From positions 1 to 45,560 of the IMG/VR virus record IMGVR_UViG_3300018877_000021: a stretch of DNA of 45,560 nucleotides. One strand, 5' to 3'. Under the pieces are notes generated by a model. The model did not search any database, was not told the origin of the DNA, and was given only the letters and a program-made list of their open reading frames with translations. This stretch comes from a virus. Shown here in pieces: positions 1-45,560 of the stretch; positions within the stretch are counted from its first letter, which is position 1; every line of letters begins with the position of its first letter. The translations under genes and the position numbers were made by a program.

Positions 1-12
1 AAGTAATTGAAA
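1..12. repeat. Foldback (inverted) 12-mer at window start
   Basis: Bases 1-12 (AAGTAATTGAAA) are the exact reverse complement of bases 45-56. Bases 9-12 also fit the true continuation seen at the other window end, while bases 1-8 do not. This is the pattern of a template-switch or foldback read at an assembly edge, so the first eight bases are probably artefactual. Confidence 0.7.
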
Positions 13-134
13 GTGTCAGGGAGTACGGTAGCCAATCCGCACATTTTCAATTACTTTGTTAACGCTTCTGCATTGCATCCGCCAACAGTCGCAAATGAAA
101 TAAATCAGGTCAACTATACCAACGTTTCTAAACT
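9..134 (+). repeat. 126-bp terminal overlap, left copy
   Basis: Identical to 45435-45560. It lies in mid-gene in the BppU-like coding sequence and joins both halves in frame (AAA codon at 10-12 equals 45436-45438). It is best read as circular assembly overlap and not as a phage direct terminal repeat. Confidence 0.9.
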
Positions 135-2775
135 TGATGGTACTGTATCGAATATAAATTCGTTACTTACAAGTGGATATATAGCACAACAACGTTTTAG
201 TTTTAATTTAATCGAAGCGGTAGAGCGCAAACTAGGCCGCATTCCTGCAACGGACAAGGTGGCGTGGTTGAAAGAGAATGTGAACAAACTGACAGCCAAT
301 TGGCATGGATATGGTTCGGGTGTTGGCGGGAATAAGGCGACATTAACCTATTGGAAGAATGATGCAAGCGCATGGGATAGTTCTAATTTTTGGACACATG
401 CCAATGGTGGAGTTAGCAAACTAACCATTTCATTTGTGAGTACCCTTGTTAACGCCATAGGTAATGACGGAATGGTGCATTTATTGGCTTATGCGCCTGC
501 AAGCGACGGAACAACAGCCTCCACGATTTCAACGGATTACATTGATTTGGATGTGGAGTTGAAAGCAACCGCACAGCTCGACACGCGGCCAACCCTTGTC
601 CGGGTGGAGAATTTCGAGGGGAAGGTGAGCGGTAGTACAGTGGAGAATCCGCATGACTTCAAAGCAAAGGGCGCATCAATCTTGTATACACCAACACAAA
701 CATGGGATACGCTTGCTCAAACGCATATAGACAGAGCGAATAAACTTGATGGGGCCTTGGCCGGTTCGGGACTTGCTACCAATGGAAGTATGGCCCAACA
801 CCTATTCTCCTTCGACCTCATCGCCGCGGTAGAGCGCAACATCGGAGCCATCCCAAAGGCAACGGTAGCGGAGAAGGTGCAATGGATTAAGGATAACATC
901 CGTCAAATCGCATGCGGTTGGAACGGGTACGGCTCAAGCGCTGGAGGAAGTAAAGCCACACTGACATTTTTTTATAACGATACGATGCAATGGTATCCGG
1001 GGTACGTTCATACAAATAGTTCGGTTTCTAAAATTTATCTTCCGGTGGCGGCATCTATATCGAGGGCGGTTGACAATAACGGATTCGTTCACTTCCTAGC
1101 CTATGCCGAGCCATCCGACGGAACGACAGCAAGCACGATCAACACCGATTATGTGGAATTGGAAATTGAGCTAAAACCAACCGCATCTTTCCAAAAACCG
1201 CGTGTGCCATTGTATGAAGTCACACAGGAAGAATACAACAACATCCTTGTGAGTTGGGATGAAACAGCGGTGTTGAACCGTTACCCGGTGGTGGAGGGTG
1301 TGCAGCATTTGCAAAACCCGGCAGTGATGGCAGAAGGGGAGAACTTGTTGCCTCCGTTTACAGCATGGGATATCCATGCGAATGCAGCGGTTAAAGGACC
1401 TTATGAGTTAACGTTGAATGCTACAGCGGCATACCAATACTCGATGGTGAAAGTCAAAGCGATGCCAAATCAATCGTATAGTTTGAATGTTGATACAGAG
1501 GTAAATTCAAGGCTAAACGTTGTTTTTTATGACAAAACAGGGGCGTATATTACTGAACTAACGGTGAATGGGGCATTCACCACACCAGCTAACACTGATT
1601 ATATGTATGTTAGGTTATCCAACAATGCAAGTAAGCCTACCGGAGTTTTAACCTTTAAGAATCCGATGCTCACACTAGGAGACAAAGCCAAACCATTCAC
1701 ACCGCGCAACCCATCCTATTTGTTCGCTGAAACCAAACTGGGAGCCATCGGCAGCAACAAAGATGTGTTGTATAAGGAAAATGGCGAGTGGAAGCGGAGG
1801 AAAGTGATTGAGAAGGATGTTGTGCTGGATGGTTCATTAGGTTGGGTTAATGCATCTAATCAAAGCGGTTATAAAATGGTGTTGATAGACAAAGCCCTTC
1901 ATGGTTTTGGTTCCGGTGATTGGTATAACTTTACAAACCACATTGTAAATAAGCACGATGGAAAGAAAATGAAAATGTTCGGTGGATATACATTCGATGG
2001 GCCGGATGCGTTCTATACAGGAGGAAGCGGAGGGGCTTCATTAAGAATTGCGGTATCTAATCAAGATACCGGGTTTACAGATTCCTACACGCCTACAAAT
2101 GATGAATGGAAAGCCTATTTCTACGGGTGGAAAGTAAAAACGGCAGATGCCAACGGCAAGCCTACCGCATGGGTATCAGTCGTAGATGGCACAGATGCGC
2201 CAACGCAAACCTTGGATTATGTGAAGGCGAACAAGGCGGCCAACTACACGCCTTATAAATTGTCGTATGTGTTGAGTTCTCCAAAGGTGGAGCGCGTGAA
2301 CGTGGAAGGGGATATTGCGGCCGATGGATTGACGCAAGTGGAGTTGTTCAGTGGGGTTGTTGTGAGGGAGAAGGTAACACCTCAAATTAGTGGTGCTTAT
2401 TACTATATCAATACCGACGTAATACCATTGTCCTTCACAAAAAATAAATTAGCTAAAATCATAGAAGTTTATAAAGGAACTGAACCTGACGTTAAAAATT
2501 GGGAATTGTTATCTGCTAACACCAACGGATTGCAAAGAGTAAGAATACCAGAAGCAAATTTTGATAAAACAGTCGATTATTACGTTACTTATACTGTTTT
2601 AAACAAACACCAATTCACCAACGCACAAACAGAAACCAAGGCGGTATATGCCAAGAATATCCGTTCGGCTCATGATGATTTGGCGGTATTGGTGGGCGAT
2701 TTGACCACGCTGTCCTCTGTACATGTCAAGGCGATTGCGGAGCTATACAAACGGGTGAAGGCTCTTGGGGGCTGA
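9..2775 (+). CDS. BppU-like baseplate/tail fibre protein, C-terminal part
   Basis: This is the downstream part of the gene that starts at 44428; the 126-base overlap of the window ends joins them in frame into a protein of about 1,257 residues. It is probably a baseplate or receptor-binding structural protein. Two tandem copies of a roughly 200-residue domain are visible (about 10-600 and 610-1200 nt), each opening with GKVSGSTV.NPH and sharing AVER, GYGS..GG.KATLT and ASDGTTAST blocks. After them comes a beta-rich, carbohydrate-binding-like segment (1330-1700 nt) and a C-terminal domain ending in ELYKRVKALGG. No stop or frameshift interrupts it. The TTG at position 7 is not a true start: bases 1-8 do not belong to the circular map. 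The structural role is inferred from position between Dit and Tal-like genes and from the N-terminal half; the sugar-binding idea is weaker. Confidence 0.75.
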
Positions 2776-2796
2776 ACCTAGAAAGGGGGAGTTTAC

Positions 2797-3054
2797 ATGG
2801 ATTGGGAAGTATTACGGGAATGGTTAATACAAAACGGGGTTGATCCGGGCGAATTGGACGAAGTGAAAGAGCCCGCAGCATTATCTGATTTGGGGGAAAC
2901 ACTGAAAACCACATTAGAAAACGACAACCAGCTGGGGCTTTTGGTCACTAGTTTTTTTATGCAATTCAATGATGTTGCCAATCTGGTAATGGAACAACAA
3001 AAGAAAATTTCTGAACTAGAATCAAGAATCATAGAACTAGAGGGAGGGCAATAA
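2797..3054 (+). CDS. Small coiled-coil tail-module protein
   Basis: An 85-residue acidic protein preceded by AAAGGGGG with good spacing to the ATG. The first half (DWEVLREWLIQNGVDPGEL) looks like a short helical adaptor; the last 25 residues (QQKKISELESRIIELEGG) form a heptad-like coiled coil. Small proteins of this sort sit beside XkdX-type peptides in tail modules of Bacillus phages. No catalytic motif is visible. It lies 21 bp after the BppU-like gene and directly before the XkdX-like gene, so all are probably co-transcribed. The function is unknown; a structural or chaperone role is inferred from position only. Confidence 0.7.
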   Translation: MDWEVLREWLIQNGVDPGELDEVKEPAALSDLGETLKTTLENDNQLGLLVTSFFMQFNDVANLVMEQQKKISELESRIIELEGGQ

Positions 3055-3055
3055 T

Positions 3056-3178
3056 ATGTTGACACTTTATAAATACATGGTGGATAACGGGATGAAGAAG
3101 CTTTCTGAGGTTCCGGAACCTTATCAACGAATGATGAGAGAAGATGGATATACAGACGAGGTAGCACCGACTGAATAG
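3056..3178 (+). CDS. XkdX-like small tail protein
   Basis: A 40-residue ORF starting two bases after the previous stop, with GAGGGCAATAAT as its ribosome-binding region. The sequence MLTLYKYMVDNGMKK and the following EPYQRMMREDGY resemble the XkdX family, very short proteins found after tail-fibre genes in PBSX-like and other Bacillus phages. Their role is not established. The stop is 14 bp before the next gene. The length fits the family. I am fairly confident the gene is real because of the RBS, the tight packing and the family-like pattern. Confidence 0.7.
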   Translation: MLTLYKYMVDNGMKKLSEVPEPYQRMMREDGYTDEVAPTE

Positions 3179-3192
3179 GAGGTGTATTTTTT

Positions 3193-5331
3193 ATGCTTTC
3201 AGTCACTAGCTTGACAGGGGAGTGCGAGCCACTCACTAATGTGAAAAACGCAGAAACTGAAGAGGAAGTGAACGGGGGATTTACTCTCTCGTTCACTTCT
3301 TTTCCTTCAAATAATCCCGGATATGATCTATTGCAAGAGGAATCGATTATTGAGCTAGACGGTCATGAATTTCGAGTTATTAACTTATCCCAAAAGCGCC
3401 TTACTAAATCTGTTATCGGGAACCATGTTTACTTTGATTTGATACACCATAAAGTTGAAGGCATACAGGGCGGTACTAGGACAGTAGAAGAACAAGCTGC
3501 CTTCATCCTGGATGGGTCCGGATGGACATGGGAAGTGCAGGGTGATATTCCGGCACAGCTATTTTTAGATTCATTTGGTAATGACAATGCGGTTGCTCTT
3601 ATCAAAACAATGTGTGAAACACTTCAGTGTGAAAGGCAGATCATGCCGGGCAGACATATTGTTTTTGCTAAAGAAATTGGCAAAGATGATGATTTCCAGT
3701 TTAGATATAAACACAATATCAAGTCTCTATCAAAAAGCGTGGATACAACCAACCTTTTCACAGCGGTAAAAGGATATGGGGCGAATGGAATTGCCGTGGA
3801 ATACCGTGCTCCCAATTGGGAAATCTTTGCGATTAACGGAAAGCCTCGCTATGCAGAGCCGATTATAGACGACCGGTTCACTAGTGAATCCAGTTTGCTT
3901 GAGCATGTGAAACAGGAATTTGGAGATAAACATATTCCACAGATGTCGCTTGATGTGGATGTCAGCGAGATGAATGCCCAAGGCTATACTGGGGATTCGG
4001 GGCTCGGGGACAAAATTTGGTTGATTTATGAACCGATGAGGATTGAATACCAGACAAGAATTATGAAGAGGAAACGGAACCCTTTCATAAAAGGAAGCTT
4101 GGTTGTCACCCTTGCCAATGTAAAACCGTCTTTGTCCGATGTTTTGACCGAGACTAAGGTTGAAATCGATAAGAACAAGAAAGAGTTCCGCACTAGAATT
4201 GAACAAACAAACGAAAGTATCCTTCTCGAAGCCGAGCGGCGAAAGGGCGAATTTGTTGAATCGTACGCGAGAATGGAGATCCTATCGGACGAAATCAGTC
4301 AGCGTGTCAAAACCACCACGTATGAACAAGGGTTGCAGGAGAATCTTTCTGTTGCCCGGAGCTATGCGGACACTAAAGCGCAGGAGGCAAACGGCTATAC
4401 CGATAGCGCTCTTTTGACAGTGAGTGAACGACTGACAACAGCGGAATCCTCCATTACTCAATTGGCCGGCAGTATCACATCCAAGGTTGAACAGACGACC
4501 TATGAAAATGGCCTTTTGAACATGCAGGCATATGCTGATTCTGTGGCTTCTCAGACTTTGGGAGATGCAAAGACCTATGCAGAAACAAAGGCGAATGAAG
4601 CTCGCCTTGCTGCGGAAGCGGTAGCTGTTGCGGAAGCGAGTCTTGCAGAAACGAATGCCCAATCCTATGCGGATGGGGTGGTCACAGCTGAAGAACAAGC
4701 CCGCATTCAGGATGCAGAAGCGAAATTAGCTGCAGCAAAAGCCCATGCCGAACAGAAAGCGGCTGAAGCAGAAACAGCTGCCAAACAATACACAGATGGA
4801 GCCACAGCTCCTCTAGTTACGCAAATAACAGAAGCACAGTCCAGCATTACTCAGTTGTCAAATGAAATCAATAGCAAGGTCAGCGAAACCGTCTATTTGA
4901 CCGATAAGCAGAACCTGGAAGGCGACATTACCTCACTGGAGGGGACAACCAGTAATTTGTCCAACCGCCTTTATTCGGCTGAATCATCTATCACCCAGCA
5001 GGCAGGGGAAATCAGCAGCAAGGTAAGTTACACCGATTATAACGGCAATGAGATGATTTCCCGTATGAACCAGACGGCGACGACTTTCACCTTGAATGCT
5101 CAAAGGATTAACATGGATGGGATTGTCCGGGTGAACAGCACATTGAGGATTGGTGATGAAAATGATGGTTCAACTGAAAAATCCCTCATCTTCCGGTCAG
5201 ATGCGGCCGTTTATTGTCCTGCCGGGTCGAGTGAACTAGTCATTGAATCTATGGGTAGAATTCGTTTCTCTGGTTATACAGTGGATTTTAGCGGCGTGAG
5301 GGCTGAAGGTCTTTACGCGGTGTTTGGGTAG
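3193..5331 (+). CDS. Tal-like tail-associated protein (prophage endopeptidase tail type)
   Basis: A 712-residue protein. The N-terminal 330 residues resemble the phage minor structural / prophage-tail endopeptidase family, the tail-tip hub (gp44/Tal-like) that attaches to Dit. Residues 340-600 are long alanine-rich helical coiled coil with three related segments, each of the form AxSSITQxxxxIxSKV followed by Y. The C-terminal 100 residues (QRINMDGIVRVNSTLRIG onward) are beta-rich, as in phage fibre tips. The start ATG is 9 bases after GGAGGTG. It lies after BppU/XkdX-like genes, whereas in many siphoviruses Tal directly follows Dit. No protease residues can be assigned with confidence, so enzymatic activity is unproven. 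Confidence 0.75.
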   Translation: MLSVTSLTGECEPLTNVKNAETEEEVNGGFTLSFTSFPSNNPGYDLLQEESIIELDGHEFRVINLSQKRLTKSVIGNHVYFDLIHHKVEGIQGGTRTVEEQAAFILDGSGWTWEVQGDIPAQLFLDSFGNDNAVALIKTMCETLQCERQIMPGRHIVFAKEIGKDDDFQFRYKHNIKSLSKSVDTTNLFTAVKGYGANGIAVEYRAPNWEIFAINGKPRYAEPIIDDRFTSESSLLEHVKQEFGDKHIPQMSLDVDVSEMNAQGYTGDSGLGDKIWLIYEPMRIEYQTRIMKRKRNPFIKGSLVVTLANVKPSLSDVLTETKVEIDKNKKEFRTRIEQTNESILLEAERRKGEFVESYARMEILSDEISQRVKTTTYEQGLQENLSVARSYADTKAQEANGYTDSALLTVSERLTTAESSITQLAGSITSKVEQTTYENGLLNMQAYADSVASQTLGDAKTYAETKANEARLAAEAVAVAEASLAETNAQSYADGVVTAEEQARIQDAEAKLAAAKAHAEQKAAEAETAAKQYTDGATAPLVTQITEAQSSITQLSNEINSKVSETVYLTDKQNLEGDITSLEGTTSNLSNRLYSAESSITQQAGEISSKVSYTDYNGNEMISRMNQTATTFTLNAQRINMDGIVRVNSTLRIGDENDGSTEKSLIFRSDAAVYCPAGSSELVIESMGRIRFSGYTVDFSGVRAEGLYAVFG

Positions 5332-5341
5332 GTGATGGACG

Positions 5342-6526
5342 ATGCCAGCAACACCGGCCATATTAGCATTTGAAGACAGAAAGACAGATGTTTATATAAA
5401 GGTTCAATCCGGTGCGGATACAGCTTACATTGAATTTGACCGAAGTTGGGTGAACGGGACAGGCTCACAGGATGACAGCCAGTATGTGGGAACATCCGGT
5501 GTGATCGTGGAAAGGACATTCGCCAAACCGACAACACCTGGACAGTATTACCTGTATGTTCGGGGAAGGACAGGAAGCACGGCAAGCAGCTGGATTTCCA
5601 GGGGGGTATATGTCGAACCTGACCCATTCCCTTCCGTCCCTTCCATCAGTGTATATAGCACTTCAGGAAACACGGTGACATTCCGGATAACCACTGGAAA
5701 CAATACCGGCTGGGTGGATTTCAATTATTCCTGGCAGTATTACACGATAGATGAAACGGTGTATACCAGCAGCAACACGACCTTTTACCACACCGTGACG
5801 GTTCCGAGCTATGGGAGCTACAGCGTACAGGTACGGGCGGGGAACAACGGTTATTATAGCGGATGGGGCGCTTCTTTAGGCTTCACCACATCCAACAGCC
5901 CTCCATCCATTTCGATTACCAACGGGGACGGGAAAGGGAGCATCAAGGTATCGTGGACTGCATCGGACAGTGACGGATTAAGGAGCGGTGACCGTTATCA
6001 GGTGTATATCTCTGATACGAGCGGGTCTACCAGCAGTTTGAGGTCCAAAGGATATACCAACGAATCAAGCTTCACTTTCACCACGGATGCGAATAACAGC
6101 CCGTTGGTGGATGGGGTGGCTTATCGAATCCGAGTGGCAGCCTATGATGTATATAACTTATCCAGTTATGCGGACCGGTATGTCACTTACACCAACGTCC
6201 GGCCTCCTGCCTTCCAATGGACATACACGAAGACAGCAGGCGTTGCCAACAACCTGACCTATAACGAGTGGAAATCCTTTTTGGACAATATCAACACCAT
6301 CCGTTCTTATAAAGGATTGGTCCAAAGAAACTTCAATACAGCCACTTCCAAACCAGTGGGTGGTAATGATGTGATTGTTCCAAGTGCCGAATCATTTAAT
6401 GCCGCCATTAATGCCATCAACGACATGAACCCATCTACCAGCCCGGCGGCACCGGTTGTGAGAGGAGAACGAATCACATCTGCCAAGTTAAATAGAATGA
6501 GAGATTCACTAAATTCAGTAGCATAG
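5342..6526 (+). CDS. Fibronectin type III-like tail protein
   Basis: A 394-residue protein rich in Tyr, Ser, Thr and Gly. Residues about 1-85, 90-185 and 186-290 look like three Ig/fibronectin-type beta-sandwich repeats: each starts near a proline (PATPAI, PSVPSISVYS, NSPPSISIT) and ends in a YxVxVRA or YRIRVAAYD strand pair. The last 100 residues are a distinct domain ending in INAINDMNPS. Such domains occur on exposed phage tail proteins and are thought to bind cell-surface sugars weakly. It begins 11 bp after the Tal-like stop and is 12 bp ahead of the next gene, so it belongs to the tail operon. The exact role is unknown. Confidence 0.7.
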   Translation: MPATPAILAFEDRKTDVYIKVQSGADTAYIEFDRSWVNGTGSQDDSQYVGTSGVIVERTFAKPTTPGQYYLYVRGRTGSTASSWISRGVYVEPDPFPSVPSISVYSTSGNTVTFRITTGNNTGWVDFNYSWQYYTIDETVYTSSNTTFYHTVTVPSYGSYSVQVRAGNNGYYSGWGASLGFTTSNSPPSISITNGDGKGSIKVSWTASDSDGLRSGDRYQVYISDTSGSTSSLRSKGYTNESSFTFTTDANNSPLVDGVAYRIRVAAYDVYNLSSYADRYVTYTNVRPPAFQWTYTKTAGVANNLTYNEWKSFLDNINTIRSYKGLVQRNFNTATSKPVGGNDVIVPSAESFNAAINAINDMNPSTSPAAPVVRGERITSAKLNRMRDSLNSVA

Positions 6527-6537
6527 GAGGAATAAAC

Positions 6538-6885
6538 ATGGAATTAAAATTTTCTTTACGTAACGGTGCAAGTTTTTCAGCAGTGATTCCAGATTATAAT
6601 GCGGAGGCTTTGACTGCTAACTTGAATGATCCTAAGCAATACATTGTGCAAATTGGAGATATCGTCATTGCAAAAAACATGATTAGCCTTGTATCACCAG
6701 TACAACCGCCAGAAGGGGCGAACGTTCAGATATTCTTGCAAAATGGGGAAACGGTCAATGAATATATTGAGGCATACAATGCGGCAGCCATCGCAGAAAG
6801 AGCAAATAATCAACAGAATATGGTGTTTGCAATTGGAAATACCATCGTATCTAAGAATCTATTCGGCTATATCACACCAATTTAA
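6538..6885 (+). CDS. Small tail-module protein made of two tandem homologous halves
   Basis: A 115-residue protein with a clear AGGAGG before its ATG. Residues 5-54 and 66-115 align with each other: LRNGASF versus LQNGETV, YNAEALTANLNDP versus YNAAAIAERANNQ, and VQIGDIVIAKNMI versus FAIGNTIVSKNLF. This indicates an internal duplication of an about 50-residue beta-rich unit. It is the last gene before a 618-bp gap and the lysis cassette, so it is probably the last gene of the tail operon. I do not recognise a family with a defined function; a structural accessory role is inferred. Confidence 0.65.
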   Translation: MELKFSLRNGASFSAVIPDYNAEALTANLNDPKQYIVQIGDIVIAKNMISLVSPVQPPEGANVQIFLQNGETVNEYIEAYNAAAIAERANNQQNMVFAIGNTIVSKNLFGYITPI

Positions 6886-7146
6886 TAGATATAGAAAGAA
6901 AAGGGACTAGTGAGGAGGGAGTCGCTTGGAATTTTAGATGATAAACTGTGCACAGTGTGGGGTTTTTTAAAATCTTGGTCTTATTTTGTACGAAGTGAAT
7001 AGTGACAAGGAGCAGGTTAGGGGAATTATTGTTGTTAAATTTAGTAGCACCTTTTCTCCATTAACATATGATAAGGAGAAAGATGACGAGAAGAGAACTC
7101 CCTGTTCTTAAATTCTTCGTTTTCTTTCAGCACATACATCTTTGGA

Positions 7147-7175
7147 AAAGGCTGTTAATACGCAGCCTTTTTTTT
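7147..7175 (+). terminator. Rho-independent terminator
   Basis: The stem is AAAGGCTG/CAGCCTTT (8 perfect pairs, 8-base loop) followed by a run of T. It lies downstream of the tail operon and probably ends it. Confidence 0.75.
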
Positions 7176-7292
7176 ATATCTAGTACCATTTTTTGTTTGC
7201 TAACATAAACTAAATTGAGTGGTGAGTGGTGAGAAATGGTTACACATGAATTCCCATGTTTTTCTCCCTTTCTTTTAAGACGTGCATCTTTG

Positions 7293-7328
7293 GAAACGGC
7301 TATCTTTGATATCCGTTTCTTTTTTTAT
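7293..7328 (+). terminator. Rho-independent terminator
   Basis: The stem GAAACGG/CCGTTTC is extended by TATC/GATA after one mismatched position, then comes a run of eight T. It is a second terminator of the same gap. Confidence 0.75.
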
Positions 7329-7355
7329 TGTAATAGGATGAAAATGCGCAGCAAA

Positions 7356-7382
7356 ACACCTAATGGATAGGTGTATTTTTTA
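7356..7382 (+). terminator. Small terminator-like hairpin
   Basis: The stem ACACCTA/TAGGTGT (7 pairs, 5-base loop) is followed by A and six T. It is shorter than the two before it. Confidence 0.55.
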
Positions 7383-7388
7383 TGTCTA

Positions 7389-7431
7389 AAAGGAGGAGAC
7401 TCCACTCCAGTGGGAGTGGGAGGTCCTCCTT
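7389..7431. other. Long GC-rich hairpin without T tract
   Basis: AAGGAGGAG at the 5' side pairs with CCTCCTT at the 3' side, with an inner CACTCC/GGAGTG stem. No T run follows, so it is not a typical terminator. It contains a perfect anti-SD/SD pair and could fold in the leader RNA of the lysis genes. Confidence 0.5.
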
Positions 7432-7503
7432 ATTAATAGGGCGGTGCTTTATAGTATCGTCTCTTTTTTATACAGAGAAAAGGGTTTGTGAGGAGGGAAT
7501 CAT

Positions 7504-7848
7504 TTGGAGGCGGATAAAGTGGTACACCGAATAGACGATCATGAAGAGAGGATTACAACACTTGAGCGTAATTACGGGGAAGTTATCAATAAAATTACAA
7601 ACATGGAAAAAGCACAGGTTGAAACACAAAATGTTTTGCTAAAGGAATTCAGTTCTACTAAGGATATGCTAAACAACCAAAACCAGATGAACCAAACATT
7701 GCTTGAACAGATGTATGGTATCAAGACTTTAAAGATTACAACCCGTAAAGATATTTTCATCGGTCTGCTAGGCGGCTCTGGTATTGTTGGAATTTTAACT
7801 CTGGTCATTTCAAGCTGGGACCAAATTTTAAAGATGTTTGGAGGATAA
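7504..7848 (+). CDS. XhlA-like haemolysin/holin accessory protein
   Basis: A 114-residue protein with a TTG start about 8 bases after GAGGAGGGA. The first 80 residues are a charged coiled-coil region (HRIDDHEERITTLERNYGEV) and the C-terminus carries one membrane segment at about 86-104. This is the XhlA family layout. In B. subtilis PBSX, XhlA works with the holin XhlB at the membrane during lysis. The stop is 4 bases before the holin ATG and the holin RBS lies in its last codons, so the two genes are translationally linked. Confidence 0.85.
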   Translation: MEADKVVHRIDDHEERITTLERNYGEVINKITNMEKAQVETQNVLLKEFSSTKDMLNNQNQMNQTLLEQMYGIKTLKITTRKDIFIGLLGGSGIVGILTLVISSWDQILKMFGG

Positions 7849-7852
7849 TTAA

Positions 7853-8131
7853 ATGAATGGAATGGAAGAGGTTTTAATATTTGCTAGTTTGTTAGCTCCA
7901 ATTATTTTGGCTGTGGTTGAACTATTCAAGCGGACATTTGTCGTGAAAAATAACTTTATACCTCTAATGGCGTTAGTGGTCGGGCTTGTTATTGGCCTAG
8001 CAGCAGCGCCATTTACTGATTTGGACATCGTTTTACGACTATGGGCAGGCGGTTTGGCGGGATTAGCAGGAACTGGTTTGTATGAGCTAGGGATTAATAG
8101 GGAAGGCAAATCCAAAGGGATGGACTTATAA
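7853..8131 (+). CDS. Holin
   Basis: A 92-residue hydrophobic protein with membrane segments at about 5-23, 36-53 and a third weaker one at 62-79, and a short charged tail. It resembles the small holins of Bacillales and Listeria phages placed between XhlA-like and amidase genes. It should form membrane lesions that let the amidase reach peptidoglycan. The start is an ATG with GGAGGATAATTAA upstream. A second in-frame ATG two codons in (MNGMEE) could give a dual-start holin/antiholin pair, which is only a possibility. Confidence 0.85.
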   Translation: MNGMEEVLIFASLLAPIILAVVELFKRTFVVKNNFIPLMALVVGLVIGLAAAPFTDLDIVLRLWAGGLAGLAGTGLYELGINREGKSKGMDL

Positions 8132-8149
8132 AAAGGGAGGACTTAAATA

Positions 8150-8923
8150 ATGCCACAATTACAAAATGATGCAGGTCACGGTTCTAACACTTACCCGCCA
8201 AGTAAAGGGGTTCCCGGGCTTGCCGAGCATACATTCAATGCAGCTGTCGGAAGTGAGCTGAAACGATTGCTCGCTGGAAAAATTCCAACGTATGAAGCCC
8301 AAACATTTGGAGCAAAAGATGTAGCGTTATCTACTCGGACCAATTTATATAATGCCCAGTACATTAAAAATAAAGATGCTATTGGGATGTCTCATCATGC
8401 TAATGCTAATAAAGACCCAGACAGAAGGGGAATTGGTATCTTCTATTGGCACAAAAGCAGCAAAGGGAAAAAACTAGCTGAAATGATTCTTGAGGAATAT
8501 AAAAAAGAGTTTCCAGATCGTGAAAAATATCCGATTTGGGGAGACGGCTTGTTTCCTTGTGTGCCTGGCACTTGGACAAACCTCCACATGTGCCGGGAAA
8601 CATCAGCGCCTTTTGTCTTGATCGAGTGGGAGTTCATGACGAACAAAGAATCATTAGAATTATTGAAATCGGATGATTACAGGAAACGCTGTGCGCTGGT
8701 TGCAGCTCGTGTGGCTTGTCATTGGTATGGAATACAATTTGAAGACAAGGAGGTAGCTAAGGTGGCAAATAAAACGAATGAAAAAGCAGATGCGTTTGCT
8801 CAGGAGGCTCAAGAATGGGCGAAAGAAATGGGTATCTCTGATGGATCTAACCCTCGTGATTCAATCACAAGACAAGAAATTTGGGTTATGCTGCAACGAT
8901 TATATGAGAAAGTGAAAGGATAA
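8150..8923 (+). CDS. Endolysin, N-acetylmuramoyl-L-alanine amidase (Amidase_3)
   Basis: A 257-residue zinc amidase that would cut the bond between N-acetylmuramic acid and the stem peptide. Candidate zinc ligands are His10 in NDAGHGS, Glu26 and His82 or His83 in SHHAN. The catalytic glutamate is in LIEWEF (159-161). The catalytic domain spans about 1-195. A linker rich in Lys and Glu follows, then a C-terminal SLH-like half repeat (AQEWAKEMGISDGS through RLYEKVKG) that may anchor the enzyme to the wall. There is no signal peptide, as expected for a holin-dependent endolysin. It is the last gene of the lysis cassette. Confidence 0.9.
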   Translation: MPQLQNDAGHGSNTYPPSKGVPGLAEHTFNAAVGSELKRLLAGKIPTYEAQTFGAKDVALSTRTNLYNAQYIKNKDAIGMSHHANANKDPDRRGIGIFYWHKSSKGKKLAEMILEEYKKEFPDREKYPIWGDGLFPCVPGTWTNLHMCRETSAPFVLIEWEFMTNKESLELLKSDDYRKRCALVAARVACHWYGIQFEDKEVAKVANKTNEKADAFAQEAQEWAKEMGISDGSNPRDSITRQEIWVMLQRLYEKVKG

Positions 8924-8945
8924 AATTCATGCCTTTTATTCCTTT

Positions 8946-9034
8946 GTATAAAACTTGATTCTGCTGGTTAAACTAAAAACCCATGGATGTTGTACTCATG
9001 TTGAAAGCCCTTCTCATGCGAGAGGGGCTTTTTT
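8946..9034 (+). repeat. Accessory-region repeat element R1 (promoter-like box plus terminator hairpin)
   Basis: This is the first of three related 80-95 bp elements. It has TGTATAA, then TTGATTC, then TGGTTAAACTAAAAA, a variable middle, and the hairpin CCCTTCTC/GAGAGGGG followed by a T run. R2 (9371) and R3 (10040) share the ends and differ in the middle. Its hairpin terminates the lysis operon. Confidence 0.6.
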
Positions 9035-9035
9035 A
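9004..9035 (+). terminator. Rho-independent terminator after the endolysin
   Basis: AAAGCCCTTCTC pairs with GAGAGGGGCTTT around a short ATGC loop (one G-T pair), followed by five or more T. The T run overlaps the stop codon of the opposite-strand XRE gene. Confidence 0.85.
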
Positions 9036-9263
9036 TATATCCCAGAAATCAGAATAATACACTGAATACCCCGATTTTCTTAAAGTTGTAATAACTTTTT
9101 GTGCTGCGAGGAGGGAAGGGTGCTTCTGCTTCAAATAACACAACCGAATGACTGTAATGATGTCTACCCCACTTTTTTCTGCCAATTCTTTTTGCGAGAT
9201 GGAATGCTCGATTAAAAAATTTCCAAGCATCGACTTTTCTCGCCTTGATATAGACAAATTCAT
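9033..9263 (-). CDS. Small XRE-family helix-turn-helix protein
   Basis: A 76-residue protein with a Cro/CI-type helix-turn-helix at about 20-55 (SISQKELAEKSGVDIITVIR). It ends in SVYYSDFWDI, and a second small XRE protein at 10729-10953 ends in IKSDDFWDM, so the two are probably related accessory regulators. It is transcribed toward the lysis genes and lies between repeat elements R1 and R2. The target is unknown; control of the divergent LexA/WYL-like pair or of the accessory genes is possible. Confidence 0.75.
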   Translation of the reverse strand: MNLSISRREKSMLGNFLIEHSISQKELAEKSGVDIITVIRLCYLKQKHPSLLAAQKVITTLRKSGYSVYYSDFWDI

Positions 9264-9370
9264 CCCCCCATCACCATGTTGCTTTATAGTATTCTTTCCC
9301 CTAGACGTTTCCTCCTTCTGAAAAGATTCTACAATTTAAGACAATATTCTTTGTTTTTGTTTTTGCAACT

Positions 9371-9466
9371 GTATAATAATTGATTCAATTGGTTAAAATA
9401 AAAATACAACATGAAAGCTTTGTAGCCATCAAAAATCGCCCTTCTCTATGAGAGGGGCTTTTTTTC
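9371..9466 (+). repeat. Accessory-region repeat element R2
   Basis: GTATAATAATTGATTC is followed by TGGTTAAAATAAAAA, a variable middle and GCCCTTCTC/GAGAGGGGC with seven T. The perfect TATAAT at 9372-9377 gives a promoter-to-terminator span of about 80 nt with no ORF, as expected of a small RNA. The -35 region (TTGTTT at 9351) has only a 15-bp spacer. Confidence 0.6.
9438..9465 (+). terminator. Rho-independent terminator of element R2
   Basis: GCCCTTCTC/GAGAGGGGC with a TAT loop, preceded by five A and followed by seven T, so it may act in both directions. Confidence 0.75.
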
Positions 9467-9508
9467 ATTTTTAGAACATAACGCCCCCTCACTAATCCTA
9501 ATCAATTA

Positions 9509-9560
9509 AGAACGAATGTTCGTAAAATGGCTTGAAATCGAATATTTGTTCGTATAAAAT
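9509..9560 (+). promoter_or_regulatory. Promoter with two LexA-type dyads
   Basis: TTGAAA (9532-9537) and TAAAAT (9555-9560) are 17 bp apart. One dyad, GAACGAATGTTC, lies just upstream (9510-9521) and a second, CGAATATTTGTTCG (9539-9552), fills the spacer. Both resemble the Bacillus SOS box, GAAC-N4-GTTC, the second with one arm mismatch. Repressor binding would block the promoter of the WYL-like and LexA-like genes, so damage-inducible expression is likely. Confidence 0.7.
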
Positions 9561-9581
9561 AATGGTAAAGGAGGGAACGGT

Positions 9582-9809
9582 ATGAGACATTTATTGAACC
9601 AGTCATTGAAAGAAGTAAAGCCTGTAGAAATCATTTATCAGAGTAAGGACCTATCATTTTCGAAACGCAGGATATTGGTAAAAGCCATAAATGAAAAGTA
9701 CGTAAAAGGTTTTTGTTTTAAGAAAAGGCAGATTAGGACTTTCAATTTGGATTCTATTCTCGCTGTTGCTCCGATTAAGGATAAAAGGGAGGAACTCTTT
9801 TATGCCTAA
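9582..9809 (+). CDS. Small WYL-like domain protein
   Basis: A 75-residue basic protein with AAAGGAGGG ahead of its ATG. Residues 13-66 read like a minimal WYL domain: VEIIYQSKD, a basic turn, then KGFCFKKRQIRTFNLDSIL, where RTFxLDxI is the typical end of the fold. WYL domains bind nucleic acid or ligands and are found in transcription regulators and in defence and CRISPR control. It has no helix-turn-helix of its own, but the next gene, which overlaps it by 8 bases, is a bare LexA-like DNA-binding domain, so the two may form one split regulator. It is expressed from a promoter covered by LexA-type dyads. Confidence 0.65.
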   Translation: MRHLLNQSLKEVKPVEIIYQSKDLSFSKRRILVKAINEKYVKGFCFKKRQIRTFNLDSILAVAPIKDKREELFYA

Positions 9810-10044
9810 AGAATTAACAGTTAGACAGACAAGTATTCTAAATACAGTTTGTGATTATATAGATAAAAAGGGTTATCCACCTTCAGTTAGAGATATAGGT
9901 GAAATACAAAATTTAGCTTCACCTTCCACAGTTCTTAATCATTTGAACCAATTGAAAAAGAAGGGATATATAACCTGGTTACCGGGGCAACCTAGAACAT
10001 TGAGAGTATTAAAAGCCAATAAGAATTGTTTGGATGAGGATTAA
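9802..10044 (+). CDS. Stand-alone LexA-type DNA-binding domain protein
   Basis: An 80-residue protein that matches only the N-terminal winged helix of LexA: ELTVRQTSILN, then KKGYPPSVRDIGE, LASPSTVLNHLNQLKKKGYI and PRTL. The S24 peptidase half, with the Ala-Gly cleavage site and Ser/Lys pair, is absent, and no cysteine or other fusion replaces it. The chosen ATG follows GGGAGG at good spacing and overlaps the WYL-like gene by 8 bases. It lies behind two LexA-type dyads. It could compete with host LexA, repress its own promoter, or keep SOS genes shut when host LexA is cleaved. DNA binding is inferred from the family. Confidence 0.8.
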   Translation: MPKELTVRQTSILNTVCDYIDKKGYPPSVRDIGEIQNLASPSTVLNHLNQLKKKGYITWLPGQPRTLRVLKANKNCLDED

Positions 10045-10125
10045 ATATACTGGTTACACTAAAAACACGCCATGAGGGACCTTCCTCCACCTAGAAAAAA
10101 ACCCTTCTCACAAGAGAGGGGCTTT
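10040..10125. repeat. Accessory-region repeat element R3
   Basis: ATTAAATATACTGGTTACACTAAAAA matches the heads of R1 and R2, and CCCTTCTC-ACAA-GAGAGGGGCTTT matches their tails; the middle differs. It overlaps the stop of the LexA-like gene. The A run before the hairpin gives seven T on the minus strand, so here it also terminates the membrane-protein gene at 10130. Confidence 0.6.
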
Positions 10126-10129
10126 ACTA

Positions 10130-10588
10130 TTATTCCTCTATATATGTTTTTCCTGTTTCATCTAATCCCGTTTGGGCTAACCCCTTATTATCCAGGGCCA
10201 ATTTGGCATTTATGGTCCCATCATCATTATGTACCCATAGAAATATCGAGTGAACATCTATTCGTTTATCATAAGATTGCTCTTTTACTTCTTCCATAAT
10301 TCCCTCGATTTCCTCATTTGTAGTTGCTGTTGAATCGACATCTACGTACCACATTCCCGAATTATCTAATCGTTCATTTGTGATTTCATAAGCAGGTGTT
10401 TCAGCTGGTTTTGTGGCTGGCTCTGAAGCATCGCCAAGTGTTATTCCAACTATCATTAATAATAGACATACAACGGATGCTCCCACCATTTTCTTAGCGG
10501 TTCCGTCTTTTCTTTTTCTGTAGAATGCAGCCATGATTAAAAACACAATAAATCCTAAAAAACCAAATATACCAAAAAACAGTCCCAT
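10130..10588 (-). CDS. Two-TM membrane protein with exported domain, possible conversion gene
   Basis: A 152-residue protein with two hydrophobic segments (about 4-22 and 34-51), a basic cytoplasmic loop between (RKRKDGTAKK) and a C-terminal polar domain of about 95 residues, preceded by a Pro/Thr linker. The C-terminal part should be outside the cell if the two segments form a hairpin. AAAGGAGG lies at proper spacing before the ATG. It stands alone, opposite to the lysis genes, between hairpins, which is typical of phage conversion or superinfection-exclusion genes. I recognise no defined family. Confidence 0.65.
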   Translation of the reverse strand: MGLFFGIFGFLGFIVFLIMAAFYRKRKDGTAKKMVGASVVCLLLMIVGITLGDASEPATKPAETPAYEITNERLDNSGMWYVDVDSTATTNEEIEGIMEEVKEQSYDKRIDVHSIFLWVHNDDGTINAKLALDNKGLAQTGLDETGKTYIEE

Positions 10589-10702
10589 GATTCTTTTCCT
10601 CCTTTATCATTTCTGCAACTTCTGTATTTTCCAAACAGTTACTAACATACCTAATGTTACCATTGGCTTGAGGTAAGGTGAATAACATTTTTGGAGAAAA
10701 AT

Positions 10703-10730
10703 CAAAAACCCCTTTATTCAAAAGGGGTTT
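10703..10730 (-). terminator. Terminator of the XRE gene at 10729
   Basis: AAACCCCTTT/AAAGGGGTTT (10 pairs, 5-base loop) is followed on the minus strand by five T. Confidence 0.75.
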
Positions 10731-10953
10731 ACATATCCCAGAAATCATCACTTTTAATATTTGGATCAATCTCTCTTAGAGCAGTAATTATTTTTTTCAT
10801 GGTTTTGTATGTAGGGGACCTATCTTTATTACTGGTTAAATCTCCAATCGTGTTCTTATTTAAACCGGTTTTTTTCATCAGCCAAGCCTGAGAAACCCCC
10901 TTCTTATCCAGCCATTTTCCTAATTTGGTGCGTGGTTTTCCTAATCCAAACAT
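10729..10953 (-). CDS. Small XRE-family helix-turn-helix protein
   Basis: A 74-residue protein with a Cro/CI-like helix-turn-helix at about 18-48 (GVSQAWLMKKTGLNKNTIGD). It ends in DDFWDM, like the XRE protein at 9033-9263, and its N-terminus (GKPRTKLGKWLDKK) is basic. AAAAGGAGAG is upstream of the ATG. It is transcribed away from the FtsK-like gene, and the 310-bp gap between them could hold its operators. A regulatory role for the cassette to the right is plausible and unproven. Confidence 0.75.
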   Translation of the reverse strand: MFGLGKPRTKLGKWLDKKGVSQAWLMKKTGLNKNTIGDLTSNKDRSPTYKTMKKIITALREIDPNIKSDDFWDM

Positions 10954-11263
10954 GTTTGTTCACTCTCCTTTTTATCTAGTCATGTCCAAAAATCCTAAAA
11001 AATAAAACCATTTTTCCTGTAAAATGCGGAATATAGGACAAACAGTGTCTAATAACCTTTATCATACGAGTTAAATGGCGAATCAAAATTCCAATCATTC
11101 TTCTTTTCAACCCTTCGAAACTATCCTTCTACTTAAAATTCCATATCAGACATATCAAACGAACAATCAAAACATTGATACGGCAACGATTCGCCCGTGT
11201 CCTAATCCTTCTTTTGAAGCGGGACTTTATCTACAGATAAACAAGAAGAGAGGTGGGAAATTG
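10954..11263. other. Non-coding divergent region upstream of the FtsK-like gene
   Basis: An open frame continues the FtsK-like gene upstream to 11075, but its codons look unlike a protein and no RBS precedes it. The stretch holds TTGATA at 11175 without a good -10 partner, and a GACA-AACAG-TGTC inverted repeat near 11037-11049. Promoters for both directions should lie here, but I cannot place them with confidence. A transfer origin could also lie here if the Replic_Relax-like protein is active. Confidence 0.4.
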
Positions 11264-12601
11264 ATGTTACTGGAAATCGCCTCATCATCGGTGGTTGGCG
11301 GGATTTACTTAATTGCAAAATTCGGAGGGAAGAGGGGAAGGAAAAATGATTACGAAAAAATCATCCGGATCGCGGAAGCTTGCAATTTAAAAAAAGGAGA
11401 TGACTCCATCCAGCTTCTTCGCAAGACACAGAACAAACGATTTGTTGAATATGTTTTCCGGATTCCTTTGGGCTTGTCCTTTCAACAGTTCGAAAAACAT
11501 TTTGAGGAACTCCAGGACGGATTGAATAACAAAAAGAATGAACACACATTTGATTACAAAGGTCTTAAAAAGCTGTTGCTTTATTTGAAAAACAATCAAT
11601 TCAACCGGGAAACCTTTAGCAATGATTTGAGGGAAATGTTCTTTGAACCGAACGAGATCAGGAAACGAGTTAAGATGAGTTATGACGGAACGCTCAAAAT
11701 TAAAGTGTTTGATAAGGAATTGGAAAACATGATTCCATTCAATGAGGAATTTTTTAAGGGTTGCGAAGGCTGGTCTATCCCCTTGGGGGATGATGGTGAG
11801 AATTTTCTTAAATGGAAAATAGGTCGTGAACATGTGGGGGTAGCGGGAGGAACCAGGCAAGGGAAAACCCAGTTCCTTAAAATGCTCATTACATCTTTAG
11901 TTAAATTGTACCCCGATAAAGTGAAATTATCCTTAATAGATTTAAAAGGTGGCTTGTCCTTCCAGCGGTACAGCAATTTGAAGCAAACAGCCAATTTTGC
12001 CCATGACATACACGGGGCAACCAACGTCCTGGATGCTGTCTATAATGAAATGATCAAAAGACAGGAAAAATGTGCTGAATTAGGAGTAGAAACAGCAGAG
12101 GAAGCAGGGATTCACGAGAAACATTTTATCATCATTGACGAAGCAGCCGAACTTTCCCCAGTCATCAAGAGAGATGAAAGAAAGAAGCGCCACCAATGCC
12201 AGCAACGTCTATCAGAACTAGCGAGGATTGGGGCAGGGCTTAACTATATCATTATCTTTGCTACCCAATATCCTACAGTCGATGTCATGAGCAAAGATAT
12301 AAAATCCAATCTCAATCAAGTCGTATGTTTCAAACTTAGAAGCGGTAACCAATCACAAGTCGTTCTCGATGAATGGGGAGCGGAAAAACTACCATGTAGA
12401 GGCAGGGCCATAGTGATTGATGGAGTAGAAAAGCATGTCATTCAAGCACCTTTAATGGATGATTCGTATATCGAGAAGGTCATTACCCCTCATATCAATA
12501 TCAAACCACGAAAGGAGAATAAGGATGAAAAGCACGATCAAAAGGCAGAAAAGGGAAGAGAAGATCTTATTATCATTAAAAAAACTTCATTATCTGACTA
12601 G
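11264..12601 (+). CDS. FtsK/SpoIIIE-type DNA translocase-like ATPase
   Basis: From the ATG after AGAGGTGGG the protein has 445 residues. One membrane-like segment (ASSSVVGGIYLIAKF) lies near the N-terminus. The ATPase domain shows Walker A GGTRQGKT at about 195-202 and Walker B FIIIDEAAE at about 288-296, with RLSELARIGAGLNY and FATQYP downstream, as in FtsK/SpoIIIE and the coupling ATPases of Gram-positive conjugative elements (TcpA/ConQ-like). It lacks the four N-terminal membrane helices and gamma domain of chromosomal FtsK. The Replic_Relax-like gene starts inside its 3' end. It may move DNA at the membrane, or act in plasmid-like maintenance of the prophage. Confidence 0.85.
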   Translation: MLLEIASSSVVGGIYLIAKFGGKRGRKNDYEKIIRIAEACNLKKGDDSIQLLRKTQNKRFVEYVFRIPLGLSFQQFEKHFEELQDGLNNKKNEHTFDYKGLKKLLLYLKNNQFNRETFSNDLREMFFEPNEIRKRVKMSYDGTLKIKVFDKELENMIPFNEEFFKGCEGWSIPLGDDGENFLKWKIGREHVGVAGGTRQGKTQFLKMLITSLVKLYPDKVKLSLIDLKGGLSFQRYSNLKQTANFAHDIHGATNVLDAVYNEMIKRQEKCAELGVETAEEAGIHEKHFIIIDEAAELSPVIKRDERKKRHQCQQRLSELARIGAGLNYIIIFATQYPTVDVMSKDIKSNLNQVVCFKLRSGNQSQVVLDEWGAEKLPCRGRAIVIDGVEKHVIQAPLMDDSYIEKVITPHINIKPRKENKDEKHDQKAEKGREDLIIIKKTSLSD

Positions 12602-13106
12602 AAGCCAGCTCCAAACGCTTCACGACTTGAAATCAGATCGTAATGCTTCGCGAGTCATGAAACAACTGGAACCGTATGTTTCTTCTTTTCGTGATACAGA
12701 AAACGTCTATTATTTGAGCTCAGAAGGAAGACAGCGTGTGAATGCCAAGCGGGTCTGCAAGAAAACCTCACAGGCGCAACATTTCATCATGCGTAACAGT
12801 TTATATGTTGGCTTGGGATGCCCGGATAATTGGCAGACTGAAATGGAAATCACTATACAAGATGTGACAGTTGTCGCTGATGCTCTCTATAAGAAAGAGG
12901 GACGATATCATTTCATTGAAGTGGATTATACCCAAAAAATGAGCGTAAACAAAGAAAAAATTGAGCGGTATAAAAAGCTGGCTGAATTCACAAAGTTGCC
13001 ACCCAAATTGATTTGGATTACCACGACAGATTATAGAAGAAAACAGTTATTGTCTTTATGCAAAGGGTTAGATGTCCAGGTGTTCACAGCAGAAGATTTT
13101 CATTAA
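12525..13106 (+). CDS. Replication-relaxation (Replic_Relax) family-like protein
   Basis: A 193-residue protein starting at ATG 12525 (AAAGGAGAATAAGG upstream), inside the last 77 bases of the FtsK-like gene in another frame. The N-terminal 60 residues form a winged-helix-like region (LKKLHYLTRSQLQTLHDLKS), followed by YYLSSEGRQRV. The C-terminal half resembles the nuclease-like fold of the Replic_Relax family (VVADALYKKEGRYHFIEVD and PKLIWITTTD), with D and E-V-D positions like a PD-(D/E)XK core. The family is linked to plasmid and conjugative-element replication initiation. No tyrosine or histidine-hydrophobic-histidine relaxase motif is seen. Confidence 0.7.
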   Translation: MKSTIKRQKREEKILLSLKKLHYLTRSQLQTLHDLKSDRNASRVMKQLEPYVSSFRDTENVYYLSSEGRQRVNAKRVCKKTSQAQHFIMRNSLYVGLGCPDNWQTEMEITIQDVTVVADALYKKEGRYHFIEVDYTQKMSVNKEKIERYKKLAEFTKLPPKLIWITTTDYRRKQLLSLCKGLDVQVFTAEDFH

Positions 13107-13125
13107 AAACTAAGGGGGAAACATC

Positions 13126-13554
13126 ATGTTTAACAGGAAAATTCAAACGGTTGGAACCATCAGTGAGTTTTTAAGCAAAGAAAAAGGAATTGTGGCATCA
13201 GAAGAAGCAAGGCATGAAAGAAACTTTTATCAGGGAATGTTCCCATTTATCATGGTTCCAGCCTTGAGCTTCCCTTTAGTGTCCACCCAAACTTTCGCAG
13301 CTGGTACAGTATCAGCCACAAAGGAAAGCGTATCAGCTAGGATTATTGATGCTTTCCAACCCATCACAGATTTAGTTCAGGGATTGGCATACCCTACTGC
13401 CTTTATTATGGTATCTTGGGCGGGGATTAAATGGATGTTGAAAGATCGGGAAGGGGCCTTACAGACGTTACAAGGGGCGGCTATGGGCTTTGTCATTGTC
13501 CAGATGGCTCCACTTATCATGAAACTTCTCGTTAGTGTGACGGCAGGATTTTAG
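13126..13554 (+). CDS. Pilin-like (VirB2/T4SS pilin-type) membrane protein
   Basis: A 142-residue protein. Residues 1-35 are polar and contain KIQTVGTISEFL. A hydrophobic stretch follows (MFPFIMVPALSFPLVS) that ends near TFAAG, a possible signal-peptidase region. Two further membrane segments (AYPTAFIMVSWAGIKWML and GFVIVQMAPLIMKLLV) are joined by a short loop (DREGALQTLQG), as in T4SS pilin-like proteins. It shares KIQTVGT and the overall plan with the next gene, so they are paralogues. It is placed 19 bp after the Replic_Relax-like gene. A role in a membrane pore is inferred only from layout and context. Confidence 0.6.
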   Translation: MFNRKIQTVGTISEFLSKEKGIVASEEARHERNFYQGMFPFIMVPALSFPLVSTQTFAAGTVSATKESVSARIIDAFQPITDLVQGLAYPTAFIMVSWAGIKWMLKDREGALQTLQGAAMGFVIVQMAPLIMKLLVSVTAGF

Positions 13555-13565
13555 GAGGTGTTTCC

Positions 13566-13910
13566 ATGTTCAGGAAAATCCAGACGGTGGGAACGGTATC
13601 TTCTTTCATAAACAATGAGCCTGTCGGGTTTTGGGATAACTTTTGGAGGATGTTCACGGAACCGGGGCAAGTGGCAAAGGAAACGGCAGCGGATAAGGTG
13701 TATGACTTTACTGCCCCCTTTTTCGATATGGTTGCCATAGCGGCCTATCCAATTTGTAATACCGTCATCATGATTGGAGCGCTTTGTTATATCATCGGAT
13801 TCCGAGAGAAAACAGTGAGCTGGATTTCAAAAGCTTCCCTTGCCTATATCTTTTGTCAGATGTTGCCCTTATTACTTAGAACAGCCCTGCAGATGATTAT
13901 TTCTTACTGA
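13566..13910 (+). CDS. Pilin-like membrane protein, paralogue of the preceding gene
   Basis: A 114-residue protein starting 11 bp after the previous stop with a GGAGGTG RBS. It begins MFRKIQTVGTVSSF, close to MFNRKIQTVGTIS in the gene before. It has two membrane segments (AAYPICNTVIMIGALCYIIG and ASLAYIFCQMLPLLLRTAL) joined by FREKTVSWISK. Unlike its neighbour it lacks the long hydrophobic N-terminal segment. Its last bases overlap the end of the opposite-strand gene by 7. It probably works in the same complex as the FtsK-like ATPase; this is inference. Confidence 0.6.
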   Translation: MFRKIQTVGTVSSFINNEPVGFWDNFWRMFTEPGQVAKETAADKVYDFTAPFFDMVAIAAYPICNTVIMIGALCYIIGFREKTVSWISKASLAYIFCQMLPLLLRTALQMIISY

Positions 13911-14746
13911 TGCTCGCCCATAAAGTCTTTATCAAAATAAAACTTGTCCATCAAGTTATTAACAATCCCGTTGAAATAAGCAAACTGGCCTTTCTTCATC
14001 TCTACACCACTCTTAACCTTCATAACAAACTCTTTCATAGCACGGATCCCGATAAATAATTCCTGTTCTTGATTAAAGGCCCTTTCTTTTGCGATATGAT
14101 TCACAACTCTGTTGCATTGCTTAACAACCTTCCAGAACTCTTGGATGGTTTCTGCTTTAGTGTAAAAAGAACCTGCTAATTTAGCGAAGTTTTCTGGAAC
14201 CCAGTGTGCTACAAAATTAGCTTGTGGAATAGAATTGTTAACAGGCTTATCCACATTGTCTATTTGAGACACCCTATTACGTTTATTATTAATATTTTGT
14301 TTTAAAGAAATAGTATTTGTTTTATTGGTAGGACACTTCCCAGTCATTTCAGCAGGGGTCTTGTCGGACACTTCTTCTTCCACAGGATTGATGATGATGG
14401 CATTAGCAGTTTGTAGCATATCACTTCTTCTCTTCATTGGGATCTGCTTGATTATACCGAGATCACCCAATTTCTTCATTAAACGTTGCACAGTTTTATA
14501 GCTGATTTGTAATGCCTCAGCAATCTTATTTTTGCACATGAAACTTACACCCACATATTTGCAGCTGTGACGCTTAAGGATCTCCAGCAATGCAGTAAGT
14601 CTAACTTGTACATCAGTACGCTTAACAGACGCACGGATGGTGTCTCTATATATACGTACTGTTTTGTTTAATTCTTCTACATCATTAAAAGTAGCCAGGT
14701 TGTGGAAGGACTCTTCACTGGCAAGTATATCAATGCGTTCCTTCAT
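13904..14746 (-). CDS. Winged-helix replication/regulatory-like protein
   Basis: A 280-residue protein. The ATG at 14746 follows GGGAGACAATAATA, and I prefer it to 14797, which would lie in a terminator hairpin. Residues 60-125 look like a MarR-type or replication-initiator-like winged helix (NKIAEALQISYKTVQRLMKK, then LGDLGIIKQIP). A low-complexity linker (NNKRNRVSQ) joins it to a C-terminal helical domain ending in FNGIVNNLMDKFYFDKDF. Comparable proteins occur on plasmids and prophages of Bacillales, often near FtsK-like genes. Control of the cassette or initiation of plasmid-style replication are both possible. Confidence 0.65.
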   Translation of the reverse strand: MKERIDILASEESFHNLATFNDVEELNKTVRIYRDTIRASVKRTDVQVRLTALLEILKRHSCKYVGVSFMCKNKIAEALQISYKTVQRLMKKLGDLGIIKQIPMKRRSDMLQTANAIIINPVEEEVSDKTPAEMTGKCPTNKTNTISLKQNINNKRNRVSQIDNVDKPVNNSIPQANFVAHWVPENFAKLAGSFYTKAETIQEFWKVVKQCNRVVNHIAKERAFNQEQELFIGIRAMKEFVMKVKSGVEMKKGQFAYFNGIVNNLMDKFYFDKDFMGEHQ

Positions 14747-14771
14747 TATTATTGTCTCCCTTTCCGGAAAC

Positions 14772-14805
14772 AAAAAAGCAACGGCCTGTGTAAGCAAACC
14801 GTTGC
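14772..14805 (-). terminator. Leader terminator (attenuator-like) ahead of the winged-helix gene
   Basis: On the minus strand GCAACGG pairs with CCGTTGC around a 14-base loop, followed by six T; the RBS of the gene begins 12 bases later. A terminator between promoter and gene implies readthrough control. A minus-strand TATAAT at about 14831 is a possible -10. Confidence 0.65.
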
Positions 14806-14951
14806 TAATGAACCCCCATATAATGTAAAATTATAAATGAGGGTACAGCAAGTGTTTGCCTAGTGATGGTAGGCGGACGGTATAAGAGTGTTGGTAGCAC
14901 TACTTATACACGCTGTGCTCTTTTGTTTTTTTAGATAAATAGTAGGTATAT

Positions 14952-15164
14952 GTGATACCGTTTGTGATACCGATTTTTATGATAGATTTGATTTTTTCTG
15001 TTTTTTCATTCTTCGTGATACTACCTAAATGTTGATTTAATGCGGATTTGTACTTTTTATTCGTTTGTATATAGTCGAAATGGAAGGTTCTATAGGTTAA
15101 GCGAAATTCAAGCGTATCAATGACTGGACGGTATTAAATATCATTATGATACCAATATGATACC
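14952..15164. other. Putative attP region with paired GATACC arm-type repeats
   Basis: Direct repeats TGATACC occur at 14952, 14964, 15147 and 15158, as two pairs spaced 11-12 bp, plus a variant (GTGATACTACC) at 15015. They flank about 175 bp at the 3' side of the integrase gene. This is the position and layout of Int arm sites in phage attP. I cannot identify the crossover core without the host attB. The rest of 14806-15166 has no gene; GCCTA/TAGGC dyad at 14859-14874 is noted. Confidence 0.55.
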
Positions 15165-15166
15165 GT

Positions 15167-16207
15167 TTAGTCGAATACGCTCATAACTTCCTGTTTGCGT
15201 TCCACATACAAATGCCCGTATGTATTAGCCGTTTGTTTTATGTCATCATGCCTCATTAGTTCTTTGACTAGGTAGATATCTACCCCTTTATTTATTAAAT
15301 AGGTGGCATAACTATGACGTAAATCGTGGATTCGTAATTCTGGAAAAACGATCTTAAAATGTTTATGATAATGTGAATAGTGATAAGGTGCTAACCCACC
15401 AAACACATATACATCCTCATTGAATCCGTATATTTTATCTGCGGATTCTTTTTTTATTTCTGAAAGCATTTCACTTATAAACAAAGGAAAAGGTACATAT
15501 CCTTCGCTACCAGCTGTTTTAGGAGACGTGGGCATCCTCGTTTTTATATCTAACGTCTTGCTCACGTATAATTGATTCTTTGTTAAATCAATGTCTTTCC
15601 ATGTGAGAGCCAAAGCTTCACCAATCCGTAAGCCGGTATAAAACAATAAACGTGTCAATTCTTTGTAGAAGTGCATATCAAATTCTGTTACCCTTTTTTC
15701 GAATTCCTCACGTTTGATGTAGTTTATTTTCGGCCGAACACGCTGGATAGGATCAACGATCAAAGTTGGATCTATTTTCAATCCGAAAAATTTAACTGAG
15801 TGATTGATTAAGATTTTGAAATTACTGTATACTGTTCGGGCACTATTTAGTGATTCAAAATGATTTTCTAGTTTGGTTTTAAAATCCATTACATGCTGCA
15901 CGTTAATATCCTTAACTTTCATATGCCCGAAAAATGGTTTTATATGCTTATTGTACTCATTGGTTCTACGTCGAATAGTTTTTTCCTTTAGTTTCTTATG
16001 TTTGATGTTGTGTTCAAATACTTCATCGAATGTCACTTCATCTGAAAAAGCATTTTTGATACTTGCAATAAATTCAGCTTCAGCTATGACAGCTTCTTTT
16101 CTCCCTTTAAATCCTCTTTTCAGCTTTTGTTTGTTCCGGCCGTACATATCTTTATAACGAACTTTAAAATACCAGGTATTACGTTCTTTATCTTTATAAA
16201 CAGGCAT
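15167..16207 (-). CDS. int: Tyrosine recombinase (phage integrase)
   Basis: A 346-residue integrase of the Tn916/phage type. The N-terminal 45 residues are the AP2-like arm-binding domain ([16 protein letters not shown]). The core-binding SAM-like domain spans about 55-150. The catalytic domain has Arg194 (TGLRIGEAL), Lys230 region (SPKTAG), His294 and Arg297 (HDLRHSYA), His320 (MRHDD) and Tyr330 (NTYGHLY), so the full R-K-H-R-H-Y set is present. It would integrate the phage at attP, probably located beside the 3' end of the gene at 14.95-15.16 kb. The gene ends within the arm-repeat region and is transcribed with the ImmA/repressor genes or from its own promoter. Confidence 0.95.
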
Positions 16208-16262
16208 TTCGATAATCCTTTCTTAAAAGATAGAGCATATGTCTATTTTGTTCACAACTAAA

Positions 16263-16724
16263 TTAAGGAATTTCTTGTATGTTGAGTGGATCAAAGGTAA
16301 TTTTATAACCTTTATACAAGGTATAAAGGCCATAGCGAGCATTATAGTGATCAAGTGCATTTTTTAGATATTCAGCAGTAACTTCTAAATAAATGCATAT
16401 ATCATCAAGAGTTCTATATCCAAGTTCGAAACATTTGATAAGGTCTTCTAGAGAAACTATTTTTTCATATCCCCAGCGTCTTGCTAGTAGCTCTAGTTTT
16501 ATGTTCTGAACATTATCCAACTCAATAATATCCCCATGGGTAGTTTCATAGTGACCAATTTCTTCTGCTAAAATACCATGCCTTTCATAATGATTTCTGT
16601 TTTTATTCAATAAAATTTCATTGTCATAATAAAGGCCTGATAAACCACGAGGAAGACTTCTTGTTTCTCTAATGGTCAGGTGTTGATACTCCATCATCAA
16701 ACGTTCGTACCGCATATCAAACAC
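16263..16724 (-). CDS. ImmA/IrrE-type metallopeptidase
   Basis: A 153-residue protein of the COG2856 family. In ICEBs1 the ImmA protease cleaves the adjacent ImmR repressor to induce the element. The zinc motif reads LAEEIGHYETTHG at about 52-64, so Glu54 replaces the first His of HExxH, while Glu55 and His58 remain and His63 could help bind metal. Such variants are known to me from phage ImmA-like proteins and may be active or inactive. The gene starts directly at the end of the repressor gene (adjacent, no gap), so they are translationally coupled, which supports a repressor/anti-repressor pair. Confidence 0.85.
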   Translation of the reverse strand: MFDMRYERLMMEYQHLTIRETRSLPRGLSGLYYDNEILLNKNRNHYERHGILAEEIGHYETTHGDIIELDNVQNIKLELLARRWGYEKIVSLEDLIKCFELGYRTLDDICIYLEVTAEYLKNALDHYNARYGLYTLYKGYKITFDPLNIQEIP

Positions 16725-17051
16725 TCACTTTCTTTGTGACTTAATAAATTCTATATATTTTTTGATATCCTCCATTTCATCCTCGGTGACATCATCATCT
16801 ATATGAGCTGCAATAGTTTCTATATTTTTTCTAGGTTCCCTATCCATTAACCAATCAAGCGAAACATTGAAATAATCAGCATAAAGATTTGCGTCATCGA
16901 TATCTGGTGTTGCTTGTCCTTTCTCCCAACGACTAATAGAACTTTTACTTATTTTCGAACCGTATTTTTCTGAAAAAACTTGAGCTAATTGTTCAAGAGA
17001 CATCTTTCGGGATTGTCTCAACATTTTAATATTTTCCGAAAAGGAAGCCAT
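16725..17051 (-). CDS. CI-like repressor (XRE family)
   Basis: A 108-residue protein. The helix-turn-helix spans about 7-60 (MSLEQLAQVFSEKYG then ISKSSISRWEKGQATP), followed by DANLYADYFNVSLDWLMDRE, the common end of XRE repressors. The acidic C-terminal tail (DDDVTEDEMEDI) is a likely target of the ImmA-like peptidase, by analogy with ImmR of ICEBs1. It has no S24 peptidase domain, so induction would not go through RecA self-cleavage. It is divergent from the Cro-like gene across an operator region. Confidence 0.9.
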   Translation of the reverse strand: MASFSENIKMLRQSRKMSLEQLAQVFSEKYGSKISKSSISRWEKGQATPDIDDANLYADYFNVSLDWLMDREPRKNIETIAAHIDDDVTEDEMEDIKKYIEFIKSQRK

Positions 17052-17087
17052 TCTTCTTCATCCCATCCTAATTAAATTATTAATTAT

Positions 17088-17116
17088 ATATTAAGTTATG
17101 CGTTCTAAAAATTCAA
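17088..17116 (-). promoter_or_regulatory. Repressor promoter (PRM-like)
   Basis: On the minus strand TTGAAT and TAATAT are 17 bp apart. The spacer contains AGAACG, a half site of the operator sequence found near the Cro-like gene (CGTTCTAAAAA on the plus strand at 17101). Confidence 0.65.
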
Positions 17117-17154
17117 CATATTTTATATTCTTTCCCAAAAATGAAATAAATTAG

Positions 17155-17183
17155 TTGACTTTTAATATTTTGGTAGGTATATT
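17155..17183 (+). promoter_or_regulatory. Early promoter (PR-like) of the Cro-like gene
   Basis: TTGACT and TATATT are exactly 17 bp apart. The expected start near 17190 is just upstream of the operator-like CGTTCCAAAAACGGGA. Confidence 0.75.
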
Positions 17184-17194
17184 GAGTTTACAAA

Positions 17195-17210
17195 CGTTCC
17201 AAAAACGGGA
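17195..17210. promoter_or_regulatory. Operator-like site 1 (CGTTCCAAAAACGGGA)
   Basis: This 16-base sequence recurs exactly at 17434-17449 near the end of the Cro-like gene; it has CGTT/AACG dyad symmetry. A degenerate copy CGTTCTAAAAA is at 17101 in the repressor promoter. It is probably the CI/Cro operator. Confidence 0.6.
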
Positions 17211-17229
17211 CAAGAAAGGAGGTGCTGAA

Positions 17230-17472
17230 ATGAAAAAGCAACCTTTCTACAAATTCAAAGCATACCTCGTAGAAAATAACATCAAACAAAAAGAAATAGC
17301 AAATGCCATTGGTATAAGTGAAGTTAGCTTCTCGCAAAAGGTTAATCGTTCAGGAAGTACATTCACTTTAGATGAAGTCCAGTTGATTTGTGACATCTTG
17401 AAAATTAGTGCTGACGATTTTTTTTTAATCAAACCGTTCCAAAAACGGGAAAAATTTAAGTTACCAGTGTAA
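17230..17472 (+). CDS. Cro-like XRE regulator
   Basis: An 80-residue protein with ATG at 17230 after AAAGGAGGTG. The helix-turn-helix is at about 18-60 (NNIKQKEIANAIGISEVSFS, then QKVNRSG). It is divergent from the CI-like gene and the first gene after PR, so a Cro-type role in switching to lytic growth is likely. Its 3' end (codons for FQKREKF) carries a second copy of the operator-like sequence, so a bound repressor could also act within the gene. The short C-terminal tail is basic. ATG choice is based on the RBS. Confidence 0.85.
   Translation: MKKQPFYKFKAYLVENNIKQKEIANAIGISEVSFSQKVNRSGSTFTLDEVQLICDILKISADDFFLIKPFQKREKFKLPV
17434..17449. promoter_or_regulatory. Operator-like site 2 inside the Cro-like gene
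   Basis: CGTTCCAAAAACGGGA is identical to site 1, 239 bp downstream, preceded here by an extra C that improves the dyad to CCGTT/AACGG. Confidence 0.55.
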
Positions 17473-17510
17473 CTTTTTAACATTAGTGATCTTCCAGGGG
17501 GTGATCCCAT

Positions 17511-17714
17511 ATGGATAACAAATTATTTTATGACTCAAAAGATGTTCAGCAACTATTGGGCTGTAGTAGTCTTCGTACAGCCCAAATCAGAATTAAGGCT
17601 ATGAATGATGAATTGCAAAGTAAGGGATATTGGGTCGAACGTGGGAAGGTACCAGTAACATTTTTCCACGAAAAATATCCGTATTTGACTGACCAGTATA
17701 AAAAAGAAGGATGA
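17511..17714 (+). CDS. Excisionase-like small DNA-binding protein
   Basis: A 67-residue protein with CAGGGGGTGATCCCAT before its ATG. Residues 9-35 (SKDVQQLLGCSSLRTAQIRI) look like the MerR/excisionase winged helix that reads adjacent DNA bases, and VERGKVPVTFFHEKYPYL resembles the later strand-helix part of related small phage proteins. It lies at the start of the early operon just after the Cro-like gene, where Xis-like or DNA-binding accessory proteins are common. Whether it helps Int excise or acts as a regulator is not known. Confidence 0.7.
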   Translation: MDNKLFYDSKDVQQLLGCSSLRTAQIRIKAMNDELQSKGYWVERGKVPVTFFHEKYPYLTDQYKKEG

Positions 17715-17721
17715 AAAGAGG

Positions 17722-17865
17722 TTGTCAGCTGAACAGTTTAACGAGCAAATTAACCCCGAAGTTTTATTTGCAGACACAGTGATCATAGCTAAAACAACCA
17801 AGGTAACTGGAGAGGACCACCATTATTTCATCAATAAATTTCTTGGTGGTAAGAATGTTGGATAG
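17722..17865 (+). CDS. Possible small gene, TTG start
   Basis: A 47-residue frame, SAEQFNEQINPEVLFADTVI and then a His-rich DHHYFINKF end, begins with TTG close after AAAAGAGG, which is a poor spacing. Its composition looks protein-like. A following frame (EENKKDDFPKEEFKAKHLTG) has no start and could be a shifted remnant. The 17715-17984 stretch may therefore be a decayed gene; function unknown. Confidence 0.35.
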   Translation: MSAEQFNEQINPEVLFADTVIIAKTTKVTGEDHHYFINKFLGGKNVG

Positions 17866-17984
17866 ATAGCGGAAGGGTGAAGAAAATAAAAAAGACGATT
17901 TTCCAAAAGAGGAATTTAAAGCAAAACATTTAACTGGGTTGTCCCAATGGCTTAGCGGCATAATCTTTTTTTGAGGTGAGATAA

Positions 17985-18128
17985 ATGGCAGAGATTGAAT
18001 TTCGCATGACAGAAGAGAAGCTTCAAAAATTAAAGCCAATATTTGAAAAGATACTGTCTAGAAAATACGGAAAAGAAATAAAATTCACTGAATTAACATT
18101 AGGAAATGTCACTATTTCGGAGAAATGA
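17985..18128 (+). CDS. Small early hypothetical protein (47 residues)
   Basis: The ORF starts at ATG 17985 after TGAGGTGAG at good spacing and encodes MAEIEFRMTEEKLQKLKPIF, then a Lys-rich helix and FTELTLGNVTISEK. It has no cysteines and no membrane segment. It lies in the early operon. No family is recognised; the RBS and protein-like composition support it. Confidence 0.6.
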   Translation: MAEIEFRMTEEKLQKLKPIFEKILSRKYGKEIKFTELTLGNVTISEK

Positions 18129-18133
18129 TAATA

Positions 18134-18165
18134 GTTTTTTTGCCTGATAAGGCCTTTTCTTTTTA
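18134..18165 (+). terminator. Weak terminator-like hairpin
   Basis: TGCCTGATAAGGC has a 4-bp GCCT/AGGC stem, with runs of T before and after. The short stem makes it a weak candidate for partial termination. Confidence 0.35.
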
Positions 18166-18223
18166 TCTTAAATGCGAATTTTGGTGAACGATTTTAGTTC
18201 TAAATTTGAAAGGGGGTGTGAAA

Positions 18224-18490
18224 GTGAACAGAAACGACTTTTTGGAAAAGGATCTACCCGAAGCAGTAAAGATTCATCGTCATTGTAACCAATGTTTGGA
18301 TTACGCTTCATTCGCATTTAATACAGGGGATTATGATTTAGCAGAAAAGTGGATGACTGATTTTCAACAATCAATGGACAAGATTAAGAGATTACATGAA
18401 AAAAAGCTTAGGAGGGATCGAATGGATGGTTTCCTTGAAGAGTTAAAACTTCAAGGGATATCAGTGGATAGGATTTCAAGAATTATTTAA
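18224..18490 (+). CDS. Early hypothetical protein, helical
   Basis: An 88-residue protein starting at GTG 18224, chosen because AAAGGGGGTG precedes it; earlier TTG/GTG codons overlap that site. The sequence is helical and charged with CNQC near residue 28 and a repeated pair of amphipathic helices (YDLAEKWMTDFQQSMDKIKR and LHEKKLRRDRMDGFLEELK). It looks like small early phage proteins of unknown role. Only two cysteines are present, so a zinc site would need a partner. Confidence 0.6.
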   Translation: MNRNDFLEKDLPEAVKIHRHCNQCLDYASFAFNTGDYDLAEKWMTDFQQSMDKIKRLHEKKLRRDRMDGFLEELKLQGISVDRISRII

Positions 18491-18518
18491 TAAACAATCT
18501 AAAAGGAGGGTGTAAATT

Positions 18519-18719
18519 ATGAGTTTTGTGCTATCAGCAAGCAAGTTGAAGACAGCTGCAGAGGTACGTAAGGATTGTAAGGAAATGCTTAAAAATCCAG
18601 TTCTTTTGATGGCAATTGAATTTGAAGCTAAACAAAAGTTTTACAGCTTGGTGTTGGCAAAACAAAAGACCCGTGCTGCAACACGAGTCGATTTAGAAAA
18701 AGAATCAATTTTAGTTTAA
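18519..18719 (+). CDS. Early hypothetical protein
   Basis: A 66-residue basic helical protein with AAAGGAGGGTG before its ATG. It contains KLKTAAEVRKDCKEMLKN and a Lys/Arg-rich C-terminal helix (AKQKTRAATRVDLEKES). No family is recognised. It sits in the early operon ahead of the Gam-like gene, with 28 bp before it and 38 bp after. Confidence 0.65.
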   Translation: MSFVLSASKLKTAAEVRKDCKEMLKNPVLLMAIEFEAKQKFYSLVLAKQKTRAATRVDLEKESILV

Positions 18720-18757
18720 GCAAATTTATGTGGAAAATCAACTGGAGGTTTAAAAAA

Positions 18758-18955
18758 ATGCCTTACTTTGATTCCAAAAATCGGACGGTTTTCAGTCCAC
18801 ACAATCAAAAGTTAGAGCCATTTTACAGCTTTTTGGAACAGTATCAAAAAACATTTAGCGGTAGTAATTTCTTTGAGGAATTAACTGATATCTATGAATA
18901 TCTAGATCAAGTTCTAAAGGAGGAAAAAGAGGATGAATCAGTTACAACAAATTGA
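18758..18955 (+). CDS. Early hypothetical protein upstream of Gam
   Basis: A 65-residue protein; ATG 18758 follows CTGGAGGTTTAAAAAA and is preferred to an ATG 30 bases upstream that lacks an RBS. It is acidic at its end (QVLKEEKEDESVTTN) and rich in aromatic residues in the middle (EPFYSFLEQYQKTF). It overlaps the Gam-like gene by 23 bp, so the two are coupled. No function is assigned. Confidence 0.6.
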   Translation: MPYFDSKNRTVFSPHNQKLEPFYSFLEQYQKTFSGSNFFEELTDIYEYLDQVLKEEKEDESVTTN

Positions 18956-19481
18956 ATTGATGGAAGTTGAAGAAATTCAGTCACAGGAAGTTAACTTTGA
19001 AATCACGGACATCAACAGCTTAAATTGGGCATTCCGTAAGTTGGCTGCTCTTAAGTCAAAAGAAAAGGAAATCAAGCAGCTGGCGAATGTGGAGCGTGAT
19101 CGTATCGCTGAATGGGAAAAGGGAGAACTTTCTTCTATTACAAATAGTGTGAACTTCTTTGAATCTCTTGTTACCGCATATCATGCCAAACAATTGGCTG
19201 AAGATCCTAAAGCTAAAACAATCAGTACACCTTACGGAAAGGCTAAGTCTAGGAAGAGTAAAGAACAGCCGGAAAAACAGAATGAAGACCAAATTCTACA
19301 GTATGTTTTTGAAAATGAATTGGACGAGTTTATAAAAAGTAGTGTGAACTGGGCCGAATTAAAAAAATCGCTCAAAATTGTAGAAATCTCTGGTGAAAAG
19401 GTTGTTGTGGATGAGAACGGGCAGTTGGTTCCAGGTGTCACAGTGAAACCTGAATCAATCTCCTTTTCTGTTGAGGTATGA
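18933..19481 (+). CDS. Gam-family host-nuclease inhibitor-like protein
   Basis: A 182-residue protein with a long helical hairpin (about 30-95: LNWAFRKLAALKSKEKEIKQ, ending in VTAYHAKQLAEDPK) followed by TISTPYGKAKSRKSKEQPE, as in Mu Gam-like proteins. These bind DNA ends and protect them from RecBCD/AddAB nucleases. The C-terminal part (VTVKPESISFSVEV) matches the usual end. ATG follows AAAGGAGGAAAAAGAGG. It opens the recombination block with the Sak4-like ATPase and DUF669 protein. Inhibition of host AddAB is inferred from the family. Confidence 0.85.
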   Translation: MNQLQQIELMEVEEIQSQEVNFEITDINSLNWAFRKLAALKSKEKEIKQLANVERDRIAEWEKGELSSITNSVNFFESLVTAYHAKQLAEDPKAKTISTPYGKAKSRKSKEQPEKQNEDQILQYVFENELDEFIKSSVNWAELKKSLKIVEISGEKVVVDENGQLVPGVTVKPESISFSVEV

Positions 19482-19482
19482 A

Positions 19483-19941
19483 ATGAGATACGGAATCTAT
19501 AAGGAAGATTTAGAAATTGCCAAGCAAAATGGTATCAAAGCAAAGACGGTTTACAGTCGAGTTTATTCATTAGGATGGAGCACCGAACGGGCTATCACAG
19601 AACCAATAAGAACCCCTTTTAAAATTAACGGCAAGACTATTGGACAACTTGCTAAAGAGAATGGTATAGCCTATCACCTACTCCGTAATCGTATTCAAAG
19701 TTACGGATGGGATTTAGAGAAAGCATTGAACACTCCTGCTTTATCACCTAAAGAATATGGCAGTAGAGGTGGAAGGGCAAATAGTACGTTTACTGAAGAA
19801 CAGATGAAGACAGCTGAGGAGAATGGCATACCCCGAGGGACTGTTTCAACGCGAGTTCATACTTATGGTTGGACAATTGAAAAGGCTATTACTACACCAG
19901 TGGATAAACGTTTTAGAAGAAAACAGGTAAAAGAGGAGTGA
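19483..19941 (+). CDS. Protein with three tandem HTH-like repeats
   Basis: A 152-residue protein starting at ATG 19483 (TGAGGT upstream); the earlier TTG at 19471 overlaps the RBS. It consists of three repeats of about 45 residues. Each contains A-x-x-NGI followed by a short helix and a line of the form SRVxSxGWxxExAITxP: AKQNGIKAKTVYSRVYSLGW, AKENGIAYHLLRNRIQSYGW and AEENGIPRGTVSTRVHTYGW. Each unit looks like a small helix-turn-helix, so multi-site DNA binding is likely. It overlaps no gene and begins one base after Gam. Confidence 0.65.
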   Translation: MRYGIYKEDLEIAKQNGIKAKTVYSRVYSLGWSTERAITEPIRTPFKINGKTIGQLAKENGIAYHLLRNRIQSYGWDLEKALNTPALSPKEYGSRGGRANSTFTEEQMKTAEENGIPRGTVSTRVHTYGWTIEKAITTPVDKRFRRKQVKEE

Positions 19942-19946
19942 ATTAG

Positions 19947-20639
19947 TTGGAACTTATAAATGGTTCTGAAATTAAGAAAAGCCAAAAGGCAAAAATTATT
20001 ATCTATTCAAAGCCTGGTGACGGTAAAACAACTGTTGCAGGTAAGCTGCCAGGCAAAACATTGGTGCTCGATATTGACGGTACAAGCCAAGTGTTACAAG
20101 GTTACTCAAATGTCGATGTCGCCAAGATAAATGCGGATGACCCTCATCAAAGCATTTTAGAATTTTACGCACATGCAAAAGCGAATATCGCAAACTATGA
20201 CAATATCTTTGTTGATAACCTTACCCATTACCAAAAACTTTGGTTGATGAATAAAGGCGAAAAAACAAAAAGTGGTATGCCGGAGTTAAAAGATTACGCT
20301 TTATTCGATAATCACTTGCTAAAAGTTGTTGAAACATTCAATGGATTAGATGCCAATGTCATCTACACTGCTTGGGAAACCACACGCAGCATCATCCATG
20401 ATGATGGGCAACAGTATAACCAATTCATCCCAGACATTCGGGATAAGATTGTCAATCACATCATGGGAATCGTACATGTTGTTGCAAGGTTAGTCAGAAA
20501 AGCAGACGGGGCTCGTGGATTTATTTTGGAAGGTAATCAAAGTATTTTTGCCAAAAATCATTTAGATGATCGTAAAGGTTGTCTCCAAGAGGAATTGTTA
20601 ATGTCATCCACAAATGAAAACACAGGAGGGAATAAATAA
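19947..20639 (+). CDS. Sak4-like P-loop ATPase (phage nucleotide-binding protein)
   Basis: A 230-residue protein with a TTG start after AAGAGGAG. Walker A is YSKPGDGKTT at about 20-29, and a Walker B-like NIFVDNLT follows near 88-95. It resembles the AAA_24/RecA-core family of phage nucleotide-binding proteins, related to Sak4 single-strand annealing or RecA-like recombinases. It stands beside an SSB-like DUF669 protein, the usual partner. The last codon's A is shared with the next ATG (ATAATG), so the genes are coupled. A role in phage recombination and replication is inferred. Confidence 0.8.
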   Translation: MELINGSEIKKSQKAKIIIYSKPGDGKTTVAGKLPGKTLVLDIDGTSQVLQGYSNVDVAKINADDPHQSILEFYAHAKANIANYDNIFVDNLTHYQKLWLMNKGEKTKSGMPELKDYALFDNHLLKVVETFNGLDANVIYTAWETTRSIIHDDGQQYNQFIPDIRDKIVNHIMGIVHVVARLVRKADGARGFILEGNQSIFAKNHLDDRKGCLQEELLMSSTNENTGGNK

Positions 20640-21115
20640 TGTCATTCTTTAAATTTGATGAAGATAATGCAAGCACAGGGTTTGAACTGGTAGCAGAAGG
20701 TAAGTACGAGGCGGTAATTGTAAATGCCGAAGCAGGTAAAACACAAGCTGGTAAACCTAAATTATCGGTAGATTTTGAGATTCGTAGTGATGTGCCGCAA
20801 AATCATCAAGGTGCAAAAGTGCTTTACAACACATTCACTTTTGAGCATGAAGTTTCAGTGAGAATTGTTAACTCCTTATTAAAAGCATGTGGGTTCGCCA
20901 ACAATCATGTATTCAACTCTCCAGAGGATATGGCAAAACAACTTATCAATAAGAATTTGAAAATCACTGTTAAACATGAAGAATATGAAAAAGTGGTTGA
21001 CGGCGAAAAACAAAAACGTGTTGCTGCCAAAGCGAAATATTACGATGTGTCAGACGTAAATCCAATCATGCAAGCTGGTGCAGTAACAATCGGTGATGAT
21101 GATTTACCATTTTAA
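20639..21115 (+). CDS. DUF669 / SSB-like protein
   Basis: A 158-residue protein with an OB-fold-like core: EGKYEAVIVNAEAGKT and KLSVDFEIRSDVPQN, then NTFTFEHE. It ends in DDDLPF, similar to the acidic tip of bacterial SSB that recruits partner proteins. DUF669 proteins accompany phage recombinases and are viewed as ssDNA-binding proteins. Its start overlaps the stop of the ATPase gene by one base. A terminator follows immediately, so the Gam-ATPase-SSB block is one transcription unit. Confidence 0.85.
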   Translation: MSFFKFDEDNASTGFELVAEGKYEAVIVNAEAGKTQAGKPKLSVDFEIRSDVPQNHQGAKVLYNTFTFEHEVSVRIVNSLLKACGFANNHVFNSPEDMAKQLINKNLKITVKHEEYEKVVDGEKQKRVAAKAKYYDVSDVNPIMQAGAVTIGDDDLPF

Positions 21116-21127
21116 TTAAAACTAAAT

Positions 21128-21160
21128 AGAGAAGTTGGTTTTGCCCAGCTTCTCTTTTTT
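21128..21160 (+). terminator. Terminator after the SSB-like gene
   Basis: AGAGAAG/CTTCTCT with an inner partly paired TTGG/CCCA section is followed by at least five T. Confidence 0.8.
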
Positions 21161-21200
21161 GTACCCAAAATAGCGAAATAGTTCTTTATTGGAGGGCGAA

Positions 21201-23543
21201 ATGAAGGAAAATCCATACAATTTTAACGAAATCCCTGCCGAACTAAAAGCCCTTCCTCAATGGATTTTGTGGAGGTCAGAAAAGCGAAATAACAAGCCAA
21301 CCAAAGTGCCATATCAAGTAAATGGTGAAATGGCACAGGCTAACAATAGACGTACTTGGTCGACATTTGCAACGGCAGTCAAATTCTATTTGGAAGGCGA
21401 CTATGACGGCATAGGATTCGTATTTAGCAGACAGGATAACTACATCGGTATTGATATTGATAAGTGTGTTGTAGATGGAAAAATAAATGCTTTCGCAACG
21501 GAAATTATCGACACTTTAGACAGCTATACAGAGTTTTCTCCGTCAGGAAATGGTATTCACATCATTATTAAAGGGAATCTTCCACAATCTGTTTTAGGTA
21601 CTGGACGGAAAAACACTAAACATGGCTTAGAAATTTATTCATACGGTCGATATTTTAGCTTTACTGGAAACCGTGAAAATTCTAACGATGTCTATGATCG
21701 TACAGATGAACTAGCAGAGGTATTTGAGCAATATTTTGATGATAGCGATATTCAAGGGCGTGTGAATCTTGCGGATTTTGAAAAAGATGAAATAAAAATT
21801 TCCAATGACGCGCTGTGGGAGAGAATATTTCGTTCAAAAAATGGTGATGAAATTCGTTCGTTGTATAACGGAAATTTAATTAATAATGACCACTCAGCCA
21901 GTGACTTGGCCCTATGTAACCATCTCGCATTTTGGACAGGGAAATCAGCAACCCGAATGGATACGATGTTCCGAGAATCCGGCCTGATGCGTGATAAATG
22001 GGATGTTATTCATTTTAGGGATACAAACGAGACATATGGTGAGAGAACGATAGCGACAGCTATTTCATCAACTTCCACAACTATTTTAGACAACAAGGAA
22101 CAATTCGAGGAATTTTCTTTTGACTTTCACACTGGAGATGCAGCAGAGGTTGTGGAAGAAAAGCCGAAAAAGAAATTTCGTTTAACCGAACTTGGAAATG
22201 CCGAACGTATTGCATATGAATATGGCCATGTAATCAAATATGTTAGCGACATGGGCTGGCTGATATGGGACGGAAAACGGTGGAAAATCGATAACAAGAA
22301 AGAGATTGAGCGTATTACTGCCAAAGTATTACGGGGCTTGTATAAATCTGAAGATGAAGCTGAAACGAAATGGGCGCGAATGTGCGAAAGAAGAAATATC
22401 CGTATGAATAGCATTAAGGACTTAATGCCACTTGTCCCAGCCGAACGTGAAGACTTCGACCGGCATAAATATTTGTTCAATGTTGAAAATGGCATCGTGG
22501 ATTTAAAAACAGGAAAACTGCAGCCGCATGATCGGGAGCTCGCTCTCACTAAAATCACTAATGTTGAATTTGATGAAAACGCAAAATGTCCAACATGGTC
22601 AGTTTTCTTGGAACAAATATTCAAAGGAGACAAAGAATTAATAGATTATATGCAAAGGCTTGTTGGTTACTCGCTAACCGGAGATATTTCAGAGCAATCC
22701 ATGTATTTCTTAGTCGGCGGTGGCTCAAATGGAAAATCGACATTTGTAAACACCATTAAAAAATTAATGGGCGATTACGGTTCACAAACAAAGTCAGATA
22801 CGTTCATCAAGAAAAAAGACACCGGGGCAAATAATGATATTGCTAGATTAGTAAATGCTAGATTTGTTTCGGCAGTTGAATCAGAAGAAGGCGAAAAATT
22901 ACAGGAGTCACTGGTTAAGACGATTACAGGTGGCGAACCGATTTTAGCCCGATTTTTACGACAAGAGTATTTCGAATTTATCCCAGAATTTAAAGTTTTT
23001 TTTACAACTAATCATAAGCCGATAATCGGCGGTGTAGATGATGGTATTTGGAGACGTGTGAAAATCATCCCATTTACTTTAAACCTCAAACCGCATGAAC
23101 GCGACAAAAAGCTTGAAGAAAAGTTATCGCTTGAAATGTCTGGAATTTTAAATTGGGCCATAGAGGGTTGCTTGAAGTGGCAGCAGTCGGGATTGCAGGA
23201 ACCAAAGGTTGTAACGGACGCGACAGGCAATTACAAAGAGGAAATGGATATTTTAGCACCATTCCTCAATGAAATTTGCTACATTGACGAACCGAAAAAT
23301 GAAGCAATCAAAATCGAAGCGAAAGAATTATACAACGTGTATGACAATTGGTGCTTTAAATCTGGTGAACGAACTTTAGGAAATAGATCGTTTTATCGCA
23401 TGTTGGAAACGAAAGGCTTTGGAAAAATGAAGGGAGCTGGCAACAAAACGTTTTTGACAGGAATTACCTTGAAAGAGCGTATGCCAGTTACTAAAGGGGT
23501 TACCGATAACGAGAAAAACGGCTTTTTTAAGGTCGTTCAATAA
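21201..23543 (+). CDS. Primase-polymerase/SF3 helicase (phage/plasmid primase, P4 type)
   Basis: A 780-residue replication protein starting at ATG 21201 (GGAGGGCGAA upstream). The N-terminal prim-pol-like part has IGIDIDK (Asp85 and Asp87) and SPSGNGIH at about 113-120, as in archaeo-eukaryotic primases. Residues about 330-480 look like the D5_N domain. The SF3 helicase domain has Walker A GGGSNGKST near 506-515 and a Walker B region VSAVESEEG, followed by the arginine-rich ARFLRQEYFEF. The C-terminal winged helix (ELYNVYDNWC and FYRMLE) is at about 705-765. It probably melts the origin just downstream and primes replication. Confidence 0.9.
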   Translation: MKENPYNFNEIPAELKALPQWILWRSEKRNNKPTKVPYQVNGEMAQANNRRTWSTFATAVKFYLEGDYDGIGFVFSRQDNYIGIDIDKCVVDGKINAFATEIIDTLDSYTEFSPSGNGIHIIIKGNLPQSVLGTGRKNTKHGLEIYSYGRYFSFTGNRENSNDVYDRTDELAEVFEQYFDDSDIQGRVNLADFEKDEIKISNDALWERIFRSKNGDEIRSLYNGNLINNDHSASDLALCNHLAFWTGKSATRMDTMFRESGLMRDKWDVIHFRDTNETYGERTIATAISSTSTTILDNKEQFEEFSFDFHTGDAAEVVEEKPKKKFRLTELGNAERIAYEYGHVIKYVSDMGWLIWDGKRWKIDNKKEIERITAKVLRGLYKSEDEAETKWARMCERRNIRMNSIKDLMPLVPAEREDFDRHKYLFNVENGIVDLKTGKLQPHDRELALTKITNVEFDENAKCPTWSVFLEQIFKGDKELIDYMQRLVGYSLTGDISEQSMYFLVGGGSNGKSTFVNTIKKLMGDYGSQTKSDTFIKKKDTGANNDIARLVNARFVSAVESEEGEKLQESLVKTITGGEPILARFLRQEYFEFIPEFKVFFTTNHKPIIGGVDDGIWRRVKIIPFTLNLKPHERDKKLEEKLSLEMSGILNWAIEGCLKWQQSGLQEPKVVTDATGNYKEEMDILAPFLNEICYIDEPKNEAIKIEAKELYNVYDNWCFKSGERTLGNRSFYRMLETKGFGKMKGAGNKTFLTGITLKERMPVTKGVTDNEKNGFFKVVQ

Positions 23544-23837
23544 CTCGAAAGTTACTTTAGATAACTCCAAGTAAATTAGTGTGAATTCAGTAGTACCAAG
23601 GCTTCAAGTACTGTTTTTAGTTTTAAAGTTATTTTAGTTATTGGGATATTTATTAAGTAAAAAAATCAAAATAAATATATAAGTATATTAGGAGCAGTAA
23701 TGCTGTTTTGCTAATAACTAGAATAACTTTTGCCTTCAATCCCTTGTGGCTCTAAGGCTCGAACGATTTTTCTTTAATAACTTTTGAGGATTTTTAGATA
23801 ACTCGATGCTTTTTCAGTAACTCGGAGGCGATAAAAT
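23537..23837. other. Putative replication origin: ATAACT iterons around an AT-rich core
   Basis: Repeated motifs of the form (A/G)ATAACTC occur: AATAACTC at the primase stop (23539), GATAACTC at 23560 and 23797, and a GTAACTC at 23816. More AATAACT units lie near 23713, 23722 and 23775, and reverse-oriented AGTTA copies near 23550. Positions are within a few bases. An AT-rich stretch (23649-23690, ATATATAAGTATATTA) lies between the groups. An iteron/DUE layout next to a primase-helicase is what an origin would show. No ORF is present. Confidence 0.6.
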
Positions 23838-24083
23838 ATGGAAATTTATGCAGAACCATATATAGAGCATGAGATTGAAGATTTCATAAAAAGGAGAATA
23901 AGAAGGTCAAGCTGCACTGAATGCACAGGATTAGAGCTTTATCGAGCTTATAAACAGTGGTGTAAGGAATTCAACACTTTACCGAAATCGAGAAATAAAT
24001 TTTACGAAACGTTGGAAAAAGATTTTATAAAAGTTAGAGATAAAAAATATGGAATCATTTTCTTAGAAGCGAGATTGAGATAA
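23838..24083 (+). CDS. Stand-alone primase C-terminal winged-helix-like protein
   Basis: An 81-residue protein with CTCGGAGGCGATAAAAT before its ATG. Residues 30-75 align by eye with the last winged helix of the primase at 21201: GLELYRAYKQWC versus AKELYNVYDNWC, and NKFYETLE versus RSFYRMLE, ending FLEARL versus FLTGITL. It therefore seems to be a separate copy of the D5_C-type DNA-binding domain. It lies on the other side of the iteron region and could bind it. It overlaps the next gene by one base. Confidence 0.65.
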   Translation: MEIYAEPYIEHEIEDFIKRRIRRSSCTECTGLELYRAYKQWCKEFNTLPKSRNKFYETLEKDFIKVRDKKYGIIFLEARLR

Positions 24084-24511
24084 TGCAAGTATTAATGATT
24101 CTAAGTCAAATCTGGAAATCGGGTGCAAATATCTATCTTGATAAAGATGATGGTCGGATTGCGATAAAAAACCAAAATTTAATACCGGCTGAAGTTATGC
24201 AAGCTGCTGAACAAAATTTTCAAGCTATAGATGATTGGTTCAAATCCTGGAAGGATGCAAAACCAGAGAAAATCACACTCATGAAGATGGTTCACCAAAT
24301 TTGCGGATGGCAGCATAACGAAAAGTTGCATGAATGGTTATGTGCTGAAGAAGAATCTCTAATGTTGTTCGATGACTGGATGATCGTGCTTGCTAAGAAT
24401 GGCTGGAAAGACATATATGAGGACTTTCGGCAGTTTGAAAATAACGAATCTAATGCAATGGCACATGAATTGTATGTACGTGCTGTTGCATATGCGAAGA
24501 AGAAGGTGTGA
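24083..24511 (+). CDS. Hypothetical protein with TubC-like N-terminal domain
   Basis: A 142-residue protein. Its first 55 residues (LSQIWKSGANIYLDKDDGRI, then IPAEVMQAAEQNFQAI) resemble the TubC_N docking domain, seen in various phage and biosynthetic proteins. The rest is acidic and rich in Trp (DDWFKSWKDAKPEK and LHEWLCAEEESLM), with no recognised family. Overlap of one base with the previous gene makes translational coupling likely. The role is unknown. Confidence 0.6.
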   Translation: MQVLMILSQIWKSGANIYLDKDDGRIAIKNQNLIPAEVMQAAEQNFQAIDDWFKSWKDAKPEKITLMKMVHQICGWQHNEKLHEWLCAEEESLMLFDDWMIVLAKNGWKDIYEDFRQFENNESNAMAHELYVRAVAYAKKKV

Positions 24512-24518
24512 ATGGGTT

Positions 24519-24758
24519 ATGGCATTAGGTCAATATCTCCGGGAGAAAAGGAAAAATAATAAAATTACACTTGTTGAATTAGCGGAAAAAACAGGGCTTT
24601 CCCAACCTTATTTATCACAAGTCGAAAAAGGAAACAGAAATCTTCAGCCGGAAAAACTAAGAAAATTATCAACTGAGCTTAAGGTTAGTTACTTGGAACT
24701 GATGATTCAGGCTGGATATCTTACTGAAGAGGATTTGACTGAGGGGGCAGTTGAATGA
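24519..24758 (+). CDS. XRE-family regulator in the replication module
   Basis: A 79-residue protein starting at ATG 24519 (MALGQYLREKR), after GAAGAAGGTG. The helix-turn-helix spans about 16-50 (TLVELAEKTGLSQPYLSQVE, then KGNRNLQPEKL), a classical XRE match. It overlaps the ERCC4-nuclease gene by 4 bases (ATGA). A larger frame beginning at 24390 in the same frame is rejected because the upstream part is the shadow of the previous gene. It could control replication-module expression. Confidence 0.8.
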   Translation: MALGQYLREKRKNNKITLVELAEKTGLSQPYLSQVEKGNRNLQPEKLRKLSTELKVSYLELMIQAGYLTEEDLTEGAVE

Positions 24759-25294
24759 TTCATTACAGCTACACAGATACAGAATTAAACAAAATCCTTA
24801 AAACACTCACGATTGTGATTGATACTCGTGAAAATGTAAACGGGCATATTCTTAATTATTTGCGCCAGAAAGATATACCAATTAAAATTCAAAAATTGGA
24901 CACTGGCGATTATGGATGCATGATTCCTAAGAATGACGAATTGGCCATACCTCGGGATATCTATTTGAATAGCCGAGTAGAACGCAAAGCGCACATCGAT
25001 GAAATTACAGGGAATCTTCAAAAGGATACACAGACAGCATTTGAAAATGAATTAATCCGTTCGAAAGACATTCCCTTCACTCTAATTGTGGAAGACCTAC
25101 ACGGCTATGAAAAAATGCTAAAGGGTGAATATCGTTCCAAATATAATCCGTTAGCATTGCTTGGAAGGCTCAATACCTTTAAAGCGAAATATAATTTCGA
25201 AATCGTGTATTTAGATCAAAAATTCAGTGGGAATTGGATATATCACCATTTTTATTATCAAGTAAAACATTATCTTAGGACGGGAGTTTTTTGA
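24755..25294 (+). CDS. ERCC4/XPF-type nuclease
   Basis: A 179-residue protein with the XPF nuclease signature: IDTRE at about 22-26, GDY at 51-53 (Asp52) and ERKxxxD with Glu76, Arg77, Lys78 and Asp82. This is the GDxnERKxxxD motif. The protein consists of the nuclease domain only. There is no helicase and no HhH2 domain, as in phage ERCC4-type nucleases. It could cut branched recombination or replication intermediates near the Gam/Sak4-like genes. Its start overlaps the XRE gene stop (ATGA). Confidence 0.85.
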   Translation: MIHYSYTDTELNKILKTLTIVIDTRENVNGHILNYLRQKDIPIKIQKLDTGDYGCMIPKNDELAIPRDIYLNSRVERKAHIDEITGNLQKDTQTAFENELIRSKDIPFTLIVEDLHGYEKMLKGEYRSKYNPLALLGRLNTFKAKYNFEIVYLDQKFSGNWIYHHFYYQVKHYLRTGVF

Positions 25295-25301
25295 AAGGTG
25301 G

Positions 25302-25502
25302 ATGGATATGACTTCTTCAGATTCTACTAATCAATTAAATAAGTCTATTGAGGTCCAGAAGGACTTTTATAAAACAAAATTATTGAATATGGGGTATTTC
25401 AAAACGCCAGACGGACAACAGTTGTACGAACTTTCATTAAACGAACTTGAAAACCTCTATAAAGAAGAAAAATCGAAAAGAGGTCCTAAGTATGAAGGAT
25501 AA
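25302..25502 (+). CDS. FbpA-like small protein
   Basis: A 66-residue protein with GAAAGGTGG before its ATG. Residues 20-55 (DFYKTKLLNMGYF, then QQLYELSLNELENLYKEE) resemble the Fur-regulated basic protein A family of Bacillus, in which such proteins help iron-sparing translation control. Here it is phage-borne, without a visible Fur box nearby. Its stop overlaps the ATG of the next basic ORF. Whether it has an iron-related role is unknown. Confidence 0.6.
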   Translation: MDMTSSDSTNQLNKSIEVQKDFYKTKLLNMGYFKTPDGQQLYELSLNELENLYKEEKSKRGPKYEG

Positions 25503-25617
25503 GAAAAAACGGCGTTTGCGCAAGTCGTTGACCAGGCGTAAGAAAATTATTGCTAAAAAGAGATTGGAAACAGCTTGGAGAAATTTATTTGTCCGTTCTG
25601 GATTTTTAAAAAAGTAA
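25492..25617 (+). CDS. Very basic small protein (41 residues)
   Basis: The frame MKDKKKRRLRKSLTRRKKII, then AKKRLETAWRNLFVRSGFLKK, overlaps the end of the FbpA-like gene by 11 bases with AAAGAGG upstream. It is about half Lys and Arg in its first 25 residues, so nucleic-acid binding is plausible. Too short for family assignment. The clean RBS and overlap support it as a gene. Confidence 0.5.
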   Translation: MKDKKKRRLRKSLTRRKKIIAKKRLETAWRNLFVRSGFLKK

Positions 25618-25631
25618 AAGGAGATACAGAT

Positions 25632-25919
25632 ATGAATTCAATCAACGCAATTCAAGATGTGCTTGCTGAACGATCTAGACAGGATGAAAAGTGGGGAGAA
25701 CAAAATCATCATCCAATGGTATGGATGGGGATTCTTGGCGAAGAATTCGGTGAACTGTGTCAAGCAGTCAATGAAACTACCTTTGATAACGGGCCTGCAG
25801 AAAAGGTAAAAGGCGGTTATGACAACATGAGAGCAGAAGCTATCCAAGTGGCTGCAGTAGCTGTGGCTTTTGTAGAAATGTTAGATAGAAATTGGAAAAG
25901 CAGAAAGAACGCTGATTAA
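25632..25919 (+). CDS. MazG-like NTP pyrophosphohydrolase-like protein
   Basis: A 95-residue protein from ATG 25632 (AAAAGGAGATACAGAT upstream). The sequence EEFGELCQAVNE at about 37-48 fits the ExxE metal motif of MazG-like enzymes, and AEAIQVAAVAVAFVEMLDR gives a second helix in which the expected ExxD is weakened to ExxQ. Such proteins hydrolyse nucleoside triphosphates and are common in phage metabolism regions. The start further upstream at 25575 is not supported. Confidence 0.75.
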   Translation: MNSINAIQDVLAERSRQDEKWGEQNHHPMVWMGILGEEFGELCQAVNETTFDNGPAEKVKGGYDNMRAEAIQVAAVAVAFVEMLDRNWKSRKNAD

Positions 25920-25965
25920 AAGTAGATACTGGGACAAGGAAAAATAAATCCAAAGGGGATATATC

Positions 25966-26400
25966 ATGACAAATATTAAATTGAACGTTTTATTTAAGAA
26001 AATGCAAAAGGATGATAAGAAGGAAGTCTTAATGTTTCATGTCCTCAGTGATGAATTACCGCACGCTGACGAGCTTTTAAAGATGCCGGGTACAATTACT
26101 CTCCTAACTGTGGAAGAAAGCAAGATAGAGGCAATTGGCGCTGAATTTGTATCTATCCAACGTGACAATAAGAAAACGGTCCTTAAGTTCAATATTAAGC
26201 GCGATGGAGAAGGTAAGGTGAATCAACTTTATCCTTATGCTGGAGGGAATGTTTCTCTTATTCTCCAACCTTCTCAAATGAGTATAGAAGAATTTTATGA
26301 AGAGCCACATGAAGGGATAGAGTACAACGTAGATGAGGATGGATCAGTGAGCGTAGCACCAGGACAACTGGATATTGATGAAGTCGAAGTCAAACATTAA
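25966..26400 (+). CDS. Conserved-looking hypothetical early protein
   Basis: A 144-residue acidic protein with AAAGGGGATATATC before its ATG. It looks like an alpha/beta fold with a long acidic C-terminal tail (EEPHEGIEYNVDEDG and PGQLDIDEVEVKH). No known motif is visible. It is followed by a hairpin and the ArpU gene. Unknown role; an early phage protein by position. Confidence 0.6.
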   Translation: MTNIKLNVLFKKMQKDDKKEVLMFHVLSDELPHADELLKMPGTITLLTVEESKIEAIGAEFVSIQRDNKKTVLKFNIKRDGEGKVNQLYPYAGGNVSLILQPSQMSIEEFYEEPHEGIEYNVDEDGSVSVAPGQLDIDEVEVKH

Positions 26401-26406
26401 TCATTC

Positions 26407-26430
26407 TACCCTGGGCTTAGGCTCAGGGTG
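26407..26430 (+). other. Hairpin between early gene and arpU
   Basis: ACCCTGGGCTTAGGCTCAGGGT forms a mostly paired hairpin (ACCCTG/CAGGGT plus GC/GC) with no T run. It might protect or process the arpU message. Confidence 0.45.
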
Positions 26431-26454
26431 TTCCTTAGAAATGGGGGAATAGTT

Positions 26455-26898
26455 ATGAGCTTTGAATTACCAGAGTTGGATAGAAAAGCGACACAGGCTG
26501 CTGTTGAGGCAGAATTGGAGAAATATCGACTATATAAGTATCTGATTTTCGAAGAAAGGGAAGCTTCCATAACAGCAAGTCCGGAAGTTCGTTACCATGG
26601 ACCAACTAATCAAACAGGTGACCAAACAGGTTCCATAGCTATTTATAATGCTGACCAACAGAGATATAGAAAAGCTTATTGTGATCGTGTGGAATGGGCT
26701 GTTAAGCGCCTGCCAAAGATGGAACGATTCCTCATTGAGGAAAGATATATGTCCGAAGATGCTGAATACATATCGGACTATCAAGTATATTGTTTTAAGT
26801 TCCAGCCGGCTATCTCTGAAAAGACTTATTCAAAGATTAGATGGAAAGCTTTTTATAAATTGGCGTTGAACTTGAATCTGGCTGTTACTAAGGGATAG
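26455..26898 (+). CDS. arpU: ArpU-family phage transcriptional regulator
   Basis: A 147-residue protein from ATG 26455 (ATGGGGGAATAG upstream). The family-typical blocks are present: DRKATQAAVEAELEKYRLYK at the N-terminus, MERFLIEERYM near 90-100, and AISEKTYSKIRWKAFYKLAL near 118-137, the C-terminal helix-turn-helix-like part. ArpU-like proteins control late operons in Firmicute phages, in the manner of RinA/LtrC. It lies directly before the late-control intergenic region with candidate direct repeats (27116 and 27138), so it probably switches on cos-to-lysis transcription. Confidence 0.85.
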   Translation: MSFELPELDRKATQAAVEAELEKYRLYKYLIFEEREASITASPEVRYHGPTNQTGDQTGSIAIYNADQQRYRKAYCDRVEWAVKRLPKMERFLIEERYMSEDAEYISDYQVYCFKFQPAISEKTYSKIRWKAFYKLALNLNLAVTKG

Positions 26899-27210
26899 TT
26901 GAACCAAACTATGACGTAAACTTAAAAGAGACAAGTGCCAAAGGAACACTTGTCAAAAAGAGAACAAAGCCAAATGCAAAAAGATAGGGATTAGTAATAA
27001 TTTATGAAAGTCATCCTAAGTTGAAATGGACAAGCGTGGAGTAAAGAAAAAAAGTGGTGAAATTGAAACTAGATATTGTTATTGAACAGTTCGTGGAAAC
27101 TATCCTTCATAGGGAAAAATATTCCTAAAAAAAATCGAAAATATTCCAAAAAAAAGTCGGGAATAAATCGTGTTGTTTGGACATAGGCATGATAAATTTA
27201 TATCATCGAG

Positions 27211-27257
27211 AATAAAGCAAGGGCGGCACTTAATTGGGAGTGTCGTCTTTGTTTTGT
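27211..27257 (+). terminator. Terminator-like hairpin upstream of the antirepressor-like gene
   Basis: GGCGGCACT pairs with AGTGTCGTC (nine pairs including two G-T), followed by TTTGTTTTGTT. It would stop leading transcription before the next gene. Confidence 0.55.
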
Positions 27258-27264
27258 TAGATTT

Positions 27265-27306
27265 TGTCGAACGATTTGCGTAGGTAAATAGTCTCCTCGT
27301 GTCGAA
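27265..27306. promoter_or_regulatory. Two Spo0A-type boxes (TGTCGAA)
   Basis: TGTCGAA occurs at 27265-27271 and 27300-27306, 35 bp apart, just upstream of the antirepressor-like gene; a third is at 28184 before the moron. The 7-mer equals the Spo0A box consensus TGNCGAA. Binding is not shown, and a 7-mer can occur by chance. Confidence 0.45.
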
Positions 27307-27335
27307 AAAGAGTAGGCGGAAGGGAGGGGTTATAT

Positions 27336-28127
27336 ATGTCAGGAAAAGTGAATAAAGGACAATTAGAAGCAGATATAACTCAGGAAAATGAAATGGTTCT
27401 TATCGAAAGTAGGACTATGAGAGATCAACATGTTTACCGTGACGAAGTGCTAGAAAAAGTAAAAAATGTTGCTTTTTTAACGGAAAATTTTGAGGTAACA
27501 ATTCAAATGGCTGCTGATTATTACGAAGTACAATTTGATACCATCAAATCTCTTATAAGACGAAACCGTGAAGAGTTCAATGAATATGGTGAGATGAGGG
27601 TTTTAAAAGGTAAAACATTGAAGGAATTTAAGGGTCAGGTGCAACTTGAACCTGAGCTTAAAACAGCACCATCATTGACATTGGTTAACAGAAGAGGCCT
27701 TTTACGAATGGGTATGCTACTTACTGAATCTGAAGTAGCTAGGACAGTTCGTAATTATCTTCTAAATGTTGAAGATATATCAGAAGAAGAGCAAAAACGT
27801 TGGGCGATTGAGCGTGAAATTGGAAAACGGGAAAGACGACAACTAACGGATGCTATCCAGCAATTCTATAGTGGTAGGTTAAAAGATGGCATTCAATATG
27901 CTGCGTTTACCAATTTGGTCTATGATACATTATTTGATATGACGGCCAGGGAATTAAAGGCTGTATACGAACTCGGAAAGAATGAACCTTTGAGGGACTC
28001 TTTTACTACTGAGGATTTAAGGAAAGTAGTTAAAGTAGAACAAACTATTTCTGTATTACTTTTATTAGGTAAGACTTATGAAGAAATACAGCAGGAGTTA
28101 CTGAATAATAGATCTAAGTATCAATAA
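27336..28127 (+). CDS. Antirepressor-like / phage regulatory protein
   Basis: A 263-residue protein with GGGAGGGG before its ATG. The N-terminal half has a helix-turn-helix-like stretch (TIQMAADYYEVQFDTIKSLI and RRNREEFNEYGE), then LTLVNRRGLLRMGMLLTES, which recalls the ORF6N/Rha/antirepressor wHTH proteins of Gram-positive phages. The second half (RERRQLTDAIQQFYSGRLKD onward) is helical, as in ANT-type C-terminal domains. I am sure that it is a regulator-like protein and less sure of the subfamily. Two Spo0A-type boxes lie just upstream. Confidence 0.6.
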   Translation: MSGKVNKGQLEADITQENEMVLIESRTMRDQHVYRDEVLEKVKNVAFLTENFEVTIQMAADYYEVQFDTIKSLIRRNREEFNEYGEMRVLKGKTLKEFKGQVQLEPELKTAPSLTLVNRRGLLRMGMLLTESEVARTVRNYLLNVEDISEEEQKRWAIEREIGKRERRQLTDAIQQFYSGRLKDGIQYAAFTNLVYDTLFDMTARELKAVYELGKNEPLRDSFTTEDLRKVVKVEQTISVLLLLGKTYEEIQQELLNNRSKYQ

Positions 28128-28135
28128 AGTAGCAG

Positions 28136-28158
28136 GCATCCTTTCGAGGGTGCTTTTT
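28136..28158 (+). terminator. Terminator after the antirepressor-like gene
   Basis: GCATCC/GGGTGC stem with TTTCGA loop is followed by TTTTTATT. Almost the same stem and tail follows the next gene (28941-28965). Confidence 0.7.
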
Positions 28159-28183
28159 ATTATGCAGGAAAAAAGTCTCCTTT

Positions 28184-28190
28184 TGTCGAA
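28184..28190. promoter_or_regulatory. Third Spo0A-type box
   Basis: TGTCGAA lies 33 bp before the ATG region of the membrane moron, within AGTCTCCTTTTGTCGAA; a similar AGTCTCCTCGTGTCGAA context occurs at 27290-27306. A near match, TTGACGATA, lies at 28202. Confidence 0.4.
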
Positions 28191-28222
28191 TGATTGTTAT
28201 TTGACGATAGGAGGAAATAAAC

Positions 28223-28939
28223 GTGGATGATAACTGGATTTTTAAAAAACTGTTTTTTTATATTTTAATTGGCATGGCTTGTACTATGATAATCTTTCCA
28301 ATAGTAACAAACTACTTAATGTTTTTTAATATATTTCCTGTTGCTGAAGATGAGAAGACTTGGATTGGTTATTTAGGTTCATTTTGGGGCGCTATTATTG
28401 GTGGTGTTATATCTGGTGCTATTACTTTGATTGGCGTGCGTATGACCATTCAAAATCAAAAAAATGAAGAATTTATAAGAATATATCCTCAAATGATGTT
28501 ATTGGGAGATGGAATAACTGATTCACTTAAGCACTTTTTAGAAGAAATAAATGAGGTAGGACAAAATACATTTGATATTGTACACATTGTTAGAAAATAT
28601 AAATCTTTAAGTGACGAGCATTTAAGAAATTCAACCAAAATAAATGGCTTTGTTTATGAAAATTATAAACATATACATGGACACTTTTATTACTTTGATA
28701 AATACATTAAGGATAACTCTACTCATGATGAGTATGGGGTTCCTGTGTACAATTTGGACCCAGCAAAGATTGAACATTTCAAGAGACTAATTAGGAATGG
28801 TTTAGAGGAACACGATAAACTTACCTTGAACATTTCAAATACCTTTTTTACTCTTACAGTTGTGGATAGAGTGCCTAAAAAGTACAAGAAACTTACACGG
28901 AAAACGTTAAAAAAAGTAATTAAGAAAGAAGATTATTAA
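28223..28939 (+). CDS. Two-TM membrane moron, unknown function
   Basis: A 238-residue protein starting at GTG 28223 after GATAGGAGG. Two membrane segments (about 12-34 and 50-70, YILIGMACTMIIFPIV and GGVISGAITLIGVRMTI) are followed by a cytoplasmic helical domain rich in Lys and Asn, ending in a basic tail. It is bracketed by two near-identical terminators and lies between regulatory and packaging genes, the typical place of a lysogenic-conversion or superinfection-exclusion gene. AT-rich codon use (more A/T than neighbours) suggests a separate origin. No family recognised. Confidence 0.65.
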   Translation: MDDNWIFKKLFFYILIGMACTMIIFPIVTNYLMFFNIFPVAEDEKTWIGYLGSFWGAIIGGVISGAITLIGVRMTIQNQKNEEFIRIYPQMMLLGDGITDSLKHFLEEINEVGQNTFDIVHIVRKYKSLSDEHLRNSTKINGFVYENYKHIHGHFYYFDKYIKDNSTHDEYGVPVYNLDPAKIEHFKRLIRNGLEEHDKLTLNISNTFFTLTVVDRVPKKYKKLTRKTLKKVIKKEDY

Positions 28940-28940
28940 A

Positions 28941-28965
28941 GCATCCATTAACTTGGGTGCTTTTT
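28941..28965 (+). terminator. Terminator after the membrane moron
   Basis: GCATCC/GGGTGC with an 8-base loop and TTTTTATTTT. It matches the terminator at 28136-28158. Confidence 0.7.
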
Positions 28966-29070
28966 ATTTTGTTCTTTGTAAACAGACATCCAGTAAACCT
29001 TCATGAAGTAGGGTCGCAACCTTGTATGAAGTGTGGATATCTGTTTAGAAAGAATGACGGGGTGATGAGA

Positions 29071-29214
29071 GTGAGAAAATCCAATGTGCTCCCAAAAGAA
29101 AAGAGAAAGAAAGCGAGGAAGAAGAAAGAAGAGAAGGTTGATTGGGAAGAGTTGATGGGGACGAAGCGTGACATCTATGTCAGAGGTAAAGGCGGAGCAA
29201 TCAGGAGGAAGTAA
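29071..29214 (+). CDS. Very basic small protein upstream of HNH
   Basis: A 47-residue frame from GTG 29071 after GGGGTGATGA, of the form RKSNVLPKEKRKKARKKKEE, then a DWEELMGTKRD core. Earlier in-frame starts to 28957 exist, but the upstream part contains a terminator and has no RBS. The end is close to the palindromic repeat region before the HNH gene. It is probably a small packaging-associated protein; function unknown. Confidence 0.45.
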   Translation: MRKSNVLPKEKRKKARKKKEEKVDWEELMGTKRDIYVRGKGGAIRRK

Positions 29215-29278
29215 GTATACAAAGATGTATACATTAAACTTGTCCATGCTTGTCCGTTTGTTTACAAGGATGTATACA
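29215..29278. repeat. GTATAC palindromes and TGTCC direct repeats before HNH
   Basis: GTATACAAAGATGTATAC (29215-29232) is an inverted pair with a 6-base spacer. A second copy, ACAAGGATGTATACA, is at 29264-29278. Between them lies TGTCCATGCTTGTCC, two TGTCC units 10 bp apart. This dense pattern looks like a protein-binding site in the HNH leader. Confidence 0.5.
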
Positions 29279-29301
29279 ACAAAGTTAGGAGGAGGGAGTG
29301 A

Positions 29302-29637
29302 GTGGTGACTGAGTATAAAACAATAGAACAAAAGCGTAAATTCTATGACAGTGGAGTGTGGAAGAAGCTACGTGAAGAAGTAAAGAAACGCGACAACTAT
29401 GAATGCCAGGAGTGTAAACGGCAAGGACGAGTAACGATTGATACAAACGAATACAGTGAGAGTGCAAGACGTAAGAAAATCCAGTTAGTTGTTCACCATA
29501 TCAAGGAGCTCGAGCATCATCCAGAACTAGCATTAGAGATTGATAATCTTGAAACTGTTTGTGTGGATTGCCATAACAAAGAACATGGCAGGGAATTTGG
29601 AAAGAAAGAACCTAAGTGGAATGATGAGAAATGGTGA
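29302..29637 (+). CDS. HNH endonuclease
   Basis: A 111-residue protein. Zinc knuckles are Cys35/Cys38 (CQEC) and Cys87/Cys90 (CVDC). The HNH core has His65-His66, Asn82 and His91/His95 (CHNKEH). A GTG start follows AGGAGGAGGG. In cos phages of the HK97 type an HNH protein next to the terminase joins the packaging complex and helps the terminase cut cos (established for several phages). The position here, about 300 bp before the GC-rich site and terminase, fits that role. Confidence 0.9.
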   Translation: MVTEYKTIEQKRKFYDSGVWKKLREEVKKRDNYECQECKRQGRVTIDTNEYSESARRKKIQLVVHHIKELEHHPELALEIDNLETVCVDCHNKEHGREFGKKEPKWNDEKW

Positions 29638-29652
29638 ATGGGAGGGTTAACA

Positions 29653-29934
29653 ATGAGTTTAATGACAATTATAGTCGGCAACAGCAAGATTGTTCAAACG
29701 CCTGACAGAATTGTAATTACTGTCGATGATAAAGAAAATGACGGTGAGTTGGTTGATAAATCAGGAAATCCTATTGAGTTAGGATTACTAACAGAAGAAG
29801 TTCTCAGAGTAAAAGGTTTTACTGATGAAGAACAAATCAAAGAAACTCTTAGTAAATTTAAATATTACAATAAGAGAATGGATGGCTTATATATTTATAG
29901 CGAACAATTTGTTAGACAGAATGGATGGAAATAA
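29653..29934 (+). CDS. Small conserved-type protein between HNH and cos
   Basis: A 93-residue protein from ATG 29653 (GGGAGGG upstream, also an ATG at 29638 that overlaps the RBS). The sequence (NSKIVQTPDRIVITVDDKEN, later GLYIYSEQFVRQNGWK) has no recognised motif. It is placed between HNH and the packaging site. Its function is unknown; it could be part of the packaging/early-late border. Confidence 0.6.
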   Translation: MSLMTIIVGNSKIVQTPDRIVITVDDKENDGELVDKSGNPIELGLLTEEVLRVKGFTDEEQIKETLSKFKYYNKRMDGLYIYSEQFVRQNGWK

Positions 29935-29935
29935 T

Positions 29936-30052
29936 AATTTTTACACCCCCCGGTCGAAAACTTTGGGGTTTTTTTCGGCTTGGGGCACCGGGCAGGGGCT
30001 CGATTTTTCAAATTTATCGCGCGCGTGTGCGTGAGGGGAGGGGGGTACCCAT
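29936..30052. other. Putative cos (packaging) site
   Basis: This GC-rich stretch contrasts with its AT-rich surroundings: it includes CACCCCCCGGTCG, a terminator-like CCCC/GGGG stem with seven T (29944-29979), CACCGGGCAGGGG, and CGCGCGCGTGTGCG (30018-30031). Between HNH and the small terminase, this is where cos lies in HK97-like phages. The exact nick positions cannot be read from sequence. Confidence 0.55.
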
Positions 30053-30054
30053 GA

Positions 30055-30426
30055 ATGTCTAGAAAGTTTAGCATAAAAACTCAAGATGAATTGATTGCTG
30101 CTGAGATTGAAAAGTGGAATTCTACACTGAGTAAGATGCCGGCAAATAAAAAGGAGGCAGCTGCAGTTCTTGTGGAGCGCGTTGCCTTTATGACAGTGAC
30201 TTTAAGGATACTGGAAGAGGACATTAAGGCGAAGGGGCCGACATACAAATTTGTGAATGGTTCTCAAAAGATGCATGTGGAGAACCCCTCCCAGAAGTCC
30301 TACAACACCATGATCAATCGGTACACGGCTGCATGTGATAAGCTGCTTGCCATGGTTCCGAATGAGCCAGTTGATATAAAACAAGTACAGGCTAAAAAAC
30401 AGCGCTCCGCAAGTGATTTGCTATGA
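30055..30426 (+). CDS. terS: Small terminase subunit (P27-like)
   Basis: A 123-residue protein starting at ATG 30055; an ATG four bases earlier stops at once. GGGAGGGGGG is a strong RBS. The N-terminal half (DELIAAEIEKWNSTLSKMPA) and the long helices (VERVAFMTVTLRILEEDIKA) match the P27-type small terminases, which bind cos DNA and feed the large subunit. It overlaps the large-terminase start (ATGA) by 4 bases and sits directly after the putative cos. Confidence 0.75.
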   Translation: MSRKFSIKTQDELIAAEIEKWNSTLSKMPANKKEAAAVLVERVAFMTVTLRILEEDIKAKGPTYKFVNGSQKMHVENPSQKSYNTMINRYTAACDKLLAMVPNEPVDIKQVQAKKQRSASDLL

Positions 30427-32057
30427 TCTATAACAAATATGTTGATGAGTACATTAACCTCTGGAAGACAGGAAAAATCGAGCTAAATAAAGAGCGCATA
30501 ATGCTCATTTCTTACTTGGAAAAATATATTCTGACCAGAGACGACTTGTACTTCGATGAAGAAATGCATGAGAACTATATAACGTTTACTGAGAAGCATT
30601 ATTTTCCCTTAGAACCATTCCAAAAATTTTTTACAGCGTTTGTCTTTCTTTTTTATAAAGAAGATGACGCTGTTTTTTATGAGCAATTTCTTTTGTTCAT
30701 GGCAAGGGGAGCCGGAAAGAATGGACTTATTTCTTCTCTCTCCCACTTCTTCATCAGCCCACTGCACGGCATCGATCGCTACAATGTTTCCATCGTGGCC
30801 AACAATGAGAAACAGGCGAAAACGTCATTCAAAGAGATATACGACACGATCGGTTCCCGTGAAGTGCTGGATGATATGTTCTATCGTACTAAGGTGGAGA
30901 TCATGAGCTATGACACGAAAAGTATCGTCCAGTACCATACATCTAATGCAGGAACAAAAGATGGATTAAGAGATGGCTGCGTTATTTATGACGAAATCCA
31001 CTCTTATGCAACCTTCGATACAGTCAATGTTTTTTCTTCTGGTCTTGGTAAGGTGCCTAATTCCCGTGAATTTTTCATTGGAACTGATGGCTATGTTCGG
31101 GATGGATTCCTGGATAAGACAAAGGAGAGGGCTATGGCGATCCTTGAGGGAAGAGAGCTAGACGACCCACTGTTCCCCTTCATCTGCAAGATTGATGACC
31201 GGGCAGAGGCGGACCAACCGGAAAAATGGGGAAAGGCCAATCCGATGTTTGAAGGAGAGATGAGCGCGTATGCAAAGGGTCTCTTGAGAAAGGTAAAGAC
31301 ACAGCACCGGCAATTAAAAACAAATCCTTCTAATCGAATGGAATTCATGACTAAGCGTATGAACTTCCCAGAGGTGGATCTTGAAAAGTCTGTTGCCCCT
31401 TGGGAAGAAATCTTGGCAACTAATCGACCAATGCCTGATTTGCTGCATCGGGCATGTATCGGAGGCTTGGACTATGCCCGAATAAAGGACTTTGCGGCGG
31501 TAGGCCTATTATTCAAAGTGGGAGATGATTACGTTTGGAAAACACACTCATTTGTACGAAAGGGATTTTTGGACACGGTGAAGCTGGAAGCTCCCATTAT
31601 GGATTGGGAGCAGCAGGGATTGCTCACAATTGTGGAGGGTCCAGTGATAGAGATTCATCATATAGTGAATTGGTTCGTGGAAATGAGGGAGCAATACGGT
31701 CTCACAAAAATTGTGGCAGATACTTTCCGCCTTGACTTGGTTAAAGCTGCACTTGAAGCAGAAGGGTTTGAAATACTATACATCCGGAACCCAAAAGCTA
31801 TTCATTCACTTTTAGCTCCCCGTGTAGAAACAATATTTGCAAAGCGTAATTTAATTTTCGGGGACAATCCTCTTATGCGTTGGTACACCAACAATGTTTA
31901 CGTTAGAACAAAGCCAGATGGCAATAAAGAGTATCTGAAAAAGGATGAATTCAGGCGAAAGACAGATGGTTTTCAAGCTTTCATTCATGCCCTTTGGCAA
32001 GCAGACAGTCTACTGGAAGAAGAAGTGGACTTTTTCCTTGCAGATATAAAATTTTAA
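30423..32057 (+). CDS. terL: Large terminase subunit (HK97-type)
   Basis: A 544-residue motor. ATPase: Walker A ARGAGKN at about 94-100, Walker B VIYDE at 187-191. Nuclease: Asp350 in GGLDYAR and Asp433 in VADTFR, with a third acidic site near the C-terminus (TDGFQAFIHALWQAD). Both activities are therefore intact; the family packages DNA into proheads and cuts at cos. The length is usual for HK97-like phages. Translation is coupled to the small subunit. Confidence 0.95.
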   Translation: MIYNKYVDEYINLWKTGKIELNKERIMLISYLEKYILTRDDLYFDEEMHENYITFTEKHYFPLEPFQKFFTAFVFLFYKEDDAVFYEQFLLFMARGAGKNGLISSLSHFFISPLHGIDRYNVSIVANNEKQAKTSFKEIYDTIGSREVLDDMFYRTKVEIMSYDTKSIVQYHTSNAGTKDGLRDGCVIYDEIHSYATFDTVNVFSSGLGKVPNSREFFIGTDGYVRDGFLDKTKERAMAILEGRELDDPLFPFICKIDDRAEADQPEKWGKANPMFEGEMSAYAKGLLRKVKTQHRQLKTNPSNRMEFMTKRMNFPEVDLEKSVAPWEEILATNRPMPDLLHRACIGGLDYARIKDFAAVGLLFKVGDDYVWKTHSFVRKGFLDTVKLEAPIMDWEQQGLLTIVEGPVIEIHHIVNWFVEMREQYGLTKIVADTFRLDLVKAALEAEGFEILYIRNPKAIHSLLAPRVETIFAKRNLIFGDNPLMRWYTNNVYVRTKPDGNKEYLKKDEFRRKTDGFQAFIHALWQADSLLEEEVDFFLADIKF

Positions 32058-32075
32058 AAAGGGGGTGATACATGA

Positions 32076-33236
32076 ATGGGTTTTTTAGATGTGATCTTTA
32101 AAAGAAACAGCGAGCTTGGATTTATGTTTGATGTAGAAATGTTTCAAGACACTACAAACAGAATCCATATGAAACGGCTGGCTATTGATACATGTGTTTC
32201 TTTTCTTGGCAGGACGATAAGTCAATCTGAGTTCAGGGTTAAAAACGGTGCGACATTTGAAAAAGATGAGCTGTACTACCGTTTAAATATAAGGCCAAAC
32301 AAAAACATGACTGCTAGTACGTTTTGGGAAACGTTCATCCACAAGCTGGTTTACGACAACGAATGTCTTATCATTCAAGCCGATGATGGGGATTTATTGA
32401 TTGCCGACAACTTTGAGCACAATGAATATGCAGTTATGGAAGATATCTTTACAAAAGTAACTGTTAGAGGCTATGAGTTTAAACGGAGTTTTAAACAAAA
32501 TGAAGTTATCCATCTGAGATACAAAAACGAAAGCCTGTCTCCATTGATTGACGGGTTATTTGCCGATTATGGAGATTTGTTCGGGAGAATATTAAATTCT
32601 CAAAAAAGGAAAAACCAAATTCGCGGTACTGTCGATATGGAAATGATTGCGGCTAAAACTCCAGAAATGCAAAGCAAACTGCAAGAGTTTATCGACAATA
32701 TGTATAAGGCTGTCAGTACAAAGGACATTGCCATCATCCCGCAGCAAAAAGGTTTCAAATATGAAGAGCATTTCAGTGGGGCTTCAAGTGGGCAACTGGG
32801 CGTTGATGAAATTAACAAAGTGACAAACGGCTTCTTGGATCAGGTGGCTATGGCGTTAGGCATTCCTATCAGTCTTATTCACGGAGACATGGCAGATGTG
32901 GAGAAGCAAACAAAAAACTATATGCTGTTTACTGTAAGTCCGTTATTAAAAAAGATAAGGGATGAGGCAGATGTCAAATTCTTTACTAAAGAAGAATACC
33001 TTGCCGGTAAAAGGATTGAAATTAAAAGCATTTCCTACAATAGCTTATTCGATCTTGCTACAAGCATCGATAAGTTGGTTTCTTCTGGCGCCTTTACCGG
33101 AAATGAAATCAGATTGGAGGCAGGATATGAACCGTCCGATGATTCTAACCTGGACAAGCATTACATTACAAAGAACTATCAAGAAATGGATTCAACCGGT
33201 GAAGGAGGTGAGAACGTAAATGGCGGTGAAAATTGA
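32076..33236 (+). CDS. Portal protein (HK97 family)
   Basis: A 386-residue protein with TGGGTGATACATGA-type start region (AAAGGGGGTG 12 bases before ATG 32076). It has typical portal blocks: the N-terminal FLGRTISQSEFRVK, LNIRPNKNMTASTFWE, and GIPISLIHGDMADVEKQTKN near the centre. It is a bit short for the family but complete. The portal forms the dodecameric ring through which DNA enters. It overlaps the protease gene by 17 bases and follows terL by 18 bp, the conserved HK97 order. Confidence 0.9.
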   Translation: MGFLDVIFKRNSELGFMFDVEMFQDTTNRIHMKRLAIDTCVSFLGRTISQSEFRVKNGATFEKDELYYRLNIRPNKNMTASTFWETFIHKLVYDNECLIIQADDGDLLIADNFEHNEYAVMEDIFTKVTVRGYEFKRSFKQNEVIHLRYKNESLSPLIDGLFADYGDLFGRILNSQKRKNQIRGTVDMEMIAAKTPEMQSKLQEFIDNMYKAVSTKDIAIIPQQKGFKYEEHFSGASSGQLGVDEINKVTNGFLDQVAMALGIPISLIHGDMADVEKQTKNYMLFTVSPLLKKIRDEADVKFFTKEEYLAGKRIEIKSISYNSLFDLATSIDKLVSSGAFTGNEIRLEAGYEPSDDSNLDKHYITKNYQEMDSTGEGGENVNGGEN

Positions 33237-34035
33237 TATCAATGGACCAATTGTTTCAAACGATGATGCTTGGATATACGAGTGGTTTGAGATGGACGCT
33301 ACTTGGCCCCGTAAAGTTATCCAGGAACTTGACAATGCAAACGGTGAAGATGTAATTATCTCTATTAACAGCCCAGGAGGGTATGTTTGGGATGGCTCTG
33401 AAATCTATACGGCATTGAAAAATTATCCTGGCTATACTGAAACTCAAATTGTAGGACTAGCGGCAAGCGCAGCATCTTTTATTGCTACTGCTGCCAACAA
33501 AGTTAGAATAGCGCCTACTGCTCAAATCATGATTCATAATGCTTCTACAGTTGGTTATGGTGATCATCGAGACATGACTAAAGCAGCTGAGAGGTTAAGG
33601 GTTACTGACAAAACCATTGTAAATGCCTATATGCTTAAAACAGGCAAATCTGAAGAGGAATTGCTAAACATGATGGCAGAAGAAACATGGCTGGGACCAC
33701 AAGAAGCTTTGGAGAAAGGCTTTGTGGATGAAATCATGTTCACGGATAATTCGATTAAGTTTGCTGCCTCTGCATCTGTGGAAGGAGCAGCGATGATTCC
33801 GCAAAAGGTGATTGATGGCATCAGAAACAAACTAATGAATGAAAAAAATCAAGGTGAAAAGCAATTACCTGAGAACACTCCATCCAATTTTGTCACCGAA
33901 GAAAAATTACAACAAATGCTTAACGATTTGAAAAACGAGCTTAAAAATGAATCTAATCCAAAACCAAAAGAGCATGAACAAGCGCCGGCGGCATCTGTCA
34001 AAAGGAACTTGAGCAAGCTCTTTTTAAATTTATAA
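33220..34035 (+). CDS. ClpP-type prohead protease
   Basis: A 271-residue serine protease with Ser83 in GLAASAAS and His106 in IMIHNAS, as in ClpP-like phage proteases; SPGGYVWDG is also typical. The residues after about 190 form a linker and a coiled-coil/charged tail (NFVTEEKLQQMLNDLKNELK), which may act as scaffold. AAGGAGGTGAG precedes the ATG inside the portal gene. It would trim the major capsid protein or scaffold during maturation, established for the family. Confidence 0.9.
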   Translation: MAVKIDINGPIVSNDDAWIYEWFEMDATWPRKVIQELDNANGEDVIISINSPGGYVWDGSEIYTALKNYPGYTETQIVGLAASAASFIATAANKVRIAPTAQIMIHNASTVGYGDHRDMTKAAERLRVTDKTIVNAYMLKTGKSEEELLNMMAEETWLGPQEALEKGFVDEIMFTDNSIKFAASASVEGAAMIPQKVIDGIRNKLMNEKNQGEKQLPENTPSNFVTEEKLQQMLNDLKNELKNESNPKPKEHEQAPAASVKRNLSKLFLNL

Positions 34036-34054
34036 AAAATGGAGGAAAACCACT

Positions 34055-35215
34055 ATGGTAATTAAATTCAATAAATCCGAAGCATTCAATGAGGCAAAAG
34101 AAAAACTGACAGCTGTCCTTTCTAGTGAAGAAGCTACAGAAAATGAACAAGCTGAAGCGTTCCAAAACTATTTCGATGCGTTACAAACTGAAGTTACGAA
34201 CACTGTCCGTTCTCAAGTTAATGACGGAATGCTTGATCGTTCTATTCTGCAACAACGTGGACAAAATGTGTTGACATCTGAAGAGATGAAATTCTTCAAT
34301 GCAGTAGTACAAGAAGGCGGGTTTAAGGATGATTCTATCTTGCCAGTTACTACTCAGGAACGCATTTTTGAAGACTTAACAACGGAACATCCACTCCTTG
34401 ATGCGATTGGACTTCAGGATCTTGGTGCTGTAACTAGATTCATTTACTCTGATCCTACAAAAGCATATGCATGGGGCCCGATTTTCGGGGAAATCAAAGG
34501 GCAAGTAAATGCTGCATTCCGTGATGAAGAGATTGGCCAACTTAAATTAACTGCCTTTGGAGCAATTCCAAACGATATGATTGATCTTGGGCCAGAATGG
34601 GTTGAGCGTTATATACGTACAATTCTTGTGGAAAGTATTTCTGTCGGATTGGAATTTGGCTACGTCCACGGCGGCGGTCCTACTGTTAACCAGCCGATTG
34701 GATTATTGAAAGATGTCAATCCGGATACTGGAGCCATTACTGATAAAGTATCATCCGGTACATTGACATTTGCACCTTCCCAATATGGCGAAGTGGTTGC
34801 TGGTGAACTTTACAATGTGGTAAGAGCATTGTCCACTGATGCTGAAGGAAAATCTCGTAAAGTTCTTAACCGTATTGTGATGGTAGTCAATCCTGTAGAT
34901 GCGATTGGCGTACAAGCTCGCAATACAATCCAAACTGCAAGTGGCCAATGGGTAATGGCATTACCTTATAACATCCAAGTGGTAGAATCAGAAGAAGTGC
35001 CTGTAGGCAGAGCTTTATTCTTTGTAAAAGGCCAGTACCTGGCAGCAATTGCCGGCGGATACAAACTGAAAAGATTTGATCAGACTTTAGCGATTGAGGA
35101 TGCCACTCTGTACACAATCAAACAATTTGCTAACGGAAAGCCAAAAGATAATAAAGCCGCATTGGTCTATGACCTGAACATTACGTTCCCAGCCCCAGCT
35201 CCAGCCGGCGCTTAA
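34055..35215 (+). CDS. Major capsid protein (HK97 fold)
   Basis: A 386-residue protein with AATGGAGGAAAAC before its ATG. The first 100 residues (EAFNEAKEKLTAVLSSEEA) are a delta-domain-like helical region usually removed by the protease. The rest shows HK97-type patterns: TTQERIFEDLTTEHPLLD, VVNPVDAIGVQARNTIQ, and the late FVKGQYLAAIAGGYKL near 330-345. Its end PAPAPAGA is flexible. Gene order protease-capsid-connector is conserved. Confidence 0.92.
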   Translation: MVIKFNKSEAFNEAKEKLTAVLSSEEATENEQAEAFQNYFDALQTEVTNTVRSQVNDGMLDRSILQQRGQNVLTSEEMKFFNAVVQEGGFKDDSILPVTTQERIFEDLTTEHPLLDAIGLQDLGAVTRFIYSDPTKAYAWGPIFGEIKGQVNAAFRDEEIGQLKLTAFGAIPNDMIDLGPEWVERYIRTILVESISVGLEFGYVHGGGPTVNQPIGLLKDVNPDTGAITDKVSSGTLTFAPSQYGEVVAGELYNVVRALSTDAEGKSRKVLNRIVMVVNPVDAIGVQARNTIQTASGQWVMALPYNIQVVESEEVPVGRALFFVKGQYLAAIAGGYKLKRFDQTLAIEDATLYTIKQFANGKPKDNKAALVYDLNITFPAPAPAGA

Positions 35216-35232
35216 TAGCGGAGGTGTTTTAA

Positions 35233-35526
35233 ATGGATGAAGTCGTAACAGGGTTAGTTGTGGAGGTAAAGGAACGCCTTCATATTTCGCATGGTTCAGA
35301 TGATGCTAATCTTGGGCGGTTAGTATCATCTTCCATTATGGATTTACAAAATAAATGCGGTCCTTTCGACATTAAAGCGGATTTGGTAGCGCGAGAATTA
35401 GTAATGGAGCGTGTTCGTTATGCTTATAACGACAGTCTTGAATTTTTTGATACTAATTTTTTAAGCCAGATTAACAGTTTAAGCATATCGCTATTGCCTA
35501 GTACTGAAGAAGGTGAAACGACTTGA
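35233..35526 (+). CDS. Head-tail connector (gp6-like)
   Basis: A 97-residue protein with GCGGAGGTG before ATG 35233. Helical pattern: VVEVKERLHISHGSDDANLG followed by AREVLVMERVRYAY-like region, as in phage QLRG/gp6-like adaptor proteins that sit under the portal. It overlaps the next gene by 4 bases (TTGA). Confidence 0.8.
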   Translation: MDEVVTGLVVEVKERLHISHGSDDANLGRLVSSSIMDLQNKCGPFDIKADLVARELVMERVRYAYNDSLEFFDTNFLSQINSLSISLLPSTEEGETT

Positions 35527-35891
35527 TTAAATTCGAGCATCGAGGACCCAAAATTAATTCCGGTGATTTACGGACGCCCGTTACATTTTATGAATTTGCA
35601 CCTAATGAAGGGCCGGAGCCGGGTGAAACTGAGCAGCGTATTTTATATGAATGCTTTGCGAAGGTTGAAAAAGTTTGGTTGCGCGATATGGAACAAGCAA
35701 AAGCCAATGGTACCCTTGAGGATGTTACTTTAAAGATTCGGGATCCGGGTACGGATTTTCTACCGGATAACAAACATTATATTGGTATTAATGACCGAGC
35801 CTTTTTTGGCAAGAAATATAATATCAAAACAGTGCAGCCGGACATGCAAAATGTCGGGTTTATTATCGTTGTTGCGGGACTGGTTACATGA
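35523..35891 (+). CDS. Head-tail adaptor/stopper-like protein
   Basis: A 122-residue protein with TTG start, overlapping the connector. The pattern GDLRTPVTFYEF, a W-x-R region (EKVWLRDMEQAK) and YNIKTVQPDMQNVGFIIVVA matches the SPP1 gp16/HK97 gp7-like head completion family. It should close the connector. The overlap of 4 bases with the next gene indicates coupling. Confidence 0.8.
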   Translation: MIKFEHRGPKINSGDLRTPVTFYEFAPNEGPEPGETEQRILYECFAKVEKVWLRDMEQAKANGTLEDVTLKIRDPGTDFLPDNKHYIGINDRAFFGKKYNIKTVQPDMQNVGFIIVVAGLVT

Positions 35892-36280
35892 GTGTAAACA
35901 TAACTGGCATAGATCAGATTCAAAGAGAATTAGAGCGCCGCCTTGGCACACAGGCACTGCAGCGTATTAGCGATAAAGCATTAACAAAGGCTTCCCAACT
36001 ATTTGTAAAGGAATTGAAGTCTCAATTCCAATCGTTTAAGGACACCGGTGCTTCTATAGAGGAAATTACCCTGACGGAGCCCTATTGGAAAGATGGTGTC
36101 CGAACAATTACAATTCACTGGAAAGGACCGAAAAACCGGTACCGAATCATCCATTTGAATGAATTCGGCACGGTGAACAATCCGAATCCAAAAGGAAAAG
36201 GAGCCATCGCAAGGGTGTTGCAGGCTTCTGAATCGGCATATAGACAGGCAATAGTTGATACGTTCAGAGGTGCATTGTAA
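35888..36280 (+). CDS. HK97 gp10-like tail completion protein
   Basis: A 130-residue protein starting with GTG/ATG overlap at 35888 (ATGA). IRELERRLGTQALQRI-like N-terminus, VKELKSQFQSFKDTGASIEE and YWKDGVRTITIHWKGPKNRY match the HK97 gp10-like family, which completes the neck. It ends with HLNEFGTVNNPNPKGKG-type glycine-rich part. It overlaps the next gene by one base. Confidence 0.8.
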   Translation: MSVNITGIDQIQRELERRLGTQALQRISDKALTKASQLFVKELKSQFQSFKDTGASIEEITLTEPYWKDGVRTITIHWKGPKNRYRIIHLNEFGTVNNPNPKGKGAIARVLQASESAYRQAIVDTFRGAL

Positions 36281-36672
36281 TGGATATGATGATGGTGATT
36301 TACAACGCTTTGATAGCTGATGAATATATCAAACAGCAGGCTTTTGGTAGGATCAAATTCTATGAATATCCCGAAACAGGTAGTGTCACACACCCTTATA
36401 TCGTGATTGATCCACTTGGCCCGCCGTTGCCTGATGACTATGCGGATAACGAACCGTTGACGGATGAATACTTGTATCAGATTGATGTGTGGACTAAAAA
36501 CCGACTGGTGACAAAAGAGCTAGCCAAAAGAATTAAGAAAGTTATGCGGGAATTAGGTTTTGGTTACTTTGCCGGGGCAGTCGATGAATACGACAAGGAA
36601 ACGGGTATCTTTCGAGATGCACGGAGGTACAGGGGAAAATTCTATACAGAAGAAGTGGAGGCGCTCATGTGA
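36280..36672 (+). CDS. Tail terminator-like protein (DUF3168-like)
   Basis: A 130-residue protein with a run of Met at its start (MDMMMVIYNALIAD). A typical pattern of tail terminators is present: a YIVIDPLGPPLPDDYAD segment, a central YLYQIDVWTKNR strand and a helix LAKRIKKVMRELGFG. It caps the tail tube and joins it to the head. The last gene of the neck group, it is 46 bp before the major tail gene. Confidence 0.75.
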   Translation: MDMMMVIYNALIADEYIKQQAFGRIKFYEYPETGSVTHPYIVIDPLGPPLPDDYADNEPLTDEYLYQIDVWTKNRLVTKELAKRIKKVMRELGFGYFAGAVDEYDKETGIFRDARRYRGKFYTEEVEALM

Positions 36673-36718
36673 GTGTCTCTTTTTTTTATAAAAAATTAAT
36701 TAACAGGAGTGAATTTAA

Positions 36719-37324
36719 ATGGCTGATAAAGTATATCGAGCTTCCACAGGGGTTACAGAATTTTACTATGCAGTATTAAGTGATGCAGATGTAGCTGTAG
36801 GTGCACCAACACGTATTGAGTTCTTGCAAAATATCACTGTGGAAATGCCACAGGAGCCGGTTCGTGCATATGGAGATAACAAGACGGCAGAAATTGCTGT
36901 ATCAAGTGGTAATACAACTGTTACTTCTGCTTTTCATAAGTTGCCGTTAGAAGACCGTCAAGTATTGCTTGGTCTTGAAACAGCCGCAAATGGTTTGTCT
37001 TCCTACGGTTCTACTGATAATCCGCCATATGTCGCATGCGTGTTTGCAAAAACACATGAAGACGGTTCGAAAGAATGGGTTGGTCTGCCGAAAGGTATCT
37101 TCTTACGTCCATCCATTGCAGGGGAAACAAAAACAGACGGCGTGACGTTCGGTTCAGATGAGATTTCGGCTGAATTTATGGATCGTGAGGTAGCTGGATT
37201 TAACGAAGAGAAATCGGTTGTTTTTGGCCGTGATGCAAAAGATGTTACTACTGCGCGTGATGCTTTATTCCAGGCAATCTTTGCACAACCATATCCAGGT
37301 ACAACAGTACCAGCAGGAGCGTGA
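36719..37324 (+). CDS. Major tail protein (phi13 type)
   Basis: A 201-residue protein with AACAGGAGTG upstream. Its composition (VYRASTGVTEFYYAVLSDAD and TVEMPQEPVRAYGDNKTAEI) fits the phage major tail protein phi13 family, and the next strands (SSGNTTVTSAFHKLPLEDR) end in FGRDAKDVTTARDALFQ. It would form the tail tube. Length matches the family. It is followed 6 bp later by a small gene and then the tail chaperone. Confidence 0.85.
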   Translation: MADKVYRASTGVTEFYYAVLSDADVAVGAPTRIEFLQNITVEMPQEPVRAYGDNKTAEIAVSSGNTTVTSAFHKLPLEDRQVLLGLETAANGLSSYGSTDNPPYVACVFAKTHEDGSKEWVGLPKGIFLRPSIAGETKTDGVTFGSDEISAEFMDREVAGFNEEKSVVFGRDAKDVTTARDALFQAIFAQPYPGTTVPAGA

Positions 37325-37330
37325 TGAACG

Positions 37331-37540
37331 ATGACTAAAAAGAGCGTAACTTACAGAGTGTTGCATGATTTCAAAGACTTGCAGGACAAAAATAAAATTT
37401 ATCGTACAGGTGATACGTACCCAACGCCAGCTAACAAAAAAATCAGCGATGAGCGCATCCAGGAGTTAATGTCCACAAATAACCGTCTAGGTATTCAATT
37501 GATTGCAGAAGTACAAGAAAACAAAGAAACAAGTAAGTAA
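37331..37540 (+). CDS. Small tail-module protein
   Basis: A 69-residue protein with GCGTGATGAACG region upstream; it begins MTKKSVTYRVLHDFKDLQDK and has a Rho-like N-domain pattern (YRTGDTYPTPANKKISDERI). Such small proteins between major tail protein and chaperone are common in Gram-positive siphoviruses; some carry a Rho-like or LEM-like fold. Its function is unknown. Confidence 0.65.
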   Translation: MTKKSVTYRVLHDFKDLQDKNKIYRTGDTYPTPANKKISDERIQELMSTNNRLGIQLIAEVQENKETSK

Positions 37541-37611
37541 GATCGGGGAGGGCATTTGCCCTCCTTTTAATTTATGCGCATAAATTAGAAAGCAAATTGG
37601 AGGAAATAAAA

Positions 37612-37935
37612 ATGGCAAAATCAATCGAATTAGTAGTAGACTTTGAAACTTTGGAAACAAAAGAGTTCTTTCAACCTCAACACCTTAAAGGCTCTGTAAC
37701 ATTAGAAGCTTTAACAATTGGACAGAAGTTGGACAAAGTAGGAACAAATCTTGAAGTGAAGGATTTAAAAGAGGTGGCTGCTTTTGTCGCAAACAAATTA
37801 TATAACGGTCAATTTACAGATGAAGAGTTAATCGACGGCATTCATGCTTACGAGTTGATTGATGTACTGATGGAGCAATTGACGTCTGTATTGGGTGCAG
37901 AGTCAGAAAATTTTACGAAGGCGAAGAAGGCTTAA
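37612..37935 (+). CDS. Tail assembly chaperone gpG
   Basis: A 107-residue protein from ATG 37612 (TTGGAGGAAATAAAA upstream). It is acidic with repeated E/D patterns, [17 protein letters not shown] and an [16 protein letters not shown]-like core, similar to siphovirus gpG-type chaperones located between major tail and tape measure. A slippery AAATTTT near its end starts the longer gpGT product, annotated next. It should bind the tape measure during tail assembly. Confidence 0.8.
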   Translation: MAKSIELVVDFETLETKEFFQPQHLKGSVTLEALTIGQKLDKVGTNLEVKDLKEVAAFVANKLYNGQFTDEELIDGIHAYELIDVLMEQLTSVLGAESENFTKAKKA

Positions 37936-38126
37936 CAGAAGCTGACTTCACTTTCACCAAGCAAAAAGAATACTTTGATTCCATGGTTCGGGAGTTAATA
38001 AAAGCAGGATGGAAAATGAACGATATTTTAGAGTCGCCTCTTTTTTACCTGGTCCAAGTGTTGAATGAAAATAAAAAGCAACAGACATACAAAACAGATT
38101 CCTTAATTTCCGCATTCGGAGGTTAA
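37612..38126 (+). CDS. Tail chaperone gpGT product made by -1 frameshift
   Basis: At 37908-37914 the heptamer A AAT TTT lies in the correct frame for -1 slippage (codons AAT and TTT). The -1 frame then reads [20 protein letters not shown], continues through [20 protein letters not shown] and ends at the TAA 38124-38126, giving about 171 residues. The extra 70-residue domain has no RBS or start of its own and is protein-like. This is the classical G/GT arrangement of long-tailed phages. Slippage efficiency is not predictable here. Confidence 0.8.
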
Positions 38127-38164
38127 GGAATTTTTTTGGATTTTCGAGGAAAGGAGGTAATCAA

Positions 38165-41100
38165 TTGAGCGAAATAATCCAAGGGTTAAGTCTAGGCCTC
38201 GGTTTAGACACAGCTGGCATTGATCTAGGGATGAAGCAGTTGCGTGGTAAATTGGCGATGGTAAACGCCGAAATGAAAGCAAATCTGTCTGCTTTTGATT
38301 ATGGTGAGAAATCTGTTGCAAAGTATCAAACTCAATTAGATGGCTTGAACAAAAAGCTGGAAGTACAAAAAACGGTTGTAAGCGCGGCGCGTGCCCAGTA
38401 TGAAAAAATGGTTGCTGAACACGGTGAAGGATCCAAACAAGCTGAAAGGGCAGCAGCGGCTTTTAACAAAGAAGTGGCAGCGGCCAATAATCTTCAACGA
38501 AGTGTTGATAAGCTCGGTGCTGAATTTAAAGGTTTCCAAGATGAACTAGCACAAAGTGAGAGCAAACTTGGAAAGTTCAGCAGCGCTCTTGATGGAATAA
38601 GTGCTAAAATTTCAGAAATCAGCGGTAGAATGAGCGAAATTGGAAGCAATATGACTGCTTCAATGACTGCTCCGATTGCCGGTTTTGGTGCGTTAGCGAT
38701 AAAATCAGCATCCGATTTTGAAACTGCACAAGGGAAAATCCAGGCACAATTAGGCTTGACAGCTGAACAGGCGAAAGAATTGAACGAGATCGCAGAGAAT
38801 TTGTGGAAGCAGGGATTTGGCGAAAGCATAGGTGAGGCAAACGATGCTGTAGTGAAGATTTATCAGACAATGGGCAATTTACCCGTTGATGAACTCGAAA
38901 GAGTGACAGCTGCTGCTTTTACATTAGGTGAGGTTTTTGAAGTAGATGTGAATGAAACAGCCCGTGCTGCAGGGCAGCTTATGCAGCAATTTGGTGTTTC
39001 TTCGACTGATGCAATGGATATGCTAACGGTCGCTTTTCAAAAAGGCGGGAATTATTCCGATGAACTTTTAGACAGCGTATCAGAGTACTCCACGCAGTTT
39101 GCCAATATGGGCTTCTCAGCTGAACAAATGATGGGTATGTTTGCAAGCGGCGCTGAATCCGGTATTTTCTCGGTTGATAAGTTGGCTGATACGGTAAAAG
39201 AAAGCTTTCTGCAAATCACAGATGGCGCTGATAATACTCGTTCAGCATTAAGTGAATTAGGATTAGACTACAATCAAATCGAGCAAGACATGGCAAAAGG
39301 CGGAGAAAAGGCTAACGCTGCATTTGGTGTTGTTATGACCGCGATTGCGGGTGTGTCTAACGAAGCAGATAGGAATAGGTTAGCTATTGAGTTAATGGGA
39401 ACACCATTAGAAGATTTGGGTCCGCAATACCAATCCTTCTTTGCGGATGTTGGAGAAGGAATGACAGGATTTGAAGGAGCTGCAGAAAAAGCCGGCGAGT
39501 CCATGCATAACAACTTCGGCGAACGGTTGCAGAGTACTTTACGCGCTGCACAAGACTCGTTGCGTCCTCTCGGCGAAGTCTTGGTGGTTCTTGCAGAAAG
39601 ATGGATTCCTAAAATCACGAGCGCTCTCCAAACAGTCACCGAAAAATTCACAAGTATGTCTCCGGCTATGCAAAATTTTATTGCTATTTCAGGAGTCATT
39701 GTAGCTGCACTTGGCCCAGTTATTACAGCCATTGGCTTTTTTGCGGCTGGTTTAGGCGGTTTGATTGGCTTCTTTGGTCGTTTGGCTGGTCCAATCACTA
39801 AGGCAATCAGCTGGCTTTCAAAGCTCGGTCCATCATTTACAGCAATTCGTACGGCGATAGGTGTTTTATCAGGTCCTATCGGATGGGTTACGCTTGCCGT
39901 CACCGGTCTTGCTGTTGTTGTTTATAAAAACTGGGATTCGATTAAAGCAAAAACGCTTGAAGTATTCGGGTCAATAAGTAATTTTCTGACCAAAACCGTC
40001 CCGCAAACAATGAAGAATGTTAGTGACTGGTTCGCTAATGCAAAAAACAATGCTGTAGCACGCGTTACAGAATTGAAAAATGGAGTCGTTTCTACTTTTT
40101 CAAACACACTTTCTGCAGTGACTGGTGCAGCTGAAGACCTAAAAAACAACGTCAGCAATCGTATTGCGACAATGAAAAACAATGTGGTCAGCCGTGTTTC
40201 TGAATTAAAAAATAATGCAGAGAATACTGTATCTGGCATGAGATCCCGGATTGTTGGCTGGTTTACAAATATGAAAGATGATGTCAGCAATCGTGCAGCT
40301 GGACTACGGGATAATGTATATAAAGCCTTTGTTACAACGAAATCAAAGGCAGAAGAAATCATTGGTAAAATAAAAAAATCAGTCAGCGGATTGTGGACGG
40401 ACATTGTCAGCGGTGCAAAAGGTCTTCCTAAGCGAATCAGTGATGGAATTTCCTCTATGGCTGGTAATGTGGTCGCTGGTGTAAAAACAATGATCAACAA
40501 GCTTGGATCCTGGATGGAAAAAGGCTTAAATGGTGCGATTAAGGGTCTTAATGAGGTTCTTGAATTCATCAACGTTGGCACTATTAAAGAAATCGACATT
40601 CCTGGATATAAACGAGGGACACGAGGTTCTGGGCATCCTGGCGGTCTTGCTATGGTCAATGATGCCAAAGGCTCTGATTATCAAGAATTGATCCAAACGC
40701 CTGACGGCAAAATAGGCATGTTCCAAGGACGAAATATTATTGCCAACTTGCCAAAAGGAACAAAAGTATTACCGGGAGATAAAACAAAACAGTTCCTTAA
40801 AACCGGAATTCCGCGCTATGAAGAAGGAATCGGAGATTTCTGGGATTTCCTAGACAAGCCGAAAGAACTTTTGCAAAGTCTATACGATAAATACGTTCCG
40901 AAAATCGAATTAAGCGGGGCTTTTGGTGACATTGCCAAAGGTAGTGTCACATATGTAAAGGACAAAGCGGTTGATTTTATTAAAGAAAAAATAGCTTCTG
41001 TTTTCGTGGGTGACGGCTGGACAGGAGAAATGGAGAAAAGTCCTCATGCTGTCGGGCCAGGTAGCGGCTTCGGGGGCATGATGAAATATGTCGAGTATTG

Positions 41101-43597
41101 GTATAACCAAGTCAAAGACCGTTTTGGCCCTACTCGTTTTATGGGTGCATACAACAACCGTAATGTTCGCGGTGGAAACTCTAAATCTATGCATGCCTAC
41201 GGACGCGCCTTTGATATCGGCGGTTCCCACGAAACCATGTCTAAAATCGCAGACTATTTGCGAAAAACGGCTACTAATCTCCAATATGTTATTTATAACC
41301 GGCGCATTGCAGGTCCGGGGGTAGGGAAAGCTTGGCGTGCATATGGTGGAGTAAATCCGCATACTGACCACGTTCATGCGGATTTCCTAGCACAGGCTGG
41401 TGGTGGCTCTAATATTAAGGGCGGCGCTGCAGCATGGAGGTCTATGATCCTTAAAGCAGCTGCTCAAATGAATGAAGCTGTAACACCGGCACAAGTAGAG
41501 GGTATCATTGCACAGATTCATCGGGAATCGAAAGGGGATCCAAAAGTTTTCCAAAGTCCGTTAGTCAATGATATCAATATGAGGAATGGAACCCCTGCTC
41601 GTGGATTGCTCCAGTATATCCCGTCAACATTCAAAAATTACATGTTACCAGGGTACACAGACATTCTAAACGGTTACCACCAGTTAATTGCCTTTTTTAA
41701 CAATACAAACTGGAGAAAAGACCTCCCTTATGGAAAAAGAGGATGGGGTCCGACAGGGTCACGGAAATACGCAAATGGTACCGACTTCCACCCAGGGGGA
41801 CCAGCTGTCGTAAACGACCAAAAAGGTCCCGTGTTTAAAGAAATCATCAAACTTCCATCCGGAAGCATGGGCATGTTTGAGGAGCGCAATGTACACGCAG
41901 ATTTCCCTAAAGGAACGCAGGTCATTCCAGCGAAGGAAAGCAAGCGGATTTTAGAATCAGCAGGGATTCCGCATTACGCATCTGGAACGGGCGGAAGTCT
42001 TGTTCAGTTTGGAGGTAAGCCTGCCGAACAGGTTACGTCCTATATCGTGAAGGCAGGGGACACATTAAGCGACATTGCTAAAAAATTCAAGACAACGGTG
42101 AACGAATTAGTAAAACTCAATAACATCAAAAATCCCGATTTAATCAAGGTTGGCCAGAAGATTATTTACGGCATAACAAAAGCTGTACAAAAAATCCCAG
42201 CTTCCACCACAAAACCGATTGATCACCGTCCGGAATACGTCCGCCGTGTCGCTTCTATCATTGAGGCGACTACTACAAAGGGGAAATCCTCTTATGCTGA
42301 ACGCTTGAAACTGCTTGAAGATTATGTAACTCGCGCCAAGGAAGCAAACCAGCTTTCGTTGGTTGATGAAATTTATACGTACCGTGAATCTTTAAAGTAT
42401 TTCAAAAAGGGTTCTGCAGAACAAATCGCTGTTCAAAAGAAATTGAACGAAGCAAAAAAGCAACTGAACGATGAACTGATGCAAATGCAGGATGATTACC
42501 TGTCAAAGATGAAGGAAGTTAACGACAAGCTGATTGAAGAGGAAAAGAGGCTTAATGAAGAATATGAGAATGCTGTAAATGCCCGGGCTGATTCACTGAA
42601 GGGCTTCGCTGGCCTGTTTGATGCAGTGGAAAAGCCGGAAGAAGTCGATCCTTTGTCTTTAATCGATAAATTACAAAGCCAGATATGGACGCTTAATAAT
42701 TTCGATAGTAATCTTGATATTTTAGCCGGACGTGGTGTAGATCAAGCCCTTATCGAAGAACTACAGGCTATGGGGCCTCAGGCGCTTGCTGAAATCAAAG
42801 CGCTCAACAATATGACTGAGACACAGCTGTCCCAATTCCAAGAATTGTGGAAGGAAAAATCAGCTGTAGCCCGCAGTCGCGCTGTACAGGAAATGGAAGG
42901 CATGCGGGTGGATACCGCAAACAAGATTGCCCAGCTTCGTGAAGATGCCGAAAAAGAAATTGCCGCACTGAATAAAACATTCGAACAACAGGTATCTGCA
43001 CTGAAAACCATTGTTACAACAGGGTTGAATCCTGGTGTCGCACAAATGAAGGATATTGGGAAAAATGTTATTCAAGGCTTAATCGATGGCATGAAATCTA
43101 TGAATTCACCACTGGAAAGCGTATCAAAAGGTCTTGCGGAGTCAATCAAAAAGGCTATTACGACTTCCCTTATCATCAAGTCACCTTCCCGTTGGATGAA
43201 AGCGATGGTCGGTGAAAATATCGTGCAGGGCGTTATCGATGGAATTGATGGCATGAAGAGGGCTGCTATAACCACAGCTTCCACAATGGCGGATTGGTTT
43301 AAGCCATCTCTTAGCCCAATTTCATTGCAAAGCCTGCAAGACTTTACCGTTAATAAGCCGACTGATGCAATGAAGCTCCTTGCATTAGCAGCCCGCGCAG
43401 CACAATCCGGTAATACAAATGGAAACGCAAATTCCGGGCAAGTACCAAATGTTTCAACGCAAAACAAACAGGAAATCAATGTACAGTTAGTTTATCACGG
43501 CTCTGCATCCCAAGAAGACGTAATGGGTATGGTTGACCTGATTGAAGAAGAACTTGCCCGCAGAGCGCGTATTAAGATGTTAGTGAACGGGGTGTAA
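38165..43597 (+). CDS. Tape measure protein with M15-like, SLT-like and LysM domains
   Basis: An 1,810-residue protein with a TTG start after AAAGGAGGTAAT. Residues about 1-900 are coiled coil with a hydrophobic segment (about 495-590) and tandem VSxxxxxLKNNV repeats (615-720), typical of tape measures. Residues about 970-1075 look like a D,D-carboxypeptidase/M15 peptidase, with [13 protein letters not shown] and HTDHVHADF supplying candidate metal ligands. About 1090-1185 resembles a lytic transglycosylase (catalytic Glu in [19 protein letters not shown]). LysM is at about 1292-1336. Such domains help DNA delivery through the wall. The gene sets tail length. Confidence 0.92.
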
Positions 43598-43599
43598 GG

Positions 43600-44412
43600 A
43601 TGAAAATTATCACAAAAAGCGAGGAAATAATCATTAAAGATTATGGGGTGAGGGCTCTAAGATACGTTATCCCATCCCCTTCGTTCACACACACGTCTGA
43701 AAAAGCAGATGGAATGGATGGGGAAAGATGGGTTGAATCTGTCTACAACCCCCGTAATATTAAGGTTTTTATGCGTCTGTTAACGAAACAGTCAGATGGG
43801 CTGTCTCGTTTAAAGCAAAAGTTTAACCAGCTCTTCGCCCGGCGCGAAGAGTTTTTTGTTGTATTTGATAAGGAACCATGGCGACGGTGGAAGGTTCAGC
43901 TGAACAACGCTGTGGAATGGGAAGATATTTCTGCCTATTTCTCGCAGGCTGAAATTGATCTTATTTGTTACCGTGGATTTGCTGAATCAATTGGCACCAC
44001 ATTGAACATGCCGGTCGCTGAGCACTATTATGCGATAGGTGAAGGCAAGATTTTTGAAGGAGACCCGATTATTCAATATGAATTTAATACTGCGGCCTTT
44101 TCTGTTTTTAATGACAGTGATATTGAAAACGAGCCGGCCCAGCATATGGAGCAACGAATTATCTTGCGTGGAGAATTGAACAATCCAATTATTCGCAATC
44201 TGACTACAGGGGATGAATGGAGCTGGACCGGTACGGCAACAGCTGCTGATGAAATTGTGTTAAATGGCATCCGTTCATTAAAAAATGAACAATCCATATT
44301 TGGCCAGACGAATAAAAAATTAATCCGGCTTGCAGCTGGATGGAACGAGTTTGAAGTAGCTGGGGCAATAGATTTTACAATTTCTTTTGATTTTCGCATG
44401 TATTACCTATAG
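43600..44412 (+). CDS. Distal tail protein Dit-like (Sipho_tail)
   Basis: A 270-residue protein starting ATG 43600, two bases after the tape measure stop. The N-terminus (RALRYVIPSPSFTHTSEKAD) and the pattern WVESVYNPRNIKVFMRLLTK, then KLIRLAAGWNEFEVAGAI, fit the Sipho_tail/Dit family that forms the ring at the tail tip. The BppU-like gene comes next, which indicates a branched host-recognition baseplate. Its start lacks a strong RBS (GGGGTGTAAGG). Confidence 0.85.
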   Translation: MKIITKSEEIIIKDYGVRALRYVIPSPSFTHTSEKADGMDGERWVESVYNPRNIKVFMRLLTKQSDGLSRLKQKFNQLFARREEFFVVFDKEPWRRWKVQLNNAVEWEDISAYFSQAEIDLICYRGFAESIGTTLNMPVAEHYYAIGEGKIFEGDPIIQYEFNTAAFSVFNDSDIENEPAQHMEQRIILRGELNNPIIRNLTTGDEWSWTGTATAADEIVLNGIRSLKNEQSIFGQTNKKLIRLAAGWNEFEVAGAIDFTISFDFRMYYL

Positions 44413-44427
44413 AAAGGAGTTGACACT

Positions 44428-45560
44428 GTGGATACACAAAATAAACAAACAATTATTGCTGATTTGCGTCAAAATACAACGGTAACACTCCCATATTTTA
44501 CTCAGAATGATACGAACATAATTGAATTCGTTGTGAAGGATAATGGGACAGATGCAGATTTAAGTGACGTGGATCGTATTACTGCAAATTATAAGCGTCC
44601 GGATGGTGTCGTTATCTCCCGTCTGCTCACGGTGCACGGTAATATCGTGACCTATCAAATAGGGCATCAGGAAATGGAAGTGGCCGGAACTGGGGAATTG
44701 AGCTTACACTTCTTCGATGGAGAACAACGCCTTTCGAGTAAACGGATTAAGGTGTATATCGCTTCTTCCATCGAGCCGGGGATTGAAGGCACGGATGAAT
44801 TAACCGTGCTGCAAGAATTGTTCTTTGAAGTGGACAACGATTTGCAGGCGATTAATGAAACGAACACGCTTATCCAAGAGAATGAAGAGGTTCGGCAAGC
44901 CAATGAAGCAAGCCGTGTGGATGCGGAAGCGTTGCGGGTGTCTGCCGAAAATACCCGTGAATCGAACGAAGAGGCCAGGAAAGCCAACGAAGCCATCAGG
45001 CAACAGCAAGAAGAGGCGAGACAGGCGACCATCGCAGAAGCGGAAACAGCCATCACCAATGCAGAAGAAGCAACCTTGAACGCCAACACAGCGGCAGATA
45101 ACACCAACCAACGCCTGACCGAACTGAACGGGGTGGATGCGACACAGTTCCATGACCGAGTGACAGCGGTGGAAGGGAAGCTCACTGAATCAGACCGACA
45201 GACCCAAGTGCTGCAAAGCGGGCTGAACGTGCTGAATACCGATGTGGCGACTCCGGTATCTTTTGAGATTCCAGGGCGAACACTCACATCTATGGCCAAT
45301 TCCAACCTAGAAGCGCTCAAGTATTACGTATTAGCCGACAAGAAAACGAAGGTGATCGTGGACGGAGCGACAAAAGCGGGTGTTTCTAAATTCCAGAAGG
45401 CGCAGACCACAACAACCAAAGAAACGTTTGAGGGGAAAGTGTCAGGGAGTACGGTAGCCAATCCGCACATTTTCAATTACTTTGTTAACGCTTCTGCATT
45501 GCATCCGCCAACAGTCGCAAATGAAATAAATCAGGTCAACTATACCAACGTTTCTAAACT
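44428..45560 (+). CDS. BppU-like baseplate protein, N-terminal part (continues at 9)
   Basis: GTG 44428 follows AGAAAGGAGTTG. The N-terminal about 110 residues (LRQNTTVTLPYFTQND, then DVDRITANYKRPDGVVISRL and ELSLHFFDGEQRLSSKRIKV) match the BppU N-terminal beta-sandwich that docks onto the Dit ring. A coiled coil follows (about 135-245; ANEASRVDAEALRVSAENTR). The frame runs into the window end at the beginning of the first tandem domain and continues without interruption at position 9, so the whole protein is about 1,257 residues. It lacks a stop here only because of the window edge. Confidence 0.85.
   Translation, partial: MDTQNKQTIIADLRQNTTVTLPYFTQNDTNIIEFVVKDNGTDADLSDVDRITANYKRPDGVVISRLLTVHGNIVTYQIGHQEMEVAGTGELSLHFFDGEQRLSSKRIKVYIASSIEPGIEGTDELTVLQELFFEVDNDLQAINETNTLIQENEEVRQANEASRVDAEALRVSAENTRESNEEARKANEAIRQQQEEARQATIAEAETAITNAEEATLNANTAADNTNQRLTELNGVDATQFHDRVTAVEGKLTESDRQTQVLQSGLNVLNTDVATPVSFEIPGRTLTSMANSNLEALKYYVLADKKTKVIVDGATKAGVSKFQKAQTTTTKETFEGKVSGSTVANPHIFNYFVNASALHPPTVANEINQVNYTNVSK
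45435..45560 (+). repeat. 126-bp terminal overlap, right copy
   Basis: Identical to positions 9-134. It marks circular closure of the assembled molecule (45,426 bp circumference). Confidence 0.9.

Follow-up and report, generated by a model that had tools for sequence, protein, structure and literature searches.

A mini-WYL gene overlapping a stand-alone LexA-type winged-helix gene behind paired SOS boxes in a Bacillus-type phage

Described LexA- and WYL-type regulators and the phage locus

The LexA/SOS response and the WYL/single-stranded DNA (ssDNA) response of the PafBC type have been described as separate routes of the response to DNA damage. On the LexA side, the characterised analogue is gp6 of the tectivirus GIL01, a truncated LexA homologue which activates the late promoter P3, needs DNA damage and recognises an operator (GaCACAn-nTGTGaC) that differs from the SOS box (PMC6182141). 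Stand-alone LexA DNA-binding domains (hereafter, heads) are in themselves common among viruses and are already present in PHROGs: the protein studied here matches PHROG 3502 (E 4.7e-19), which carries no function, and PHROG 362 (1.2e-13), annotated only as 'transcriptional repressor', with no WYL link noted for either family. On the WYL side, PafBC, DriD, CapW and BrxR combine in one chain a WYL domain, a winged helix of their own and further C-terminal parts, the former two in a DNA-damage setting, and small SOS-controlled proteins of the WYL superfamily are encoded by the YolD/UvrX operons of Bacillus.

The window analysed here, that is, the whole stretch of 45,560 bases, is a virus record with the gene layout typical of a temperate tailed phage, including replication genes in addition to those listed in Table 1, and the phage is of the Bacillus type. 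Behind its lysis genes lies a unit of two genes, encoding a bare WYL domain (mini-WYL) and a LexA-type winged helix (LexA-like protein), which is set between two terminator-like hairpins and is independent in the phage, as cargo ('moron') genes are. Both open reading frames proposed in a first-pass annotation of this DNA were found at the positions given in Table 1, and they overlap by 8 bp at ATGCCTAA. What appears to be new here is the pairing of a LexA head with a mini-WYL in one SOS operon, the stand-alone head itself being already known. Like gp6, in a comparison made through PMC6182141 only, the window protein is a damage-linked phage LexA DNA-binding domain which stands alone, lacks the peptidase and appears to have altered DNA recognition. 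However, gp6 lies in an early operon, activates P3 and has no WYL partner reported in PMC6182141, whereas the gene for the window protein overlaps a mini-WYL gene and has paired SOS boxes of its own. The open-access papers searched held no description of a paired SOS operon with a mini-WYL, which is weak evidence of absence.

Table 1. Positions of the two-gene unit, its control elements and selected phage genes in the window
Feature	Position	Strand	Basis or remark
Amidase	8150-8923
Terminator-like hairpin ending the preceding unit	9438-9458	+
SOS box 1, AGAACGAATGTTCG, 5' of the -35 hexamer	9509-9522	.	conserved place in homologues
-35 hexamer, TTGAAA, between the two SOS boxes	9532-9537	+
SOS box 2, CGAATATTTGTTCG, within the -35/-10 spacer	9539-9552	.	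30 bp from box 1, start to start
-10 hexamer, TAAAAT, 17-nt spacer	9555-9560	+
Ribosome-binding site AGGAGGG, mini-WYL gene	9569-9575	+	sequence
Mini-WYL gene, 75 aa	9582-9809	+	Pfam WYL, AlphaFold2, Foldseek
Ribosome-binding site GGGAGG, LexA-like gene	9787-9792	+	sequence
Stand-alone LexA winged-helix gene, 80 aa, without peptidase domain	9802-10044	+	profile match, model
Terminator-like hairpin 3' of the operon	10102-10121	+
FtsK-type ATPase	11075-12601
Integrase	15167-16207
M78 (ImmA-like) peptidase	16263-16724
HTH repressor, RstR/phrog_8-like	16725-17051

The two hairpins and a third one at 9003-9032 are near-identical (CCCTTCTC..GAGAGGGG) and divide small units from one another; a similar terminator hairpin is found 5' of the WYL/LexA-like pair at another locus (L142). 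Small XRE-type genes lie on either side of the operon (9033-9263 and 10729-10953, both on the minus strand), and the order of the pair, a convergent XRE gene and FtsK is common to the window and to loci L008, L038 and L154. The HTH repressor gene adjoins that of the M78 peptidase, and the two seem to form a switch of the phage's own which does not depend on SOS boxes. No near relative of the region was found in the phage collection.

Promoter and SOS boxes

The first-pass annotation had noted two LexA-type dyads at the promoter shared by the two genes. Both boxes are real, each with one mismatch to CGAAC-N4-GTTCG, although the second reads GAAT-N4-GTTC and not GAAC-N4-GTTC. They are the only boxes in the window with one mismatch or fewer, and boxes with up to two mismatches are present in unremarkable number (11 found, 11.5 expected). 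Because boxes of such quality are not rare within the window alone, we examined relatives of the mini-WYL gene. An SOS box was located within about 130 bp upstream of 75 of the 78 mini-WYL genes taken from genomes and viruses other than this one, compared to 1.9% expected from the background density, and the density of boxes upstream of these genes, which form a consistent set, was 81 times the background. Furthermore, 360 kb of mini-WYL loci contain 68 boxes with no more than one mismatch, 63 of which fall within the short upstream stretches. A chance origin of the boxes, conceivable from the window alone, is ruled out by these homologous genes.

The arrangement of the boxes is also recurrent. 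In a set of 91 distinct mini-WYL genes, one or more boxes lie in the 130 bp upstream of 87, and two boxes upstream of 60, with a spacing of 30 bp in 25 of the two-box promoters, 29 and 27 bp in 8 each, and 31 and 23 bp in 6 each, so that 39 of the 60 fall between 29 and 31 bp. In many relatives, the promoter reads box, TTGAA, box, TATAAT, the same order as in the window. The promoter carries what marks the SOS regulon of Bacillus, namely, boxes of the CGAAC-N4-GTTCG type, and, given that box placement is conserved among relatives, the operon is very probably controlled by host LexA, as had been proposed in the first-pass annotation. Host LexA would hold the promoter shut through boxes which bracket the -35 hexamer and fill the spacer, and damage would open it. 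The further proposal that the operon tunes prophage induction through such boxes found no support, given that the window has no box of this quality beyond the two and that the phage carries an HTH repressor and an M78 peptidase of its own.

Sequence features of the two proteins

The LexA-like protein matches the LexA_DNA_bind profile (PF01726) with 80.5 bits (E = 7.5e-23, cut-off 23.7) over residues 3-66, corresponding to profile positions 2-65 of 65, and no Peptidase_S24 was found in a search of all frames of the 45.6-kb record, which bears out the description of a LexA winged helix that lacks the peptidase half. That an S24 half has been lost to a sequencing error is very unlikely, considering the lack of S24 in the record and the terminator-like site which follows the gene. 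The LexA repressor equivalog TIGR00498 is matched with 78.9 bits, below its threshold of 110.95, and without the S24 autopeptidase. The structural model (pLDDT 81.8) has as its best PDB matches LexA structures exclusively, including LexA-DNA complexes (3jso at 0.7 A). Because the peptidase is lacking, RecA would be unable to switch this protein off. When used as a single query in the viral search, the protein returned no matches, and alignment queries were needed; among the best 80 viral matches, 60 are stand-alone LexA heads.

No variation was seen in the recognition helix, S-S-S-T-V-H-G-H-L, among 33 full-length host LexAs (the last two residues could be aligned in 31 and are identical in all 31). 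The window protein has S-P-S-T-V-L-N-H-L, with L and N aligning with the host H and G, positions which, going by LexA-DNA structures, correspond to base-reading residues of E. coli LexA. The wing is changed as well, with W where the host proteins have R, and PRTLR in the place of PRAIE. Thus, the winged helix is what the window protein and full-length LexA have in common, and the S24 domain, the helix residues and the wing are what set them apart. Across 27 stand-alone heads, the framework residues S, S, T and V/I are kept, whereas the second S, H and G vary, with entropies of 2.1, 2.7 and 3.3 bits, respectively, versus 0 in host LexAs; the wing R is replaced by W in 18 of the 27, and PRAIE has mostly become PRT(L/I). 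The simplest reading of these substitutions is that the LexA-like head has an altered DNA specificity, and stand-alone heads in general appear to change specificity quickly.

These observations bear on the idea, put forward in the first-pass annotation, that the protein is a non-cleavable LexA mimic which binds SOS boxes once LexA has been cut and shuts the SOS genes again. Such a role would fit the LexA-family fold, modelled in close match to LexA-DNA complexes, the two SOS boxes in the protein's own promoter and the host-like helix retained by certain other stand-alone phage heads, such as that of Wrath (SSSTVHGHL). However, the window protein lacks the presumed base-reading residues of the 33 host LexAs, and its wing differs from theirs. 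In addition, LexA dimerises poorly without its C-terminal domain. The characterised analogue, GIL01 gp6, also binds a different palindrome (PMC6182141). With helix and wing changed in this way, the idea is weakened, and we regard mimicry as possible but disfavoured and, on balance, improbable.

The partner had been described as WYL-like, and this assignment stands: the mini-WYL protein matches the WYL profile (PF13280) with 25.0 bits (cut-off 21.8), and its AlphaFold2 model (pLDDT 88.7) recovers in Foldseek searches against PDB the WYL regulators BrxR, CapW and PafBC as top matches, followed further down the list by ssDNA-bound CapW and DriD, with Hfq among others. In sequence comparisons with PDB, the WYL domains of thermophilic Pif1 helicases rank first, ahead of BrxR, CapW and PafBC. 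Unlike YolD, the mini-WYL is shorter, is often encoded alone or with a LexA-like gene, and matches WYL but not the YolD profile (PF08863); among 25 of its relatives, 18 match WYL and 1 matches YolD.

Five basic residues have been found important for ssDNA binding in PafB (R181, R204, R208, R211 and R214; PMC11804915) and five reported for ssDNA binding in Pif1 (R464, R491, R495, R498 and R501; PMC9964779). Judged by sequence alignment and spacing, these correspond to mini-WYL positions 29, 48, 52, 55 and 58. Within the mini-WYL family, R29 is conserved in 88 of 88 members, R52 in 87 of 88, K or R at position 48 in 85 of 88 and K or R at position 55 in most, whereas position 58 is N, the fifth ssDNA-contact arginine being missing throughout the family. 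The window protein has R29, K48, R52, N55 and S58. Thus, the mini-WYL shares with PafBC, DriD, CapW and BrxR the WYL fold and most of the basic contact positions, but differs from the PafBC/DriD type in that the bare WYL domain and the LexA-type helix are on separate chains, encoded by an operon with SOS boxes. A role of the mini-WYL as a nucleic-acid sensor is plausible from these residues, although, given N55 in the window protein and the missing fifth arginine, ssDNA binding is not assured.

Recurrence of the pair and its possible roles

The mini-WYL is present in 170 of the 193 genomes of one Bacillaceae-type family, that of one relative, and LexA domains in 192 of them. These genomes hold 16 stand-alone LexA-domain loci, 11 of which lie directly behind a mini-WYL (10 intact and 1 decayed), and among the 30 best mini-WYL matches in the genomes of this family, 2 have a LexA neighbour. 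The downstream neighbour of the 91 distinct mini-WYL genes, a set biased towards LexA neighbours since some of the loci were chosen on account of them, is YolD in 24 cases, a stand-alone LexA in 18 and DinB/UvrX in 2, the remaining 47 having no neighbour of these kinds. WYL/LexA-like pairs are found in Bacillaceae chromosomes, in plasmids of B. velezensis and B. subtilis, in phage-like plasmids of Anoxybacillus and Rossellomorea, in Domibacillus and in several IMG/VR contigs. In the mini-WYL tree, the LexA-neighbour label changes 12 times, or at least 4 times when only strongly supported branches are counted, a rough figure given the few columns of the alignment. Since the boxes are conserved and 11 of the 16 stand-alone LexA loci lie behind a mini-WYL, we consider the pair a recurrent SOS operon; because most mini-WYLs have no LexA-like neighbour, the mini-WYL must also act alone or with other partners. 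Present in most genomes of the family, mostly without a LexA-like partner and with paired SOS boxes, the mini-WYL gene looks like an undescribed core SOS gene.

We tentatively favour, as possible though short of probable, a reading in which the two-gene SOS operon makes a second-stage regulator of the DNA damage response and not a copy of LexA. After the promoter has been opened by damage, the operon would yield the mini-WYL together with a translationally coupled LexA-type winged helix that is not switched off by RecA. This winged helix would read an operator different from the SOS box, as the changed base-reading residues and wing suggest, and the two proteins would act together, in effect as a regulator of the WYL type divided between two chains, with the LexA-like protein reading the DNA and the mini-WYL contributing oligomerisation, a nucleic-acid (ssDNA) signal or both. 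Joint action, which had been raised in the first-pass annotation, is consistent with the recurrent pairing and with the WYL fold. A more specific version, in which an ssDNA-sensing mini-WYL and a peptidase-less LexA-type head with its own operator assemble into a bipartite damage transcription factor for a second damage-dependent wave, is doubtful.

Alternatively, the LexA-like protein could be a damage-induced activator which, similar to gp6, turns on a phage promoter, for instance that of the late genes or of the downstream FtsK/replication genes, with the mini-WYL being incidental or auxiliary. The precedent of gp6 activating P3 after damage (PMC6182141) and the convergent XRE and FtsK genes that follow the pair in the window and in the three loci named above are in line with this possibility. 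However, the pair is also present in genomes and plasmids in which the flanks examined contain no phage late genes (L007, and L131-L137 with partial flanks), an HTH repressor/M78 peptidase switch is already present in the phage, and sites of the gp6 type, GACACA-NN-TGTGAC, are at chance level in the window (30 versus 27.8 expected), although the protein may use a different operator. We consider this explanation unlikely. A search for inverted repeats near the XRE/FtsK promoter and in the repressor region did not yield a convincing operator.

The neighbours of other mini-WYL genes point to a different function, in the mutasome of a Y-family polymerase, where the mini-WYL would act as YolD or UmuD do and the LexA-like protein would merely help to control or guide it. 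YolD, a small SOS-controlled member of the WYL superfamily, has been proposed as a UmuD counterpart (PMC4012209, PMC6511836), and YolD, DinB or UvrX genes physically adjoin the mini-WYL in the relatives counted above, with the gene order WYL-LexA-DinB-YolD in Psychrobacillus phage PVJ1 and WYL-DinB-YolD-LexA at locus L024. Nevertheless, the pair usually has no polymerase in the same operon, and the inspected neighbours in the window include no DinB, UvrX or YolD, making an accessory role of this kind distinctly unlikely. Even less credit is due to the notion that the two genes are chance neighbours or decaying remnants with no joint function: decay does occur, with the LexA part broken in L022 and the mini-WYL in L133, but the pair recurs on several branches with promoter layout, gene order and overlap conserved, and we regard this notion as very improbable.

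If the operon indeed makes a second-stage regulator, the combination of a WYL protein and a LexA head would link the LexA/SOS and PafBC-type responses. A small SOS gene which nearly all genomes of at least one Bacillaceae-type family carry, and which is undescribed in the papers searched, would thereby gain a function, and phages would have a damage-timed regulator beyond RecA cleavage, as in the case of GIL01 gp6.

The layout of the pair varies among loci. Its gene order is reversed in L201 and L202, where LexA precedes WYL; in L201 (2986-3374), two SOS boxes 30 bp apart lie upstream. At L038 (3185-3754), two different stand-alone LexA domains are arranged in tandem 3' of one mini-WYL, and in an Aneurinibacillus plasmid (L011, 2339-3180), a mini-WYL comes directly after a full-length lexA. 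Natural fusions of WYL and LexA were not seen. The LexA-like open reading frame of one phage contig (L181) has about 141 residues, with an apparent shortened peptidase part, and in the large replicon of B. velezensis DMB05 (L012, 3001-3234), the mini-WYL lies beside a divergently transcribed S8 peptidase gene, with an SOS box between the two.

Follow-up and report, generated by a model that had tools for sequence, protein, structure and literature searches.

A recurrent phage operon encoding an FtsK/TcpA-type motor, a Replic_Relax protein and VirB2-like pilins: a possible reduced DNA-translocation complex of type IV secretion ancestry

Introduction

In Gram-positive bacteria, Streptomyces TraB is an FtsK-type double-stranded DNA motor that recognises DNA via a winged helix; motor and winged helix are joined in one chain, and a pilin is unnecessary. 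TcpA, the FtsK-family motor of the tcp system of Clostridium perfringens plasmid pCW3, acts with a full tcp transfer apparatus. Tailed phages are not known to spread other than as virions or in dividing lysogens. Minimised bacterial type IV secretion systems (T4SSs) comprise VirB2, VirB4, VirB6 and VirD4. The Ced and Ted DNA import systems of Crenarchaeota were domesticated from a T4SS and combine VirB2-like pilins and a HerA/VirB4-like motor with a VirB6-like channel, CedA or TedA, in the service of the host chromosome (PMC9905601). Monoderms are said to lack conjugative pili (PMC9905601). Among phages, the Tyrovirus region gp11-gp18 codes for ParM and RHH along with one protein annotated for type IV secretion and one for replication-relaxation, and its authors regard a conjugative plasmid as its possible source (PMC9703825). 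Our search of open-licence papers found no report of a phage-encoded T4SS, nor any transfer, localisation or biochemical data on the cassette described here.

Results

The window is the whole stretch of DNA that we analysed, 45,560 nucleotides (positions 1 to 45,560 of IMG/VR virus record IMGVR_UViG_3300018877_000021). The original prediction placed a "mini conjugation-like cassette" of four genes at positions 11264-13910, and we found an operon of four genes at exactly these positions. The features are as follows.

7853-8923: lysis genes (context)
7853-8131: the phage's own holin
10729-10953, minus strand: XRE/Cro-type regulator, divergent, a cassette member (Pfam HTH_26 3e-5, HTH_3 7.5e-5)
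11264-12601, plus strand: membrane-anchored motor ATPase of FtsK/TcpA type, 445 aa (Pfam FtsK_SpoIIIE, PF01580, 1.5e-16)
12525-13106, plus strand: Replic_Relax protein, 193 aa (Pfam PF13814, 7.5e-14)
13126-13554, plus strand: P1, VirB2/TrbC-type pilin-like membrane protein, 142 aa (Pfam TrbC/VIRB2, PF04956, 4.3e-8; T4SS_pilin, PF18895, 3.5e-6)
13566-13910, plus strand: P2, paralogue of P1, 114 aa (phrog_28964, 1.8e-21)
15167-16207, minus strand: tyrosine integrase, context outside the machine (Pfam Phage_integrase 2.3e-20)

Each of the four genes has its own ribosome-binding site. The cassette lies with lysis genes on one side and lysogeny genes on the other, and the tyrosine integrase beside it identifies this Bacillus-type phage as temperate. 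A search near the cassette for a repeated recognition site like that of TraB turned up nothing beyond short, chance-like repeats and, next to the integrase, one 14-nt triplet. A terminase reading of the cassette parts was rejected on family matches.

The motor starts at the ATG at 11264. Its Walker A (GTRQGKT) and Walker B (IIIDEA) motifs are both intact, as predicted, and their key residues are invariant across 51 relatives. Among solved structures, TcpA (6o1z) is nearest by sequence (2e-40 in a PDB profile search). An AlphaFold2 model (pLDDT 86.4) also matched TcpA best in Foldseek (8.7e-25), with FtsK among the matches, and VIA gave a Z of about 31 to both FtsK and TcpA. The chain opens with a single hydrophobic helix (residues 2-21); next come an alpha-type subdomain, into which a two-helix segment is built (about residues 99-126), and the RecA-like motor. 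The model stops at about residue 410 and continues as a disordered tail; it has no C-terminal gamma winged helix. The motor thus does not match the single-chain TraB type, and it scored 14 bits against NCBIfam plasmid_TraB, for which the cut-off is 800. We conclude that the motor is a coupling-type ATPase of the FtsK/TcpA type.

The EccC domains of type VII secretion are recognisable relatives of this motor, and it is conceivable, if highly improbable, that the cassette exports a protein through a pilin patch. The DNA-linked TcpA and FtsK are closer to the motor than EccC is, however, and its constant partner, Replic_Relax, is a protein of DNA-binding type. An unsystematic look beside the cassette also noticed no WXG100-like substrate gene.

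The Replic_Relax gene begins inside the motor gene, with a 77-nt overlap, as had been predicted. The AlphaFold2 model of its product (pLDDT 96.5) consists of a MarR-like winged helix (residues 1-75) and a PD-(D/E)XK-like domain. The VIA list was filled by MarR proteins (Z about 11) whose matches cover the winged helix only and are uninformative on the C-terminal domain. Foldseek matched the model to the Cdn1, Can2 and Bax1 nucleases at 6e-5 to 1e-3, with TM-scores of about 0.4, and the Replic_Relax alignment, run as a profile against the PDB, gave no match. E106 is near-invariant, and D119, E132, D134, N142 and K145 are invariant. The position of the ExK motif reads E-V-D instead, with D119 and E132 invariant; in the model, the invariant K145 on the following helix might stand in for the missing lysine. 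This corrects the replication/relaxation-like reading: by its modelled fold the protein does not resemble a relaxase, and it matched no relaxase family.

Both matches of P1 to pilin families exceed the curated Pfam cut-offs, which bears out the pilin-like nature proposed for it. P1 has an N-terminal KIQTVGTISEF motif, a signal-like segment ending TFA-AG and two hydrophobic helices. P2 had no Pfam match above cut-off and lacks the signal-like segment, but it carries the N-terminal KIQTVGT and belongs to the same PHROG family as P1, which makes the two proteins paralogues. Their whole-protein identity is 29%, and the DNA encoding the KIQTVGT region is also alike (24 nt, 88%). The N-terminal motif could be seen by eye in most pilin sequences and was too variable for a regular expression, which matched 16 of 54. 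A PDB profile search with the pilin alignment returned only a chance-level match to CD9. Membership of an unrelated family such as holins was one of the outcomes that had been named as counting against the prediction; we rejected it, since both proteins match pilin families and the phage has a separate holin.

We compared the window with known transfer systems. With minimised T4SSs the cassette shares a pilin of the VirB2/TrbC family (P1 by Pfam, P2 by paralogy) and a coupling-type ATPase. Among 40 window proteins scanned, which included every ORF over 500 aa, none matched VirB4, a Pfam VirB6/TrbL family or a relaxase family, and no listed window gene has more than three hydrophobic segments. 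Judged from these sequence searches, the cassette is not a complete conjugation system; the pilin and coupling-ATPase parts of the "mini conjugation-like" description were upheld. By the same scan the window lacks a counterpart of the CedA/TedA channel, although Ced and Ted are likewise tiny. The tcp apparatus differs in another way: the phage motor is accompanied by just the pilin-like proteins and Replic_Relax, and a pilin-linked segment of the motor varies with the pilin. The Tyrovirus region is annotated with a type IV secretion protein where the cassette has its FtsK motor, and pilins are absent from its authors' description in the passages on which we draw (PMC9703825).

To determine how far the gene set recurs, we retrieved 80 viral loci using Replic_Relax alone as the query. 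The motor adjoined Replic_Relax in 79 of them and a pilin did so in 65, with a median gap of 26 nt in the conserved operon; the recurrent co-occurrence on which the prediction depended is thus present. Scanning viral contigs with P1 alone gave 0 loci and with Replic_Relax alone 2 loci; the pilin alignment is too divergent to serve as a scan query. A divergent XRE gene lies upstream of the motor at 70 of 113 loci, and nearly all host-genome loci have one. Since this gene recurs and the second pilin is mainly confined to one clade among the loci compared, the unit in its general form reads regulator / motor - Replic_Relax - pilin. Relatives are spread through the Bacillaceae, the single family to which all named hosts belong, and the carriers include two phage records labelled Staphylococcus aureus.

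A segment of about 30 residues in the N-terminal part of the motor, the two-helix segment described above, was present at 76 of 76 loci with a pilin and at 0 of 19 without one, and the association held in additional loci. On a tree of the motor domain, pilin and segment switch together three times; with no more than two or three independent events behind it, this co-change falls short of significance.

Other Bacillaceae phages carry variants of the cassette. In D6E, TP-84, 055SW001 and BpsM-61, and more distantly in GBK2 and 000TH010, the partner of the pilin family is a VirD4/VirB4-like ATPase. D6E has one version and PK5.2 the other, at the same site, flanked by lysis genes and a serine integrase. 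In phage G, gp150 belongs to the T4SS_pilin family; after it come TrbL/VirB6-like gp153, VirB4-like gp155 and VirD4-like gp156, and the phage's Replic_Relax protein is gp146. Laboratory phages of B. subtilis with a version of the cassette are SPO1, PM1 and 019DV002.

In SPO1 a single run comprises ParM, gp27.4 (a relative of the VirD4-like ATPase above) and the Replic_Relax protein gp27.3. ParM and RHH genes lie beside the cassette in D6E, ParM and RHH occur in Tyroviruses (PMC9703825), and RHH genes adjoin the unit at many loci. Plasmids without phage structural genes also carry the motor-Replic_Relax pair, on pBEH5 near ParA. A membrane-bound complex that anchors and sorts phage DNA within the cell, with no membrane crossing, would account for these neighbours; it would leave the VirB2-like pilins and the VirB6/VirB4/VirD4 set of phage G unexplained, and we consider it quite unlikely. 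The plasmid occurrence itself fits the handling of an element's own DNA.

The cassette can also be missing. Phages 268TH007 and 268TH002 are otherwise 96% identical, and its presence or absence is a 2,525-bp difference between them (PMC9476937). Together with its accessory site between lysis and lysogeny genes and its own XRE regulator, this would suit superinfection exclusion or anti-phage defence, in which the pilin-like proteins would be embedded in the membrane and motor and Replic_Relax would intercept, expel or cut incoming DNA. The nuclease-like fold of Replic_Relax and a motor fold common to HerA-type defence ATPases point the same way. However, PADLOC gave no family-level match, only motor-fold similarity to SspH, mad8 and HerA and, weakly, SduA; the motor-Replic_Relax pair is found in numerous virulent relatives from the Andromedavirus and Page groups; and homology to the near-complete T4SS of phage G and the plasmid occurrence near ParA suit transport better. 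We regard defence as an unlikely explanation.

Relatives occur in virulent and temperate phages alike, and an FtsK-like gene of phage Fah is reported as delayed-early (PMC4113786). Both facts agree with second-step genome entry, a role suggested for phage Pony's FtsK gene (PMC3853050), by which motor and membrane proteins would pull in the remaining DNA after the first genes are expressed. This seems very unlikely for the cassette: 268TH002 is viable without it, the motor-Replic_Relax pair is found on plasmids, which inject nothing, and the divergent regulator beside the window copy would be expected for use outside entry.

Discussion

The ancestry of the cassette lies in T4SSs, and a conjugation-like ancestry and anatomy are largely supported. 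What the cassette does is a more tentative matter. We lean, at somewhat less than even confidence, toward a reduced, T4SS-derived membrane complex that translocates the phage's own DNA. In this model, the VirB2-like P1 and P2 would form a patch or channel in the cytoplasmic membrane. The motor would be anchored beside them by its N-terminal helix and would dock through its extra N-terminal segment. Replic_Relax, translationally coupled to the motor, would provide through its winged helix the sequence-specific DNA binding that the motor lacks, and its PD-(D/E)XK-like domain would perhaps process DNA. ATP hydrolysis would then drive double-stranded DNA along the membrane or through it, and the divergent XRE gene probably governs expression. 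As cargo we infer, as the most likely candidate, the phage's own extrachromosomal DNA, which would pass to a neighbouring cell or to the forespore of a sporulating host. With no VirB6, VirB4 or relaxase found in the window, the model leaves unexplained how DNA would be exported through the cell wall. Against a DNA pump stand the phages that retain motor and Replic_Relax with no pilin, and the motor's EccC-type relatives, which move protein.

We do not use the spore-forming hosts as support for a forespore role: they belong to one family, so common descent explains them equally well, and the two records labelled Staphylococcus aureus also speak against it. A broader proposal, which we think unlikely, is that phages of endospore-forming Bacillaceae possess a family of minimal T4SS-derived machines in which FtsK-type and VirD4-type motors are interchangeable on a shared VirB2-like pilin and which move phage DNA virion-free between cells or into the forespore.

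VirB2-like pilins are noteworthy in a monoderm setting (PMC9905601), and the linkage of pilin and motor segment offers a directly testable interface. The recurring unit of coupling-type motor and conjugation-type pilins, taken with the near-complete T4SS core of phage G, would imply repeated recruitment of conjugation machinery by phages.

Cassette layout

The 45,560-base virus contig carries terminase, portal, capsid and tail genes, and its integrase, repressor-type genes and tail proteins point to a temperate siphophage. The lysis genes end at 8923. The four cassette genes were confirmed at the coordinates of the original prediction, and the Replic_Relax gene does start inside the motor gene.

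Cassette genes and their neighbors in the window
10729-10953, minus strand, XRE gene, upstream of the motor gene and divergent
11264-12601, motor gene (FtsK-like ATPase), own ribosome-binding site
12525-13106, Replic_Relax gene, 77-nt overlap with the motor gene, own ribosome-binding site
13126-13554, P1 gene, own ribosome-binding site
13566-13910, P2 gene, own ribosome-binding site
13904-14797, minus strand, convergent gene directly after P2
15167-16207, minus strand, integrase gene, after the 13904-14797 gene

Three near-copies of ATGTGATACCGTTT lie beside the integrase gene (14950-14975 and 15155-15168) and are possible integrase arm sites or att-related sequences. A membrane protein gene (10130-10588, minus strand) adjoins the XRE regulator and has no relatives in the fetched loci. 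Elsewhere, a D5/NrS-1-type primase-helicase gene (21189-24083) has an end that may be broken up or repeated: Pox_D5 is matched by 21189-23543 and once more by a second ORF further downstream (23838-24083).

Cassette proteins

The motor matched FtsK_SpoIIIE in Pfam (1.5e-16), and its best solved relative in a profile search was TcpA, the coupling protein in pCW3 conjugation (2e-40), followed by FtsK and EccC. TcpA also ranked first by Foldseek (8.7e-25), and FtsK and TcpA tied by VIA-align (Z about 31). In the AlphaFold2 model (pLDDT 86.4), a single hydrophobic helix at the N-terminus is followed by an alpha-type subdomain and a RecA motor; the model stops at about residue 410 and lacks a gamma winged helix.

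The Replic_Relax protein (PF13814, 7.5e-14) gave a very confident model (pLDDT 96.5). Residues 1 to 75 form a MarR-like winged helix (VIA, Z about 11), and the remainder resembles the PD-(D/E)XK nucleases Cdn1, Can2 and Bax1 (Foldseek, 6e-5 to 1e-3; TM about 0.4). Among 62 sequences, D119, E132, D134, N142 and K145 are conserved and E106 is near-invariant. Nuclease activity is uncertain, since E-V-D stands where the canonical motif is ExK.

P1 scored above the Pfam thresholds for TrbC/VIRB2 (4.3e-8) and T4SS_pilin (3.5e-6), bearing out the predicted pilin likeness of the two small membrane proteins that share KIQTVGT; P2 falls in the same PHROG family as P1. The common KIQTVGT start is 88% identical in DNA, versus 29% identity for the whole proteins. 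A signal-like segment is present in P1 and absent from P2.

Recurrence of the cassette

By tblastn, Replic_Relax was found in 58 of 50,697 phage records (Bacillus, 49; Geobacillus, 6), and in the regions inspected around the matches the motor gene adjoins or overlaps it. A scan of viral contigs with the Replic_Relax alignment alone, blind to the other cassette genes, yielded 80 loci. The motor lies immediately upstream in 79, the remaining locus beginning at the edge of its stretch, and a same-strand pilin follows in 65 (median gap, 26 nt); of the 15 pilin-free loci, 10 are flanked by 1.7 kb or more. The synteny proposed as a check on the original prediction is thus conserved. Paired pilins are mostly limited to one clade (the window, Silence and the fetched loci L010, L023, L040 and L048/L125).

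All 23 loci from named genomes are from Bacillaceae, judged by names, and nearly all hold the divergent XRE gene, motor, Replic_Relax and pilin together. Where the order of one carrier was sampled, 39 of 299 genomes had a Replic_Relax match at E of ≤0.001, mostly very strong. Many loci of both motor types have a small RHH-like DNA-binding protein next to the cassette (L007:9429-9656; L004:7195-7428, 7650-7871; L131:2651-2956), and it is sometimes doubled where the pilin is absent (L075, L087, L088, L093).

Linkage of pilin and motor

We measured the motor segment between a YRIPxG-type motif and a KIKVFDK-type strand. It spans 64 to 82 residues in each of the 76 loci that have a pilin and never exceeds 44 in the 19 that lack one (L008, with a split motor ORF, was excluded). 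Another 38 loci, some from genomes repeating loci of the first set, gave 71 to 82 residues with a pilin and 35 to 41 without. The rule held wherever checkable; L105 has a broken motor ORF, and L107 stops 14 nt past Replic_Relax. In a tree of motor domains that excluded the segment, pilin presence and segment change together three times. This suggests that the two evolve as linked traits, but is not statistically strong because only two changes fall on well-supported branches. AlphaFold2 modeled the additional residues as two helices (about 99-109 and 118-126) on a subdomain expected, from FtsK architecture, to face the membrane.

Relatives with other ATPases

In D6E, TP-84, 055SW001 and BpsM-61, a P1-type protein directly precedes a 718- to 754-residue ATPase in place of the motor and Replic_Relax. 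D6E and Geobacillus phage PK5.2, which has the FtsK version, use an equivalent site, the interval between endolysin and serine integrase, with the same small gene after. This ATPase family reaches SPO1 gp27.4, GBK2, 000TH010 and phage G gp156; in GBK2 and 000TH010, the ATPase likewise comes after two small two-span proteins, of which the first matches the pilin profile. Pilins of both motor types carry KxQTVGTxxEF or variants ahead of the signal-like segment (window 13126-13160 and 13566-13600, and relatives), and a cut at the AxA-like site would remove this motif.

In phage G (L129, NC_023719.1, 5050-11415), gp150 begins with VVGTIAEL, a motif of the same kind as in the small-phage pilins, and exceeds the T4SS_pilin cut-off (3.7e-6); direct profile comparison with those pilins was moderate (E of 2e-4, probability 46%). 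It is followed by gp153 (TrbL_4, VirB6-type, 1.8e-11), VirB4-like gp155 (TraG P-loop, 1.6e-15; CD1110-type VirB4, 3e-51, under the equivalog cut-off) and gp156, a weaker VirD4/TraD-like match. By sequence, gp150, gp153, gp155 and gp156 resemble VirB2, VirB6, VirB4 and VirD4; together they would make up a nearly complete core for type IV secretion in this jumbo phage. Inspection by eye suggests gp154 as a possible VirB3/PrgI-type protein, and gp146 is a Replic_Relax protein. SPO1 genes 27.9 to 27.3 (L128, NC_011421.1, 1941-7451) encode an actin-like ParM (27.9), small membrane proteins, the VirD4-like ATPase relative (27.4) and Replic_Relax (27.3), a run resembling the description of Tyrovirus gp11-gp18. 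Comparison with the phage G and SPO1 genes places the small cassette as a pared-down relative of type IV secretion.

Function

The conjugation-like reading originally proposed holds for the coupling-type motor (TcpA) and the pilins (Pfam). It does not extend to a complete type IV secretion system, since VirB4, VirB6 and relaxase were not found among 40 window proteins scanned. In its way of working, the cassette would come closest to a coupling protein acting together with a patch of pilins. Ced/Ted is likewise minimal but has a VirB6-like channel (PMC9905601); in contrast to TraB, the winged helix appears to sit on a separate protein.

A literature search found no published test of the cassette's function. 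Roles suggested in print are DNA injection for phage Pony (PMC3853050), DNA translocation in infection (PMC4113786) and a link to SOS (PMC9476937); for the Tyrovirus version, an origin from a plasmid has been suggested (PMC9703825). The main difference between 268TH007 and 268TH002, which are 96% identical, is a 2,525-bp piece that encodes the motor, Replic_Relax, an HTH protein and one hypothetical protein (PMC9476937); in these phages, at least, it can therefore be dispensed with. Plasmids that lack phage structural genes also carry the motor-Replic_Relax pair, without a pilin; one example is pBEH5, where the pair lies near ParA. Several large plasmids (L102 and L103, from Priestia and Bacillus) have the pair with an XRE gene and no pilin. 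Because of this dispensability and the plasmid pairs, we rank genome entry and defence below handling of the element's own DNA. The pilins would form a membrane patch at which the motor would dock, with the winged-helix Replic_Relax protein as a putative adaptor. With modest confidence, we propose that the cassette acts at the membrane on DNA of the element that carries it.
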